The notes under the pieces were generated by a model. That model was given only the letters and a program-made list of their open reading frames with translations. It was not told where the DNA came from and did not search any database. A stretch of DNA of 64,000 nucleotides from NCBI GenBank assembly GCA_014905825.1, contig JACGCN010000039.1, forward strand, positions 124,001 through 188,000, in the 5' to 3' direction. Shown here piece by piece: positions 1-64,000 of this stretch. The translations under genes and the position numbers were made by a program. This DNA comes from Lyophyllum atratum (Eukaryota; Basidiomycota; Agaricomycetes; Agaricales; Lyophyllaceae). Position 1 is the first letter of the stretch, and each line of letters starts with the position of its first letter.

Positions 1-927
1 TCGACTGGGGACCTACTGCGGGTGCGGGAGCGGTACCGTCTCCGTGGTGAAGGGGATCGCGGCCGTCCAGGGTCACCCCGATGTCCGAGTGTGCTCAACA
101 GGTCTTCCACCCCTTTCATGGCTCCTGACTGGACCTTTCGTGCCCGTTTCTCTTTTTTCTTGGCTTTCCTCGCTTGACGTTCCTCCCGCGTTTCATCTTT
201 ACGTTTGCTCTTTGATTGAGACTTCTTGAGTTCCTTTAGAGCTTTCTCCTCTTTCCTCTGCGAGAGGAGATAGTCGCGCATAGGATCTTCTGGATCGATT
301 GGGGGAGATGATGAAGCAGAGGAATCAGAGTCAAGATCCTCGTCTGTGGAGATAAGCCTATTACTTCGGGTGAAACGTGAACAGTAAGGGGATCAACCAA
401 CCGACAACCATTGCAGGTTTCGCGTTGAAGCTCTGTTCGTCGGCTTCAACCCATTCCCCATCTTCGCCTTTGGTTTTAGGCTGCTTGTAGTTCTTCACGT
501 GGTCAACTCGAAGGGTTTTCTCTAGGACCTTGGCGCCATTGAGGTTGTCAACGGCAAGTATGGTAGACCGTTGATCCTCGTACATCAGAAATCCGAAACC
601 TTTAGTTTTGCCTGTCTCTTTGTCCCGAGGCATGTTCAGATCCATCACCTCGCCATATCTATTGTGGAATTAGTTAACCAGCTAGAATATGGTGCTCAGA
701 AGAGTCTTACTGCGAGAATATAGTGATTACATCTCCTTCTGTGAGATCGAAGTGGAGACCGCCAACGAAGACATAGGCTGAATCCCTGTATTCATCGTGC
801 CATGATGCTCCGCTGACACCTAGGTCAAGCTCAAGCTGGTTGATTTTATTGATTTCCTTCACGACACTGTGGAAAAAGCAGGATATTAGCGCCCAATTTG
901 CGATTCGCGGTAGGAGACTCACTTCAT
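1..927 (-). CDS. IST3: U2 snRNP component IST3/RBMX2-like RNA-binding protein (3' end cut by window)
   Basis: Pre-mRNA splicing factor of the Ist3/RBMX2 family, part of the RES complex that binds the U2 snRNP in the nucleus. Exons on the minus strand are 923-927, 711-866, 402-658 and <1-343. The first exon carries only ATGAA. The N-terminus reads MNVVKEINKINQLELDLGVS, and a single RRM follows: RNP2-like YVFVGGL, RNP1-like KGFGFLMYE, then the family signature STILAVDNLNGA. After the RRM comes an acidic/serine linker, a lysine/glutamate-rich stretch and an Arg-Ser-rich tail that runs off the window, so the stop codon is not seen. The third intron uses a GTTGGT donor, chosen because it alone keeps the acidic linker in frame. 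The gene is head to head with the eIF3d gene, 83 bases away. Family assignment is firm; the exact third splice site is slightly less so. Confidence 0.93.
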
Positions 928-1010
928 AGCGGTGGCGCGAACACAAGAGGTTTTCCCACGGTCTTCACTCATTAAATTTTCTACCAACGCCGCTCACTCA
1001 GCCTACCAAA
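928..1010. promoter_or_regulatory. Short shared promoter between IST3 and eIF3d
   Basis: Only 83 bases separate the two divergent start codons, so the core promoters and both 5' leaders must share or overlap this interval. No TATA box is visible. This is inferred from spacing only. Confidence 0.5.
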
Positions 1011-3118
1011 ATGTCTTCATTCTCACTACCACCCATCAACGACAGTCCCGACGGCGGATGGGGACCTTCTTCATCGCACCCACCCGACCAGTTCAAATTC
1101 AAGGATATCCCGTACGCCCCGTACTCCAAATCTGACAAACTTGGTCGATTCGCAGATTGGAATGATCTTTCATCGGACAATCGTCAGACTGCTGCTGGCG
1201 TTCCACTGACGCCCAGCCTCCGTGGAGGAGGCCCAGGCGGTCGCAGAAGGGATGGCAACCAGGCTTTCGGCAGCGGCACCGCCAGCGCTTTCGCCTACTT
1301 CCACACCGAGGACGAGTCGTCGTTCTCCCTCGTCGACAACAAAACCGCTGCACCTCGTAGAGGAGGACTATTCAATCGCGGCAGAGGAGCTTCCAGGGGT
1401 GGAGCTGCATACAATGTCAGAGGTGGGGCTAGGGGAGGACGTGGAGGACCTGCTGGCCGAGGGAACCAGAACCAGCGTGGAGGAAGGAGAGGTTGGAGGG
1501 ACTGGGAGAAGGTCCGTGTTTCATCTGGCATTGGCATTCTGTGTTTTCTCATCTATCTGGTAGAACAACCGCACGCGCGAGTCGTCTGTGGTTATCTCCC
1601 CTCAATGGACCATGCTGGAAGAAATTGAGTTCCATCGGTTGGCCAAACTCCGTCTTGAAGTTGACGAACCTGAAGAATTGTGAGTTTCCCTGCCGGATGT
1701 GAACTAGGCGTCATCTCACAATGGTTTCAAGGGAGTCTTATGGTCGGCTGTTCGCTTACGAAAAATCCTACGATCGTGTCACTACCAAGACCGAACGTCC
1801 TCTTCAACTGGTGGATCGTATCAAGTACAACACCACCACCTCTGATGACCCTGTTATCCAGGAGGTACGATCCTTTCTATTTTGTCTGTTTTTTCTTTTC
1901 TTTTGGCTTATTTTGGTCACTAGCTCGCCAGCAGGAACGTCGCCAAGGTGTATACCACGGACGTGATTCTCAGCGTCTTGATGTGTGCCCCGCGCTCCGT
2001 TTACCCATGGGACATCGTCATTGTTCGTGAAGGAAACAACCTTTACTTCGACAAGCGGGATGGCGGTCCATTCGATACCGTCACCGTCAACGAAAATGCG
2101 GCCGATCCACCACAGGATCCCACTCCTCCTAACCCAAACAACCCCGCCGAAAAGGCGGCAGTCCCCGAGGTCCCCTCGATAAACTCAGCGACCTCCTTAT
2201 CGCTAGAAGCCACCTACATTAATCAAAACTTTGGCTTCCAGTCTGTCATCGAGAACCCTCCACCAGCTGCAGTAGACTTTGCCCACCCCAACCCCTTCTA
2301 TGGCCCAGAAGAGACAGAACCTCTGGCGTCATGTGGGTACCGCTACAGGCTTTTCGACCTCGGCATCACAGAGGATGAAGACATTAAGATCTGTGTTCGA
2401 ACTGAGGTCGATGCGTACTCACCTGGACAAGGGAACCCACGCGAAGGCCAGGGTTTAGTCACGATTCGGGCACTCAACGAATTCGATCCTCGAGCCCAAG
2501 GTGCCGGCGGAGCTCCTGATTGGCGCTCGAAGCTAGACTCGCAGCGTGGTGCGGTCGTTGCTACGGAGATGAAAAATAACAGCTCCAAACTTGCCAAATG
2601 GACGGTGCAGAGTGTATTGGCGGGAGCTGAGCTCATGAAGATTGGGTACGTGTTTCCGTTCTTTCCATTTTCGATCGCTCGCCACACTGTCTCAACCTCC
2701 GTTCTATGATGATCGCGATAGTATTGCTGACGCCTCGGCTTTATAGGTATATCTCCCGAGCCAATCCTCGCGACAACACACGTCACGTCATCCTCAGCAC
2801 AGCGTCCATGCGCCCCACTGATTTCGCTGGACAGCTCAACGTTTCGTTAGCTAACGGCTGGGGTATCGTACGAACGGTCACGGATATGTGCATGAAGATG
2901 CCCGAAGGCAAATATGTGCTTGTCAAGGACCCAAATAAGGTGCGTTGATTGCCGCCTCTGTGTCCACCCATATGGGCATTCAGCACGCCGTGATATTAAC
3001 GCACTTTCCATTTGTGTAGCCCGTGATCCGTCTTTACTCCGTACCTTTGACAACTTTCACAGGCGATGACGAAGACCAGGATGGACAGGAAGGGGAGGGC
3101 TTTGAGGATGATGAATAG
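1011..3118 (+). CDS. eif3d: Eukaryotic translation initiation factor 3 subunit D
   Basis: eIF3d, the cap-binding subunit of the cytoplasmic eIF3 complex. Exons are 1011-1511, 1564-1679, 1732-1864, 1924-2645, 2747-2939 and 3020-3118, giving 587 residues, near the usual size. Residues about 1-60 carry the conserved start (PPINDSPDGGWGP, then FKDIPYAPYSKSDKLGR). An RG-rich, probably RNA-binding stretch lies around residues 115-165. The body matches the family throughout: SPQWTMLEEIEFHRL, DDPVIQE, YTTDVILSVLMC, RSVYPWDIV, LYFDKRDGGPFD, EPLASCGYRYR, SQRGAVVATEMKNNSSKLAKW and SRHVI-like NTRHVILSTASMRP. It ends in the typical acidic tail. Each splice choice restores a continuous match to the family. 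No frameshift or missing block was seen. Confidence 0.97.
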
Positions 3119-3252
3119 GAACCCCGCGACATCTGACATCTGACTGATACTGTCGCGGCTGAAACCTCTTCGATTAACCCTTGATAATGATATGTATCTC
3201 TCGAACATCTAGAAAACTGCCTTCCATCGCTGCTCACACTCTGTCAAAGCAG

Positions 3253-4621
3253 TCAAGTTTGAGAGCTGAGTAACGTCTCCACTGCTGCTTCGATGTTGGA
3301 GCTAGAGTCACCAGATACATTATCAGAAGAATGGTTTACGGAAAAATAGAGTTTCAACTCACCTGCGCTGGAGTGCTGCAACAACGACGTCCCGTTGGAC
3401 ATCCGGAAACATAGTTGTCAACTGAGTTATTTCTGCTTCAGCCGGCACCCGAATACCAGCACTCGCGCGCTCCGTCCGCCCAGTCAATTCATCCACCCAT
3501 TCCCTCATCACAGAACCTGTTCCCGCGCCCACAGCGTTAGGATTAAGTTCAGGGTTCCGGAGCCTTGGCGCTGCTGCTCCTGGCGAAGGCCGTGCCGTGG
3601 TAATAACCTCCTCATTCTGAGAAGTCGTAGATGAAGCAGCGTTTCGGGTTGTAGATCCCCTTGAATCATCCGGGAGGGCGCGGTTCGATCGCCGAGGTGG
3701 GCGGAGCGATCCCACCAACGGCAACAGAAATCGTTGAGCGAATCTGACCACAGCGGGGGATAGACGATATGATTTAAGGTTCGCGAGGTCAGAGCGGTAA
3801 ATCTGTCCCACGAGGATACCAATGATGGCTACAGCCCCTGAGCTAGGGAGACGGCTGATGGCTGTCTGAAGAAACCACGAAATCAGAAAACTTTTCCTAT
3901 GAAGATATGGAAGGGCTAAACCTGTAGGGCCAGCAGATATATCAAACTCTTGTTGTTCAGAGGGATGCCGAAGATTCGGTAATTGTAGGCGGAGGGGACG
4001 ATCCGAGAATATTGGTACAGCAAGCCGAATATAAGCACAGCGGGACCCATTGCGATGTGATTCAGACCAACGCGGTGGAAGAGCATCAGAAATATCAGTT
4101 CCAATATCGTCCCCAGAATGGTGGACACCAGAGCGAAAGACTGTCGTGAGGTGTTACATTTACAGCCTTGACCACACCGCGAAAACTGTGCTCACGGCGA
4201 ACTTCACGCTTCCAAATTGACGCTCCACGTGCACGCCAACATTGTATAAGACCAGTTCTCCGATGAAAAGATCACTTGAGTTGGTGAACGCAAGGTGATG
4301 GAGAGGCAGTCTCCAGTACTGCAGGGATCTACATTCAGGCTTGATGACGTGCGCCAAAAAAGGAACGCGATAGACGCTACCTGGTGGTGACGAGACAAGT
4401 GCGGAATCAACTGGAAGTCAAACGGCTTCAGCAAGGCTGAGGAATAGAACATTATGTGCTTACTTGGAGGTGGAAGTAGTGTTTTACGTCGAATATCCCG
4501 ACGAGTATGGATGTGAGCCCATAGCCCACCATAAGCCCTGCGCAACATACGCTCAGATGACAGTATTGGGCGATGTTACTAAAAAGATACCTTTAGAAAC
4601 CGAAGCATTCTCGAAAGACAT
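3253..4621 (-). CDS. DSC2: Rhomboid-like ER membrane protein with C-terminal UBA domain (Dsc2/UBAC2 family)
   Basis: Likely an inactive rhomboid-fold protein of the ER/Golgi membrane. In fungi this family (Dsc2) belongs to the Dsc E3 ligase complex; the animal homologue is UBAC2. Minus-strand exons are 4591-4621, 4464-4537, 4381-4425, 4196-4318, 3922-4140, 3363-3865 and 3253-3301, giving 347 residues. The N-terminus starts MSFENASVSKGLMVGYG, followed by the family-typical order DVKHYFHLQ, HQYWRLPLHHLAFTNSSDLFIGELVLYN, ERQFGSVKFA, then several hydrophobic segments. A serine-rich linker leads to a C-terminal UBA motif (ITQLTTMFPDVQRDVVVAAL ending NIEAAVETLL). No serine-histidine catalytic pair is evident. 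One intron, 4426-4463, is only 38 bases, so that junction is the weakest point. The assignment to Dsc2 rather than another rhomboid-UBA protein is by domain order. Confidence 0.85.
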
Positions 4622-7600
4622 GTGGTGCCGGCTGACTGCGCAGCACTCGCAGTGGAGGTTCGAGAAGACCGTGGGAGCACTCCAGCACGCGACACGATAT
4701 TCCAACCTGATCTAACCTTCATTGGCTCTCATTTGGCTCTCATTCAGCAATCTCAGCCCAGCCGCCCCTGCCTCGAGGCCTTCATATCATAACCTTTGCG
4801 CAGTATTATCCAACGTTCGTCTCGTCTCCAACTTGAGAGGTTCGGGAACTTTCAATCACGCGTGGCACAAAGGTCCCGAGCCTAGCCTCATCTAGTACCC
4901 CAAAATTCAATACGCCTCTATCGAGCTTGCGGCTCTCGCAGATTGCCACTCTTTCGCGTCGACTGGGGTGCAAGTGGGGTTTACAGCTGTCATATGCCCA
5001 ATTGCTTTCATTGCCAGTACGACCTAGACAAGCTAAAGAGTCTTCAGAGACAGCTCGGCCGGCACGCCATCCCGTTGACATCAGTGAGAGACTTGTTTTC
5101 TTTACGCCTCACTTTCCCCGGTCGCTGCTCTGGAAACTCCACCTGTTGCATTCATTCCATAGCACCGTTGAGGATAGGATTGAACGGCCCCCTTCCATTT
5201 GACTTGGACGTGACGGTGGCAAGCCGGTGACCCGTTGGCGTTTGTGGAGACGGGATATGGTATATGCCTTCAAGACGTCTCGTGAGTCCTTCTTTACGTT
5301 ACTTGATCTCAATACTCAATACGGCTCCAGATTTGTGTGCTTTTAAGGCTTCCAATGTCGCGGCATTCACCGGACCAGATGGACTTCTTCGTCTCGCTCT
5401 GAATAGATCTCGTCCCTGGTCGATTGTATCTCATACCATATAAGTCCTTGTAGGCGCAGATAAGGCCCTGGAAGAAGCACTGGCTCTGGCCCCCTCCGCT
5501 TGTGAAGGGTCGTACCTCTCCACACCATATACCTGCGGTACATACGCCAGCGCATCTTGGACGTTCTATAGCCATGCTCAGGGGCCCCCGAAGCCTCTGT
5601 CGTATGAAATTTGCGACGTCAGCTGGCTTGGGGCAATACCACTTAGACGTGTTTGACATGTCCACGTCCCACTCGAACGCCGCTGAGCTCCTTTACTTCG
5701 ATGACAGAGGGTGCACATGTCCAGGGGAGGCTCCGGCACCCATTTCCTCATGCGTCATGAAATTTCTCCGGCGGAAGCCTGACACCAACGACCCTGCCAA
5801 ATACTAATAGGTGATGACATACCTCTCCAGTTTTCCTTAACTCCGCCTCTGTCGACGTCTGATTCTCCTTGTTTAGCAAGTGGACATGTCGTCCTCCCGC
5901 GATGTGTCTTGGATGTCTTCTCTATGCTATCTACCGTAGGCAGAAGTCATAGATGAAATCAAAAGCTCAATTATAGGATTGCAGACAGTTCTTTTTTACA
6001 TGTCGAAAACTTTCTTCTCGGCACCTGGATGTAACTCCTCGGCCGGTCCCACATCAAGCCCAAACTAAACGCTGAGTCTACGCATCTAGAAAATTAGTCC
6101 AGTCTGACTTGGAAGGATACTGTCCTCAGGTGATCAACCCTAGGTCGTTAAACAACGGATACAATCCATCACCGTCGCTCCTTCACCTGCGCTATTCCTG
6201 TACGAAGGCGCTGTTCCAGGATGCCGCGGTAGATAAGTAAGCCACATGAGTGGATTGGGCACCGTGAGTAATGCAACTCCCGAGATAGAATTCAGTCGAC
6301 TTGCTTCTACTCACTGTCATATTCATGTGGATTCAGAACTGGACGTCCTCCACACCTAAATGACAGGTATTTTGAATTGTGGTGAGCAGGCGTTCGCCGC
6401 TGTTACACGTTCTACGTCTCCCGGCAACACGGTATGTATTCTCAAAACGCACAACATCGGTCCGCTGCACTGCGCATACGGGTTACCAATACTTGACCGT
6501 GGTAAGTGCCTATTAAGGGTACAATATCTCCATCCCTCTGCCTGTGAAACTCCCAGGAATAATTCTCGTATACCCAATGGTTATCTCCACGTTCGGTCGC
6601 TTGGGTAAAAGTGTGGGATATGCCCGTCCTTGTAGCCGCATAAGCTCTTGCGTTGACATAATTTCGGCGGCGATGAAGCCGTTACTCAGAAGAACTTCGA
6701 CCGCTGGTACTTGATCGAAGCAGCGCCAGGACTCTTCCCTAATATGCTAGTACCATACCGGTTGGAAGCCTATGACTCATACTGGTGATTAATGTCATAT
6801 CATGAACGTACGGCGTCGAGCGTCCAATACGCTGTATAGCGTTCTCTAGCTACCCCAGATTGCAATTTAGCAGTGACAGCGTTCTTTCGAAGCTGCAGAC
6901 CGAATATGTACGGCACAGAGTCGACCCCACACCATTTCCCCTTCTGGGTGCCAAAGATCTCAGGCTTAGCCGTATACGACAGGCCTGTGATAACGTTCAG
7001 GGCATTAGGCTTTGGAGCGCACGCGCCAGTTTCGCCGAAGGACGTGAAAATATGGCCAAGGCCGAAGAACAGCGCGACTAGGCTCCTGGCCATAACAAAT
7101 GCTGCGTTATCTCAAACTTGCTCATAGTGGCGCTGGTCTGGTGACCGGGGCGCACCATATGCCACGATGGCGCTGCTTCCGGCCCTGACCAGACTACTTA
7201 CAGCCCTGTGCGCCTTGGCGGGATCATCCAATCTGTGGCACCGACATCCCGCAAATCTCTCCGGATATCGGGCTCTCTGGCGGTCGATCTCAGGCTTGGT
7301 ATATTAAAGTGGTGTCATTTGCCACCGTCGTCGGGCAGCGGGAGAACATAGAGGAAGTTGAAGCGGATCATGAAACGTTTACCTGAGCAGATGCCGCACA
7401 CGGATGCAAAACCGAGCCACGTTCCTTGACGAGCGACGCCTTTGGGCGGGTTTATGAAATGGTCTCGATCATAAGATGCGGACATCCGGAGGTAGGATTC
7501 CGTGCGACCACGCTGACGATTGACATGATCGGGACGATCGATCGTTCGTCGTCACACACTCATTAACAGTTATTGGTTCTTCGAGTTTGTGTCTCCTGAA

Positions 7601-8061
7601 CGCGTGATGCGAGCCCATGTTCTCGAATCTCTAATCCCGACTGCAGGCTCCTTTACAGGTGTGAGCCTCCGGGATCCGCAGCCTAACCGCAGATGTCCTA
7701 AGGCGTCCGGTGAGGCAGCCGCCGGTCCACAGAACCGTTTGGACGTTTGTACTCGCCGCGGAGAAGTGAGGGATGAGAGTTGCTTGGGGGATAGCAGGGG
7801 ATAGCTTTCATGACTGACATGAGGCGCACCGTCGTTCCACAAAGAGAAAAGAAGCAGACGTTGTGAGTTGTTGACACGGGCCTGTATCAGCCTCCCGTCA
7901 CTGGTCACTGCGACACCTCCCCTGCCTATCCTCAAATGCAGCTACCACTTTGGGCTCTCGTTTTGAAACGCGACTTCGTGGCACCTCCCCCTTTCCAAAT
8001 TCTGTTCCCCGATCTTGAACTCCGCATATTCACCATGACACTTTGCTGAATGCTCTTCTTG
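4622..8061. other. Gene-poor stretch without a confident gene
   Basis: No reading frame here could be joined into a recognisable protein. Protein-like fragments occur on the plus strand near 5348-5440 (a frame reading NVAAFTGPDGLLRLALNRS) and 5464-5640 (YLSTPYTCGTYASASWTFYS). They lie in different frames with no convincing intron between them, which suggests a decayed gene. A short minus-strand ORF at 6800-7093 is listed separately. Nothing else was recognised. Confidence 0.4.
6800..7093 (-). CDS. Possible small secreted protein (unsupported single ORF)
   Basis: A 97-codon ORF starts with ATG. It opens with a signal-peptide-like segment (MARSLVALFFGLGHIFTSFG) followed by a polar stretch with two cysteines (GACAPKPNALNVITGLSYT, then KGKWCGVDSVP). 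Third codon positions in the first half favour C/G, as in real genes of this window, but the second half does not. I recognise no family. It lies in a stretch otherwise lacking genes and could be a chance ORF or a first exon of a degraded gene. Confidence 0.2.
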   Translation of the reverse strand: MARSLVALFFGLGHIFTSFGETGACAPKPNALNVITGLSYTAKPEIFGTQKGKWCGVDSVPYIFGLQLRKNAVTAKLQSGVARERYTAYWTLDAVRS

Positions 8062-8087
8062 TACTATCACTGGTGTGAACTATACAA
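8062..8087 (+). repeat. Left terminal inverted repeat of the MITE-like element
   Basis: It starts TACTATCACTGGTGTGAAC. Its reverse complement equals 8566-8591 except for one base (position 15: T here, G equivalent in the other arm). Confidence 0.85.
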
Positions 8088-8565
8088 ATTTGTCAATACA
8101 AGGTCAGTAACATGAGATCGCATACTCCTTTCCATACAAGTTGGGTACATAAAATATTCCTGAGATGCTAATAAACCCGATTAACCAAAATCTAGTTGGG
8201 ACGTAGTGGGGAGAAAGGGAAAATGAGCAGAATGAGCAGATGCTTGAATTCCACGACAACTATACAAGATCAGAGTCACATCAAAGTCACGGCGGCACAT
8301 TCCGGCCTCTGCCATCGCCCATCAATCTCCCACCTAGCGGGTCTTGAATGACCGTCACAGCGTGATATGCTTGTAAAGTTGGGTGTCAGGAGATTTCTGC
8401 CCTCCTCAGACCGTCTCCACCAATTATCTCATTGAAGTGGTGTGGGGATCGCATACATAACATGTATAAGAGTGTCTCTATCAATCTTCAGATTATTTGG
8501 GTGAGTGTGGAAGGCAGGAGAGACTCGAAAACCTCGAAAAGGTGATTTGTATAGTTGACACCCGC

Positions 8566-8591
8566 TTGTATAGTTCCCACCAGTGATAGTA
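8566..8591 (-). repeat. Right terminal inverted repeat of the MITE-like element
   Basis: It ends CACCAGTGATAGTA and pairs with 8062-8087. A subterminal direct copy, TTTGTATAGTTGACACC, precedes it at 8546-8562. Confidence 0.85.
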
Positions 8592-9089
8592 TCGTAGCCT
8601 TAGGCACATTGGTGGATCCGTCGGGAGGACACTGTACCCTTACGAGGTGCGATATTCCGTCAAACGATCGCGAAGGGACAAGTCCTGGCGCCAATCTCAC
8701 GATTGAGAGGCTGTGCCCCGTCAAACCAGGTAAGTTACAAACGTGCTCAAAAATTCAACGTGAGTGGAGCCCAAATTAACGAAACGAAAATAGGCCAAGG
8801 TCGCATGGTGCCAAAACTAAAACCCATTTACGAGGTGTGGTACTCGGAAATCGAAGCATGCTCCCGCCCCTGTCGTACCTTTCCCCGTCCATGGCATAAT
8901 CTCCTTTCAAGTTTCCATGAACGCCAGAGTCAGCGTCTCACTGCGCTAGAAGGAGTCACCCCGCGCCATGCTTCGAAATTCATATATTACACCTAATTTC
9001 CGCATCCCTCGGAGCCCCCGCCTCGTCTCCTGAGATACCCAATTCTGCAGTAATGCAGTCCTTTCCCATACCAGTAGCTGTAATATCCA

Positions 9090-9614
9090 ATGCCATACTG
9101 CAAAAAGGCTTACCCTGCGGGCGCTCGATCCATGCGCACGATCGTCCTACCACCAGATGGAACTGTCACAGAGCAGGACAGCCTTCGCTCGCCGACGCCG
9201 CCGCCCGCCGTATACCAGATCCTAATCAGGCAATCCTTCTTCCTCCCCCGCCTACCACCGCGTCGAATTGGCGCCAAGCTTGTATGGAGAGCACAGTTAC
9301 AGGTATGACTTGTGTCGTTACCGTCGTTGCCGTTGCCGGCCCGCTCTAGAACCGTATCGGCATTGGGACTCGACGCTCGTTAGCATCGGTCTTCTCACCC
9401 GGCCTCCTTTCCGTCGCGATCTCCCCCACCTTATGCAGTTCCAAGTCGCGCTCACACTGATATGGCCTATCGCATCGGAGCCGATACCCCAATTCCATAC
9501 CGCGCGCAATCGAGTCCCGTGTCCTATGCCTCTTGGCCAACTCAAGTTCCGCCGCTATGTACTAGAGGCCGCCGCCACACCGCCACGCACAAACACAAGT
9601 CAATCAAGACATAA
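9090..9614 (+). CDS. Possible two-exon gene, product unknown
   Basis: A tentative model joins 9090-9302 and 9384-9614 through an 81-base GT-AG intron (donor GTATGA), giving 147 residues. The first exon has coding-like third-position C/G preference and reads protein-like text such as MRTIVLPPDGTVTEQDSL and RRIGAKLVWRAQLQ. The second is proline/serine/tyrosine-rich (RSPPPYAVPSRAHTDMAYR). No family is recognised and the 3' end may continue in further exons. It could also be part of a long leader of the GATA gene or non-coding. Confidence 0.25.
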
Positions 9615-12600
9615 GAGCTGCGAGCATGCGCTCCCGCGCCGCCCCCTCACTTCCATCCGTTTTCGCTCCGGGGGTTCTCGTCTTCGATGTCGTGCATGCT
9701 GCGGAGCCTGGGTGGCCGACGAAGCCACGGGAGGGCTGCGGCTCCGAGAATGCACCGCTTCCGCAAGGAGAGCGCTTCTCCCGCTCCCTTGCTTCCAATT
9801 CCTCCGTGTCGTCACTTCCTCCTCCGTCGACTCTGGAATTGCGATGCACACGGCGCGTCCACTCAGAAGCCGATCGTGCGGCTACGTCATCATGGATGCG
9901 AACGCGTCGCGAGAAGAGGCGTTCAAGCTTTTCTCTTTCCCCTGTCCGTCGTGTTAGGCGCGGCGGCGCTCGGGATTTCAGACTCGTCCGATACATGCCA
10001 ACTAACCTCTCTTCTAGGCTTTCGGACCATTTTGACGTCCTTACTTTTTCTTCGCGATGACGCCCCCCCCCGACATCCCAATCCATTACGGTAGCTTACT
10101 TTATACTTTTGTCGCGCCCTGACTCTCTTCATTCCTTGTCTGCACCCGAACCCGAACTCCGGGACGAGCAAGAGGCGCACTAATCTTTTTTATTCCTCTG
10201 TACACTTATCTTTCGACGCGGCTCCTGCACTTCTGGGGTCTGGCGGCTATCCGTCGGGTACCACGGCGAGGCATTAGTCAGGGTGCTTGTATACCTGTAC
10301 ATCTCGCGTGGCCATCCGTATCGGTGCGGGGTGACGCAAGACAGCGGCTGCTGCGGCTACGGATACTGCGCTCGGGGCTGCACGCGTGCTCCGGGTCTCC
10401 GTCCTGCCTCGCTTACCGTTATCGTCGCTTGGTCGCCTGTAACGTGGCATGGCGTCTAGGACTCTTAAAGACCGTGTGTGCTTGCTACCATGTTGATTTT
10501 GACCATTCTCAGCAGCACACGCGCCCGTCATCGTTTTCGAGCTGGGCCTAGGTCACCGGGGAGAAGCCGCAGCCCGACCCCGCGCCACTTGCAGCCCTGT
10601 GGACCCGATTACTATCTAGGAGGACGGATATGTGTATGCGTATGGGATAGGTTGAGGGATTTAGGCTTTGGTACCTGTATAAATTGTGTTTGTTATGTCA
10701 TGGTGACCTCAGGCATGTCGAGTCGAGTACAAAGCAGGTGGGGCAGAATTAGCGACGAGGCGGTGTAAAGTAATACCAATAGAGATGCCCGCCATGTCTC
10801 CAGTGTTTGTCGTCGTTAGTGCTGGGTATACCCAAAGGACACGAGTACGCGTGCCTTGTGTGTGCTTTCCTTTCTCTTGACTTCCGGGAATAGGCCCCGT
10901 TGTAAGAGCCACTAAGGGTCGCCGAGAAGGTGAGCCACACCTGCAGGGCGGGGGCGGGGCCCGCGTCAGAGCGGCATTGAGTTCCATGGAACTCATGGGG
11001 ATAGGTCAGGGATAGGTAGATACAATTGCGCCTTTGTTTAAGTTTGGGTTTCGGTTTGAGTTTTGGTTTGGTAAGGTTTGAGGTGTTTATGCAGGTCAAG
11101 GGCTTGGAAGGGGCGGGGATGACGCTGTGACAAAAGAGAAAGGTTTTTGAAATGGGGTAAATTACTCCGCGCTAGTGAGTTGCTGAACCTGGTGTTGGTG
11201 ATCGACGTCGAAGGAGGGATCGGTGCGGCATCATCATACTCGCGGAGCTTGGATATTCCATTCATCTCATTCGATCTGTACTAGCGTGCTCTTTTTAATT
11301 TTGCAGCTACGTATGCGATGAGTGACTCACACTAACCCACCTCCGGGGTGCAGGGCGCCGTTCCGTGCACTAATATTCAATGTTCACGTCACCGCCGCAT
11401 GTCTTCCATCCGTCCTTTCCAGCCATCCTGGGTGCAGTCTAATAATCTGTCAAGGTTGTTCTTTTTGCACGTTCTATATTGTATTTTATGAATGCCATAC
11501 TCAGCGCGCGTCCCGCGCGAGGGATGGGACTTCGGACTGGCCCTAGCATAACGCAGGAGGCCATGGGGCTGATCGTCGCTCCCAAATTTGTTCTCCAACT
11601 CTTGCTCTAGCACAAATTTAATACTTCCACCATTGCCCCGTCGTTTACAGTACCGCACACATGGTCGCAAAGCACAGGAGTTATTCACCGTCATTACACT
11701 GTCTGCGCTTCTGCTTCTTGTAGCAGATCGATGGCATTGGCGGGCTAGTGCGTGTAGCGCCCCTGGAGAACGCCTTCATCCGTGGCCCGGCCTCCGGAAT
11801 ATATACGTATAAGTACAAGGTCCATGCAACTGACCCGTGGTGTTCGAAGGTTCATAACGAACGAGAACGTATCCCATTCGTGTTTGAATTTGTTGTCCGC
11901 CGTGGCGTCTTGTCTGAACCTTAGAATTGTGCCCGTTTCGTGTTAAGCTTTTCATTTCTTTGATTAAGGCATGTACTATGGATGTTTGTATGGGCTAAAC
12001 ATACACGCTTGCCGGGGATTTACTTCATCCTATCGCGTTTTGTTTCTCTCACTTGGAATATCCCTCCACACGCCCAATTCTGTTAGTCGGCGTTGTTCGG
12101 AAGCGAGGGCGACCTGGCGGATACAGTCTGCGACATAATGAAAAGGGAAAGAGATAGTGGGGGACACTTCGAATCGCGACCCTGGAAGTGGCACGAGTCT
12201 CGTCATGGGACGATGCTATTTCGGCTCGGTGGGGTTCGGTAGAGGCTAGCAAAGGGGCAAGAGCAGACTGGGATGAGTCGCCAGGGGAGGGGACGAGAGG
12301 AGTTGAAGGAGAGCGACGTCGAACAGGATACGAGCGATACGAGCCTGTGTTACATGTTAGGAACAAACATAGATGGATGGTGCAAACGCAGAGAAACGTC
12401 CAACTGGAAACACGAAGTACAAGAATAGAGTCAAGCTGTGTCGAGTTGTTGAAACGCTTCAGAGTAGTGGCAGAAGCTTCGAATTGTCACTATTAGAGTA
12501 TTGCGGTGTGTGCTCAGAGAGTCGGGGTGGAGCAGAGTAGCGGCGGGGATGGCAGCGACACATGGGGTGTGAGAGAAGCAAGCCGGGAGGACCGAGACGG

Positions 12601-12827
12601 GAGGACGCCAAATCGCCGGGCGACCCAAGACAGCGGACGCGGTGCAGACTTGTTTCGAGGAGTGGAGGGTGCTCGGGGTCGCGGTCACCGGGGGCTGGGC
12701 AGATAACCCCGGAATGGATATACGATATGGAAATTCCCAATATGGAAGCAGACCCTGATCTGGTGTGTTGGTTCAAAACGGCGGATGGACGAGCAGAGCA
12801 ACTTTGGTTCACGGCCTCTCTCCTGAC
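9615..12827. other. Gene-poor upstream region of the GATA gene
   Basis: Both strands carry overlapping GC-rich open frames (for example about 9604-10086) of arginine/serine-rich, low-information composition. None can be tied to a protein family. At 11035-11085 there is an imperfect (GTTTNG)n low-complexity tract. The last 600 bases before 12828 have no TATA box I can defend. The interval may hold a long promoter or 5' leader of the regulator. Confidence 0.4.
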
Positions 12828-14434
12828 ATGGACTCTCTCCAATTCGACGCCTACACCTCCTACTCCGACTCCTCTGCTCCCCGTACCCCCTCCCCTCACG
12901 ACATGCACTTCACCCCCGACGGCCACTACAAGGCCCTCGACATCGACCAGCGCATCGAGCCCCGCATCTACGCGGAGGGCGATGTCCAGGAAGATGGGTC
13001 TGTCCCCGTCGAGCCCCAGTACTGGAACAACGCTGCCCAGCAGCACCCCAGTCCCTTCCCCTACAACCCCCGTGGCTCCTTGCTCCAGGAGCTCTACGAC
13101 CACGATCTTGCGGAGCAGCAGCAGCAGCAGCCGACATACGTCGACCAGCCCTCCGAGCCCCACCCCTTCCACCCAGCCGACAACTGGAACCAGCATGTAC
13201 ATAACCAGCGCCACCAGGACTATACCCTCATCCGCAGAGCCACCTTCCCCTACGTCAGGCACGACCGCGACGATGCTCTCGCCCTCCACCAATACCCCCC
13301 CTTCATGCAGCAGCAGCAGATCCATCACCAGGATGACGGTCTGCACCCATACCCATCTCGGCAAGACGCCATCTACGGCGAGCCGATATCCGAGGGCCAG
13401 GACTCGTTTATTCCGTCCATGTCCAACTCTCCCCACCAGTCCTACCATGAATTTGCCGACAACACGTCGATCAAGCTCGAGGACAACCAGCCCCTCATGG
13501 TCCCCTCCCAGCCCGCTGGTTTCTACCGCCCTCCATCATCTTCAGGTTGCCACCCGATGACCATGTCCTACCTCTCGCCTCATACTGGCCTGCCCGTCCA
13601 ACACACCGACGATGCCGCGTCCAAGGAGACCCAGTACCTTCGTCGCCGATGCTTCAACTGCCACACCACCGAGCCCCCCTCGTGGCGCCGGTCCACTCTC
13701 AACCCTGGCAAGATCGTTTGCAACAAGTGCGGTCTCTACGAGCGCACCCACCTGCGCCCGCGGCCTCTGCGCTTCGACGAGCTGCGCGCAGGCAACAAGG
13801 CCCGCAGCAACAAGTCCAAGGGTACCGTCAGCCCCAAGGCAAAAATGGCCCTCGTCAAGAAGGAGCCCCGCGAGTTTGGTCTCGTTCGCCGCAGCTCGGT
13901 GTCGTCTTCGTCTTCTGTCCATTCGGGCAGTGGCGCGAGCGACTGGGACGATAATGGTGTGTTGCACAAAGCCAACCCGGTTCAAGCGAGTCATTGCTAA
14001 ACCGCTAATTCGCAGTATCCGTCTACTCTTCTGGCTCCGCACCCCCGACGTCCTTCAACTCTCCCAACGCCGGCACGTTCCCCCTCTCCCGCGACTCCCA
14101 GTCTCCTCCGCGCGACGGCGGCATTCGCCTTCCCAACGCACCGCTCTCGGACATCGCCACGATGAGCCCAAGCCAGCAACAGCTGCCGTTGTCTCCGCGG
14201 AAGTCCCACACGGCGCCGTACTATTCGTCGCCGCCTCACTCTGCGACAAATGGTATCCAGCAGGAGTACTACCGCCGCAGCTCCATCTCCGAGATGCAGC
14301 AACAGGACCCCGCGGCCTGGCAAAACGTGACTGCGTCCCCGCAGAGCACCCAGGAGCTCACCCTCCCTGCTGAGAACTCCAGCGCTGGGAGCAGCCCTGG
14401 CGTCGTCACCGTGCCCATTCCCGCGGCTTCGTAG
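12828..14434 (+). CDS. GATA-type zinc-finger transcription regulator
   Basis: Putative nuclear DNA-binding regulator of 515 residues, exons 12828-13956 and 14016-14434. The start chosen is the first in-frame ATG (MDSLQFDAYTSYSDS). The N-terminal half is rich in Gln, His, Pro and Tyr and includes a run of five glutamines. One type-IV zinc finger spans about residues 275-301 (CFNC...CNKC), with WRR and GLYERTHLRPRP as in GATA fingers. The loop between cysteine pairs is 19 residues rather than the usual 17 or 18. A basic segment follows (GNKARSNKSKG), then a serine-rich stretch. The C-terminus after the intron is Ser/Pro/Gln-rich. No LOV/PAS domain is present, so it is not a WC-2 type protein. 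The target genes cannot be inferred from the sequence. Confidence 0.93.
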
Positions 14435-17400
14435 AGGATGGCTTCACGATGCGAAATGAACTTGACGCTCTATTCAAGCCCCAAAATATATCCCACCCTC
14501 CCGTCATACCACACCATACCATCGCGACCTGGGGTCGCTGGCCGCGATACCACTCACACTCTCCCTCTCACCGCCGCTATGTCTCCCGCCTGCATCTGTG
14601 TTCCATATACCTATTTATTGGCGGTCACCCACCCAAACACCGTTGTAACAAAAAGCCACCAGCCCAACAGATGTATCACTGCCCATTATCTTGGATTTCC
14701 CACTCTCTTACACCCCGGACACTTTCCTCTCCCTTTTTCCTCCCGCTCATTTACCATTTTTGACATTACTTATTCCCTTCAGCCTCTTGTGCCCGCCGTT
14801 GTCTGCTTCATTTTATTTATTATACCACCACCGCCACCGCTACATCATCTAGAGGCTCACCGCACGTACTTATATACACACGTCCCCCCGCCCCTGCCCC
14901 CCCCTGCACTAAGTATTCTGTACAACCACTACTGCCAGCAAAGAATGCGAAATGAAATTGCTCAAACACAACTTCATCGTGTGTGCCCAGACCCCCTAAG
15001 CTTTCACAAGACAGATAACATCGGCACACGGAGCTCGCAATATGAAAAGCGTGGAGCACCTCCTCACTCGGGTTTAGGAGCCGTTTTTAGTTCGGTGCGC
15101 CCCTTCCCCTCCTCGCTCCCCTTCGCTTGGGGCCCTGCACACGCGCGCGTATTAGCGAGCATCGCGATGGTACGTTAATTGGTGCGAGTGGTCTAAAGGT
15201 CACGCGGCACGCGGTGGACCATGTGGTGCAATATTAGTTATCGGACCCTTGTCCGACGCGATCTTGGGCATGTTTTTCCATGCCCATTGGCATGACTGGG
15301 CGGGTCTTTTCCTCTGCCGCCTCCATGCGCCTCGACTTCTTCGATTTCTGGGTGCATATATCGTGTATCGGGGCGTATATTGGGGCGTTGGATATGTAAT
15401 TGTTTAGCAGCGCGCCGCCCGTCACATGGGCGTCCATTTCATGAGAGACTCTTAAATTTCAATGTCATATTTAGACGCGAATTGGGGCGGACTCAACGAG
15501 ACTCAACGGCCGCCGTGGATCGTTTTAGCGTTATCGTACGACGACGATAGGGTGTTTGAATGAGCAATACATATCCGGGTCTTTGCTTTTCACCTTCTGT
15601 CGCTTCGTTTGTTGGAGCGGACCCAATTGCGACCTGCCACGCCATTCACATTCAAGCGCCAATGGAACCACCCAACCCAGTCCAGGCACACCTAGACACT
15701 GACATAACTTTACACACGTACTTGTAAAATGAAAAGTGACGATTAGCGTTTGGACAGTATATATATTAAGATCGGACGCGACGGGCGTGCGGCGTGCGGA
15801 ATGGAGCAATGGCAAAATGAAAAGAAAAAGCGCATACGACAGTCCGACTTGTTCAGAAATCTTCAAAACGACACACATCGTCTGTATTGTCCCAGAAGAC
15901 ACACAGTACACGCTCTTACGTATGTTACGTCAAAGTCCCCGGCGGGGACCCCCCCACCGCCGGCAACAACCTCAGGGGGAGCGTTTGTAGGGTAGGGGAA
16001 CGTGGTTGGGGAGTCCATATTGCGCGCACACGTATGTCAGTCGCCCCTGTCTGGGTGGGTCGTCCCTTGGGCCTGAAGCGTAAGTGCTAATAACTGGTGA
16101 AATTTTACGCAAAGAGAAGTACGGAGACGGGGAAAAAATAGAAGGCAGCCGAGTGCTTGTGTGAACGTGTGCACACACACACCTGGAAGTACGGTACGAG
16201 TGTACAGATTTTCCTGCAGGCTTTGCTTATACGGTTACAGCGGCTCCAACGGCAGGGCTTGCAATAATTCTGCCGCCGGGTATGAGCAGCGATGTGGGAG
16301 TCGTGCTTGAACGTTGAACTGGAACGTGTCTTCCACCTCACCGTCCACGACATGCGTTGGGGTTTTCCTAGAACACTCATTTCTCCTCGTCTTTCGTAGC
16401 GCGGCGGCCGGGATATGTCGTAACTCTAGTAGGCGAAGGACCCTCATTCGGACGCAATATGAAAAGTCTAGAACCTCATATTAGCCTTTGGTTCTTTCTC
16501 TCACAACCTGAAGAATCTGTGGGGAGTTGTCGTTGCTCGCGGGAAGACCAAGGACACCTGGGAGAGACAAGAGGGGCGATACCAGCTTTAGCGAAGAGAC
16601 CATCGTACCATCCCTGCAACCAGTCGTTCCAACAATATACTGCGCGCTACCTCCCTCTCTGGCTGCCCTCCCTGTGTCTAGCCGTCGTTGGAAACATTTG
16701 GCACCTCATGTTGTGTGTGGCGAGTAGGAATATGCGCACCGAACGTGAATCTCGAAGGGTCTTACAAACCAGATATTTCCACCCTTGTTCTGTGGCATCT
16801 CCCACCCTGGTTGTTCTGACTTCGCATGTCGGGTGCTGTTTGCACTCTCGCTCTCCTCGAAAGTCGCCGCTTGCGTGGAAATTGGACGCTCATCCATAGG
16901 ATTAAATTGCGCAGTGCAAGCATCGTGGAAGCCTGGTGGCTAGCTGAGGGTTCTCTGCATAATATCAGCAACCACCCATGCAGGGTCGTGCCGAGCAGGC
17001 TCTTTGCACCTAAGGACACATAGCGTCGATAGTAATCGAGCAACCCCAACCTCAAGGTCCATCTGGCCTGGCTCCCAGGCATGGTGTTTAAAACCCGATT
17101 ATAGAACTTCCACGTAGAAACGAAGGTCAGCCAGAACACTCAAGTTTATTGGTGTGGAATACAATGCGGTGTGCACAGGTGGGCTGCTCGGGATAAATGT
17201 CCAGAGGGTACCGCGTGCGATGGGGTTTGGATAATGCTAATGTGAGCGTGCTTCCGCAGGTTTATTCTCCGGGGGCGCTTGTCCATGCCAAGTTGCTGGA
17301 CTGGAGGGAAGCACATGGTCGATGAGCGGTAGGAATCTGCCGCATTACAGGTGTGCCTTGCGATGTACTGTATGGCAGCGAGAAGGCCGAGGACATGGCG

Positions 17401-17782
17401 AAACGCGTACGTGGATGTACAGCAGGATATGTGGCAAGTTTCGTGGTTGGCAGAGGCGTACAGTACGTCGAATACCCATCAGTCGCAAAGAACATCAAAA
17501 AGAAGTTCTTGGGGACGTATTGAAGGCTTGTATCCTCTTGTATCACCTCTTCTTGACGGCTTTCTGTCTTGGTACACTTCCAAAACAAATGTTATTGGGT
17601 TATCAGGTATCTGCCAGTTCCACACAAGCTGGAACACGATGATGAGTCATTCAGGCAGTCGCTGGGTTGAAGTTAGTCTCATACCAAGAACGTCCACGTG
17701 CGCGTGGACGGTCTTGTACCAAAGTAGGGTTTTGATGAGAGCAATGTAGATTGATGCATTGATGCAGTGACCAAATTGTAAG

Positions 17783-17807
17783 AAAGACTACAAACTTCGT
17801 AGTCTTT
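17783..17807. repeat. Short perfect hairpin
   Basis: Nine-base arms AAAGACTAC and GTAGTCTTT flank a seven-base loop. No U-run follows, and a terminator role is not expected in a fungus. Confidence 0.6.
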
Positions 17808-17992
17808 GCCAAACACTACAAACGACCTCGTTTTTTTTCGCCCAGCTGGAGGGCCAGGTTCAACTCAAAATTTTATTGTTGACGGGAGAAAAATGTTCCT
17901 TAGCATCGTATCTATCACACTGCACGATTAGAATAAAAAAGCTGGGGGGAAGAGGTGTGAACGACGGGGACGAAGACTTTGACATTGCCCTA

Positions 17993-18062
17993 GTCAAACC
18001 CCTACTTTGATCTAAGCCCCTCCCACGTTTCACGTGAGAGGGGCTTAGTTGAGCCTAGGGTT
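17993..18062. repeat. Imperfect inverted repeat with 17-base inner arms
   Basis: The inner arms (about 18012-18028 and 18032-18048, beginning CTAAGCCCCTC and ending GAGGGGCTTAG) match at 16 of 17 positions around a three-base loop that includes CACGT. Outer sequence (CAAACCCCTA versus TAGGGTTG) extends the pairing imperfectly. It could be a fold-back element remnant or a transcribed stem-loop. Confidence 0.65.
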
Positions 18063-18777
18063 GAAGTGAATAAGGGCTCTGCCGATAACGCTCTTCTCCC
18101 CGCTATTGGCCGGCGCTCCCAGGAAGAAGCTCGAGGCACTGTATTGAACAATCATATCAAGTGAGATAAAAGTGAAGGTCACAAGGTCGCAGCATGAAAC
18201 ACCAAAGATCTAGAAGTATCCTCAATGAAGTAAAATTGGAGAGGGGTGGAGAAGGAGGTTATATCTCGCCAAGCACACCAGGCCATAGGGCCGTGGCCCA
18301 TGCGCAGCACAGGAGTGGACAAGGTACACCGTATCTGCCCATTCTATCGTCGTGTCATATCTACACTGCCGACAAGAGCGCGCACAGCCGCTCCATAGGC
18401 TTTAAGCCCCATACTTGGTCCCACAAACGCGGTGTGGGACGGCTTCGGCCGATGTGCACGGGAACAAGTATCCAAGCGGTAATTCATTCGTACGTATACG
18501 AAGACTGGGAGGAATATATATATCTACAAGGAAGAGCAGACTCACGGCTTTGCGATGCCTCATTGGCGCATGAGGCAAAAAGCGAGGGTAGCGCTGTTCG
18601 TGCCTTCGGCCATGGAATTCCACTTAGTCTGTCAGTCAAAGTCCCGGACGACGAGGATGATTGGTGTTCCGCTGGGGCTTCAGGTGACTTACGCAGGTCG
18701 GCGATGAGACGGATGGACCTGTAGATCTGAAAGAAGCTACGCTCTGGACTCGAGAAGCAGAGGACGATGACGTTCTG

Positions 18778-18973
18778 CTACATCTTCATGTCCACAGGGG
18801 TAAAGTCGAAATGTGAATGCGTCTCTAGATCTCCGTTAGCGTCGTAGGTGTCCAGGACGCCATTCACACTTTGACGCCTGAGTGTAAAACGAGAATACAG
18901 CACTCACTTGGGGATCCAAAACCCTGATCTTGTCGTTTCCCAGTTTGTCAAGCTCGCCAGATCCGGCGGCACG
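18778..18973 (-). other. Exon-like fragments of an unidentified, probably broken gene
   Basis: Two pieces on the minus strand (18908-18973 and 18778-18868) join through a 39-base GTGAGT...AAAG interval. They read VPPDLASLTNWETTRSGFW and, after the junction, VNGVLDTYDANGDLETHSH, ending at a TAG. Upstream pieces could not be joined in frame. I recognise no family. Either this is a small gene with a 5' end I could not resolve or a relic. Confidence 0.25.
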
Positions 18974-20195
18974 CTTCAAGTATTATTGGTACCACAGCCG
19001 TCAACTGTGCTCGCATTCTGTTTTGCGTTGAATCTATTAGATGGTGGACCTGAAGCAAGGGACACAAACCTTCGGCGAATGAACGGTCAAGGTGACAAGT
19101 GAAGACATCCGTGGAAAGTCAGCTCGGAAATGCACTTTTGCGCGAATTGTGGCGTTGGAAAACCCCTACCGTGTTATTTCTTCATGTTACATAAGACTGT
19201 TTAAGTGCTTTGACGTTCTGCCGCCGTCTATAGGACGATAGTGCAGGGACCTTGGTAAGTAGATATGAAGTCGTTATCCTGCCACTTATCCCGCGGCGTG
19301 TTTCCCCAAGGCACCGATTAAAGAAGTTCAATTCGAAGCGCAGCTCTTGATCCTTACCAGAAGGGAATTCGATTGTGTTTCCGAGATTCAAAAGTCTCTA
19401 GATTTAGACACCTGGAGGAACCGTCACGCCCGCCGATGCGTACTGCAGCCCTCATGACCAACTCCCACCAAAATTAGCTCTGCTCGAGATCCATGTTTCA
19501 CTGCTTCCGTCGCCCAAGCCCAAACTTGGTCAGCAGCATAACAATGCACCTTGTGCTCCCTCGCAAAGAGTTACGACAGCTGTGGAACTTCAACAATGCA
19601 TCCTGACCAACGGATCAACTAGACGTCCTGTTATCCACGGTGTCAGTCTTCACAATGGCTCCAGTTGACGCATTAATGAAACCATACTGGCTTGGGCTCT
19701 GGCCAATCAGCCTGTCTGTCTAGAAGTCCCGGCGTATCCATAATCCAAGTAACAGTCCATCCATCAGCTAGCAAATACACTGTTGCTGCGTTGTCGCTGA
19801 CGCACGACCAACTTCTCGCTACAAGTGACGCCCACACCTTCCTTGCACAGCATTACTATCTCGTAACACAAATTCGATCGTGTATGACAAAATTTCCCTC
19901 GCGCTGTCAAAAACCTCTTAGATCCTTGAAGGCCGAGGTAGTCGTGAGTGTGGGCGAGTATGTTGAGCCGCGAGGCATGCGAAGTTGCACCCAAATTGGG
20001 TCATAGGATCATGTGGTAGGCTTGGAGTCGTGTTCCTGTCTTCTCTCTGCGTTTACATTGACAAGTCCAAATGATCCATAATAGATCACGCCATCGACCG
20101 CTCCATGATTTCGCCGCCAATTGAATGCTGGGGTATAGTGCGAGAATGGGGCGCTGCCGTTAAGAGCGGTTGGACTCAAGAGACCGTTAGCGGAC

Positions 20196-21299
20196 TCAAA
20201 CGTCCAATCCAAGCGCGTTCCTCGTTGCGGTGATGTAGGCCGGAGGGGAGTCTCCCCTCTCGAGATCAGGCGTTTCGGGTAAAATGGTCTGCTCCCCGAA
20301 GCTGCTGTGGGACTTTTCCCGTGTCCATAATCTGCAAAGATATGATAATCCAATGGCAGCAACTCGAGTACCGATCCACTGGGCCAAGGAGACACCGGGC
20401 ACCAGACCGATGACGTCTTTCACATCCCAGAAGTCCCGGTGGTGAGTAACCCGACCTTGCTCGTTGAACGAGAGGCGAGTAATGACATGGAGGCGGAAAT
20501 GGAAAGGCGATGGTACGGAAAGTGATGTTCCGGGAACGCGGAGTGCAGGCGAGGCGGAGTGGTGAGGCGGAGTGGATGGGGAGCTGAGGGCAGATACGAG
20601 AGAGTCGGCATGGCCCTGTATTCGATGGCCCTTGCAGTGGATCCCGGGGAGAACCAGAATGTTGAGCGTGTGCTCGACGATGGTCTTTCTATGTCCATCT
20701 AAAACCATAATCAACATCTCTTCTCCTAGCATAGCGTATCAATCACTCACCAAAGCTTTCGCTCTCACAAATATCACCCATCTCGGTCCAGATGCGCAGG
20801 CCATGAAAAAGCGGATCCGCGTCTCGTGCATAGTGTGGTAGATTCAAGCGGAACAGGGTGCTGACCATGGCAATCGGTCTCGGAACGTCGACGAAGCTTA
20901 ATTGGCGTGATATTCGGTGAATGTCGGCGATGACTGAGTGGGAAGTGGCTGTTATAAACGGATTCTCGTAGCTGCGGGGAAGGTAAACAATAGTAGTTGG
21001 AGCATTCTTTAGGCTTACGCTGAAGAAAAAAATTAGCCAACAGGCAGTTAGATATCAGGAGAGCGCTCACTGGCGTTGGGTTCGTAGAATCGGCTGATTG
21101 CATCCATCGAAATCACGCTTTCTCCGTAAACGTACTCGCAGACGTCGAGTGAAGTTGCGCGGACGGACACAACTGACATGGTCGAAAATTCTGAGATGCT
21201 TGCGCGACGAACATTGGGGGATCGCATAGTGCCCGGTACATGGGTCGTCGGGTGAAAGCTGGGCAGTGGATTATGGCTTAAAGCTGGGCTGGACGGCAT
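20196..21299 (-). CDS. Conserved fungal NTF2/SnoaL-like protein of unknown function
   Basis: Minus-strand exons 21071-21299, 21019 (one base), 20751-20971 and 20196-20698 give 317 residues. The protein starts MPSSPALSHNPLPSF. It contains a block I recall as conserved in fungi, giving an NTF2-like fold as the likely structure: SMDAISRFYEPNATYENPF, SHSVIADIHRISRQLS, then FRLHVITRLSFNEQGRVTHH and RDFWDVKDVIGLVPGVSLAQ. The join between NA and YENPF only stays in frame if a single cytosine at 21019 is an exon between a 51-base and a 47-base intron. An alternative 3' splice (donor after WIG, acceptor TTTGCAG) would give a different, longer C-terminus ending near 20009. The version given keeps TRVAAIGLSYLCRLW, which looks conserved. 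No enzymatic role can be assigned. Confidence 0.8.
21019..21019 (-). other. Candidate one-nucleotide exon
   Basis: On the minus strand the sequence reads ...TTCTTCAG, C, GTAAGCC.... The upstream intron is 21020-21070 (GTGAGC...TTCTTCAG) and the downstream one 20972-21018 (GTAAGC...CCGCAG). Adding this C makes ACC (Thr) between GCC and TAC. Removing both introns as one 99-base unit gives a stop within a few codons. Confidence 0.65.
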
Positions 21300-23531
21300 G
21301 ATGAGGTTGGAGAGCAAGTCACACGCAATGAAGTCACGGTGCTTGCAGTTGTCAGCCTCAACTTTACAAACTAGTATACCTCCCTCCATCCAACAGTTTC
21401 TGCGTGGGTGTCCAAATACTCATACACTGTATTCGCAGCTTGAACCTCTCGTCCTCCTCCTTCTTACAGTGGCGCGATTTTATGTACTAGTATTCCGAAT
21501 GTCATGACCTCATCACTATCGATGTTCCTTGAGGTCCGACTCAACTCATCTGCAGATTTTCCTTGTTTTTTTGTCTTGCTTTTGTCTCGGCCCACTCTTG
21601 GGGACATTGTAAAGCAACCATCGAGGCCTTGCCATCACCTATGTATGAGTAGTAAGTATGGTATCAGTGAAAGCACGCGGCCCGGACATTCCGCAACACG
21701 GGTTGTTTGCGAATATTGTTCCTTCTCTCCGCGTCTTGCTCTGCTTAAACCGTTTGTTTGATCATCTCTTTCTCGAAATTTAGTCTGAGAGAACAAGTAC
21801 TCATCAATTTTCCCGATATGCGACAGACGCTGAGCATCTAGGCTCTCGGTGATATCCCATGCAGGAAAGACCTCAGCGATCGCGAATATTGACCGGCTGA
21901 CAGTGAACACGGTTGCAGGCCGCCTTGATTTCAAGTTTTCTATCCGTCGACCACAGAGCTATTCTTATGGTTAGCGTCCCCGTTGCATCCGGGGAATTCC
22001 ATACACGAAGCACAACTGTCGTCAACGGTGTGTTGCCAAAATGTTCCGATGTGAGATTTTGTAAGTAAAAGGTAAGTGTTGGAAATCGGCCGACGTGATG
22101 AGCTACTAAGCTCGTCTAACAGATTGACCGCATGAGAATACAAGAACAGGTGTATTACGCAGAGCAAGACTCAATATCGAAGCCAACGATCCTACGACCC
22201 AAGGAGGGGTCATATCTTCATATTGTCCAAACAATTCTCAAATGTTGCAACGCGACGATCCAAAGTTTTGAGACGGGACCGGAGCGCTCTAGGAATGACC
22301 GATGGAATGAGGTTGAGCCTTCTCGCCAGTGCTGTGAGAAGCGACAGGATGCTGGGCGTGTCGGACGGGGGTAATGCAGTCTCAACTTTTCGGGCCCTCT
22401 GAACCAAAGTACAAGATTCCCCGATAGCGGTGAATCCCCCAAACTTAGTTGCGCTTCTAGTCTGAACCTTTGTCTGTCTAGATTTAGCTATCCCTTTCCT
22501 GAAGCCTTCTTGGGGCATCAACCTGGTTGACTACGAGCCCTCCACAGCTCCCACGCGGGAGCGGTCGTCATGAGCAGTACTGCCCTTGGAATGCTCATAC
22601 TCGACACCCGAGCCCCAAGTGACCTGCGAGAAAACATAGTAAGGGCGCTTTATTAATCCGCCGTTTTATCCGGGTCCAAGTTCTCATTCAAGTATAATGC
22701 ATTGATTGGTGACACATCCTCCGTTAAAGCTCAGAGACCCAAATGCCAAATACAGCACTCAGATCCACCCTGCGCCTGTGCCGCGTTCACCGTAACTCCA
22801 AGCACCATAATGAACGGTGGATCTGCGCACAATTGTGGATGACAACATACCGCCTACTGGCTGTGTTTTGCTCTGCAACGGGGACGATGAATGGGCATAC
22901 GGCATGACTATCTTGAACACTTCGTAATCTGTTGGATCTTTGGCACTGGGAGGAGGCTTGTTGCTCGATCGGAAGTAGCCATCACCATTTTTGGTGTTGG
23001 ATATCAGGTCCGTTTGTTGTTCACACTCAAGTTGGGTTCAAATGTGCCGGTTCCGATTATCACTACCACTCTGCGAAAGACTTAGGTCTTTATAAATGGA
23101 CCTGATTCATGTTCACGCGACCACCAGCTCATCTTCCTTTCTCTATACCACGCGCAGGATATGAATATGACTTTACATCACGATGGAATAAGGACAAGGG
23201 ACGGGGTGTTAACACGCCTAGTACAACGCGATGACGAAGCCCCTTGTTTCATTAGGATTGTATATTTATGGCTTCTCTTTTGTATATCGTGTATCTCACC
23301 GTATTACATACATACCGTGTATCTTAACGCTTAAATTACGTCCCAAGCAAGCTTTCAGCCTTTGACAAGATGAGGGGAATCGGTCTTGTATGGTCATGTG
23401 ACTCTCCAGCTTAAGAATCATCGGTGACACTCTCCTTGTTGTCTACGAGCTTGCCTTCCGCCAACACTCGCACTTCCACCATCCAACTCCACTGTCTAGC
23501 AGTTGAAACCTCGTGAATCAACTAAAAAATC
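21300..23531. other. Intergenic stretch with no recognised gene
   Basis: Only short overlapping frames are present on both strands, and none has family resemblance or a plausible splice partner. The region between the NTF2-like gene and PAP1 is AT-richer than its surroundings. The start-proximal promoter of PAP1 must lie at its right end. I see nothing else in it. Confidence 0.4.
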
Positions 23532-26230
<2,699 letters not shown>

Positions 26231-27692
26231 AACCGGATGACAGCCAAGTTGACCAGGCCAAATCAAACTGTCTTTGGCAATACCTGCAAAGCCGATGATT
26301 TTCATTTTCCTTGCCATGGTCATTTGGTTATTTATCCATTCATTTTCACAGGGAATCCGTTTCGCCCAGTGTTCCTATAAGGTCTCAACGAGGGATATTA
26401 TTCTTCGCCTACCCATTCCTTCGTCTAATCAGCCACAATTCCCCATATACTCCTTGTATTCTTTGTCCTCGTGTAGTTCGAGACACCAAAGTGTATTTTA
26501 TTAGACTATGCTATAAATATTTCTGGAATTGTGCAAGAAACGTCTGATCGAGTTAGGATCCGCCGGCACCCTCTGTCCCTACGCCACACCACTTATGTCT
26601 CGTCTACAGCCTACAGGTGAGCAGCGTGTGCTAAAACCGCTCCATTGGCGTCATCTGAACCGGCCGTAGGCTGCTTCGCATAGCTAGCTATCCCGGCGGT
26701 TGCTTCACATGTCAAGAGCAAGGACCCCAAATTCAAACGTGGACTGCATCCAGATCAGAGGATATTGACATCCTACGACCCTGTTGAGCTTCAGTGTGGA
26801 CACAATGTACACATGCCATGACGAATGATTGGCCATCCTGCTCGTCCTGATTAGCTGACATTGCCGGGCCCTCAATCATCAATCCCATGCCGATCTGAAT
26901 GTCGATCGAAACGAATAGTTTACATACGGTAGCATACGGTCTTTATGAGGGATCTCCATGGTAGAGATTGACAGGTCGACTCCTTGAAACAGAGGCCTTC
27001 ATGTGTGGATGTCGGGAAGGCTCAAGGTTGATCGCGTCTGCTGATCACTCGCCGCATGGCTTATCGGAGTTGGAATCACGGGGGACGATAAACTATCCTC
27101 TGCTACCCTGTACAACCGGGAAGATGACGACCTGGATGTCGAGGGACATGATGAGCATTGCTCTCCGGGGTCTCCATGCTATGCGCATCGTGTCGTTGCC
27201 TTCGATATGAGCAAGTGATTCGGATTAAATGACGATCTGCAGGTATCCGGACGTAGATGTGAGATATTTCAGGCTTTTGGATGGTCACAACACGGTTATC
27301 TGGCGTTAGGGTCCATTGGGTGATCATAGGTGATCATCCTGGTGAGAGTTTCATTGTAACGAATGAAGTCCACATGGAACCGGAGCAGATATAAGACGGG
27401 GAAAGGAGGATTACCGTGACGGATCACGGAGCTCAAGGGCTGTGCCAGTCACGGTCTTGCTTCGACCAGTTGGACCTTGGTTGACTCACACCTCGTTACA
27501 CCCAATTGTCTTCTTCTCCTGCCGACTTGGCCACTATTCCTTGCTTGTCAAGACATAGAACAAAGAGCCTTGCGAATGTTGGGAACCTTTGTGTTAAACC
27601 ATACTTAAAGACTATTATCAGTGCAATTGTAAGTACAACAGTCACAGAAGCCGAACCAAGCCCCAGTCAGTGACCACCACCACCTCCAAATC
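26231..27692. other. Intergenic stretch with no recognised gene
   Basis: Only short frames without resemblance to known proteins are present. Two copies of GGTGATCAT lie in tandem at 27319-27327 and 27329-27337, about 360 bases upstream of the next gene. No TATA box could be assigned. Confidence 0.4.
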
Positions 27693-28682
27693 ATGGCGCC
27701 ATCGCTCCGTTCTTCTGCCCCGAACACCCCTAGTGGCAAATCTACTACTGGGAGTGAATCATCAACCGTAACGCCTCGTAAAACACCCGTCTGCAGCAAA
27801 TGCAAACGCCCAAGGGCAGGCCATCCGCGCTCTGGATGTCCCTACGTCGATTCACCATCGAATGACCGCACTGCCCAAACACCTCCGGTAGCCGCTGCAA
27901 AGAATATTGTAGATGCATTGGGCTCCATGCAGCTAGCATCTCCCACTCCCGAGCGAGATGAAGACACCAAGGCCACCATCCGTAACCGCCGCCGATCATC
28001 GCTAGCTGCAGCCCTTGCCCCCGCACCGAGCCTCTTGTCGCTCGACTCGGAATCGCAGGAGATCGTGGAGAGGCTCTTGCGGCCTGGCATGTTCGATGAT
28101 GATGATTTCCAGACCGAAGCCGGTGGCACTGCGGCGAGAGTCGTGCAATGGCAGGATACACTACACGCCGCATCTGTAAAGCCAAAAGCCAAGAGGGTGA
28201 AAATGCCGGGTACCCTCTCTAGCCCTTCACCTGAAAGCAGCATGGGATCTTTCCCCGTTGAGAAGACAGATAAATCACCAGCACCTGCGGCTTCCATAGT
28301 CCCGGACGCGGTCGATGCAACGCCGTCTCCGCCTCTCCGCCGCCCGAAACCCCTTGTGCGATCCATGAGCGTCGAGGAACGCGACGTATTCTTATCCAGC
28401 CTCGGTAATTCATCCGGCGCAACTGTCTACGTCGTCCCGAGGGACGACATCCACAGCACTCACGCCGAGGCCATCAAACTGGGATTTCATGCGCGTATTG
28501 TCTTAGGGAAGGACAAGAGTGATCCACAAGGTCTGCTCGTCCTTGGTCGTAACGAAGCGGCCGTAAAGCGACTGTACGAGCAGGTGGAGGTTGAGCGCAA
28601 GAAGTCCAGCAGTTTCCGTGCTGCGGCTGGCGGCGCTGTCGTTGGCGCTGTGGGTGCGTTTGCTGGATTGGCCTTCGCGTGA
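27693..28682 (+). CDS. Serine/proline-rich protein with CCHC-type motif and C-terminal hydrophobic segment, unknown function
   Basis: Intronless ORF of 329 residues, start MAPSLRSSAPNTPSG. Near the N-terminus a C-x2-C-x6-H-x4-C motif (Cys34, Cys37, His44, Cys49, in CSKCKRPRAGHPRSGC) could bind zinc; the spacing differs from the classical zinc knuckle (x4). The middle is Ser/Pro/Ala-rich and probably disordered. A folded-looking block follows about residues 225-305 (SMSVEERDVFLSSLGN, ATVYVVPRDDIHSTHAEAI, LGFHARIVLGKDKSDPQ). The last 20 residues are a Gly/Ala/Val-rich hydrophobic stretch that could be a membrane anchor. I do not recognise a named family. Codon use resembles its neighbours, so it is likely a real gene. 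Confidence 0.85.
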   Translation: MAPSLRSSAPNTPSGKSTTGSESSTVTPRKTPVCSKCKRPRAGHPRSGCPYVDSPSNDRTAQTPPVAAAKNIVDALGSMQLASPTPERDEDTKATIRNRRRSSLAAALAPAPSLLSLDSESQEIVERLLRPGMFDDDDFQTEAGGTAARVVQWQDTLHAASVKPKAKRVKMPGTLSSPSPESSMGSFPVEKTDKSPAPAASIVPDAVDATPSPPLRRPKPLVRSMSVEERDVFLSSLGNSSGATVYVVPRDDIHSTHAEAIKLGFHARIVLGKDKSDPQGLLVLGRNEAAVKRLYEQVEVERKKSSSFRAAAGGAVVGAVGAFAGLAFA

Positions 28683-28737
28683 ATGTTGGACCGGATGATT
28701 TTGGTACCTTCTGTCCTCGCGGATCTTTTAGCTACGT

Positions 28738-28985
28738 TGTCGCTCTGCCGCTTGCTGTCGCTATACACGTATCCATAAATAATCCTGGTGTATCACCCTG
28801 CTTGATCTTACCTTCCTAATGTATCCCTATTCCAGTTCCCAGGTTCTCGGTTTGCGGATACATCTGTCGCTCTGCCGTTTGCTGTCTCTATACCCGTTTC
28901 CATAACCAGTCCTGGTGTATCTCCATACTTGATTTGACCTTCCTAATGTATCCCTATTCCAATTCCCAGTTCTCGGTTTCCGGAC
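28738..28985. repeat. Tandem duplication, two copies of a 127-base unit
   Basis: Copy 1 starts at 28738 and copy 2 at 28865, each beginning TGTCGCTCTGCCG. They share blocks such as CCTTCCTAATGTATCCCTATTCCA, with scattered substitutions and a short indel. The pair lies just downstream of the serine-rich gene and fills most of the 466 bases before the 3' end of GatB. Confidence 0.85.
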
Positions 28986-29148
28986 CTCCAGTATTCTTCC
29001 GAGTTCCCCACCCACTCATAGCCTCTCATATCAGAATTTCCATGACTCTGATACATCTTTTCATCCTTGGTCGGAATAATCATTACATAAAAGTATAGTT
29101 AGTTTACCACTGCCTCCATGGGCTACCGAAAGAAAAAGAACATCAGAT

Positions 29149-31393
29149 TCATTGAGACCGAAGGATCAACTCCTCCAACAACGTTCTCACTGCCTTTGCA
29201 TCAGCTCGGCCTCGACTGTCCTTCATCACTCGTCCCACGATCTTATTCAGTACGTTCTTGTTCCCCTTCCTCACAGCGTTAGTTTCGTCTGGCAGCGCAG
29301 CGATGGCATCAGCGCAGAATGACTCAAGCGCTGGAGAAGGTACGTGTGGAATGGAAGATGTTGAATCAAGTGTTCCGGGGCTAGAAGAGGGGGCGAGGGC
29401 TGTGAGTTGCAGCTCCGTTGCGATCTGCCTGATCGGCATTTGCGACGGATTGGCGAGCATCTGTCGAAGGAGCAGTTTCCCTGATGTTCCTAGTCATTTG
29501 TGAGGCGTAAGTAAATGTGTTCTTGCTCTGCCAGTACAGCGCTGCGGGGCTAACCAGTGATGGTTCCATCTTGCACCATGTCGATCAATTCCCCAAGTTG
29601 TTCCACAGAAATATGATTATCTTTGAAGGTTTCCTTCCGTGCTGCAAGTTGGCCTAACAACTCATGCGTGATCCTACAAATAGAATAAGGAAGGTAACAC
29701 GAGATGAAACAGAGAAGCTGGTGAGCGAGATGTCCGACAGGGATTGGAGATAATCACTAATCACCAATTCACAACAACCTTCGGGTCGCGCCTTGTCTCG
29801 TCTCGTCCAGCGCATAGTTGATCAAAATAAGCAACGGCACCTGCACATGGGCCCCCAGCCTCCCCATCATATCGGACCTCACGTCCGCTATCGACGTTCA
29901 GTAAGACTTCGATATCCCGCTCAGACAGACTATATTCGTTCCTGAGTCGTGTACGAGTGTCCCATGGCAGCTCAGGAAGGGTATCACGGACCGTTTGAAT
30001 ACGCTCCTGATACATCGTAAAAACATGAAGAGATGCCATGGAAGACCGTGTACGCACCGGGCTGAGCACGAGCACACCGAGATTCGGGTCTGGCATATAC
30101 CGGTAATCAGGAGCGTCCTCCTTCGAACGCAGCTTGTACGTTTCGAATCGGTGTTCATCAAAGCCACGCGTCTCTTGAGGGACTGTAGCAGTATCTGGAT
30201 CAGGTGCCGATTCTAAAATAGCGCGTTGGCGGCTTATTTCATGGACTAAAAAAGACATTAGGCAAATCCGTGTGTACAAGAGGTGTGGGAAGGGCTCACT
30301 GATAGCGGCCATCATGAACCTGACGCTGTTGAGGTTTTTGATTTCACAGCGCGTCCCGGGAGGTCTTCCGACGCGGTTTACGGAAACGTTCACATCACAT
30401 CGCAAGGAACCCTATGATTGAAGATAGCCTAAGTATGCTAAACGCGTCGAGTTGAGACCAGACGGGGCACCTGCTCCATGTTACCATCACTTGCACCCAC
30501 AGCGCGTAAAACGGCCTGTAGAGCACGGACGTACGCGCCAGCTTCTTCTGGGGACCTGAGACATTGACTTCAGCTACCGGGGATCCCCTTCGTCATAGGC
30601 AAGCACAGACCGAAGATCAGGTTCTGACACGATCTCCATGAGACCGGTCCCCGCTCTGTTGAGGTCTATATGAGAAGTACGGGTGCGAGGGTTGAGAGTC
30701 GATTTCGCCGTGTCCTGGTGACTTGTATCAGACATGGACGACAAACACTTACTGATTGGGCACTGACCTGTTCAAGTTGAATTTGCTTGATTCGAACGTC
30801 AAATGACGGGGAGTTGGGGAGGCTGATAGTCAATCGACCTCCAAGGGCAATCGGTGCTGATAAATCGTTTAACACGCGAACGGGAGGATAGACACGGTAC
30901 TGACCATACTGCTGGGTTATTTGGTAGCCAGACGGAAGGTCTGAGTAGAAGTAATGCTTCCTGTCAAAAGAAGAACGCGTCTGAATGTCGCTCTGAAGCG
31001 CCAAGGCTGCGCGTAGAGCCAAGTCAACGCATTTGTGATTCAGAATCTACTCGACAGTGAGTGACGAGGCTTTACTCGACCTTGCGGAAACTCACGGGTA
31101 ATGTACCAGGAAAAGCGGCGTCAAATAATGAAACATGGGTGTTAGGAGTATCTCCAGGTTCAGAGGTCAAGGATTCTGAAGCATAGACTGCGTAAGGATA
31201 TATTCGGTGCATTTGTTCAAACAAGCCGACCTGAGAAGAGCTTTCGACGCGACTTTATCTGGGCATGGGTCTCTATTCCGACGACGACCTGCCAGCCTGG
31301 CCATCGCTTGTCCTCCTTATACACGCGGATGTCATGGAAGTAGCGAAATGGCTGCAACGATCTTGCTCGACATTGGCGAAGACGGCGCAGCAT
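29149..31393 (-). CDS. PET112: Mitochondrial glutamyl-tRNA(Gln) amidotransferase subunit B
   Basis: GatB subunit of the GatCAB/GatFAB amidotransferase, which converts Glu-tRNA(Gln) to Gln-tRNA(Gln) in mitochondria. Ten minus-strand exons: 31231-31393, 31096-31175, 30768-31046, 30611-30714, 30471-30555, 30300-30411, 30058-30245, 29765-30006, 29555-29673 and 29149-29489, for 570 residues. The N-terminus is Arg-rich ([20 protein letters not shown]), as expected of a mitochondrial presequence. Family landmarks appear in order: [80 protein letters not shown] and [13 protein letters not shown]. The C-terminal GatB/YqeY helical domain includes [10 protein letters not shown] and [18 protein letters not shown]. 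All splice choices restore the family alignment. Length is normal. It is divergent from the TRP-like gene, 147 bases away. Confidence 0.96.
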
Positions 31394-31540
31394 GAACTGC
31401 TGTGAGTCGAGAGCTCAAAAAAGGCGTGTGATGTAATTCAGTAACGCCACGTGCCTGGAATTTAGAAACCTGCCTGGCACAACATGCGACAACTCCAACC
31501 CTGGCTCCGACTTGGCTAACCCTCGTCGTCGCCGGACACG
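31394..31540. promoter_or_regulatory. Shared intergenic promoter between GatB and the TRP-like gene
   Basis: The divergent ATGs are 147 bases apart, so both promoters lie here. No recognisable box was found. The claim rests on spacing. Confidence 0.45.
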
Positions 31541-34500
31541 ATGTCCAGCGTCTTCTCAATCCCTTCAACCCTCTTGGCCCTTCTTGGTCTCCTTCTACTT
31601 CCTCGTGTCCTGGCTGACCCTGCGATCGTCCAGTTCACGGACTGTTTCGACGACGATAGCAACCCTGCGCTGAAGCTCGACATCTCAACTGTCTACGCCC
31701 AGGTCCTCGACAATGATGAGCTAGGGAGGCATCTCAACCTTACCGTCCTGGGTACTAGTCCACAGCAGATTCAGGGGTTTACGAATACCAGTACAAGTTT
31801 AGGTACGCTGCGTTCAGTCTACCGGCGTCCTCTGCCCGCTGAGTGAAATTACTTCCGAAAGCAACACTCTTTACATCTGCAACAATACTCACGCTGAGCG
31901 CATGGACCAATAGCTCGTATTTGTGCTCCACGCTACGACCGTCATCGCCACTACCGGCGGTAGACAACGCGACAGGAAATTATTGTCCGATCAACGCAGG
32001 AGAATTCGCGTTCTCGTCAACGATACCCTGGGGCCGCCATAGAGCACTCACGACGCTCACTACTCGACTGCGTGCGGTCGATCCTTCTATTAACGAACTC
32101 TTGTGCATCGATGTCGTCACAACACCACTTCATCCCACGCCCAATTCACCTTATGGCGACGCGAAAATCATATTTTGGGCAACAGTCGCGCTTGCCATAG
32201 CATATTGGATTAGCGTTGGTCTTGCTCGGATTGTGTCAGCGTGGGGACGAGGGATTACGCGCCATGAACACGGAATATGGTCAAGAGCACAAAGTGCAGG
32301 CTTCATTCTCGCTAGTGCAATTAGTGGCGAGCGACTTGCAACTTCGCCTGCGCTAATGCGTTTCTGTGCGTAGTTTCGGACGCGATAGTAACTACATCCT
32401 CTGACCTAACTTAGGTACTCCATCGTTGAGAGATATCATGTTCCACACCCAGTGGTGCGCCGTGCTGGCGATGGTTGCTGTTGAGTGGCCCCCGTTTATC
32501 TGTGAGTCTTAATGGGTCAATGTCTCCTTATGTCTAATCGATTGGCTCCTAAAAGATCCTATCCTGACACAGACAGCCTGGTCAACTTTGTCTTATAGTA
32601 AGTCGTGTCTATCTTTTCAGTGTCTCAACGTCACCTCATCTTCTTAAGATATCACTCTTTTACCGTCATCCGCTTCGCACCACTGGAATCCATTATCCAC
32701 TCCCCCCTTTACCCCACCCCCATCATTCGCGGATCAGCTTAACGATAATTTGTCCCCTTTATTCATCAATACCACTGTCCCGAATACGCTCTTCACCCTC
32801 CCCAACGATGCTACGAATGGCCTGTCGTCGTTTGCTTATACTATAGGCCTTCGCCCACAGGATCTTTTCCCTGTTTGCCTTATTCTCTTCCTCGGCATTC
32901 TCGGAGCTGCCATCGGTGTAGCCATCCTCGTATGGCTTCTAGACTACTTTGCATGTTCAATAGCTGGCGTCCTTGGAGGAGCTGGAAACTCGGGTCCAAG
33001 TACAGTGGCAAGGTTAGCAGGTGCCCGAAGCCCTGGCTTTTCAAATATAAAGGATATGCCAGACTCGCCTCCACCGCTTCCAGATGAGAGAAAATCTCTC
33101 AATGGAAACAACGCAGGCGGTAGCATTCTCTACAAACCATCCTCGCGTTTCGCGATCCCCCTCTCCGCGGCAGGAAGCACAGCGGACAGGGGCATCAACT
33201 CCCATAGAGCATGGTGGAGGCTCCGCTCTGACGTTGGATCCTTTCATGGCAGTGTCCTTCACGGCAACCTCGTTCGGATACTGATGTTGTTCCATCTCCC
33301 GGTGACAATATTCTCAGTCTACCAAATGACAATGTCCAGCGAAGAGGTCTCGATATCCTCTAGGGGCCTCGCTGGGCTGTCCTTCACTCTATTCTCCGTC
33401 ATCATACCCGCCCACCTGGTCCTGCGCGTGACATTTACCACCACAAGCAAACTCTACGATGAAACGAGGACCCTTCTTTCGCTTGGTCCGCTTTACAACC
33501 ATTACCGTCACGGCTCGCAACTCTTCGCCAGTCTCCTATTTGCTACGAACTTGGCAATTGGTATTACCATTGGGGCTGGGCAGAAAAGTGGGACTGCCCA
33601 GGCAATCGTCATACTTGTCATCGAGATAGTTTCAGCGCTGGTGACCAGTATATGGCTTCCTTGGGGGACGGGGGCGAGCATGGGCTTGATCAGTTTCTTG
33701 TTTTGCGTCGCCAGGATTGTTGTGGCTGTTTTGTTGCTTATTTTGAGCCCAACAGTAAGTTGCATTCTTGCTCGCGTGCGCATGAATTGATGATGTGCCT
33801 AGATATCCATCGGTTCTGGACCTGGAGGGTGGGTTGCGTATGGCATCCTTATTATCCTCGCATTGGTCTTTCTTGCGCTCCTCCTTATGCTTGTTGTCAA
33901 GATCATCGAGGCCCTCGTCCGCACTTTTGGTGGAATCGGTTTCGAACGTAGCAAGCACGTCGTCGACAGTGGCTTACTCGGAGCCTGTGGCCTACTTGGC
34001 TGCTGTGGTCCTCGAAAACGCCGTAGGAAACGCCGTCAACCAAATCAGAAGCACACATACAAAGACACCGAGCTTCGATCCCCACCTGAACCTCGTGATT
34101 CCGACGTCTCGTCCTACATTCCGCCAACATACGCAGCTAACGGGACTTCAACACCAACGCGGTTCCAAGGCAATGATTCTAGGAAAGGGTCGACACATTC
34201 AGGCCCACCACCATCTGTCTTACGGCCCGAGCATGCAATGCGGCCCTATAGGGAAGATAGTGAGGACGAAGGATTCATCATGGGCGCATGGCAACCTTTC
34301 CCGAAAGCAGGCTACGCGCCGGTGCTTAGCGAAAGTCCGCTAGCAACTACACCACGATCCAACGTCCAGCAATTGACGAAACCCTCTCAGTCCACGTTGA
34401 CCGTGGCACACTCCGGTTTCTCGCGAGTTGGAGGCGGGAGGGCGCATATAGATACGCCATATGCGATCACGGCTGGATCCACGCACACGTTCCCTTCACT

Positions 34501-35035
34501 TGGCCAGCAAAGCATGCCTAATCATCCTATGTTTGATGACGACGATTCGCCGCCGCCTTCATTGTCGAATGTTGAGAATCGCCAACCAGACCTGGCGACT
34601 TTGCCGCCTGGGGCAATGCAGCCTTCACATATCCGTACCAAATCTCAAACTGCTATTGTTGAGGATGCAGGTTTCTCCGCTGCAGCCCATGGCCGCGGTT
34701 CATCCTCTGGGAGAACGTTATCATCCCATGACATTGGCAGCGGTGGATTATTGCGACCACCTGTGATGACCAGTTACCCTGCCCAGTTTGATGATGAGGA
34801 TTCGGAGACGACACCCAGGAAGAAGCCTTGGTACATCCTAAGGCGGACCCGTGCGCACAGCAGCGAGGATTCGCCCGTGGCCGGTCCGTCTGCTCCGCAA
34901 GAGCCTGCAACTCTCCCTGCGGACGAGGAGATGGGTGGGCTAGGAACGACGACTCAACCTCAACGCTCCTTCGTGGTGATCCGAAAACCACAACCCGGCT
35001 CAGGTGGTTCGAGATCGGCCAATGCTACAACTTAA
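31541..35035 (+). CDS. Fungal TRP-like channel with N-terminal ML-like domain
   Basis: Large membrane protein of 1077 residues, exons 31541-31802, 31862-32365, 32415-32501, 32556-32597, 32649-33754 and 33803-35035. A signal peptide (LLALLGLLLLPRVLA) precedes an ML-like lumenal domain of about 160 residues with several cysteines and N-glycosylation sequons (NLT, NTST, NSS, NAT). A first membrane segment follows (AKIIFWATVALAIAYWISVG), then roughly eight more. The last ones are VILVIEIVSALVTSIWLPWG, GLISFLFCVARIVVAVLLLI and YGILIILALVFLALLLMLVV. The last 350 residues are a hydrophilic Ser/Pro-rich cytoplasmic tail after a basic cluster (PRKRRRKRR). The domain order matches the fungal TRP-like/Pkd2/flavin-carrier family, whose members sit in plasma, ER or vacuolar membranes. 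Which subgroup it belongs to cannot be told by eye. Confidence 0.85.
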
Positions 35036-35315
35036 ACGATATAGATGGGGCTTTTTTTTATTGTTTTGCATGCCATGGACCATTATCGTATGAGCTCTAG
35101 CTTTGATACCAGACAGTTTCCAAGGGACTTTTGCTCTTGCCGAATCGATGTTTTCTATGCATTTTCAGGACATTTAGTAATACTCTCCTTAACTCGCATG
35201 GACCCCGCACATCTTTAGCTGTATATTAGTCAATCCTTATACATTCTGTACACTTCTTGTCCGCTTGCTATAGTACTAAGTCCTCCTGAATTACGAAAAC
35301 CTGCAAGAAAAAGGG

Positions 35316-37949
35316 TTATCTGATCGGATCGTCTGCGTCATCCACTGCGTCTCCTGTCAAAGGGCCGCCAATCCAGAAAACGCGCCAGTCCTCCAGGCCC
35401 TTCCGACACCACGCATATACGCCCTCCTCCTTCTTCATCTTTTCTAATATGTCCTCCGACTCCATGCTCGTAAATGAGTTCGCCGACACGGCGCTTGACG
35501 CCGTATACGAGCGGCTCAGATTCTGGCGATGGAACAGGTGATGTGATTGGTCCCAGTGTCCGCCAGTACACAAGAACCCTGATTCGCCGCCCAAATCCTC
35601 CTCTGCCCTGAGAGGCTCTTCTAAGTGGTACACCCTTGCTTTACCCTTGCCTTTTCCTATGAAAGCCAGGGAGACCTCTTGGACCTCGACGCCATACTCG
35701 CCGCCCAAGGCATTCATCTGCAAGAAGGACGGGGTATGCCCATTGTCGGCTGATGGCAAGCACACTCGCGTGGAGACACTGGTGGGGGCGGAGCGCCAGG
35801 TGACAGCAAAGAGCGGTGGATATGAGGAATGCTCAACGGGGAGGGGGCACGGCACGATGTGCGTGGTTTTCCCGCGTGTGAGGATGTGTACGTCCAACGT
35901 TGCGCCAGGCTTGCTGGGTATCGGGAGCGTACACCGTACAGGCGGGACCCACTTCGACAGCTGATGTTGCGCGTCGAATGACATTCGACCCTTAAGGATA
36001 GAGCTAGTGCTCGGTATATCGCTGGCACGGTGTACAGACCCTCCTCCCGCGTCGTAGAGCTCCATTTCACCGACGGCGGAGTCGGCTACGCGTATCCAGC
36101 CGGCTTTCTTGTCGAATACGACAAAGATGCTGAGGTGGGTACCGTAATTGAGAGTGGTCATCGATGAAGTAGAAGCTCGGGAGCCGTCACTGACGGCACG
36201 TAGCGTGCTCGTGCTTTCTGATCGTCGATGTGATTGAAAATGTCTGGAGTTGCCAACATCGGACGGGCTGCGACGAACGTCGTGCACCGCTTGCTGGAAA
36301 AATGTTATGCTTCGTGGTTGCAAGGGTGTGTAGAAATCCTAAAGGCGCGATGAGTGACGGTGGTATCTTGGTGCACGAACAACGCAAGACTAACCTTGAC
36401 AAATCGGAAGGCGCGTTCCCCTTTTGGGGTCTCGTACAGAAGAATGTTGTTCTTCGTGGCGATGGCAAGGAGGCGTCCACCTCTTCCCTTACGATTTTCA
36501 TCGGTCCACAATGCATATGAAATGACAGACGAGTTCAGCAGGCGCGAACCAGCCGTGGCCAACGGCACGAAATCCGTCGCCCAGCGCAAAGGTAAATCTT
36601 CGACCACATCCCAACCGGAGTCATCGGACGGCTTGCGATTGGGTGTCATACGACCAGAACTATGCTGCTTAGTAGAAGCTGGAGAAGGAGACGGTGAGAG
36701 CATCTTATCGTAGGACGAGCCTGAGGGTTCGTGCGAGTGGCTTGTCCCGGGATGGTCAATCAACGACTTGAGACCCCGGGCAAAGCTACTACTTTGGGGT
36801 CTTGGCCGCTTTGAAGGCGATTGCTGTATCTGCCAATTAGAAGGTCTATGTAGATCCAATGGACGAGCGCCCTGGAAGTGCATCTGAGCATTTGTAGAGC
36901 GGCAACAAAGTGTCGCTCACCTTTTGAGCGACGGCCCATTTAGCCAAGCTAGTTAAACTTGCTAAGTTGTACATACGAAGAGAACGCATCGCATCTGGAT
37001 CCTTGACACCTGGGGAGTCCGGCTCTGGACCGACAAGAGCGAGAATGACGCCTTGAGGCGTGCCTTCTCCGGTGTTCTCAACTTCTAGAAGTGACATTTG
37101 GAAAACGCTGGAAAGAGAATAAGCGATCGAGAGCCGCAGTTATATCACAGCACATACACACCTCTCGCCCTGCCAGATCAAGCGAGCCTGCGCTTCGTCT
37201 GGGCCCTTGAAAGCGATGCCACCATTGTCTAACCATTCCTGAGGGAAGAGGTCCAGCACTGAAAGGCCTTCGTCGTGTCCAATCAATAAAAGTCTGTCAG
37301 TTTCCAGCGGCAGTAAGCACCGTATGTGTGAGGTGGTGTGTGGTAGAAACCTGGATCCGAATTGGTTGATCCTCAAGTGAGTAGGGGCGAGTGTCTTGCT
37401 GATGAATGGTAAAGGAGGTAATGGAGGCTCTGGTGTGGATGGATCAAATGAGGCGGGACTTTCTTGGAGATTTTCCGTTTGGATATGCAGACTTGCGAGC
37501 GACGGTGGCGATGCAGCGGTTAGATCTGGAACAGTAGAATTGACCTGCGATTGCCCTCCACTTCGCGTCTCCTATGTCACTGAGGTGAGCAAGGTCACCG
37601 GTGGCAATCAAACTAACCCACTATGCCGTCGTTGCCCCATCCTCTCTCTCGCCTCCGGGCTCGTTCTGCTGAAGAGACGTCAAGATACCGCTCGGCAGCG
37701 CTAATAACCTCGCGTCAATTGCTTTGCCTCCTGCGACTTGATGTGGCCTTACCGTTTCTCTATCCATCCCCTCCATCTCCCAAATCTAAAATAATCAGAG
37801 TATCAGAGTCTCGTTCACGCTTGTTTCGAGCTAGGAACCGGCCTTGAGTTGGGTCCATTTTGCGCAGCCAAGTCGTCGTATGTTGGTAATTCATCTTGTC
37901 CATTTGGTGCGCTACTATCTTGCTCTACGTGGGTATATTCAGAGGCCAT
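35316..37949 (-). CDS. CNH-like domain protein, function unassigned
   Basis: Minus-strand exons 37839-37949, 37753-37785, 37622-37708, 37162-37571, 36921-37107, 36395-36871 and 35316-36338 encode 775 residues. The start MASEYTHVEQDSSAPNGQ leads to a conserved-looking block (DELPTYDDLAAQNGPNSR, then AAERYLDVSSAERARRRE). From about residue 160 a propeller-like region contains ETDRLLLIGHDEGLSVLDL, the sort of repeat seen in citron-homology (CNH) domains. Later strands include GGRLLAIATKNNILLYETPK and THLSIFVVFDKKAGWIRVAD. A Ser/Pro-rich insert sits in the middle. No kinase, DH or PH domain is present, so it is not itself a Rho exchange factor of the Rom2 type. Exon 2 is only 33 bases. The CNH reading is by motif resemblance and may be wrong. 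Confidence 0.75.
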
Positions 37950-38741
37950 CGGACCTGGGTGATGTGAAGGTAGAAGATGAAGCTGTTCAGTTTACATATA
38001 GGGCCGCGCGACCAGTCGTCGGCGACCATTGTCAATAGTCCACAGCCACCACGTGCCAGACATCCCGTCAATTATCACTGCCACGGTGATCACCAAAGAC
38101 ACCCAATCGAGACAACAAAATGCTGGTGATCATCCAGCACAGCTCAAACGTATGGCGCTTGACTAGTACTAGTGACTCCTTACCCACAACATATTGTTGG
38201 GCGGCTCACTTCGAAAAACGGGGGATTGTACTGACACCGAAATACAACACGACCACCTTGGACATGGACAGCCTCTAAACTACCCACGCCGCTGACGGTT
38301 GACCGCACAGGGTGTCAGATCTAATAGACATGCGCCTACCTTGCCGCTCTCCTCAAGCAACAGATCAATTTGCGGACAGGCAGCTCTGCCACCCTACCGA
38401 AAACTCGCTCCAACTCAAAACATATGGCGGCAAAGAACGTCTGAGCTCCGGCACCCCAGCGGCTACAAACCCTGCTGCAGAGCGCCTGGCCGTTATTCTA
38501 GGCTTAAGCTTTTGGATTTTGGCCTCAGGTCAAAACTTGCTGGTGGGAGGAATAGAAGTTGAGCAGTAGCGCTCAAACAGGTCAGGAGACCTGGCTTAAA
38601 TCACTATAACGTAACTCGTCTTAAACGCTCAACTGCACCCTCCCAAGGCCGTCTATCCTCCCACATCGTCCCTCATCGTGAGTGAGGAACTAGCTCCGAT
38701 TTCTATTTCATTTTAACGACAGGTTGACAGATATCAAATCT
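37950..38741. promoter_or_regulatory. Divergent intergenic region with palindromic TGATCA sites
   Basis: This 792-base interval lies between the divergent CNH-like and MYND genes. It holds a perfect 10-base palindrome GGTGATCACC (38086-38095) and a near-perfect 19-base palindrome centred on TGATCA (38121-38139), plus ACTAGTACTAGT near 38164. Binding of a dimeric regulator is a guess. No TATA box or gene was recognised. Confidence 0.35.
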
Positions 38742-39968
38742 ATGTCAGTCTCAAAGTCACACCTCTGTAGCGGCTGCGAGGTGCCTCGGCCAGCGAAGCA
38801 TCGATGTGCTGGCTGCTCTCGCGTTTGGTACTGCTCCAAAAGATGCCAGACCGAGCTTTGGCCTCTACACATCTTTCATTGTAAAGTCGACAAGCCCATC
38901 AAAACCTCATATTACCTCGCACAAGCTGCGCGGAGAGATCTTCTACCCGACCACGCAGAGACTCTGAAGGACTATGGCTTCGAGCGCCTCACGAAGAATT
39001 CAGATAAATCCAAACTTTTGGGTTTATATATTGGCCTCTTCTACTTAGACGTCAACCCACGGGATGTTCATAATTGGCGAGTCAAGGGAACTTTGGTGAA
39101 AGAGATAAAAGCTGCTTTTGAGAAGATACCCGTTGCTTCGAGGGGTGGTTACTACCCGTGGTTCCTTGCGAACCAATACGTCCTAGACGACAGGCTTCCC
39201 CGTCCCGAGGAGAACAAGGATGACCTGCTCATACGAGCATGGAGATTTACCGGTGGATCCAAGGCCTATTCAGTACAACAGATTATACGGGCATTATTGC
39301 AACTCCCGACGACGAGGCAGCTGTGCCACGAATTTTACCGTACGCTCCTAATCGACAGCATGACCCACCCGGATCCTACTATTGGGCAGTCGTGGGTTGC
39401 GTTCGGTTTCTGCACCTGCCGAGATTCTCAGGAGGAGGGCTCGTTGGGAGCATTCTATCACCGGTTGATAGAGTGCTGCACCTTTGATCAATTCGCCACC
39501 GCGTACGAGTCTGGAACGCTCGTGAAGTTCATGGAATCCAGAGGTATGGGCAGCCGCCGTCGAGGTGATATGGAGGATGTCCTCGGCGGGGGCGTTTTGA
39601 AGTCCATCTGGTATCTAAAGCAGCTTGCCGAAGCTGCAGCAACTTCGCAAGACCAGGGATTTCAACCACACCCCTCCGTGCTCGTTGACTATGGTTTTAT
39701 CAATTGCAAAAGCGGAACGGAGTACGCGGACTTGAGAGCCTTATACAAACAGGTCCTCGATATGCCGGAAGTAAACCCGCTTGACCTTCATGAAGCGGCC
39801 ATCCATGGCAAGCTCTTCGAATTCGTAGGACGACGTGTTAAGCTGAAGAAGAAAGTGGCCAAGCAGGTAAAACGTCTTCTACAGAATCCATATTCGCTTG
39901 ACGGCGCTGGGGATGCCGAGGTCCAGGTCAGTATGCCTGGCTCGTGGTCACCGAGCTGGGACTTGTAG
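38742..39968 (+). CDS. MYND zinc-finger protein, unknown function
   Basis: Intronless gene of 408 residues. The first in-frame ATG gives MSVSKSHLCSGCEV. A MYND finger fills residues 9-47 with all expected ligands (Cys9, Cys12, Cys22, Cys25, Cys31, Cys35, His43, Cys47; text includes WYCSKRCQTELW). The remaining 360 residues look folded, with hydrophobic and charged alternation (GGYYPWFLANQYVLDD, LRALYKQVLDMPEVNPLDLH) and a basic segment (RRVKLKKKVAKQVKRLLQ). No SET or other catalytic domain is visible. MYND proteins of this kind are abundant in mushroom genomes and usually uncharacterised. A protein-interaction role is inferred from the family only. Confidence 0.9.
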   Translation: MSVSKSHLCSGCEVPRPAKHRCAGCSRVWYCSKRCQTELWPLHIFHCKVDKPIKTSYYLAQAARRDLLPDHAETLKDYGFERLTKNSDKSKLLGLYIGLFYLDVNPRDVHNWRVKGTLVKEIKAAFEKIPVASRGGYYPWFLANQYVLDDRLPRPEENKDDLLIRAWRFTGGSKAYSVQQIIRALLQLPTTRQLCHEFYRTLLIDSMTHPDPTIGQSWVAFGFCTCRDSQEEGSLGAFYHRLIECCTFDQFATAYESGTLVKFMESRGMGSRRRGDMEDVLGGGVLKSIWYLKQLAEAAATSQDQGFQPHPSVLVDYGFINCKSGTEYADLRALYKQVLDMPEVNPLDLHEAAIHGKLFEFVGRRVKLKKKVAKQVKRLLQNPYSLDGAGDAEVQVSMPGSWSPSWDL

Positions 39969-40433
39969 TGAAAAGCTCTTCATGGAGATCCCATGTACTC
40001 ATGTAACAACCTCATGACTTATCCACCGTTTTTGAGGGCTTCGTGTTGACTATGTATCTCTTTCGCGCTGCTGAATAATTAAACAACTCCTGGGTTGAGA
40101 CATTGATCAGTGCATGTATGTTTCCCATCGTGCACCTTCAAAGTACAAATAAAAAATCATGCCGTAATGGAGTTGCCAGGGCCAAGTTCCAAAGCTACCG
40201 GTCTGTACGAATGTTGCTCTTTGTCGGCCTCAAAGTCTATCTTATTCGCGTCGGTTTCCTTCCTTGTAGGTCCATTGCCAATTCCAACACGCGCGCGTTG
40301 CAGCAGGTCGCAGCCGAGAGTCACGTCCTCCGAAATCCGAATTCGTCTTCGTTCTGTTTGGCTATGTTTTGACAACTGACTCTCTTGTTCCCATCTCCTC
40401 ACGTAAATCCACTGGCCATCGTCTTATTGCAGT
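39969..40433. other. Intergenic stretch, no gene seen
   Basis: It contains the 3' flank of the MYND gene and the promoter of SPT3. Short frames on both strands have no coding character. Confidence 0.4.
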
Positions 40434-41774
40434 ATGGCTGCTTTAAAGAAGGCAGCTGGTGCGGATCCTGTCTTGAGTAATGTGAGGGACTACAAGTATA
40501 CTCAAGAGATATCGCAAATGGTATGCACAATACACGTACACGCATTCCTATCACTCAACAGGATTACTCAGATGTTCGTGTTCGGGGAAGTTCAAGATCC
40601 AAACCCTGACACGGTAAATCTGGTAGAAGACATCGTACGAAGTCAGCTTATTGAACTTGTGAGATACATATTAATCACGTCGAGAGATTCCCCCTGAACA
40701 CAAGTATTCTAGATTGTTCAAGCGCGTGCACTCGCCAACCGTCGTGGAGCGCGATACCTTTCTGCGGAAGACCTTATCTTCCTGATCCGACACGACCGAG
40801 GTAAGGTCAACCGACTACGAACATACCTGTCATGGAAGGACGTTCGGAAACATGCGAAAGACTCTGGTGGAGACGGTGGCGGGGGTGTGGAAGTCGAGAC
40901 GTTGGAGGATGGCGCTGACGGTTTGTGGATATGCTACGACACATATCGTACCTTATTGACTGTCATTTCCACCAGATAAATTGACTGCCAAAGCCCAGAA
41001 GATCACAATTAAGCTTCCTTGGGAAATAACCACTATTTATTCCGAGGTGCTGAGACAGAGCGGGCATCAGTCGGACGACGAGGAAGATGAAGATGATATT
41101 GAAGCGCACGAGGCTTCCATCCAACGGCTCAAGGTAATGCAATGAACAGTTGCTATATACTCTATTTGCTAACCCGATGTGCCACATAGGAAGCGGATGA
41201 TGCTACGAGACAGATGACCAGGGAGGAGTATCAGCATTACTCCGACTGTCGACAAGCGTCATTTACTTACCGTAAAGGTCGGCTTCTGCTCTTGATTTAC
41301 TGCGTGCATTTCACTCATCAGAATGTCATGTCAGCCAAACGTTTTCGAGAATTCCTCAATCTGCCTCCTCAGCTGGATCTGAAAGCGAACGATGATACCG
41401 TCGACATCGTCGGATTTCTAGCGTTCGAAATGGTCCGCTCGCTGACCCTAGCAGGTCTGACTGTCAAGAAGTCACTTGAAGAATCGTTCCTTAGAGATGA
41501 CTACGCCTCTCCTGTCCTCGGCAAGAGGAAAATCCTGGGCCTCAATGGCCCTGCGGAAAAGCGAAGACGAGAAGACTCACCCGACAACGAGACCGAATAC
41601 GCCCTTCCAGTAAACACACTGTTCTTGCCACCACCGGAGGCCAGGACCGCCTTACGGCCAGAGCATATCCAGGATGCCTTCTCAAGAATGCAAGGTGATT
41701 GGGCTCACCTGCGCTCCGCTGGCATGCACAACTGGAGGGGCGGCCTTGTAAGGACTCGGATCAGTCTCATCTAG
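40434..41774 (+). CDS. SPT3: SAGA complex subunit Spt3
   Basis: Histone-fold subunit of the SAGA coactivator that helps deliver TBP to promoters. Six exons: 40434-40520, 40572-40658, 40713-40920, 40976-41133, 41190-41277 and 41335-41774 (355 residues). The first histone fold reads YTQEISQMMFVFGEVQDPNP, VNLVEDIVRSQLIELIVQA and RRGARYLSAEDLIFLIRHD. After an acidic linker (DDEEDEDDIEAHEAS) the second fold covers AKRFREFLNLPPQLD and TVDIVGFLAFEMVRSLTLAG. The tail includes KRKILGLNGPAEKRRRED and a C-terminal helix, IQDAFSRMQGDWAHL. Length and order fit the family. The gene converges on DDI1, with 135 bases between stops. Confidence 0.96.
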
Positions 41775-41909
41775 TTTGGGAACATTCCACGCACTGTCGC
41801 TGTTTTCTGTAGAGTATGTATGTTTGTATGTTCGATACCCGTCTTTGTATCATAATTCGTCTAGCACTTGTACAATATCAATACATTGAGGATTCCCTAA
41901 GAATTCGGA

Positions 41910-43500
41910 CTAAAACAACAAAGATGCGGCAACGTCTATATTCCCTCCAGCAGCATCCAGAGAGCGCATGGCGATGTCTCGAGTAGCACCTAGATCCATC
42001 AAGATACGAATATGCTCTTCAGGATGGCTTTTCTGTGTGGGCTGGGGAGATGTTGCAGGTGGTCGCCCGGCAGCAGGTTGCCCAGAGGGCGGCGCTCCAA
42101 TTGTACTGCCACCGCCCGGGAAGGACGGCGCTGGTGGGTTGGGGCTCGCCCCTGAGGATGGGCCGGGTGCTGATGAGCCAATGGGCGGATGGAGTTCATC
42201 AACAGTAGCCTCCCGGCGTGCATTTTCCGGGAGCTCGTGTTCCGACAAGAACTCGACCTCGCGACCTTGAATACGCAGGACATTCTTTGACAAGTCGATA
42301 CAGGCCTGGTGAGCCTTGAGCATGTCCAAGCCCAGCAGAAGGTCCACGTCTCGACCCTATTAGTGAAAAGGAGCTGATGTCAGGACATAACCTGCTCTGA
42401 CAGACATTGCTGGCACTCGCCTCCATGATGGTGATCGCACAGGGCAAGTGGAGATCGGCCAACTTGAGCTGAGCGCTATGTACTCTGCCCAGGATTTTTG
42501 CGGTACCGACACCGCGTGCGATACCAGCGAAACGCTGGTCCACTAGACGCATGATTCCGCATGCTTCTGCACAAGCAGGTGTCACTAGACTGAGAGTCAA
42601 CCAATGGAAAGTTTACTATGCCACCAAGAATCTTACTGATGGTTTGCTGAGCCCCGCTATCGACAAAAGCCTTCACTGCTTTCGAGTTGACCTCCACGGG
42701 GATGCTGATCGAAGGGTCAGAGCTATCGAAATGCTGTCTCAAGAAAGGTCAACCCACTAAAGCATCGTAACCCTTCCAAAACTCTCCGGGGAGTATTCCA
42801 ACGCATGCTCCATGTTCTCTAAGACAGCCTGTTGTCGAATACTCTCCTCGATCTTCCGTTGTGCTTCAAGATCGAACGGATCCGCATTGAGGTGCTCGAT
42901 CTCCTGCTGGCGGGCCAACTCAGCTTCGTACTGCCGCTCCCGTGTGTGACGGAGGAGTTCCGCGAAGCGTTGCGGATTCGATTGCGCAGCAGTGGCGAGC
43001 TCGGGCTGGGTCTGTGGGACGTAGAGGTATTTAGAGGACTGGTTTGGTCAATGGATGACCGAGTAAGACGTACCTCCTGGAGCTGGCGCATGAGATTCGG
43101 ATCCCCGAGGACCTGTAACCTCATCATCTCTGAATCCTGCTCTATGGGTCTGGCATCGAAGATTAAGAGAGGCACGCGACAGAAATAGAGGGCCTGGTGC
43201 GCACCTTCCAGCGGGGTTGGGCACTTTCCTTCTCAGCAGCAACATCTCCTTATCTCCGTCCACGCCCAGCTCCCGCATCGTTGACTTTGGAGCATTGAGC
43301 TCCTTATCCTTATATGAGATACTTTGTTCTGTGATCGGAATGCCAGACTGAGCGCGAGAGTGAGTGGGGGGTGCCACTGCGGGGCAGACGATCAATCTCA
43401 CCTCTGCCTCGAGCAATGCCATCACATTCTCGAGCTCCATACTGGGGTCGATATCGACCACAAAGGCATGACCCAAGTCCGTCACGAACGTTAGCTCCAT
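41910..43500 (-). CDS. DDI1: Ddi1: ubiquitin-like, retropepsin-like protease and UBA domain shuttle protein
   Basis: Proteasome shuttle and ubiquitin-directed aspartic protease. Seven minus-strand exons: 43402-43500, 43205-43347, 43074-43149, 42758-43011, 42637-42704, 42421-42584 and 41910-42356 (416 residues). The N-terminal UBL starts [20 protein letters not shown]. The HDD-type helical region ([19 protein letters not shown]) follows. The protease domain has its catalytic Asp206 in [10 protein letters not shown] and the second signature [17 protein letters not shown]. After a long Pro/Ser/Gly-rich linker the C-terminal UBA reads [20 protein letters not shown]. The sixth intron (42357-42420) begins GCGAGT. 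Only that GC-AG junction joins ITIME to GRDVDLLLG in frame. All key residues are intact. Confidence 0.96.
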
Positions 43501-43942
43501 AGTGAGGTTCGCCTGCTTTTCAGCGTGGTACGCCTGATTAGAATGGTGGACCTGGAGTGCAAGGGGTGAAAGGTTCTGGAAGAGTTTATCACCAAGCCGT
43601 TCACAGGCTGACTGGCGGATCACACTTTCGAGTGCAAGACTCGTACAAGACACACAAAATGGGGTCAAAGCAGAAGGAGTTCTCAGATTATAAGGGAGTG
43701 GTTGGAAAGTGCTAGAAAGATTTGATTACAGATCAGACGCGTCCTTTGTACATGGGGTACGCGTGTAACGGACGCGTCAGCATCGCGGTCTACATAATGT
43801 TTACACGTGTCAAGAAAGGCGAAGGGACACTCGAGGTATAAGTTATCAGAGCGCACGGCCCGACATGCGGCTGCGGGCAAAGTGGGAACTGGAAGGGGGG
43901 ATATTGGGTGGGTGTACGATAGATACAAAACATTTGAGCGAC

Positions 43943-45222
43943 TCACAGACGTGAGCCACCGCCACGGATATTCGACATCAGTGCACTCTCCAATGCCGAT
44001 GCGGACAGGCTTGCATCTAGAGAATCAACATAAACGTCAGAGGGGCATAGACAGGGTAGTTGGGATCCTACCGCTAAGGTCACTGAAGCTCGAAGCCTCG
44101 GATCCATGGCTGCTACCGTGTTCGCTCATTGTTCGGTCTACCAGCGGCCTATATCGTTGGCCCAAGGCGCTGCGCGGGGATAGTGTTGGAGGGCTCGATG
44201 ATTTCGTGGCTGATAAACGTCTTGGAATTGGTGAATGAGGCTGTGATTCTGATTGCGGGGAAGGAATATCTGGAATGGAACCCTGTGGAGAGCTTGCACT
44301 GGATACACTATGGCTGGCACTGCGGCTAGAAAGTGTATCCTGTCTGTAACTGCCTACCATTGACCGCGGCGACAGGGGTTCTGCCCTACCACGGTCAATA
44401 CCTTTACCCCTGCCCCTGCCAGGACGGGCGGAGCTCACAAGCCCCAAAGCATCGTTAGTTATCATTGACTGGAGCTGCTGCAGCTTTCGATTCAACGCGT
44501 CTTGCTCTTCGGCGTCTCTATCCGCGTCCTCCTCCTTCCGCACTGCTTCGTCTTCTGAATCTGTGCCTTCTGACGAGGAAGGGGTTGTAGGACGCAACGG
44601 AGCAAGTGTCTTCTTTTGGACTTGGATGGTCAACGTAGACGAGGACGTCGCTTTCTTTGGTCTTGGAGAATTAGTGCCCAAGGAGTTGAGGCGGGCGCGG
44701 ACGCTAACGGGAGTCGAGAGTCGACTCGATGCACTGACTCGGGAACTGGTGTTTAGGCGACTAATAGTGCGACCTGCTGTAGGTGATTTCTCGGCGTAGA
44801 TGCCTGCTTCGAAAGGCTTTGGAGGTGGTTGAGTGCCCGTGGGACTTAGAGCGCCTTGAATATCCTTCAGACCACGGATTTCTTCCTGGAACCTGGCGTT
44901 GACGCGGTAGAGAAGGTATGGCAGAGGAACGTCGAGATGAGCCGCGAGTCCTTTCCCTGCATTGCTCGATAATCTGTCAAACTCGGACAGGTAGTTACCA
45001 CTTACAATCGGCACCTCCGCTATCGCTCGAACGTGAGCGTTCAATGACTTTCCACAGAATGTCTGCTTTCTCGGCGTTCCATTCTATCTGAAGTTACGGT
45101 TTGGGCTACCTCGTCGCCGAACGCTGAATAACCTCACGTACCGGTGGGGGGTCAACCAGGGGATTCTCGGGACGGTCCCAGGGCAGGCGAACAACAACTC
45201 GAACAGAGGGTGGCGCAGGCAT
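43943..45222 (-). CDS. ATG29: Autophagy-related protein 29
   Basis: Atg29 is part of the Atg17-Atg29-Atg31 scaffold that starts autophagosome formation. Exons 45142-45222, 45006-45087, 44072-44956 and 43943-44016 give 373 residues. The Atg29 N-terminal domain is clear: VVVRLPWDRPENPLVDPPP, IEWNAEKADILWKVIERS, then DWKGLAAHLDVPLPYLLYR and VNARFQEEI. The rest is Ser/Pro/Arg-rich and disordered, with an acidic run (SEGTDSEDEA) and a short conserved-looking C-terminus (SALESALMSNIRGGGSRL). The first splice joins PPP to IEW and the second DW to KGL, both family-specific. In yeasts the tail is phospho-regulated; the many serines here suggest the same, as inference. It shares a 161-base promoter with the IMPACT homologue. 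Confidence 0.88.
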
Positions 45223-45383
45223 AATAGAATTATGTCTTTCTCAAGAATGATAAAGTCATAAAGGTTAGTGAAGAGCGATACGCGTTCAACTTGTTGTGGC
45301 ACTGGTAGTTCGATTGTGATGAGTTGTGTGATTCACCCATCACTGCCACATCTTTTCCGATAACTTCGGCCCGAGAGACCGCC
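45223..45383. promoter_or_regulatory. Shared promoter between ATG29 and the IMPACT/Yih1 homologue
   Basis: Start codons of the two divergent genes are 161 bases apart. No known binding site was recognised. Linked transcription is inferred from spacing. Confidence 0.45.
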
Positions 45384-46726
45384 ATGTCGCGGTTGTCTTC
45401 CACATCCTCCTCCTCATCCAGCATTCAAGAAACAAATGCTGAAGAGTTAGCCGCTTTCATTGGGGGGCTTTCCCAGAATCCTGATCGAGAAGCGGTTGCC
45501 TCAGAGATAGAAGGTAGACTTCATTTCAGTCTTCACATATCGAAGTTCGTAGGCTCATTGCGATCAGTACTGCAGTCAATCTATGGCTCAGGTGCTGTAA
45601 AACTTTGGCATCCGACGCAACCACAATCAGATAGGAGACTATATTACGATCAGCCGGATGAGACGATACGTTACGAGGTAGAGTTGAGGTGAGTGGTCAG
45701 TCTCGGCACACGAACTGCATGATAATAAAATCCAGTCTTCTATCACCCCATGAGGACATTTCAGTGCGGATCTTAGTATCGCTTCCTTCAACGTATCCAG
45801 TCTCGTCGCCTCCGCAACTCCAGCTTCTATCACGCTACGTGGGAGCCTTTGGTGCCGACTCTGGGCTGTTTGGATCCGTCTTACGGACCTTCATATCTGT
45901 GAACGGAGTCGAGTGGACAGCTGATACTGTTTGCGTATTCGACGGGCTGCAGAGCGTCTTAGAGCGCTGTACCGCGTGGTACGAAAACAAGCTCAGCATT
46001 GAAAAGGCTGGGGAACTTCTAAGGGAAGATGCGAGGGACCATCCGAATGGACCAGGGGGGACCGCAGATATACCACCATCACAGGCTACTGACCGTCTAT
46101 TACCAGAGGATGCGCTTTCTATTGCAGCATCCCTGAAATCCCTACCTGAAGGTCTCCAGCTCTTTACGGCGGAACCGATCACAGATCGGAAAAGCGTGTT
46201 CATTGGACGTGCCTGCAAAGTGTCCCATCCTTCGGAGGTAGGCTTCTCAGGTCAGATGCTGCGAACCTTTATCGATAAGACTGCCAGATTCCTTTGGTTT
46301 TGTCGCATCTCATGACCGATAGACGAATAGCTCGTGCAGCGCATCCTATCATTAACGCCTGGCGATGTCAGGTCGGATCGGTACTTCACCAAGGTAAAAT
46401 ACTTTACTCTTTCTCTGTTGACGTTAGTATGAATGTCTTGACAGATAACGATGACGATGGCGAGACAGCTGCCGGCGGTCGTCTTGCCCACCTCTTGCAG
46501 ATTCTGGTGTGTTATGGACTTTTTCCTATATTCAAAAATAATTAAGCAGGTTGTGCAGGAAGTGAATAATGTCCTGGTCATAGTCACCCGATATTTTGGA
46601 GGCATACACTTAGGTCCCGACCGATTCAAACACATTAACCAGGCAGCACGCAACGCCCTCGAAGTTGGCGGCTTTTTAGACGTGGCTGATACCGCGAAGA
46701 AGCTGGGGCGAGGGAAAAAGCACTGA
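45384..46726 (+). CDS. YIH1: IMPACT/Yih1 family protein (RWD plus UPF0029 domain)
   Basis: Homologue of Yih1/IMPACT, cytoplasmic proteins that bind Gcn1 and restrain the Gcn2 kinase. Exons 45384-45688, 45736-46237, 46288-46393, 46445-46506 and 46550-46726 give 383 residues. The start is the first ATG in frame (MSRLSSTSSSSSSIQE). An RWD-like region spans residues about 60-190 (ISVRILVSLPSTYPVSSPPQ). The C-terminal UPF0029/Impact domain shows DRKSVFIGRACKV, LMTDRRIARAAHPIINAWR, a DNDDDGE turn, then VLVIVTRYFGGIHLGPDRF, the family signature. The last acceptor is a tandem AAGCAG, so one extra Gln is possible. The RWD part is diverged and longer than in Yih1, closer to fungal RWD-Impact proteins. 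Confidence 0.93.
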
Positions 46727-46953
46727 ATCTATGACTACCCTTTTTACTGCCTAGAATTTTCTATTGTATTTGAATGGTCGGAGGTCTCCTTGAAGTGTTC
46801 CTGGTCGCGTCGCGTTTGCAATAGCCTGCTCACGTGGGACTGACGAGCGATCACGTTGCAATGATTATGAAGTCGTCATGAACTGAGGCTCAGGCGTCCT
46901 AGTCAGCAGTCGGACATCCACCCGACCGGCTGCATGCACCATATCTTAACCGG

Positions 46954-49293
46954 ATGCGATTTCCAACGTTCTTTCGACTCACGCCCACTGCCTCAATTCG
47001 AAGAAATCCCCCTTTCTCCCCACAATTCGTGAATATACTTCGAATGGCGAGCACACAGGCTTCAGCGGTATGTGTTTCTGATTTCAAGTAACCTGCAACT
47101 CCCTCTCCTGAACACCTGCGATAGTTTGGACTTAAGGACCCATCTCTGGCCAAGTTCCAAGGCTTCATCGATGGAAAGTGGGTAGACGCGAAATCGGGGT
47201 CCAAGATTTCTGTTACTAGTGAGCTTCACTGCTACCTTTCACGTCGTCTTCCGACGACGAGGGCTCTCAGATCCTGCAACTCAGAAGGAGTTGGGAACGG
47301 TGCCGGATATGGGCTTAGCCGAGACCAAAGAAGCCATCGATGCTGCTGCGAAAGCTTTCCCAGCATGGAGCAAGACAACGGCCAAGGTACGTTCTGACCA
47401 GCTGAGATTGCGGCTTACTATGCTCAGACAAGAACTCCTTCGTTCGCAGCACCGACATGATATCCTGATGAAATTCTACGCACTGATGAAGGAGCACGAA
47501 GACGATTTGTCGAGAATCATCGTTAGTTGGACAGCTTACTTCTGACATCATCGCTGGCTCATATCATGTGTTCGTGTAGACGCTTGAGAACGGAAAACCA
47601 TTGGCAGAAGCCAAGGTATCCAAGGCTATTTACATACCAAGAGCCCTTACTCATCTTTCACACGTCTTTTTAGGGAGAAAACACTTATAGCGCGTCGTTC
47701 ATGGAGGTACGTCTCGATCTATAAGGGTGCAAAAATTATGCTTATAGTACGGCTTTATAGTGGTTTGGCAAGCATTTGCCTTCTTATCTAACGCGTTCCG
47801 AAAGCTTACTTTGCCGCAGCTGAGGAAGCTGTCAGAACTTATGGAGGTTGTTAACTCGATCTTCTGGAGCCGTAAACGAAACTTGACAATATCTTTACTA
47901 GAACACATTCCCTCTCCACTTCCAAACACTCGAAATATCGTGATCAAGCAACCCATCGGTCAGTACATGTTTAATCTCTTCTGGTCTAATCTGAAACCGC
48001 TGTGCAGGTGTTGTGTGCGTGATGCCGCCGTTGATCTGTGTTTTCAGATTCTAACGCGGATTCCAGATCCATTTTGACACCCTGGAACTTTCCCTCTGCA
48101 ATGATTACACGAAAGCTAGGAGCAGCCCTTGCTGCTGGATGTACCACAGTCATCAAACCACCGCCTGAGACTCCATTCTCTTGCCTCGCCCTCACAGAGG
48201 TCAGGATTCACTATAATCAGCCGAACACTTATTAACGCGTCTGTGTTTAGCTTGCTATACGAGCCGGCGTTCCGGCGGGTGTTATCAACGTCGTTCCAAC
48301 TGAGAAGAACGTCATCGAAGTTGGCAGGGAAATGTGCGAGAACAAGATTGTCAGGAAAGTGACCTTCACTGGATCTACACCTGTGGCGAAACTGCTCTGC
48401 AGCATGGCTGCTTCTACACTCAAAAAGTTAGTCGTTATCGCATGCTCTAGTTCGCCTTCTAACATGCCCTTCCCTTCAGAGTTTCCATCGAAGCTGGAGG
48501 AAACGCGCCTTTCATTGTGTTCGACGACGCCAACATCGATGAAGCTGTAGCAGGTAGGTTTGATCTGGAATGCTTCTTTCTCGTTCTAAACATCGATTGC
48601 AGGTGCCATCATTTGCAAGTTCCGTGGCAGCGGCCAAACATGCATCTGTGCCAACCGTATCTACGTGCAGTCCTCGATATATGCTGATTTCGCATCCCGT
48701 CTCGCCGAAAAAGTGGCCGCGTTCAAGATAGGAAACGGTCTGGAGCCGGACACGTAAGTCGTTCGTTCATTTGCGCCACTTGTCCGTTTTCCTGATCGAG
48801 GAAAACTCCTTGTAGCACCCATGGCCCCCTTATCCACAGCCGAGCCGTCGAAAAAGTCGCTAAACACGTCGACGACGCCGTCTCAAGGGGCGCACAGGTC
48901 CTCGTCGGCGGCAAAGCCATTCCTAACTCTACCTTCTTCACCCCCACCGTCCTCTCTGACGTTCCTCCGGACGCCCAGGTCAACCAAGAGGAAACATTTG
49001 GGCCTCTCGCGTCCTTGTGCAAGTTCGAGACGGAGGAGGAGGTGATCAAGCTCGCGAACAATACGGACGTTGGCCTGGCGGGGTATTTCTTCTCGCGTGA
49101 CGTTGGTCGCGTTTGGCGCGTTGCGGAGAAACTGGAGGTCGGCATGGTGGGCGCTAACACGGGTGCGATCAGCCAGGCTGTTATTCCGTTCGGAGGTGTC
49201 AAGGAAAGTGGCCTCGGGCGCGAGGGTGGACATGGGATTGAGGAGTATATGAACACGAAGTTGATCGTGTTCGGAGGGTTGAACTTGAACTGA
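46954..49293 (+). CDS. UGA2: Succinate-semialdehyde dehydrogenase
   Basis: NAD(P)-dependent aldehyde dehydrogenase that oxidises succinate semialdehyde to succinate in the GABA shunt. Fifteen exons: 46954-47067, 47125-47218, 47271-47386, 47450-47521, 47580-47615, 47674-47706, 47761-47767, 47820-47846, 47902-47958, 48008-48014, 48067-48199, 48251-48426, 48480-48553, 48603-48753 and 48816-49293 (524 residues). Landmarks: [62 protein letters not shown], the Glu295 motif [15 protein letters not shown] and catalytic Cys329 in [14 protein letters not shown]. The 34-residue Glu-Cys spacing is normal. Two exons are only seven bases, and the intron at 47768-47819 is GC-AG. The 30-residue Arg/Phe-rich N-terminus suggests mitochondrial import. 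A second in-frame ATG at 47044 (MASTQASA) could give a cytosolic form. Confidence 0.95.
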
Positions 49294-49427
49294 AAGTGAA
49301 CCAGGAGGAAGAGAAAGGAAACTTAACGAATTCAATGTCTGTATGTACTACGATAGCCTTTCAATCAATGAACAATACGGTGCAATCCAAATTGATGAGA
49401 TTCCTTGTGGTATATACATGTGGCGAG

Positions 49428-50702
49428 TTAAAGCTTGGCTAAGGGAGCAGACTTCTCTTCCTGGACGTCGTTGACGAGAGTGCCAATGCCGTTGCCCAAC
49501 CAGACACTCATCGTGTCCCCACCTTTCAGGTATACGGGTGGCTTCTTCACGAACCCGACGCCCTTGGGAGTCCCGGTCAAAATGATCGAGCCTGGTTCAA
49601 GAGTGGTCCCTTGCGACAGGAAGGCGACCGTTTGGCGGACATTGAAGATTTGTTCACTAAGCATTCGAGTTAGTACAGTAGCTTGGAAATTGTTGAGGGA
49701 CAGAGGCTACGTACGCAGTGGTACCATTCTGGAAGACGTTATCATTGACCGTGCATTTCAGTTGAATTTTCTGGGGATCGGGGATGGCGGTTGACGACAC
49801 CAAGCAAGGTCCAAGCGGGTTTGTGTTATCTGGGATAGACATGAATTCACGTCACTAGTATTAAAGGATGCTCGGGCCCTACCGAATCCTTTCGAGAAAC
49901 CCCATTGAGAGACGGCCATCTGGTGCTTTCGGAAAGAGACCTGGGTTTGTGGAGGTTAGATATCTGAAAAGAGACGAATAGCCAGACAGGACTTACATCA
50001 TTAGCACCGGTATAACCAATCACGTAGTCCAGCGCATCTGCCTCGGACACATTCTTGGCTGCTTTTCCAATAACGATGACCAGCTCGACCTCATAGTCTG
50101 GAAGGTGCTCATGCGGTGGTTGTGCTGCCCTTGGGATGACGACCGGGGCCAGGGGTCCAATCAGGGATGTTACTGGTTTGTAGAAGAGGACAGGGAAACT
50201 AGACCAGTTTCAACAAAACGTTCAGTGGAGGTTTGATCAAGACGTACGCCGGTTTAGCTAGGTTTGCCTCTGCCTAGGTGTGGGTTAGTTTACATCACCT
50301 TTGGTGAGGATAACACTTACTGCATGGTCCGAGTAGTTCAAACCTAGGCAGCGCACTACCTTAACCTCTTCCCCTGATAGAGGAGTCAGGAGGCTCTTAA
50401 CCGTCAGGATCTTCTTCGTGACTTGAGCTCCTGCGTCAAGGGCAGACCCAACGATCTCGTAAGCCTTGATAGTTTTCCCTTGGTATGCGGCCAAGCCGAC
50501 TGTATACTACATTTGAGCTTCCATGCATCCAAAAAGAGTGCTGTAAATGTACCGTCCAGAGTGGCATCTACCGGTTCGCCAATGTGTACGCGCGACGTCT
50601 CGTTCGCAACGAAGCGAATGAGCCTAGTCCATTGCTGCAACCATGATGGTTAGGTTCTACTTTATCAGATATTTGAAGTCCTACAGTGCGAATGGGAGCC
50701 AT
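49428..50702 (-). CDS. Fumarylacetoacetate hydrolase family protein (FAHD1/2-like)
   Basis: Metal-dependent C-C hydrolase or decarboxylase fold. Eight minus-strand exons: 50685-50702, 50553-50634, 50321-50499, 50248-50273, 49997-50198, 49883-49940, 49715-49829 and 49428-49656 (302 residues). It starts MAPIRTQWTRLIRFVANETS. The FAH core shows VVRCLGLNYSDHA, PVLFYKPVTSLIGP, the metal-site segment LPDYEVELVIVIGKAAKNVS, YVIGYTGANDVSFRKHQ, WGFSKGFDNTNPLGPCLV, LSQGTTLEPGSIILTGTPKG and WLGNGIGTLVND. The metal-binding acidic residues (Glu in DYEVE, Asp in GANDVS) are present. The substrate cannot be told; FAHD relatives act on oxaloacetate or acylpyruvates. Exons 1 (18 bases) and 4 (26 bases) are small. 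It converges on the dehydrogenase gene (134 bases between stops) and diverges from CDC14 (246 bases). Confidence 0.94.
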
Positions 50703-50948
50703 ATCGTCTCCTGTGAATGGGAGAACTTGCTAAGAAAGCCTGAGAACAAGGCCATGGAGCGTTCCTTCAGGATATATACATGGCCGAAGGAGTCCCGATC
50801 CCGATTCGGTCGACGGTCCGTTGCAACTCGCTCACGTGGCAGAGGCGCGTTCCCAAAATAGACATAAACATACACCCACAACCGGCTTTCGCTACGACTT
50901 CAACCATCGACCCTGACGGTCTCAGTACACTCGTTTCTCGTATCCACT

Positions 50949-52647
50949 ATGGAGGAAAGGCTGCAGGAAATGCGGGACAGTCTACAGGATGCATTGGATG
51001 AGGTGCGTAACCTCTAGTGCCAGTTTCCAGTTCAACTCTGACAATGGAGTCATCTTGATGTCTAGTTATCATCTACTCGCTCGTCTTCAGAGGCGAAGTC
51101 TCGCGCGTTGCATCGAATAGAACAACTTTTAGCTCAAGCAAGCGTACCAAAAGATTCCTCAGAGACTCTAGCATATTTTAATGCCCTTCAGTACACGTTT
51201 GAATGCAATGGTCAGTAATTTTAGCACATGTTCTTGGCTTTCTTTTCATAATGGCCACCTTAGTACCGCTAAGGCTTCTTGCATGGATGAGCATGTCAAC
51301 CTCAACGCTGGAATCCCTGACAAATCGAGGTTCAATGGACCGTTCGTGAGCTCTCATTTACACGTGCCCGTAGATGCTGATATTTCGATTATAGACGAAC
51401 GAGAATCGCAAGCCTCTACATTATCCTCCCAACTGTCACTCTCGCTATCTTTAACACAAGGCGTTGCCTTGAATCACCCCGCCAGTAAAACTTATCTCGG
51501 TCGAAAGTACGCTTTGGAGGCAAGTGCCTCGTGTATCGATAACAACCGCTTAGGCTGACAATGAACTTCAGGTCCTTATTGACCTACTCTTAGCTTCCCG
51601 ACATTTGTCTGCGACTTCTTCGCCTTCGAAGGGCACTCCAAGCTCGAGTTCATCCCGTACCGCGGCATCTGCGCCTCCACTTTCCTCCCTAGTTCTTGAC
51701 ACGTTATTGTGCATCCTTGTAGACTCAAGTGCAGCACTCCGTGCATTCGAGGATGTTAATGGCGTTCAAGCAGTTGTTAAGATCCTCAAGAGGGCTGGTA
51801 CTCCGCGAGAAGTTAGGTGAGTCTCGAAGAGTGCTATAGGCATACTACATGCTCAGCATTCATTGACAGGATGAAATGCTTGGAGTTTCTGTACTTTTAC
51901 CTGCTCGATGAAGCCCCTACATCCTCCGACGTACTCCAACTATCCGCGGTATTGGCGCAAACGCCCCCGCCTACAGCACCAGCGACCCCCGCCCGGCCCT
52001 CAAAGACATACCTTTCTAGCAAACCCTTGCGACCGTCGTCACGGGCTGGGTCTTCGGAATTTCTGTTTCCGCCAGTATCAGTCTCTGGATCGTCATCATT
52101 CGTATCGCCGAGATCGACGTCAGGGAGCTCGACAAACTCATTCTCCTCCACATCATCCAACGCATCCGGGTCAACGGCACCCTCTTCGCTCTCATCTTCG
52201 CCCGACAAACTATCTTCGATGCCCCAGCCAAAGACACCTCCTAGCTCCCCTCCACTTGCTCACAAACTGCCGCAGCACTTACAGCCTCGCTCGTTGATGA
52301 TGCTGCGCAAGGAGTTTGACTATGAGCCTCAGAGCCCCAAGAAAGCGCAGGTATCCCGGCTAGGAGTTGGAGGTAGCGCAAGGCATACTCCGGGCAAAAG
52401 CATATCAAGGTCACGGCTGGCGTCAGGCTCAGAGGATGACTGCCAACGGTATAGCCAGGTGCCACCAACCCCATCGAAGCGTGATGAAAGTGTGGTAAAG
52501 AGAGAAAATGAGCCGCCGATATCACGGAATCGGTCTGAGAAAGTGAGGACCACTGAAGAGAAAAGGGAGCTTCTGGGCACAATGTTAGGAAATGTTGACG
52601 CCCTCGTTGAAGGGGTCAGAAAAGCGGGGATCTGGGGTTTGGGTTAA
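50949..52647 (+). CDS. CDC14: Septation initiation network component Cdc14 (fission-yeast type)
   Basis: Member of the CDC14 (SIN component) family. In fission yeast this protein partners the Sid1 kinase at the spindle pole body; it is unrelated to the Cdc14 phosphatase. Exons 50949-51002, 51066-51210, 51264-51329, 51395-51519, 51572-51816 and 51870-52647 (470 residues). The helical-repeat part reads MEERLQEMRDSLQDALDE, then SKSRALHRIEQLL-like AKSRALHRIEQLLAQASV, LTQGVALNHPASKTYLGRKY, VLDTLLCILVDSSAALRAFE and MKCLEFLYFYLLDE. The C-terminal half is Ser/Pro-rich and disordered, ending in a short conserved-looking segment (RELLGTMLGNVDALVEGVR). The fourth intron (51520-51571) starts GCAAGT; only a GC-AG junction keeps KYALE joined to VLIDLLL. 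Confidence 0.9.
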
Positions 52648-52777
52648 GCCTTCAAAGCGCTCTGTTGTAATTTGCTGTGTCTTTGCTTTCTGTATTTCCT
52701 TAGCTGCTCGTCCCCCCAAAAAAAACATGATGAATGATGGACAGACTGAGAAACAAGAACCAAGTATCGACGCCTCG

Positions 52778-53352
52778 TTATGACCTGCCCCCAACCTTCC
52801 CAATCTGGTCCACAGGTGGAGCACCCCAAACCAGCGTCTTCCGTTGCGGATCCAGCAATCGAGGGAGTTTCCGGTCCAAATGCTGAAGTACCCCTCGTCT
52901 CGGGGACACAAATGCGTGCAACGAATCGGGTGGTAGTGTTGATGTTGTTCCGTTCAGCTGCGCAGTCTCGGTCCCATTCACCGCAGACGCAATAGCTGCT
53001 TCCATGGCCTTCTTCTCCGCCTTGACATTCAGCACCTCATTGATTGTCCCGGCCCGCGCCATTGCCCGCGCCTCCTCGTCCACATCATCAAACACGTCCT
53101 GCTTGACCGCGCTGATGGAGTAGGCCCAGATACCGACGGCGAAGGCACCCAGCATAATGCCCGTTAGTGCGTTTCTGACGCGGTATGGTTCGCGGGCGCG
53201 TTTGAGACCGGGCGACATAAGCTGTAGAACGAGACACCAATACAGTCAGCCCTGCATCTCATTGTTAGCAGGGGGAGCAGATTTACCCCGGCCTTGGGAC
53301 GGTAGGACTCGTTGACTGTTTTTTGGTCGATGTATTGGGAGGACTGGGACAT
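52778..53352 (-). CDS. COA3: Cytochrome c oxidase assembly factor COA3
   Basis: Mitochondrial inner-membrane protein that regulates Cox1 translation and assembly. Exons 53287-53352 and 52778-53221 (169 residues). The COA3 core is SPGLKRAREPYRVRNALTG, then a single membrane segment IMLGAFAVGIWAYSISAV directly followed by KQDVFDDVDEEA, as in the family. The C-terminal extension after about residue 90 is longer than in yeast and includes SPRRGVLQHLDRKLPRLLD. The gene converges on CDC14, with 130 bases between stops. Confidence 0.9.
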
Positions 53353-53787
53353 TTTAAAGGGAAGACGGTTGCGGTGCTCCTGAGGGGAGTTGACGCAAAG
53401 TGGAAAATGGAGACACGTGATTGCCCGAGGCTCTCCCGATCATTTCACGTTCTTATCTTGGTCTTATCCCGAGTTACGAGCCAACAGCCCCGAGTACGGC
53501 TACGGGTATATACTCAAGGGGATGCCAGCGTCTCGTCTGGCTCTAAAGACTTTTTCTGGGCTTCATTGTACTGTCATCTGGGGGATTTTCTCTGTGTTCT
53601 AGCTGGCCCAACCTCAGAGCTCGAGCGTGTACCTAGAGTAACCGCCTTCAACCTGCAGAAGTCCTTGTCCAAGCACGAGGAGAATACTTTCTACTTTCTG
53701 AAACCCTAAGAGCAACTGCCATCAGGCACCCGTTTCACCGTGGTATCCGCTGCATGATTGCTAGTTACTGCCAAAGCAACACAGTAC

Positions 53788-53793
53788 TATAAG
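53788..53793 (+). promoter_or_regulatory. TATA box of the repeat-peptide gene
   Basis: TATAAG within CTATAAGTAG lies 145 bases before the ATG at 53933. A pyrimidine-rich stretch follows (about 53816-53860), as often seen at start sites of strongly expressed fungal genes. The rest of 53353-53932 shows no gene. Confidence 0.55.
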
Positions 53794-53932
53794 TAGCGGC
53801 GCCGACCGCTTTTTTCGAGACAATCCGCACCCATTTCCACCTATCTACTCACTCGCTCCTCCGAACTCCATAATTTTAGGTATTTATGCTTGGCCGTCCA
53901 TCCTCCTTCTCGAAACTGACTTCCAGATAGCC

Positions 53933-54335
53933 ATGTTCCGTTCTCTCTTCGTCTTGGTTGCTGTCGCCTTCGCCGCTGTCTCTGCCACGTGTGTCACTTG
54001 TCGAAGCCTTAATTATTACTCCTTACTGATATGTCTTTTATCTAGTGAACTTGGCACTATGTACGTCATTCTCAGTCCGTGTTTCTAAAGCATGCCTTGA
54101 ATCATGCTCCTCACAGCGCTGGCTTCCCTGTCCCTGATCTCACCAACGTCAAGTTGACCGCTCGTGAACCCGTCGCGTGAGCATCCGTCCTCTTATCATC
54201 ATAAAGCTACCATCTGACCGTCGCATGTAAATCAGAGAGGCCAAGGCCTACATGTACGTTTGACTAATATGCAAGTCAGTGAGTGATGGACTGACCTCTA
54301 TCTTAAGTGCTGGCTTCCCCGTCCCCCACATCTAA
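53933..54335 (+). CDS. Tiny five-exon gene for a secreted peptide precursor with two IAGFPVP repeats
   Basis: Exons 53933-53988, 54046-54060, 54117-54176, 54236-54253 and 54308-54335 give 58 residues. A signal peptide (MFRSLFVLVAVAFAAVSA) is followed by TELGT, then the first repeat IAGFPVPDL, a spacer (TNVKLTAREPVAEAKAY) and a second repeat IAGFPVPHI at the extreme C-terminus. All four introns are phase 2, so exons 2, 3 and 4 (15, 60 and 18 bases) are symmetric. Both short spacer exons end in AT before a GTACGT donor, and both repeat exons begin with near-identical GCTGGCTTCCCNGTCCC, so a two-exon module appears duplicated. A TATA box lies upstream. No dibasic Kex2 site and no CaaX end are present. 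I know of no family. It could be a processed peptide precursor, but function is unknown. All junctions have good GT-AG signals. Confidence 0.75.
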
Positions 54336-55402
54336 GGACGCTGCATTCAAAGAACTTGATGGATAGGAGTTAGGGCACCAGTTCTTCCTTTAACGTTGCT
54401 AGACATGTTTTTGGTGATTTTGTGTCCTTGTACATAACTTCCGCTCTTTCGAGCAGTTACTTTGCCCGATAGTTATATAATAGTCTATTTATCAGTTAAA
54501 GTTTTCGCGAAGTGCCCATGACGGCTCGCGGAGCCAACAGATCGACATTTACCAGCAGGCTGTATCTGAACGACGTCGAAGTTGCCAGTTATTCGTATAT
54601 CACAGCACGTTTCAAGTAAACGCAGCGAAAATGCATTCCGACTTTCAAGCTGTTCGATAGCACCAGACTGTCACAAATACCAGGCTTCCGAGTAGAGGCC
54701 ATTCAGCGTTTCCAGAATTTAGTCAGCGGAGTAGGCTTAATTTTTTGTGGCGGCAGACTCAAAACGACCTCGACGATAAATCACCGTCACGCTTGCTTGA
54801 GGCTTCATTTATCTTCGTTTTGAAGCGAAAGGCTGGAACTGTAGTCCTGTTTCGGTCTTGAATCGAAGTAGAAGATGGGGCCAGGACGATTTCTAAAGCA
54901 ACAGCACTGTATTCAAGCTAATCATACACACCTATGTAAAGTATGTTCGAGTCATGGTTTGACCAGACCGTCAAAGCCACATAGTAGCAGCTCCTAAAAG
55001 GAGTGGGTACGGCAGGTACAGGAATATGACTATGCACACACGACAGCATCAAGCCTCCAACACCCAATTCAACACCGAAGTGGACTCGGGCACCGAAGAC
55101 GAGCTGAAGCGCTGCTTGTTCTTGTGAGCATCCCGAAAGACGCCTCGCTCCGTCAACCAGAAATTAAACGCCATTCAGAAGAGTTAACGTCTGCGCATGG
55201 GCGAGCGCTTCGAAGGTTGAGCGGACACTTGAAGAAACAGGAAAAAAAATCTGCGGCTTATATACACTTTCGGAGTTCAAAAATTTGAGGCTTAACTCCG
55301 ATGCACGTGCTGATCACGAGCAACTTGCTGACCTCCGATGAATTGCACTGCCATGCAGGCTTCCCCACATCCCAACACCTCGTATAACGAACGTCCTGCA
55401 TT
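54336..55402. other. Intergenic stretch, no confident gene
   Basis: This is the 3' flank of the peptide gene and upstream region of SPC19. A 41-codon minus-strand ORF at 55049-55174 was noticed but has no support. Nothing else was recognised. Confidence 0.4.
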
Positions 55403-56145
55403 ATGTCGCGTTTGTCGCGTGCGAATTTGAAGGCGAGAGAGTCAGTGTTTGCTGGGGGGCCGGAAATGTACCGGGGTGACATCCAAGCCATATGTCCACC
55501 GAATTTGGAGGAATGCGTGATGGCGATGGAGGACTGTTGCGAAGAGGTACGCCTTGCAATTTTGAATATCATGCCCGAGGCGAGCTAAAATTTTTAGGCC
55601 TTCGAAGCCCAACAACTATTGAGGAATGGTACACGCGATCTCCCGAGGATGACCAAAATCTTAGATAGCCAGAGGGTATGTGCGAGCTGACTTCATGAAA
55701 GACACAGCTCAATGATAGCGGAACAGGTATTCTTGTTGATAGATGAGGGGACTGTGAAAAGATACAAGGCCGATCTCGTCGACGAGATAGAGCCATCAGT
55801 AAACGAGCTTATCGAACGCGCCGAGCAAGGGCTAAAGGCATTGTACAGGAAGGAGAGTGTACTTCAGACTAAGGCGAGTCAGCTATCCTCACATGTCCCG
55901 TATCCGTCGATTGAACGTTGTCTAGGTGGAATCGGCGCGAGCGAAACCTCGGTCAACAGCAGGCATATTAGGGCCCCAAAAACTCGAAGTACGGCGTCTT
56001 CAGATGCTTACCAAACAGCGCGAACGGCTAGAGGACGAGCTGCGAGCACTGGAGTCTGAAACCGAGGCTATGGTCTGTAACTTCTGGGAATGTCGAATGG
56101 CTCGTACTGAACGACATATAGGAACTGAAGATGTTGAACAAGTGA
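55403..56145 (+). CDS. SPC19: DASH complex subunit Spc19
   Basis: Subunit of the DASH/Dam1 ring that couples kinetochores to spindle microtubules. Five exons: 55403-55546, 55598-55675, 55727-55873, 55926-56072 and 56122-56145 (179 residues, usual size). The N-terminus carries the conserved block RESVFAGGPEMYRGDIQAIC, CPPNLEECVMAMEDCCEEA, LLRNGTRDLPRMTKILDSQR and VFLLIDEGTVKRYKADLVDE. Long heptad-type helices follow (VNELIERAEQGLKALYRKE; RLQMLTKQRERLEDELRALE). The third intron (55874-55925) begins GCGAGT. A GT donor four bases later would shift the frame and destroy the coiled coil, so GC-AG is preferred. The last exon adds only ELKMLNK. Confidence 0.9.
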
Positions 56146-57654
56146 TTTTGCGCCCATCAACTGCGATCACCCCCGTAAAATTGTCAAAATCGCGATTTCC
56201 ACCTCCAGGTGGCATGATAGGACTATTTGGCACTCCCAGACCGTTTGGCACTCGACCCTCGGTGGACCACTGGAGTAACATGTCTGTCGGAGCAAGGTCT
56301 CTAATATTGCGCCCTTTTGATGAAGGTATCTTGGGGCGCCCATGGACATAGCTTTGCTCCCTAATGGCGTACACGCGGACCGTAAAGCGGTGGACGAACC
56401 AGATCGCTCACGAAGTGGAATGTCAGCGTTGACATGGATTCTCTGATACTCTGCGTTCTTTAGATTGAAACCGAATACAAACGGCGGAGTATATTTCCAG
56501 CGCACACCATCACTGAGTATGGCGCATGTGAATGCCTACGAAGTCGACCATACAGCTATCCCGCTGTAGGTATAACCTCCTGATCTGCTCATCGGCCCTG
56601 AATATATTCAACATATGTTACAGATACTACTTCTGCTGTGAAGTTCTACGCTGTTCTACGCGGTTGCTGTCACTGATGGAAGCATGGTCATCACGACTTT
56701 GCTCGTACTGATAGCACCTTGACGACCTCAACGGTGGATCATTGTCCTTCAGCTTTATGTTTGCCTGTGGAATTTGTGACAAGGTAGTACAGTAGCTCGA
56801 CGAGAGCGGAGACACATGGACGTCGACATGGCTTTGTGACTACGACTGTCGTATCGACATCGCCACACAATCGCCACAATGTTCACTCTTTGATCGGTTT
56901 CTATCGCAAGATGAGCGAATCCAGTAAGTAATCTTGCAGTTCTGTTGATTCTGATCTGTACCGTAGCTTAATCCAGTGGCCAGCCAGCTTGCCGGATCTC
57001 TAGCTTTGCAGCAGCACAAAAAGTCATGCACTTATGTATAAGCACCACAATGGCACAGTAGAAAGGTAGATTATTCTAGCGTTACTACACAGCCCTTGAA
57101 GAATGGAACTACGCACTCCACCTTATGCTCCCCAAATCCAGTATTCGTGCCACAGTAATACGGCATTGACAGCCATACTGCCTTGATTGAGTTTGAGATA
57201 AGATGTGGGGGCTTGAGCATCTAGGTGTGGTATCCATAAATAGATGTCCGTGTTGAGAACTAGGCAGGATTCCTGTGGAACGATGTGGACAGATCTGAGT
57301 CAAATTATGATATGAATACAATTGGAGCTGTGAGGCCATCCAATGGCCAGCACTGCCGCGGGGCTATGGCTGGTTCTGGGTTTTCTATTGCAACGCTGGC
57401 CAGGTCCCACTTCGTCTTGTTGGGCACCCATGAGGCTATCGTGGCGGCTGTGCGAGTCTGGTGCTAGCGCTGGCCTGAGTCGTTCACGACGGCCTCGGAC
57501 TTTGGATCTTTGAGCTCAGCACAAGAGATCGCTTCCTTCTTGTTTCCGTCTCCAGCTTGCACCGCCTCGCCCGCTTATATGTAGCTCCAGCCCTGCAGGT
57601 CGACTGAGACAACTTTTGTAAACCCCCACATTTCCCGAGTCACACCCGTCATCC
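56146..57654. other. Intergenic stretch with no recognised gene
   Basis: Overlapping frames on both strands near 56000-56505 partly lie over the SPC19 3' end and have no recognisable product. The remaining kilobase shows only short frames. The last 150 bases hold the promoter of the vWFA gene, without a clear TATA box. Confidence 0.4.
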
Positions 57655-59019
57655 ATGGGCAATTCAACTTCCTCGCAGTCTAGAAGTCGAGATGGGTATT
57701 CCATCTCGAAACCTGGCGATCTGTCCCGGAGAAGATCAGCTCATGGTCCGACTAGTGGCACACGTTCCAGTGACTTGCTAGTACCTCCCCAGACTTCGTC
57801 AGGACATAGGCGAAGTCATTCTGCGGCATCGAGAACGGGACGCAGGGAACCGACTCCTCCGCCCCCGCCTTATAAAGCTCGAGATGATGGCGCGACAGTT
57901 GTGTTTCCCATGCCGCAAACACAGGCTAATGCAAGTTATGGGATACCCTCTGGTTCAAATCTTTCGGAAAGGGCTATGTGTGCGTCGATTGAGCGGTGCA
58001 AGCTTCGAAACTCTCCTGATTTCTCAAGCAGATCTGCGGAGACCTATGAGGAGAGAAACTGAAGAAGATGCCTTGGAAACTTTGAGGAAATATAACACGG
58101 TATTGATTGTCGACGATTCAAGTTCGATGAAAGGATCGCGTTGGGAAGAAGTATGTTTGACGCTGTGGTTGACCTTTTTCTGCGTATCTTAACCTGGATC
58201 CAGGCTGGAGCAGCACTTTCAGGACTGGCCAGTAGGGCAGGGGATTATGACACCGACGGCATTGATATCCATTTCATAAACTCATCAAAAGTCGGAGAGG
58301 ATTTGAAGGTATGCTTTGTCCTATGTCCTACCTTTGAACTGCGGGCCGACATAGTCTGGCTAGGATCCACGAGCCGTCCAGGATCTCTTCAACCTGGTTC
58401 AACCTAGGGGTCCCACTCCTATCGCAGCCAAGCTTGAGGAGCTTCTGCGAGATTACATGTACCGGATCGAGACTGCCAATAAGGGAGATCCAAGAAAATT
58501 GAGGCAGATCAAACCTATAAACTACATTATCCTCACTGATGGTGCCCCGAGTATGTTTATTGTCGTCTTTGCGGGTCAATACAACAAGACTGACGAAATT
58601 CTATTCTAGCTGATGACCCAGAATCTGTAATTGTGCAGACGGCCAAGCGCCTGGATGCAGGCAACTTCCCCATCAGCCAGGTCTGCTATTACACACAGAC
58701 TCGCCGCAGCCAAACTCTGACCTTTTTGTCACAAGGTTGGAATACAATTCGTTCAGATCGGAAACTCGAAATCCGCAACGACTTACCTCAATGACCTCGA
58801 TAATGAATTAGCCGATAAATTCAAGATACGGGTAAGCTCATGCAATTGAAATGGGGTGTCATAAATTCAATATGGCTTCGATTGCAGGACATAGTCGATA
58901 CGACTCCATTCGACGACATAGGGGGTGAACTGAGTCCAGATATCCTCATCAAGATTCTGTTGGGAGGCATAAACCGGAGAGTTGATAAAAGTGGCGCCAG
59001 AGTCTTGGATTCAGATTGA
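57655..59019 (+). CDS. von Willebrand factor A domain protein
   Basis: Putative cytoplasmic vWFA protein of 346 residues, exons 57655-57995, 58042-58150, 58204-58308, 58364-58550, 58610-58680, 58736-58831 and 58888-59019. The first 100 residues are Ser/Arg/Pro-rich with a possible N-myristoylation start (MGNSTSSQSRSRDG) and a PPPPPYKA motif. The vWFA domain begins at LRKYNTVLIVDDSSSMKGS, whose DDSSS is a MIDAS DxSxS site, and continues through DTDGIDIHFINSS, PTPIAAKLEELLRDYM, INYIILTDGAPTDDPES, IQFVQIGNSKSATTYLNDL and DIVDTTPFDDI. The first splice is uncertain: an alternative donor at 57978 also keeps frame. Such proteins are common in mushrooms and have no established role. Confidence 0.87.
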
Positions 59020-59395
59020 GGATTTTTCCAAAACGCAAGTGCTGGCGATTCGAGGCGGTTCGCCAACAAGGAAGTGTAATGTGTATCACCGAAGAAGTTA
59101 TGATCTACTTGTAGCTCAAGCCATATAATTCTCTCCTTTGTATATGTCCTCTCATCGTAGTACATTAATTTCATCAAATAATGGAAGTCGCCGTTAAGCA
59201 TGAAATTCATTGATTTCAAGAACGGGAGGGCAATGAAGGCAGTTGATAAAGCCAGAGTATAACTGAGAGGCTGCCTTGATTCCCTTTCTTGTTACTAAGT
59301 AGCAACAGGAGCTCATAGTATGAAGGGATAATCATATATCGAAGCTAAAATTTCATACACCAAAGATAGATGGCCTAGCCCAGAGCCATACAAAA
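59020..59395. other. Short tail-to-tail intergenic stretch
   Basis: These 376 bases lie between the stops of the vWFA and gamma-tubulin complex genes. They are AT-rich and contain 3' untranslated and polyadenylation sequence of both. No gene was seen. Confidence 0.4.
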
Positions 59396-62300
59396 TTAAA
59401 TATCCCAGTCCTCCAGAGCAAAGGCCAAGACCCCATAGGCCGGGGCAGCCTCCCCAGTCCCACCAGCCAAGCTTTCCACGCCGCGTCTCAAGAACCGCAC
59501 CAACCCATCCAATTCAGACGACATCTTGTCCATCCGCGTGTGGAACCCTTCGTCTACATAGGATGCCGACGTATTCATGGAGAAAGACGGTTCAGGCGCG
59601 TTGGGGCCGTCCATGTCATCAAACCCTTCTTCATCAGAGCTATCCTGCATGTCGCGCAAGGACTGTGAGAAGCCGATTGCGTTGCGTCGTTGGTATCGCT
59701 GTCGGCGGCTGCGATGCCGCCGCATTGATATGGATTGACGGGAGACATCGTGCGTAGTTGTGGTATCACCTGCGAAGGCCACAAAGAAGTCGGCGAAGTG
59801 GATGGCCATATCCAGGATGGAGAGGATTGCTCGGTGTAAAGAGGAGGTCTGGAAAGGGCTTGTCAACGGAGCTGTCGTGAAGGGAAAGACTTATAGTTAC
59901 GTTTGGTTTGAGGAGACAGCGACCGCGGATCTTGTCAAGACTAGAAAGGCGGTGTAAGTGGAAGTCAGATGAAACATGGCGGGAAACATACTGCTCGTCA
60001 TGCAACTGTACCATCTCGTCGAGAGACTTGGCTTCTCGGAACGCGTCATGAAATTTGACGACTTGTGCATGTATGACCTATGACCTGTCCTCAGCAAAGA
60101 ATAGCGAAGGAATCACCGGACGCACATAAGTTGTCAAGAAGTTCAAGAGTGTGCTGTAATGCATTCAGTGTCAGTCGGCCGACTATCTGATAATAGGTCT
60201 GAACCCACTTAATGAACCAGCTCAATCGACTCCTCATAGCATAAAACGCCTTAAGATCGCCTCTAAGCGTCTCCCCGCGAGCTTTCCCTCTCACCAGGAT
60301 TCGCTCTAACACACCCTTCGCCCTCCTTATCTGCAGTAGCAGCACAAAGACCTCGCCATACCCCTGAAGCGCCCCTGGTTGAAAGATGTATGTTAACGGG
60401 AACGGTATGGCATACTCGACCGCAAGTCCATCGAGCGCCTTCACCGTCCGGGCGATAGTTCGATCTTTGTCTTTCCCTCCTCGGTAAGAGAGGCGGACAA
60501 GCGGGGTCTGGATCCACGCTTTGGCGACGACATTTGAGCTGGCTTCGACCACGTCCCGGAAGGCAGTATTAAGGAAGTGGAAGTCACCCCATGATTGATG
60601 AGCATCCATCTGTACATATTTACAGTAAGCGACGAGCGAAATGGTACGCTGTATGAGCAACAGACCTTGGCAAAAAGCACGTCAGTGAAATGGCTCATAG
60701 CGTCTCCTCGCCTCATAAGGAAGAGATCCTCGATACTCTCCAAGTGACTCCAGAGATCACAGTCCTCCACAAGCACACGCGCAAGAAGGGCGCCCGCAGC
60801 GCTACATCGGGGCAACAGACGGTCATAGATCATGTGGGATAGAGTGTCAATCGAAACAGAGAACAACATGTCCCCGCCTTCTGGTTGGACACTTCCCACT
60901 GACAAAGATGGCGAGGACAGTTCGACCAACTCCTTGAAGGAACGCCATTCACTTGCGCCGTCCGCCATCATGATAGACGATAATGGCAGACCCAGCGCCC
61001 TAAGAAGCCCAACCGCCTTCCCAGCACTTAACACCGGCTCCGCAACGTGTTCCAGAAACAGCGGAATCGTTTTCTGCCTTCTCTCCTCTCCAGCCAGCCC
61101 ATCCGCACCGGCATCCGCCCCCCTCTCCTCGAAAGTAACACTCTCCCTCAAAGCATACCCCTCCTTCCAGAACTCCGGGTCAAGCAGACCAAGCCCCATC
61201 ATCCCCATCCCCAGCCCGCTGCCCTCAATGAAAAACTCGTCATCCAGCTCCCACACACCCGCCCTGTCTCCAGAGCCAATTGCTACACCGAGTCCCATAC
61301 CGTCGCGCAGCCACTTGCCCATCATGCCCCAGGTAGGCTCAGCGGAGTGCACGAAGACGCGTAGGAGAGCGGCACCTGCGGTTAGTTCACGCCGCTCGAG
61401 GTGCGCCTGGATGTGGGCGAAGAGCTGGTCCAACAGGGAGGCAGTCACTGCTGCTTGGGATTTGACCCTGCTCGCAGTACGGGTGGAGGCTGAGTCAGAG
61501 TCCGGGTAGACGGAACGCACTATGTCGAGGAGCACGTCAAAGGTCCGTTCGAACGCGTCGTAAACCGCCTTTTCCGTGCCGAGGAGGCTGATCGTGAGTT
61601 GGTCGCTCGCCTCCTGGGCGTTTGAGGAGCTAGGCGGGGAAGAAGGGCCGCCGCCACCCCACGCGCGACACATGGCCTCTTCACGCCCTGCGCACCACCT
61701 GTCGAACGCGCGGATTTCCCGGTCTAGTGCATCTGCAAATGCCTCACATGTACGCGTTGTTCGTGCTTTCAGTTTCGCTATACGACTAGGTTGCTGGTGC
61801 CGGTGCTGCGTCTGTGCGTCGGCGAATACGCTTGACACGAAGTGACGAAGGTGCTGGACGGTAGTGGCAGTGTCTGCGAGAGAGGTTAAGATGGATGCCT
61901 GAGCATTTAGTGAGAGGTGTAATAGACGAGGGGTATATTTCGTAGTCTATGATGTGGAATTGGCAATAAGTTATTTGGTAGATGTGAAAGAGACCAGCAA
62001 AGGAGGCGGCACTTACGGCATAGGTGCCTTCGGGATGCTCATTGCGAGAAGTATCCCATTCGAGCATAATGTTTTTTCGTCCCTGAAATGCCATGAGGAT
62101 TTCGCGGACCGCGTCTTCTTCATTTATATATCTCTGGAAAGAGAGGCATAGGTTGATTATGTGCACTAAGGAGAAGCAATAACGTATGCCAACCTCGGAT
62201 TGCACTAAAGCTTCGAGAGAGTTCGCCAGAGACGCGTTGGTATCTGTCCCAGTTCTTAGTATTCTGCGGAGGGCAGGCCCTAATTCAATTCTTGTAAGGG

Positions 62301-63604
62301 AACAGCAGTTGTCGAGATAAAACAGTGCGGCCTGCTCACCCAACGTCGACGCGTCTCCCATATCAAACGCTCTCCTCTCCATGGGATCGATATCCCCCTT
62401 CCATTCGTCCCTCCAATACTGCTTCGCCTGGAGCGCCTCAAATTCCTTCCGGTGCGCATAAGTATGTGGTGGCGCCCTGCCTGGCGCGCTCTCGCCATAT
62501 ATTAGCCCTAGCCTGCCTCCCACATTGTCCTCCTCGCTCTCGTCATCCTCTCGACTAGATCCGGACTCACTAGCCTCCCCCAGCGCCCTTTTCTCGTCCT
62601 CCTGGTCCGCGTCCAGCTCAAGATCGTCAGAATTAAGAGGTGAGAGCGACGGTGTGCTCCAGCGACTATCCCAGTCCAGTCGTTCCCTCTCTTTATCCCT
62701 ATCATAGAAGCCGCTGGGCTGCGTCTCACTGCGCCGGACGAAGCCTGGTGGAAGACCGTACACACCCTCCCAGTGTTCACCCTCGAAAGGTTCCTCGGCC
62801 ACAATGGAAGCCCAGGTCAGTGCGGGAGGTGGCGATGGTGGGTTATCGCGTGTATGGAGAATGAAGGATGCGCGGGTTTCGGTGAGCGGTGTTGGGGGCT
62901 TGGAGAGTTTGATCTGCATAGGAATTCAGAACGAAACTGTGAAGTTGGACAGGATAAATGCGTACGAGAAACTGTAGATGATCCGGGAGGCGGGACATCT
63001 ATAGAGCATCCTTAGACGGTAAAGTATCACAGCCTGGAACCTGTGTCTACGCACTGTAAGTTCTTCGTCAAGATCGTGGTCTCTGTCGAGGTTCGCCTTA
63101 AGATCTTGGTAACGCGTCTCAAGCGCGTTTCCAACCTCATCCTGCGAGTTTAGACGCGCTTTCAAGGCATGCCTGTTGTTAATCGTATCAGAGAAGTTAT
63201 CTGACGCCATATTACCACCCGTACCCTCGTATCTGACGATCCATCTTCGCCATATCGACACCAGCCGCGCCCTTGCTCAATGTCGTCGCTTCCAGGTTCT
63301 TGACCACGAAATCGACCGCCTCACGAAAGTCGGAGGTTGTGGCTGCGTCTGCATCTTTCCCATCATCCAGCTGTGTTATCTGTCGCACGAGAGTTTGTGC
63401 AAGGGGAATGAGTCGTGAACGCGTGTGTCGCGCATGGGAGCGGGCCGAGAGACGAGAATGGGGCCGCGACGATGCACTAGACGTAGGTCTTGGCGCAGAA
63501 AGGCTCGAGTGCGGTCTTGGGGCGGAGAGAGCAGAGTGTGGTCGAGGGACGGAGAGACCAGAGCTGCTCGACGTTGGGGGGTGCATCAGGGGTTCTGATT
63601 TCAT
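59396..63604 (-). CDS. Gamma-tubulin complex component (Spc97/98 family, GCP5/6-like)
   Basis: Component of the gamma-tubulin complex that nucleates microtubules at spindle pole bodies. Eleven minus-strand exons: 63216-63604, 63055-63172, 62966-62998, 62194-62913, 62017-62133, 60666-61946, 60209-60609, 60126-60153, 59992-60077, 59901-59940 and 59396-59848 (1221 residues). The N-terminal 130 residues are a Ser/Arg/Pro repeat-like stretch (RPHSALSAPRPHSSLSAPRP). GRIP1-type blocks include SLANSLEALVQSE and RDEWKGDIDPMERRAFDMG. The GRIP2 part includes VLVEDCDLWSHLESIEDLFL, GDAMSHFTDVLFAKMDAH, LAVEYAIPFPLTYIFQPGAL and WFINTLLNFLTTYVIHAQVV, then KFHDAFREAKSLDEMVQLHD. Large inserts and length suggest a GCP5/6-like rather than GCP2/3 member. 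The subfamily call is tentative. The ATG at 63604 is the first Met of the open frame. Confidence 0.88.
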
Positions 63605-64000
63605 TTTTCTCACGCCTGCAGTGTCTTCAAAGTCTCTGACAACGTAGAAGCCCTTCCTCCTCCTGTCATGGTTCTTCCAAAATTCTTTCCTGCAATGAAA
63701 CCAAGTCTGAAGAGAGAACTATCTACGAATGTAGTCTCCCGTAGTCAGACCAAACTCTCACGTTGTCTTTTTTGTGGGGGAGAGGGAGACAAGTGATCAT
63801 AATGGTCTGATTTCACGTGGGGGGTCGATACCGCGGTGAGGCAATTCAGAGCCAAATATTTCCATATATGGTCATTTTTGCGCTCGGACCATGTCTTTCG
63901 ACGACCTTTCGACCCAAGCAGCGATGGCGTTTACGCCAATTTTTGCCCGTTAAACTTGGAAGTATCATTTTTGACCTCAGAGAGCATGACCCTGCAATTT
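63605..64000. other. Upstream flank of the gamma-tubulin complex gene
   Basis: The last 396 bases carry no recognisable gene. An ATG at 63668 in another frame (MTGGGRASTLSETLKTLQA) could be an upstream ORF or a first exon I cannot join. Confidence 0.35.

What the first reader, a model, noticed from the sequence alone, without database searches (positions are those of the whole stretch)
53933..54335. Modular, multi-microexon gene for a 58-residue secreted peptide with duplicated IAGFPVP motif
Seen: a signal peptide, then two copies of IAGFPVP (one ending DL, one HI at the very C-terminus), encoded by five exons of 56, 15, 60, 18 and 28 bases. All four introns are phase 2. Both repeat exons are preceded by a tiny spacer exon ending AT before a GTACGT donor, which indicates duplication of a two-exon module. 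Skipping or duplicating exons keeps the frame, so repeat number could vary by splicing or between strains. Known: modular repeat precursors with a signal peptide occur in fungal RiPPs (dikaritins), but those have Kex2 dibasic sites, absent here. Inference: a secreted peptide precursor of a type I do not recognise.
Basis: partly seen in the sequence, partly recalled or inferred. Interest (0 to 1): 0.82.

Follow-up and report, generated by a model that had tools for sequence, protein, structure and literature searches.

The report
Mushroom secreted-peptide precursor in tiny exons
A Lyophyllum mushroom and the termite-farmed fungus Termitomyces share a tiny gene, cut into five short exons in Lyophyllum, that most likely makes a small secreted peptide trimmed like a yeast mating pheromone, although fungi of this group do not use that kind of pheromone for mating.

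Summary
In detail: five exons (56, 15, 60, 18, 28 nt), four phase-2 introns, a 58-residue product with IAGFPVP twice. The gene is real. A second syntenic copy in the assembly, read as the other haplotype, keeps all GT/AG ends and intron lengths; exons differ at 8 of 177 sites, introns at 37 of 226, with no amino-acid change from residue 20 on. A public Lyophyllum atratum protein equals that copy with introns 1, 2 and 4 removed and intron 3 kept. A 77-residue Termitomyces protein becomes a gap-free 58-residue homologue (33 of 58 identical) if 19 residues are read as a retained intron 2; YIAGFPVP is intact near its C-terminus. I read the gene as the precursor of one small peptide, YIAGFPVPHI, freed by cleavage after the conserved Arg40 and trimming of the dipeptides EP-VA-EA-KA, as in alpha-factor. 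All processing is inferred. It fails the KEP definition (no dibasic site, two repeats). Duplication is supported for the start of exons 3 and 5, not for a two-exon module. Repeat number is two in all three sequences. New variant of a known kind; three protein searches found it only in two Lyophyllaceae genera.

The parts
53788..53796 (+). TATA-like core promoter TATAAGTAG, identical in the other copy
   Evidence: position; conserved in the alignment; function inferred
53880..53926 (+). possible 5'UTR intron (GTATTT..TTCCAG, 47 nt, with CTGAC before the acceptor)
   Evidence: read from sequence; inference only
53933..53988 (+). exon 1, signal-peptide-like MFRSLFVLVAVAFAAVSA plus two bases of codon 19
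   Evidence: both allelic amino-acid changes (V9A, T19I) fall in codons that begin here
54046..54060 (+). exon 2, 15-nt microexon (ELGT and two bases of codon 24)
   Evidence: identical in the other copy
54117..54176 (+). exon 3, repeat copy 1 (AGFPVPDL), then TNVKLTAR with Arg40, then EPV
   Evidence: copy 1 7 of 8 identical in Termitomyces, Arg40 conserved
54236..54253 (+). exon 4, 18-nt microexon (EAKAY), end of the X-Pro/X-Ala linker and first residue of the predicted peptide
   Evidence: identical in the other copy
54308..54335 (+). exon 5, repeat copy 2 (AGFPVPHI) and stop; C-terminus of the predicted peptide YIAGFPVPHI
   Evidence: 3 allelic differences, all synonymous; YIAGFPVP 8 of 8 identical in Termitomyces

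Best explanation
A functional gene for a secreted pre-pro-peptide. The signal peptide is removed in the ER (inferred from sequence). A Kex2-type protease of the Golgi cuts after the conserved single Arg40 (KLTAR|EPVA; inferred). A Ste13-type dipeptidyl aminopeptidase then takes off EP, VA, EA and KA and stops at Tyr-Ile, leaving the C-terminal decapeptide YIAGFPVPHI (inferred). Its C-terminus is the end of translation, so no second cut is needed. Copy 1 (AGFPVPDL) stays in the pro-region, as a vestigial copy or as part of a second product between signal peptide and Arg40. The peptide would be an extracellular signal, between hyphae or towards another organism (inference).
For: Gene real and under selection: 8/177 exon against 37/226 intron differences, Fisher p=1.8e-4, dN 0.016, dS 0.14; residues 20-58 dN 0; same intron lengths in both copies. 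Homologue in Termitomyces with Arg40, Tyr49 and YIAGFPVP conserved. In it a retained phase-2 GT-AG intron of 57 nt can sit at 1 of 58 positions, exactly the place of the Lyophyllum exon 2/3 junction, and its removal gives an ungapped 58-residue match, 33 identical. Linker EPVAEAKA: all four second positions A or P, 1 in 70 permutations. The genome has Kex2-type proteases (P-domain; catalytic part of one of them nearest to Kexin chains, E=1e-70) and DPP IV-family genes (one stretch nearest to FAP and DPP IV chains, E about 1e-15). Peptides consistent with X-A/X-P removal in Pleurotus, and cuts after single Arg when Coprinopsis precursors are expressed in Pichia, are reported (PMC9769878).
Against: No transcript, peptide or phenotype data. 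No dibasic site. In Termitomyces one dipeptide is AD, so trimming could stall at ADGPYIAGFPVPRV; having at least 3 of 4 A/P there is expected from composition (0.79). The 1-in-70 figure is not corrected for choosing the register. Copy 1 is almost as conserved as copy 2, which a mere pro-region does not explain. Which DPP IV-family member, if any, is a Golgi Ste13 was not tested. Only two genera.
Confidence: 0.55

Rival explanations
1. A small secreted protein of about 40 residues that works intact (surface or effector-like), the repeat being two binding or structural segments, without endoproteolysis.
For: No dibasic sites; both copies conserved, 7 of 8 and 8 of 8; the distance between the copies is the same in both genera.
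Against: The 8-residue linker after Arg40 is nearly free to change (1 of 8 identical) but keeps Pro/Ala at 3 of 4 second positions; no cysteines; Arg40 conserved.
Confidence: 0.25
2. Both copies are released as separate related peptides (copy 1: about 21-22 residues from signal peptide to Arg40; copy 2: the C-terminal decapeptide).
For: Copy 1 conserved (7 of 8). In PMC9769878 several detected peptides of KEP 490115 came from between the signal peptide and a single Arg.
Against: Copy 1 has no X-A/X-P leader and no basic site right after DL; Termitomyces copy 1 is AGFPSP, so the two copies need not act alike.
Confidence: 0.13
3. A chance open frame or decaying gene, the exon model being an artefact.
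For: The two public gene models each appear to keep a different intron, and the window's own copy is not listed among the proteins found.
Against: Purifying selection between the two copies; homologue of another genus with the same C-terminal motif.
Confidence: 0.03

Closest known systems
Basidiomycete KEX2-processed repeat proteins with STE13 motifs (e.g. Pleurotus MSGVAADW precursors, Coprinopsis KEP 490115; PMC9769878, PMC6339444)
   Same: Signal peptide, repeated short core, X-A/X-P dipeptides between a basic site and the core, Agaricomycete, small linear peptide predicted.
   Different: No dibasic site, two copies instead of three or more, last copy at the C-terminus, different core sequence, coding sequence cut into microexons.
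Ascomycete alpha-pheromone precursors
   Same: Layout signal peptide / pro-region / basic site / X-A, X-P / core; predicted core of 10 residues.
   Different: Single Arg rather than KR; the Pfam scan of the protein gave no family; basidiomycetes use a-type pheromones for mating (stated in PMC9769878).
Cryptococcus Qsp1 quorum-sensing peptide (PMC7537855)
   Same: Basidiomycete; short secreted peptide (11 residues) matured from a pro-peptide (passages).
   Different: Matured outside the cell by the protease Pqp1 and imported through Opt1; sequences were not compared; absence of a repeat is recalled.
Schistosome micro-exon genes
   Same: Products from genes with many tiny exons and differential splicing (title seen in a reference list; the rest recalled).
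   Different: No splicing variation shown here; microexons are frequent in the P450 genes of Phanerochaete chrysosporium (nearly one-third, PMC1184071).

Membership tests
KEX2-processed repeat proteins (KEPs) | signal peptide | tested here: inconclusive
   Hydrophobic N-terminus ending VSA by hydropathy; no dedicated predictor run.
KEX2-processed repeat proteins (KEPs) | dibasic sites (KR, RR, KK; also RK in Umemura) between repeats | tested here: not met
   No dibasic pair in the protein; definitions read as passages.
KEX2-processed repeat proteins (KEPs) | at least three repeats | tested here: not met
   Two copies; threshold read.
Alpha-type pheromone precursor | STE13 X-A/X-P dipeptides after the basic site | tested here: met
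   EP VA EA KA in Lyophyllum (1 in 70 permutations). Termitomyces AP AP AD GP is 3 of 4, which composition alone gives in 79% of permutations.
Alpha-type pheromone precursor | KR/RR/KK site before the dipeptides | tested here: not met
   Single Arg40 only.
Alpha-type pheromone precursor | acts in mating through a cell-surface receptor | not testable with these tools
   No functional data.
Dikaritin RiPP | UstYa/DUF3328 modifying gene in a cluster with the precursor | tested here: not met
   13 UstYa matches scored in the genome, none on contig C85 or C64; 5 of 10 neighbouring open frames scanned have a Pfam match over the cut-off, none of them UstYa.
Basidiomycete a-type (CaaX) mating pheromone | C-terminal CaaX (recalled) | tested here: not met
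   No cysteine at all; ends PHI.
Micro-exon gene (schistosome type) | alternative splicing of frame-neutral microexons in vivo | not testable with these tools
   8 of 8 skip combinations of exons 2-4 stay in frame, but no transcripts were available.

The most novel reading that the evidence does not exclude
An extracellular peptide signal of Lyophyllaceae, shared by Lyophyllum and the termite symbiont Termitomyces, in which splicing of frame-neutral microexons decides which product is secreted: the pro-peptide with both copies, or forms without Arg40 or without copy 2. The public gene models, which each appear to retain a different intron, might then reflect real isoforms.
Probability: 0.1. 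Interest if true: 0.7.

Novelty: new variant of a known kind. Interest (0 to 1): 0.42.

Why it matters
Agaricomycetes carry alpha-factor-like peptide precursors whose purpose is unknown, and the two published surveys that I looked into require dibasic sites and at least three repeats. This gene passes neither filter, and both public models of it appear to keep an intron, so it stands for a class of precursor that such surveys would miss. The predicted peptide is short and can be synthesised, so the question what such peptides do in basidiomycetes becomes testable in two related fungi, one of them a symbiont of termites.

Tried and rejected
Paralogues. The own genome was searched with the window protein (the gene and its C64 counterpart), with the exact AGFPVP code (6 places, 4 of them in the two copies; the other 2 bear identical motif letters on two contigs, and I read one of them, L003, where the motif lies in a longer open frame without an AG in the right register before it, by eye; the reversed control pattern gave 4 + 2) and with 701 bases of DNA (the same two copies). 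The search with the Termitomyces protein found nothing, not even the window's own gene, so it was too insensitive to exclude diverged paralogues.

Wider homologues. Three searches of 5.8 billion proteins gave the same two proteins, 2 of 7, 2 of 71 and 2 of 1813 candidates; the last used a longer query so that longer, many-repeat relatives would pass the length filter. No DNA of other fungi was searched, so unannotated homologues cannot be excluded.

Module duplication by likeness of exons 2/4 and introns 2/4: not supported. Likeness of the Termitomyces insert to Lyophyllum intron 2 at letter level: not shown (53 of 300 shuffles reach the score; intron 4, 35 of 300); only its placement fits. 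In the same call a 57-nt phase-1 intron could sit at 6 positions of that protein and a phase-0 one at none; none of the six is at the alignment gap. The bacterial promoter scan is irrelevant to a fungus. Structure prediction was not run: little to gain from a 58-residue precursor with so few relatives.

Literature. Listings only; no paper holds AGFPVP, the three locus tags, or 'lyophyllum atratum' with 'termitomyces' and 'genome'. Passages or named sections: PMC9769878, PMC6339444, PMC7329392, PMC7537855, PMC11121469, PMC1184071, PMC4014442 (60, not used). Umemura type #7, which includes Termitomyces, was noted; its repeat sequence was not in the part I read.

Full report
What is there. The gene lies at 53933-54335 on the + strand with exons of 56, 15, 60, 18 and 28 nt and introns of 57, 56, 59 and 54 nt, all GT..AG and all phase 2. 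The product is MFRSLFVLVAVAFAAVSATELGTIAGFPVPDLTNVKLTAREPVAEAKAYIAGFPVPHI. A TATA-like box lies at 53788 and a possible 5'UTR intron at 53880-53926 (inference). Of 10 neighbouring open frames scanned, 5 have a Pfam match over the cut-off: COA3, CDC14, a gamma-tubulin complex component, an aldehyde dehydrogenase and SPC19. None suggests a peptide-modifying cluster. UstYa genes occur in the genome (13 matches scored) but none on this contig.

Where it comes from. The window lies in a 64.8-Mb assembly. A second copy of the region on contig C64 aligns at 90% over about 3 kb including the flanks. Since the Kex2-type and DPP IV-type matches also turn up in pairs on different contigs, I read the assembly as holding two haplotypes; this is inference. 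The public protein P0002, named Lyophyllum atratum FPV67DRAFT_1472653, is letter for letter the C64 copy with introns 1, 2 and 4 removed and intron 3 kept. That points to the organism and shows that an independent annotation chose the same three introns; it is a gene model, not proof of splicing.

Is it real. Between the two copies the exons differ at 8 of 177 sites and the introns at 37 of 226 (Fisher p=1.8e-4). Six of the eight differences are synonymous; the other two are V9A in the signal peptide and T19I at the exon 1/2 junction, next to the likely signal-peptide cut and possibly the first mature residue. From residue 20 on there are four differences, all synonymous (dN 0, dS 0.14); four random changes would leave that part untouched in 0.6% of 20,000 simulations, and eight random changes would alter at most two residues of the whole in 0.9% (the simulation did not exclude stops). 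Exons and introns show no indel between the copies. So the frame, including the two microexons and the last exon, is under constraint.

The Termitomyces homologue. P0003 (J132_10400 of Termitomyces sp. J132, and a second entry H2248_006788 whose species name is cut off after '[T' in the listing) has 77 residues. Lyophyllum and Termitomyces belong to Lyophyllaceae. It aligns with one gap of 19 residues. A retained phase-2 GT-AG intron of 57 nt can sit at only 1 of 58 positions in that protein, and this is the place of the Lyophyllum exon 2/3 junction (shuffled proteins allow it at that place in 3.7% of 20,000; a phase-1 intron of that length could sit at 6 other positions, a phase-0 one at none). 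Without these 19 residues the two proteins are both 58 long and match without a gap, 33 of 58 identical. Similarity of the insert to Lyophyllum intron 2 at letter level was tested and not shown. Taken together the Lyophyllum model calls introns 1, 2 and 4, and in the Termitomyces model introns 1, 3 and 4 are either removed in the same places or absent.

What is conserved. Identity by region: signal peptide 11 of 18; residues 19-24 2 of 6; copy 1 AGFPVPDL 7 of 8; residues 33-40 4 of 8 including Arg40; linker 41-48 1 of 8; YIAGFPVP 8 of 8; last two 0 of 2. A conserved C-terminal octapeptide behind a freely changing linker behind a conserved single Arg is what a processed peptide precursor would leave.

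How it probably works. After Arg40 the Lyophyllum linker reads EP-VA-EA-KA, four dipeptides of the X-Pro/X-Ala kind removed by Ste13 in alpha-factor maturation; all four in register happens in 1 of 70 permutations of those residues (not corrected for choosing the register). The next dipeptide, YI, would stop trimming, leaving YIAGFPVPHI. In Termitomyces the linker reads AP-AP-AD-GP; three of four fit, which composition alone would give in 79% of permutations, so this neither adds nor removes much. The genome has Kex2-type proteases (nearest solved chains Kexin, E=1e-70) and DPP IV-family genes (nearest solved chains FAP and DPP IV); whether one is a Golgi Ste13 was not tested. That Agaricomycetes carry and process alpha-factor-like precursors with X-A/X-P motifs, and that products ending at single arginines appear when such precursors are expressed in Pichia, is reported in PMC9769878 (sections read). 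Knockouts of six such precursors in Coprinopsis gave no phenotype in axenic culture, so a role is open. Every processing step here is inference.

Coordinates, exon sizes, phases and repeats are right. The two-exon module duplication is not supported beyond the repeated start of exons 3 and 5. Frame-neutral skipping is true on paper. Views of fungal microexons differ: nearly one-third of the P450 genes of Phanerochaete chrysosporium have them (PMC1184071), while a 2024 paper states that functional ones had not been described before in filamentous fungi (PMC11121469). Repeat number does not vary in the three sequences at hand.

Against known families. It is not a KEP by the published definitions (no dibasic site, two repeats), not a dikaritin (no UstYa on its contig), not a CaaX pheromone (no cysteine). 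It works most like an alpha-factor-type precursor with a single C-terminal core. I call it a new variant of a known kind, seen so far in two genera of Lyophyllaceae; three protein searches found no other member, but the two public models of this gene already differ from the spliced reading, so unannotated members elsewhere are likely.

Noticed in passing
L002 (G000:C64) and P0002: The public Lyophyllum atratum gene model keeps intron 3 of the C64 copy, which shifts the frame and loses the conserved C-terminal YIAGFPVPHI; likely a mis-annotation, or an isoform.
   Followed up: yes
P0003: The public Termitomyces model (77 aa) very probably retains a 57-nt intron in frame at the exon 2/3 junction.
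   Followed up: yes
L009-L012 (G000:C105 and C1): Two Kex2-type protease genes lie side by side, matches about 3.0 kb (C105) and 3.8 kb (C1) apart, on two contigs read as two haplotypes; Coprinopsis is reported to have three kex2 genes (PMC9769878).
   Followed up: partly
G000:C94, C1/C65, C68/C130: UstYa (DUF3328) genes, some close together, in a basidiomycete; possible dikaritin-type clusters.
   Followed up: no
window 54061-54116: Intron 2 of the window's copy lacks a YTRAY branch-site motif while the C64 copy shows TTGAT (by eye); splicing of intron 2 might differ between the two copies.
   Followed up: partly
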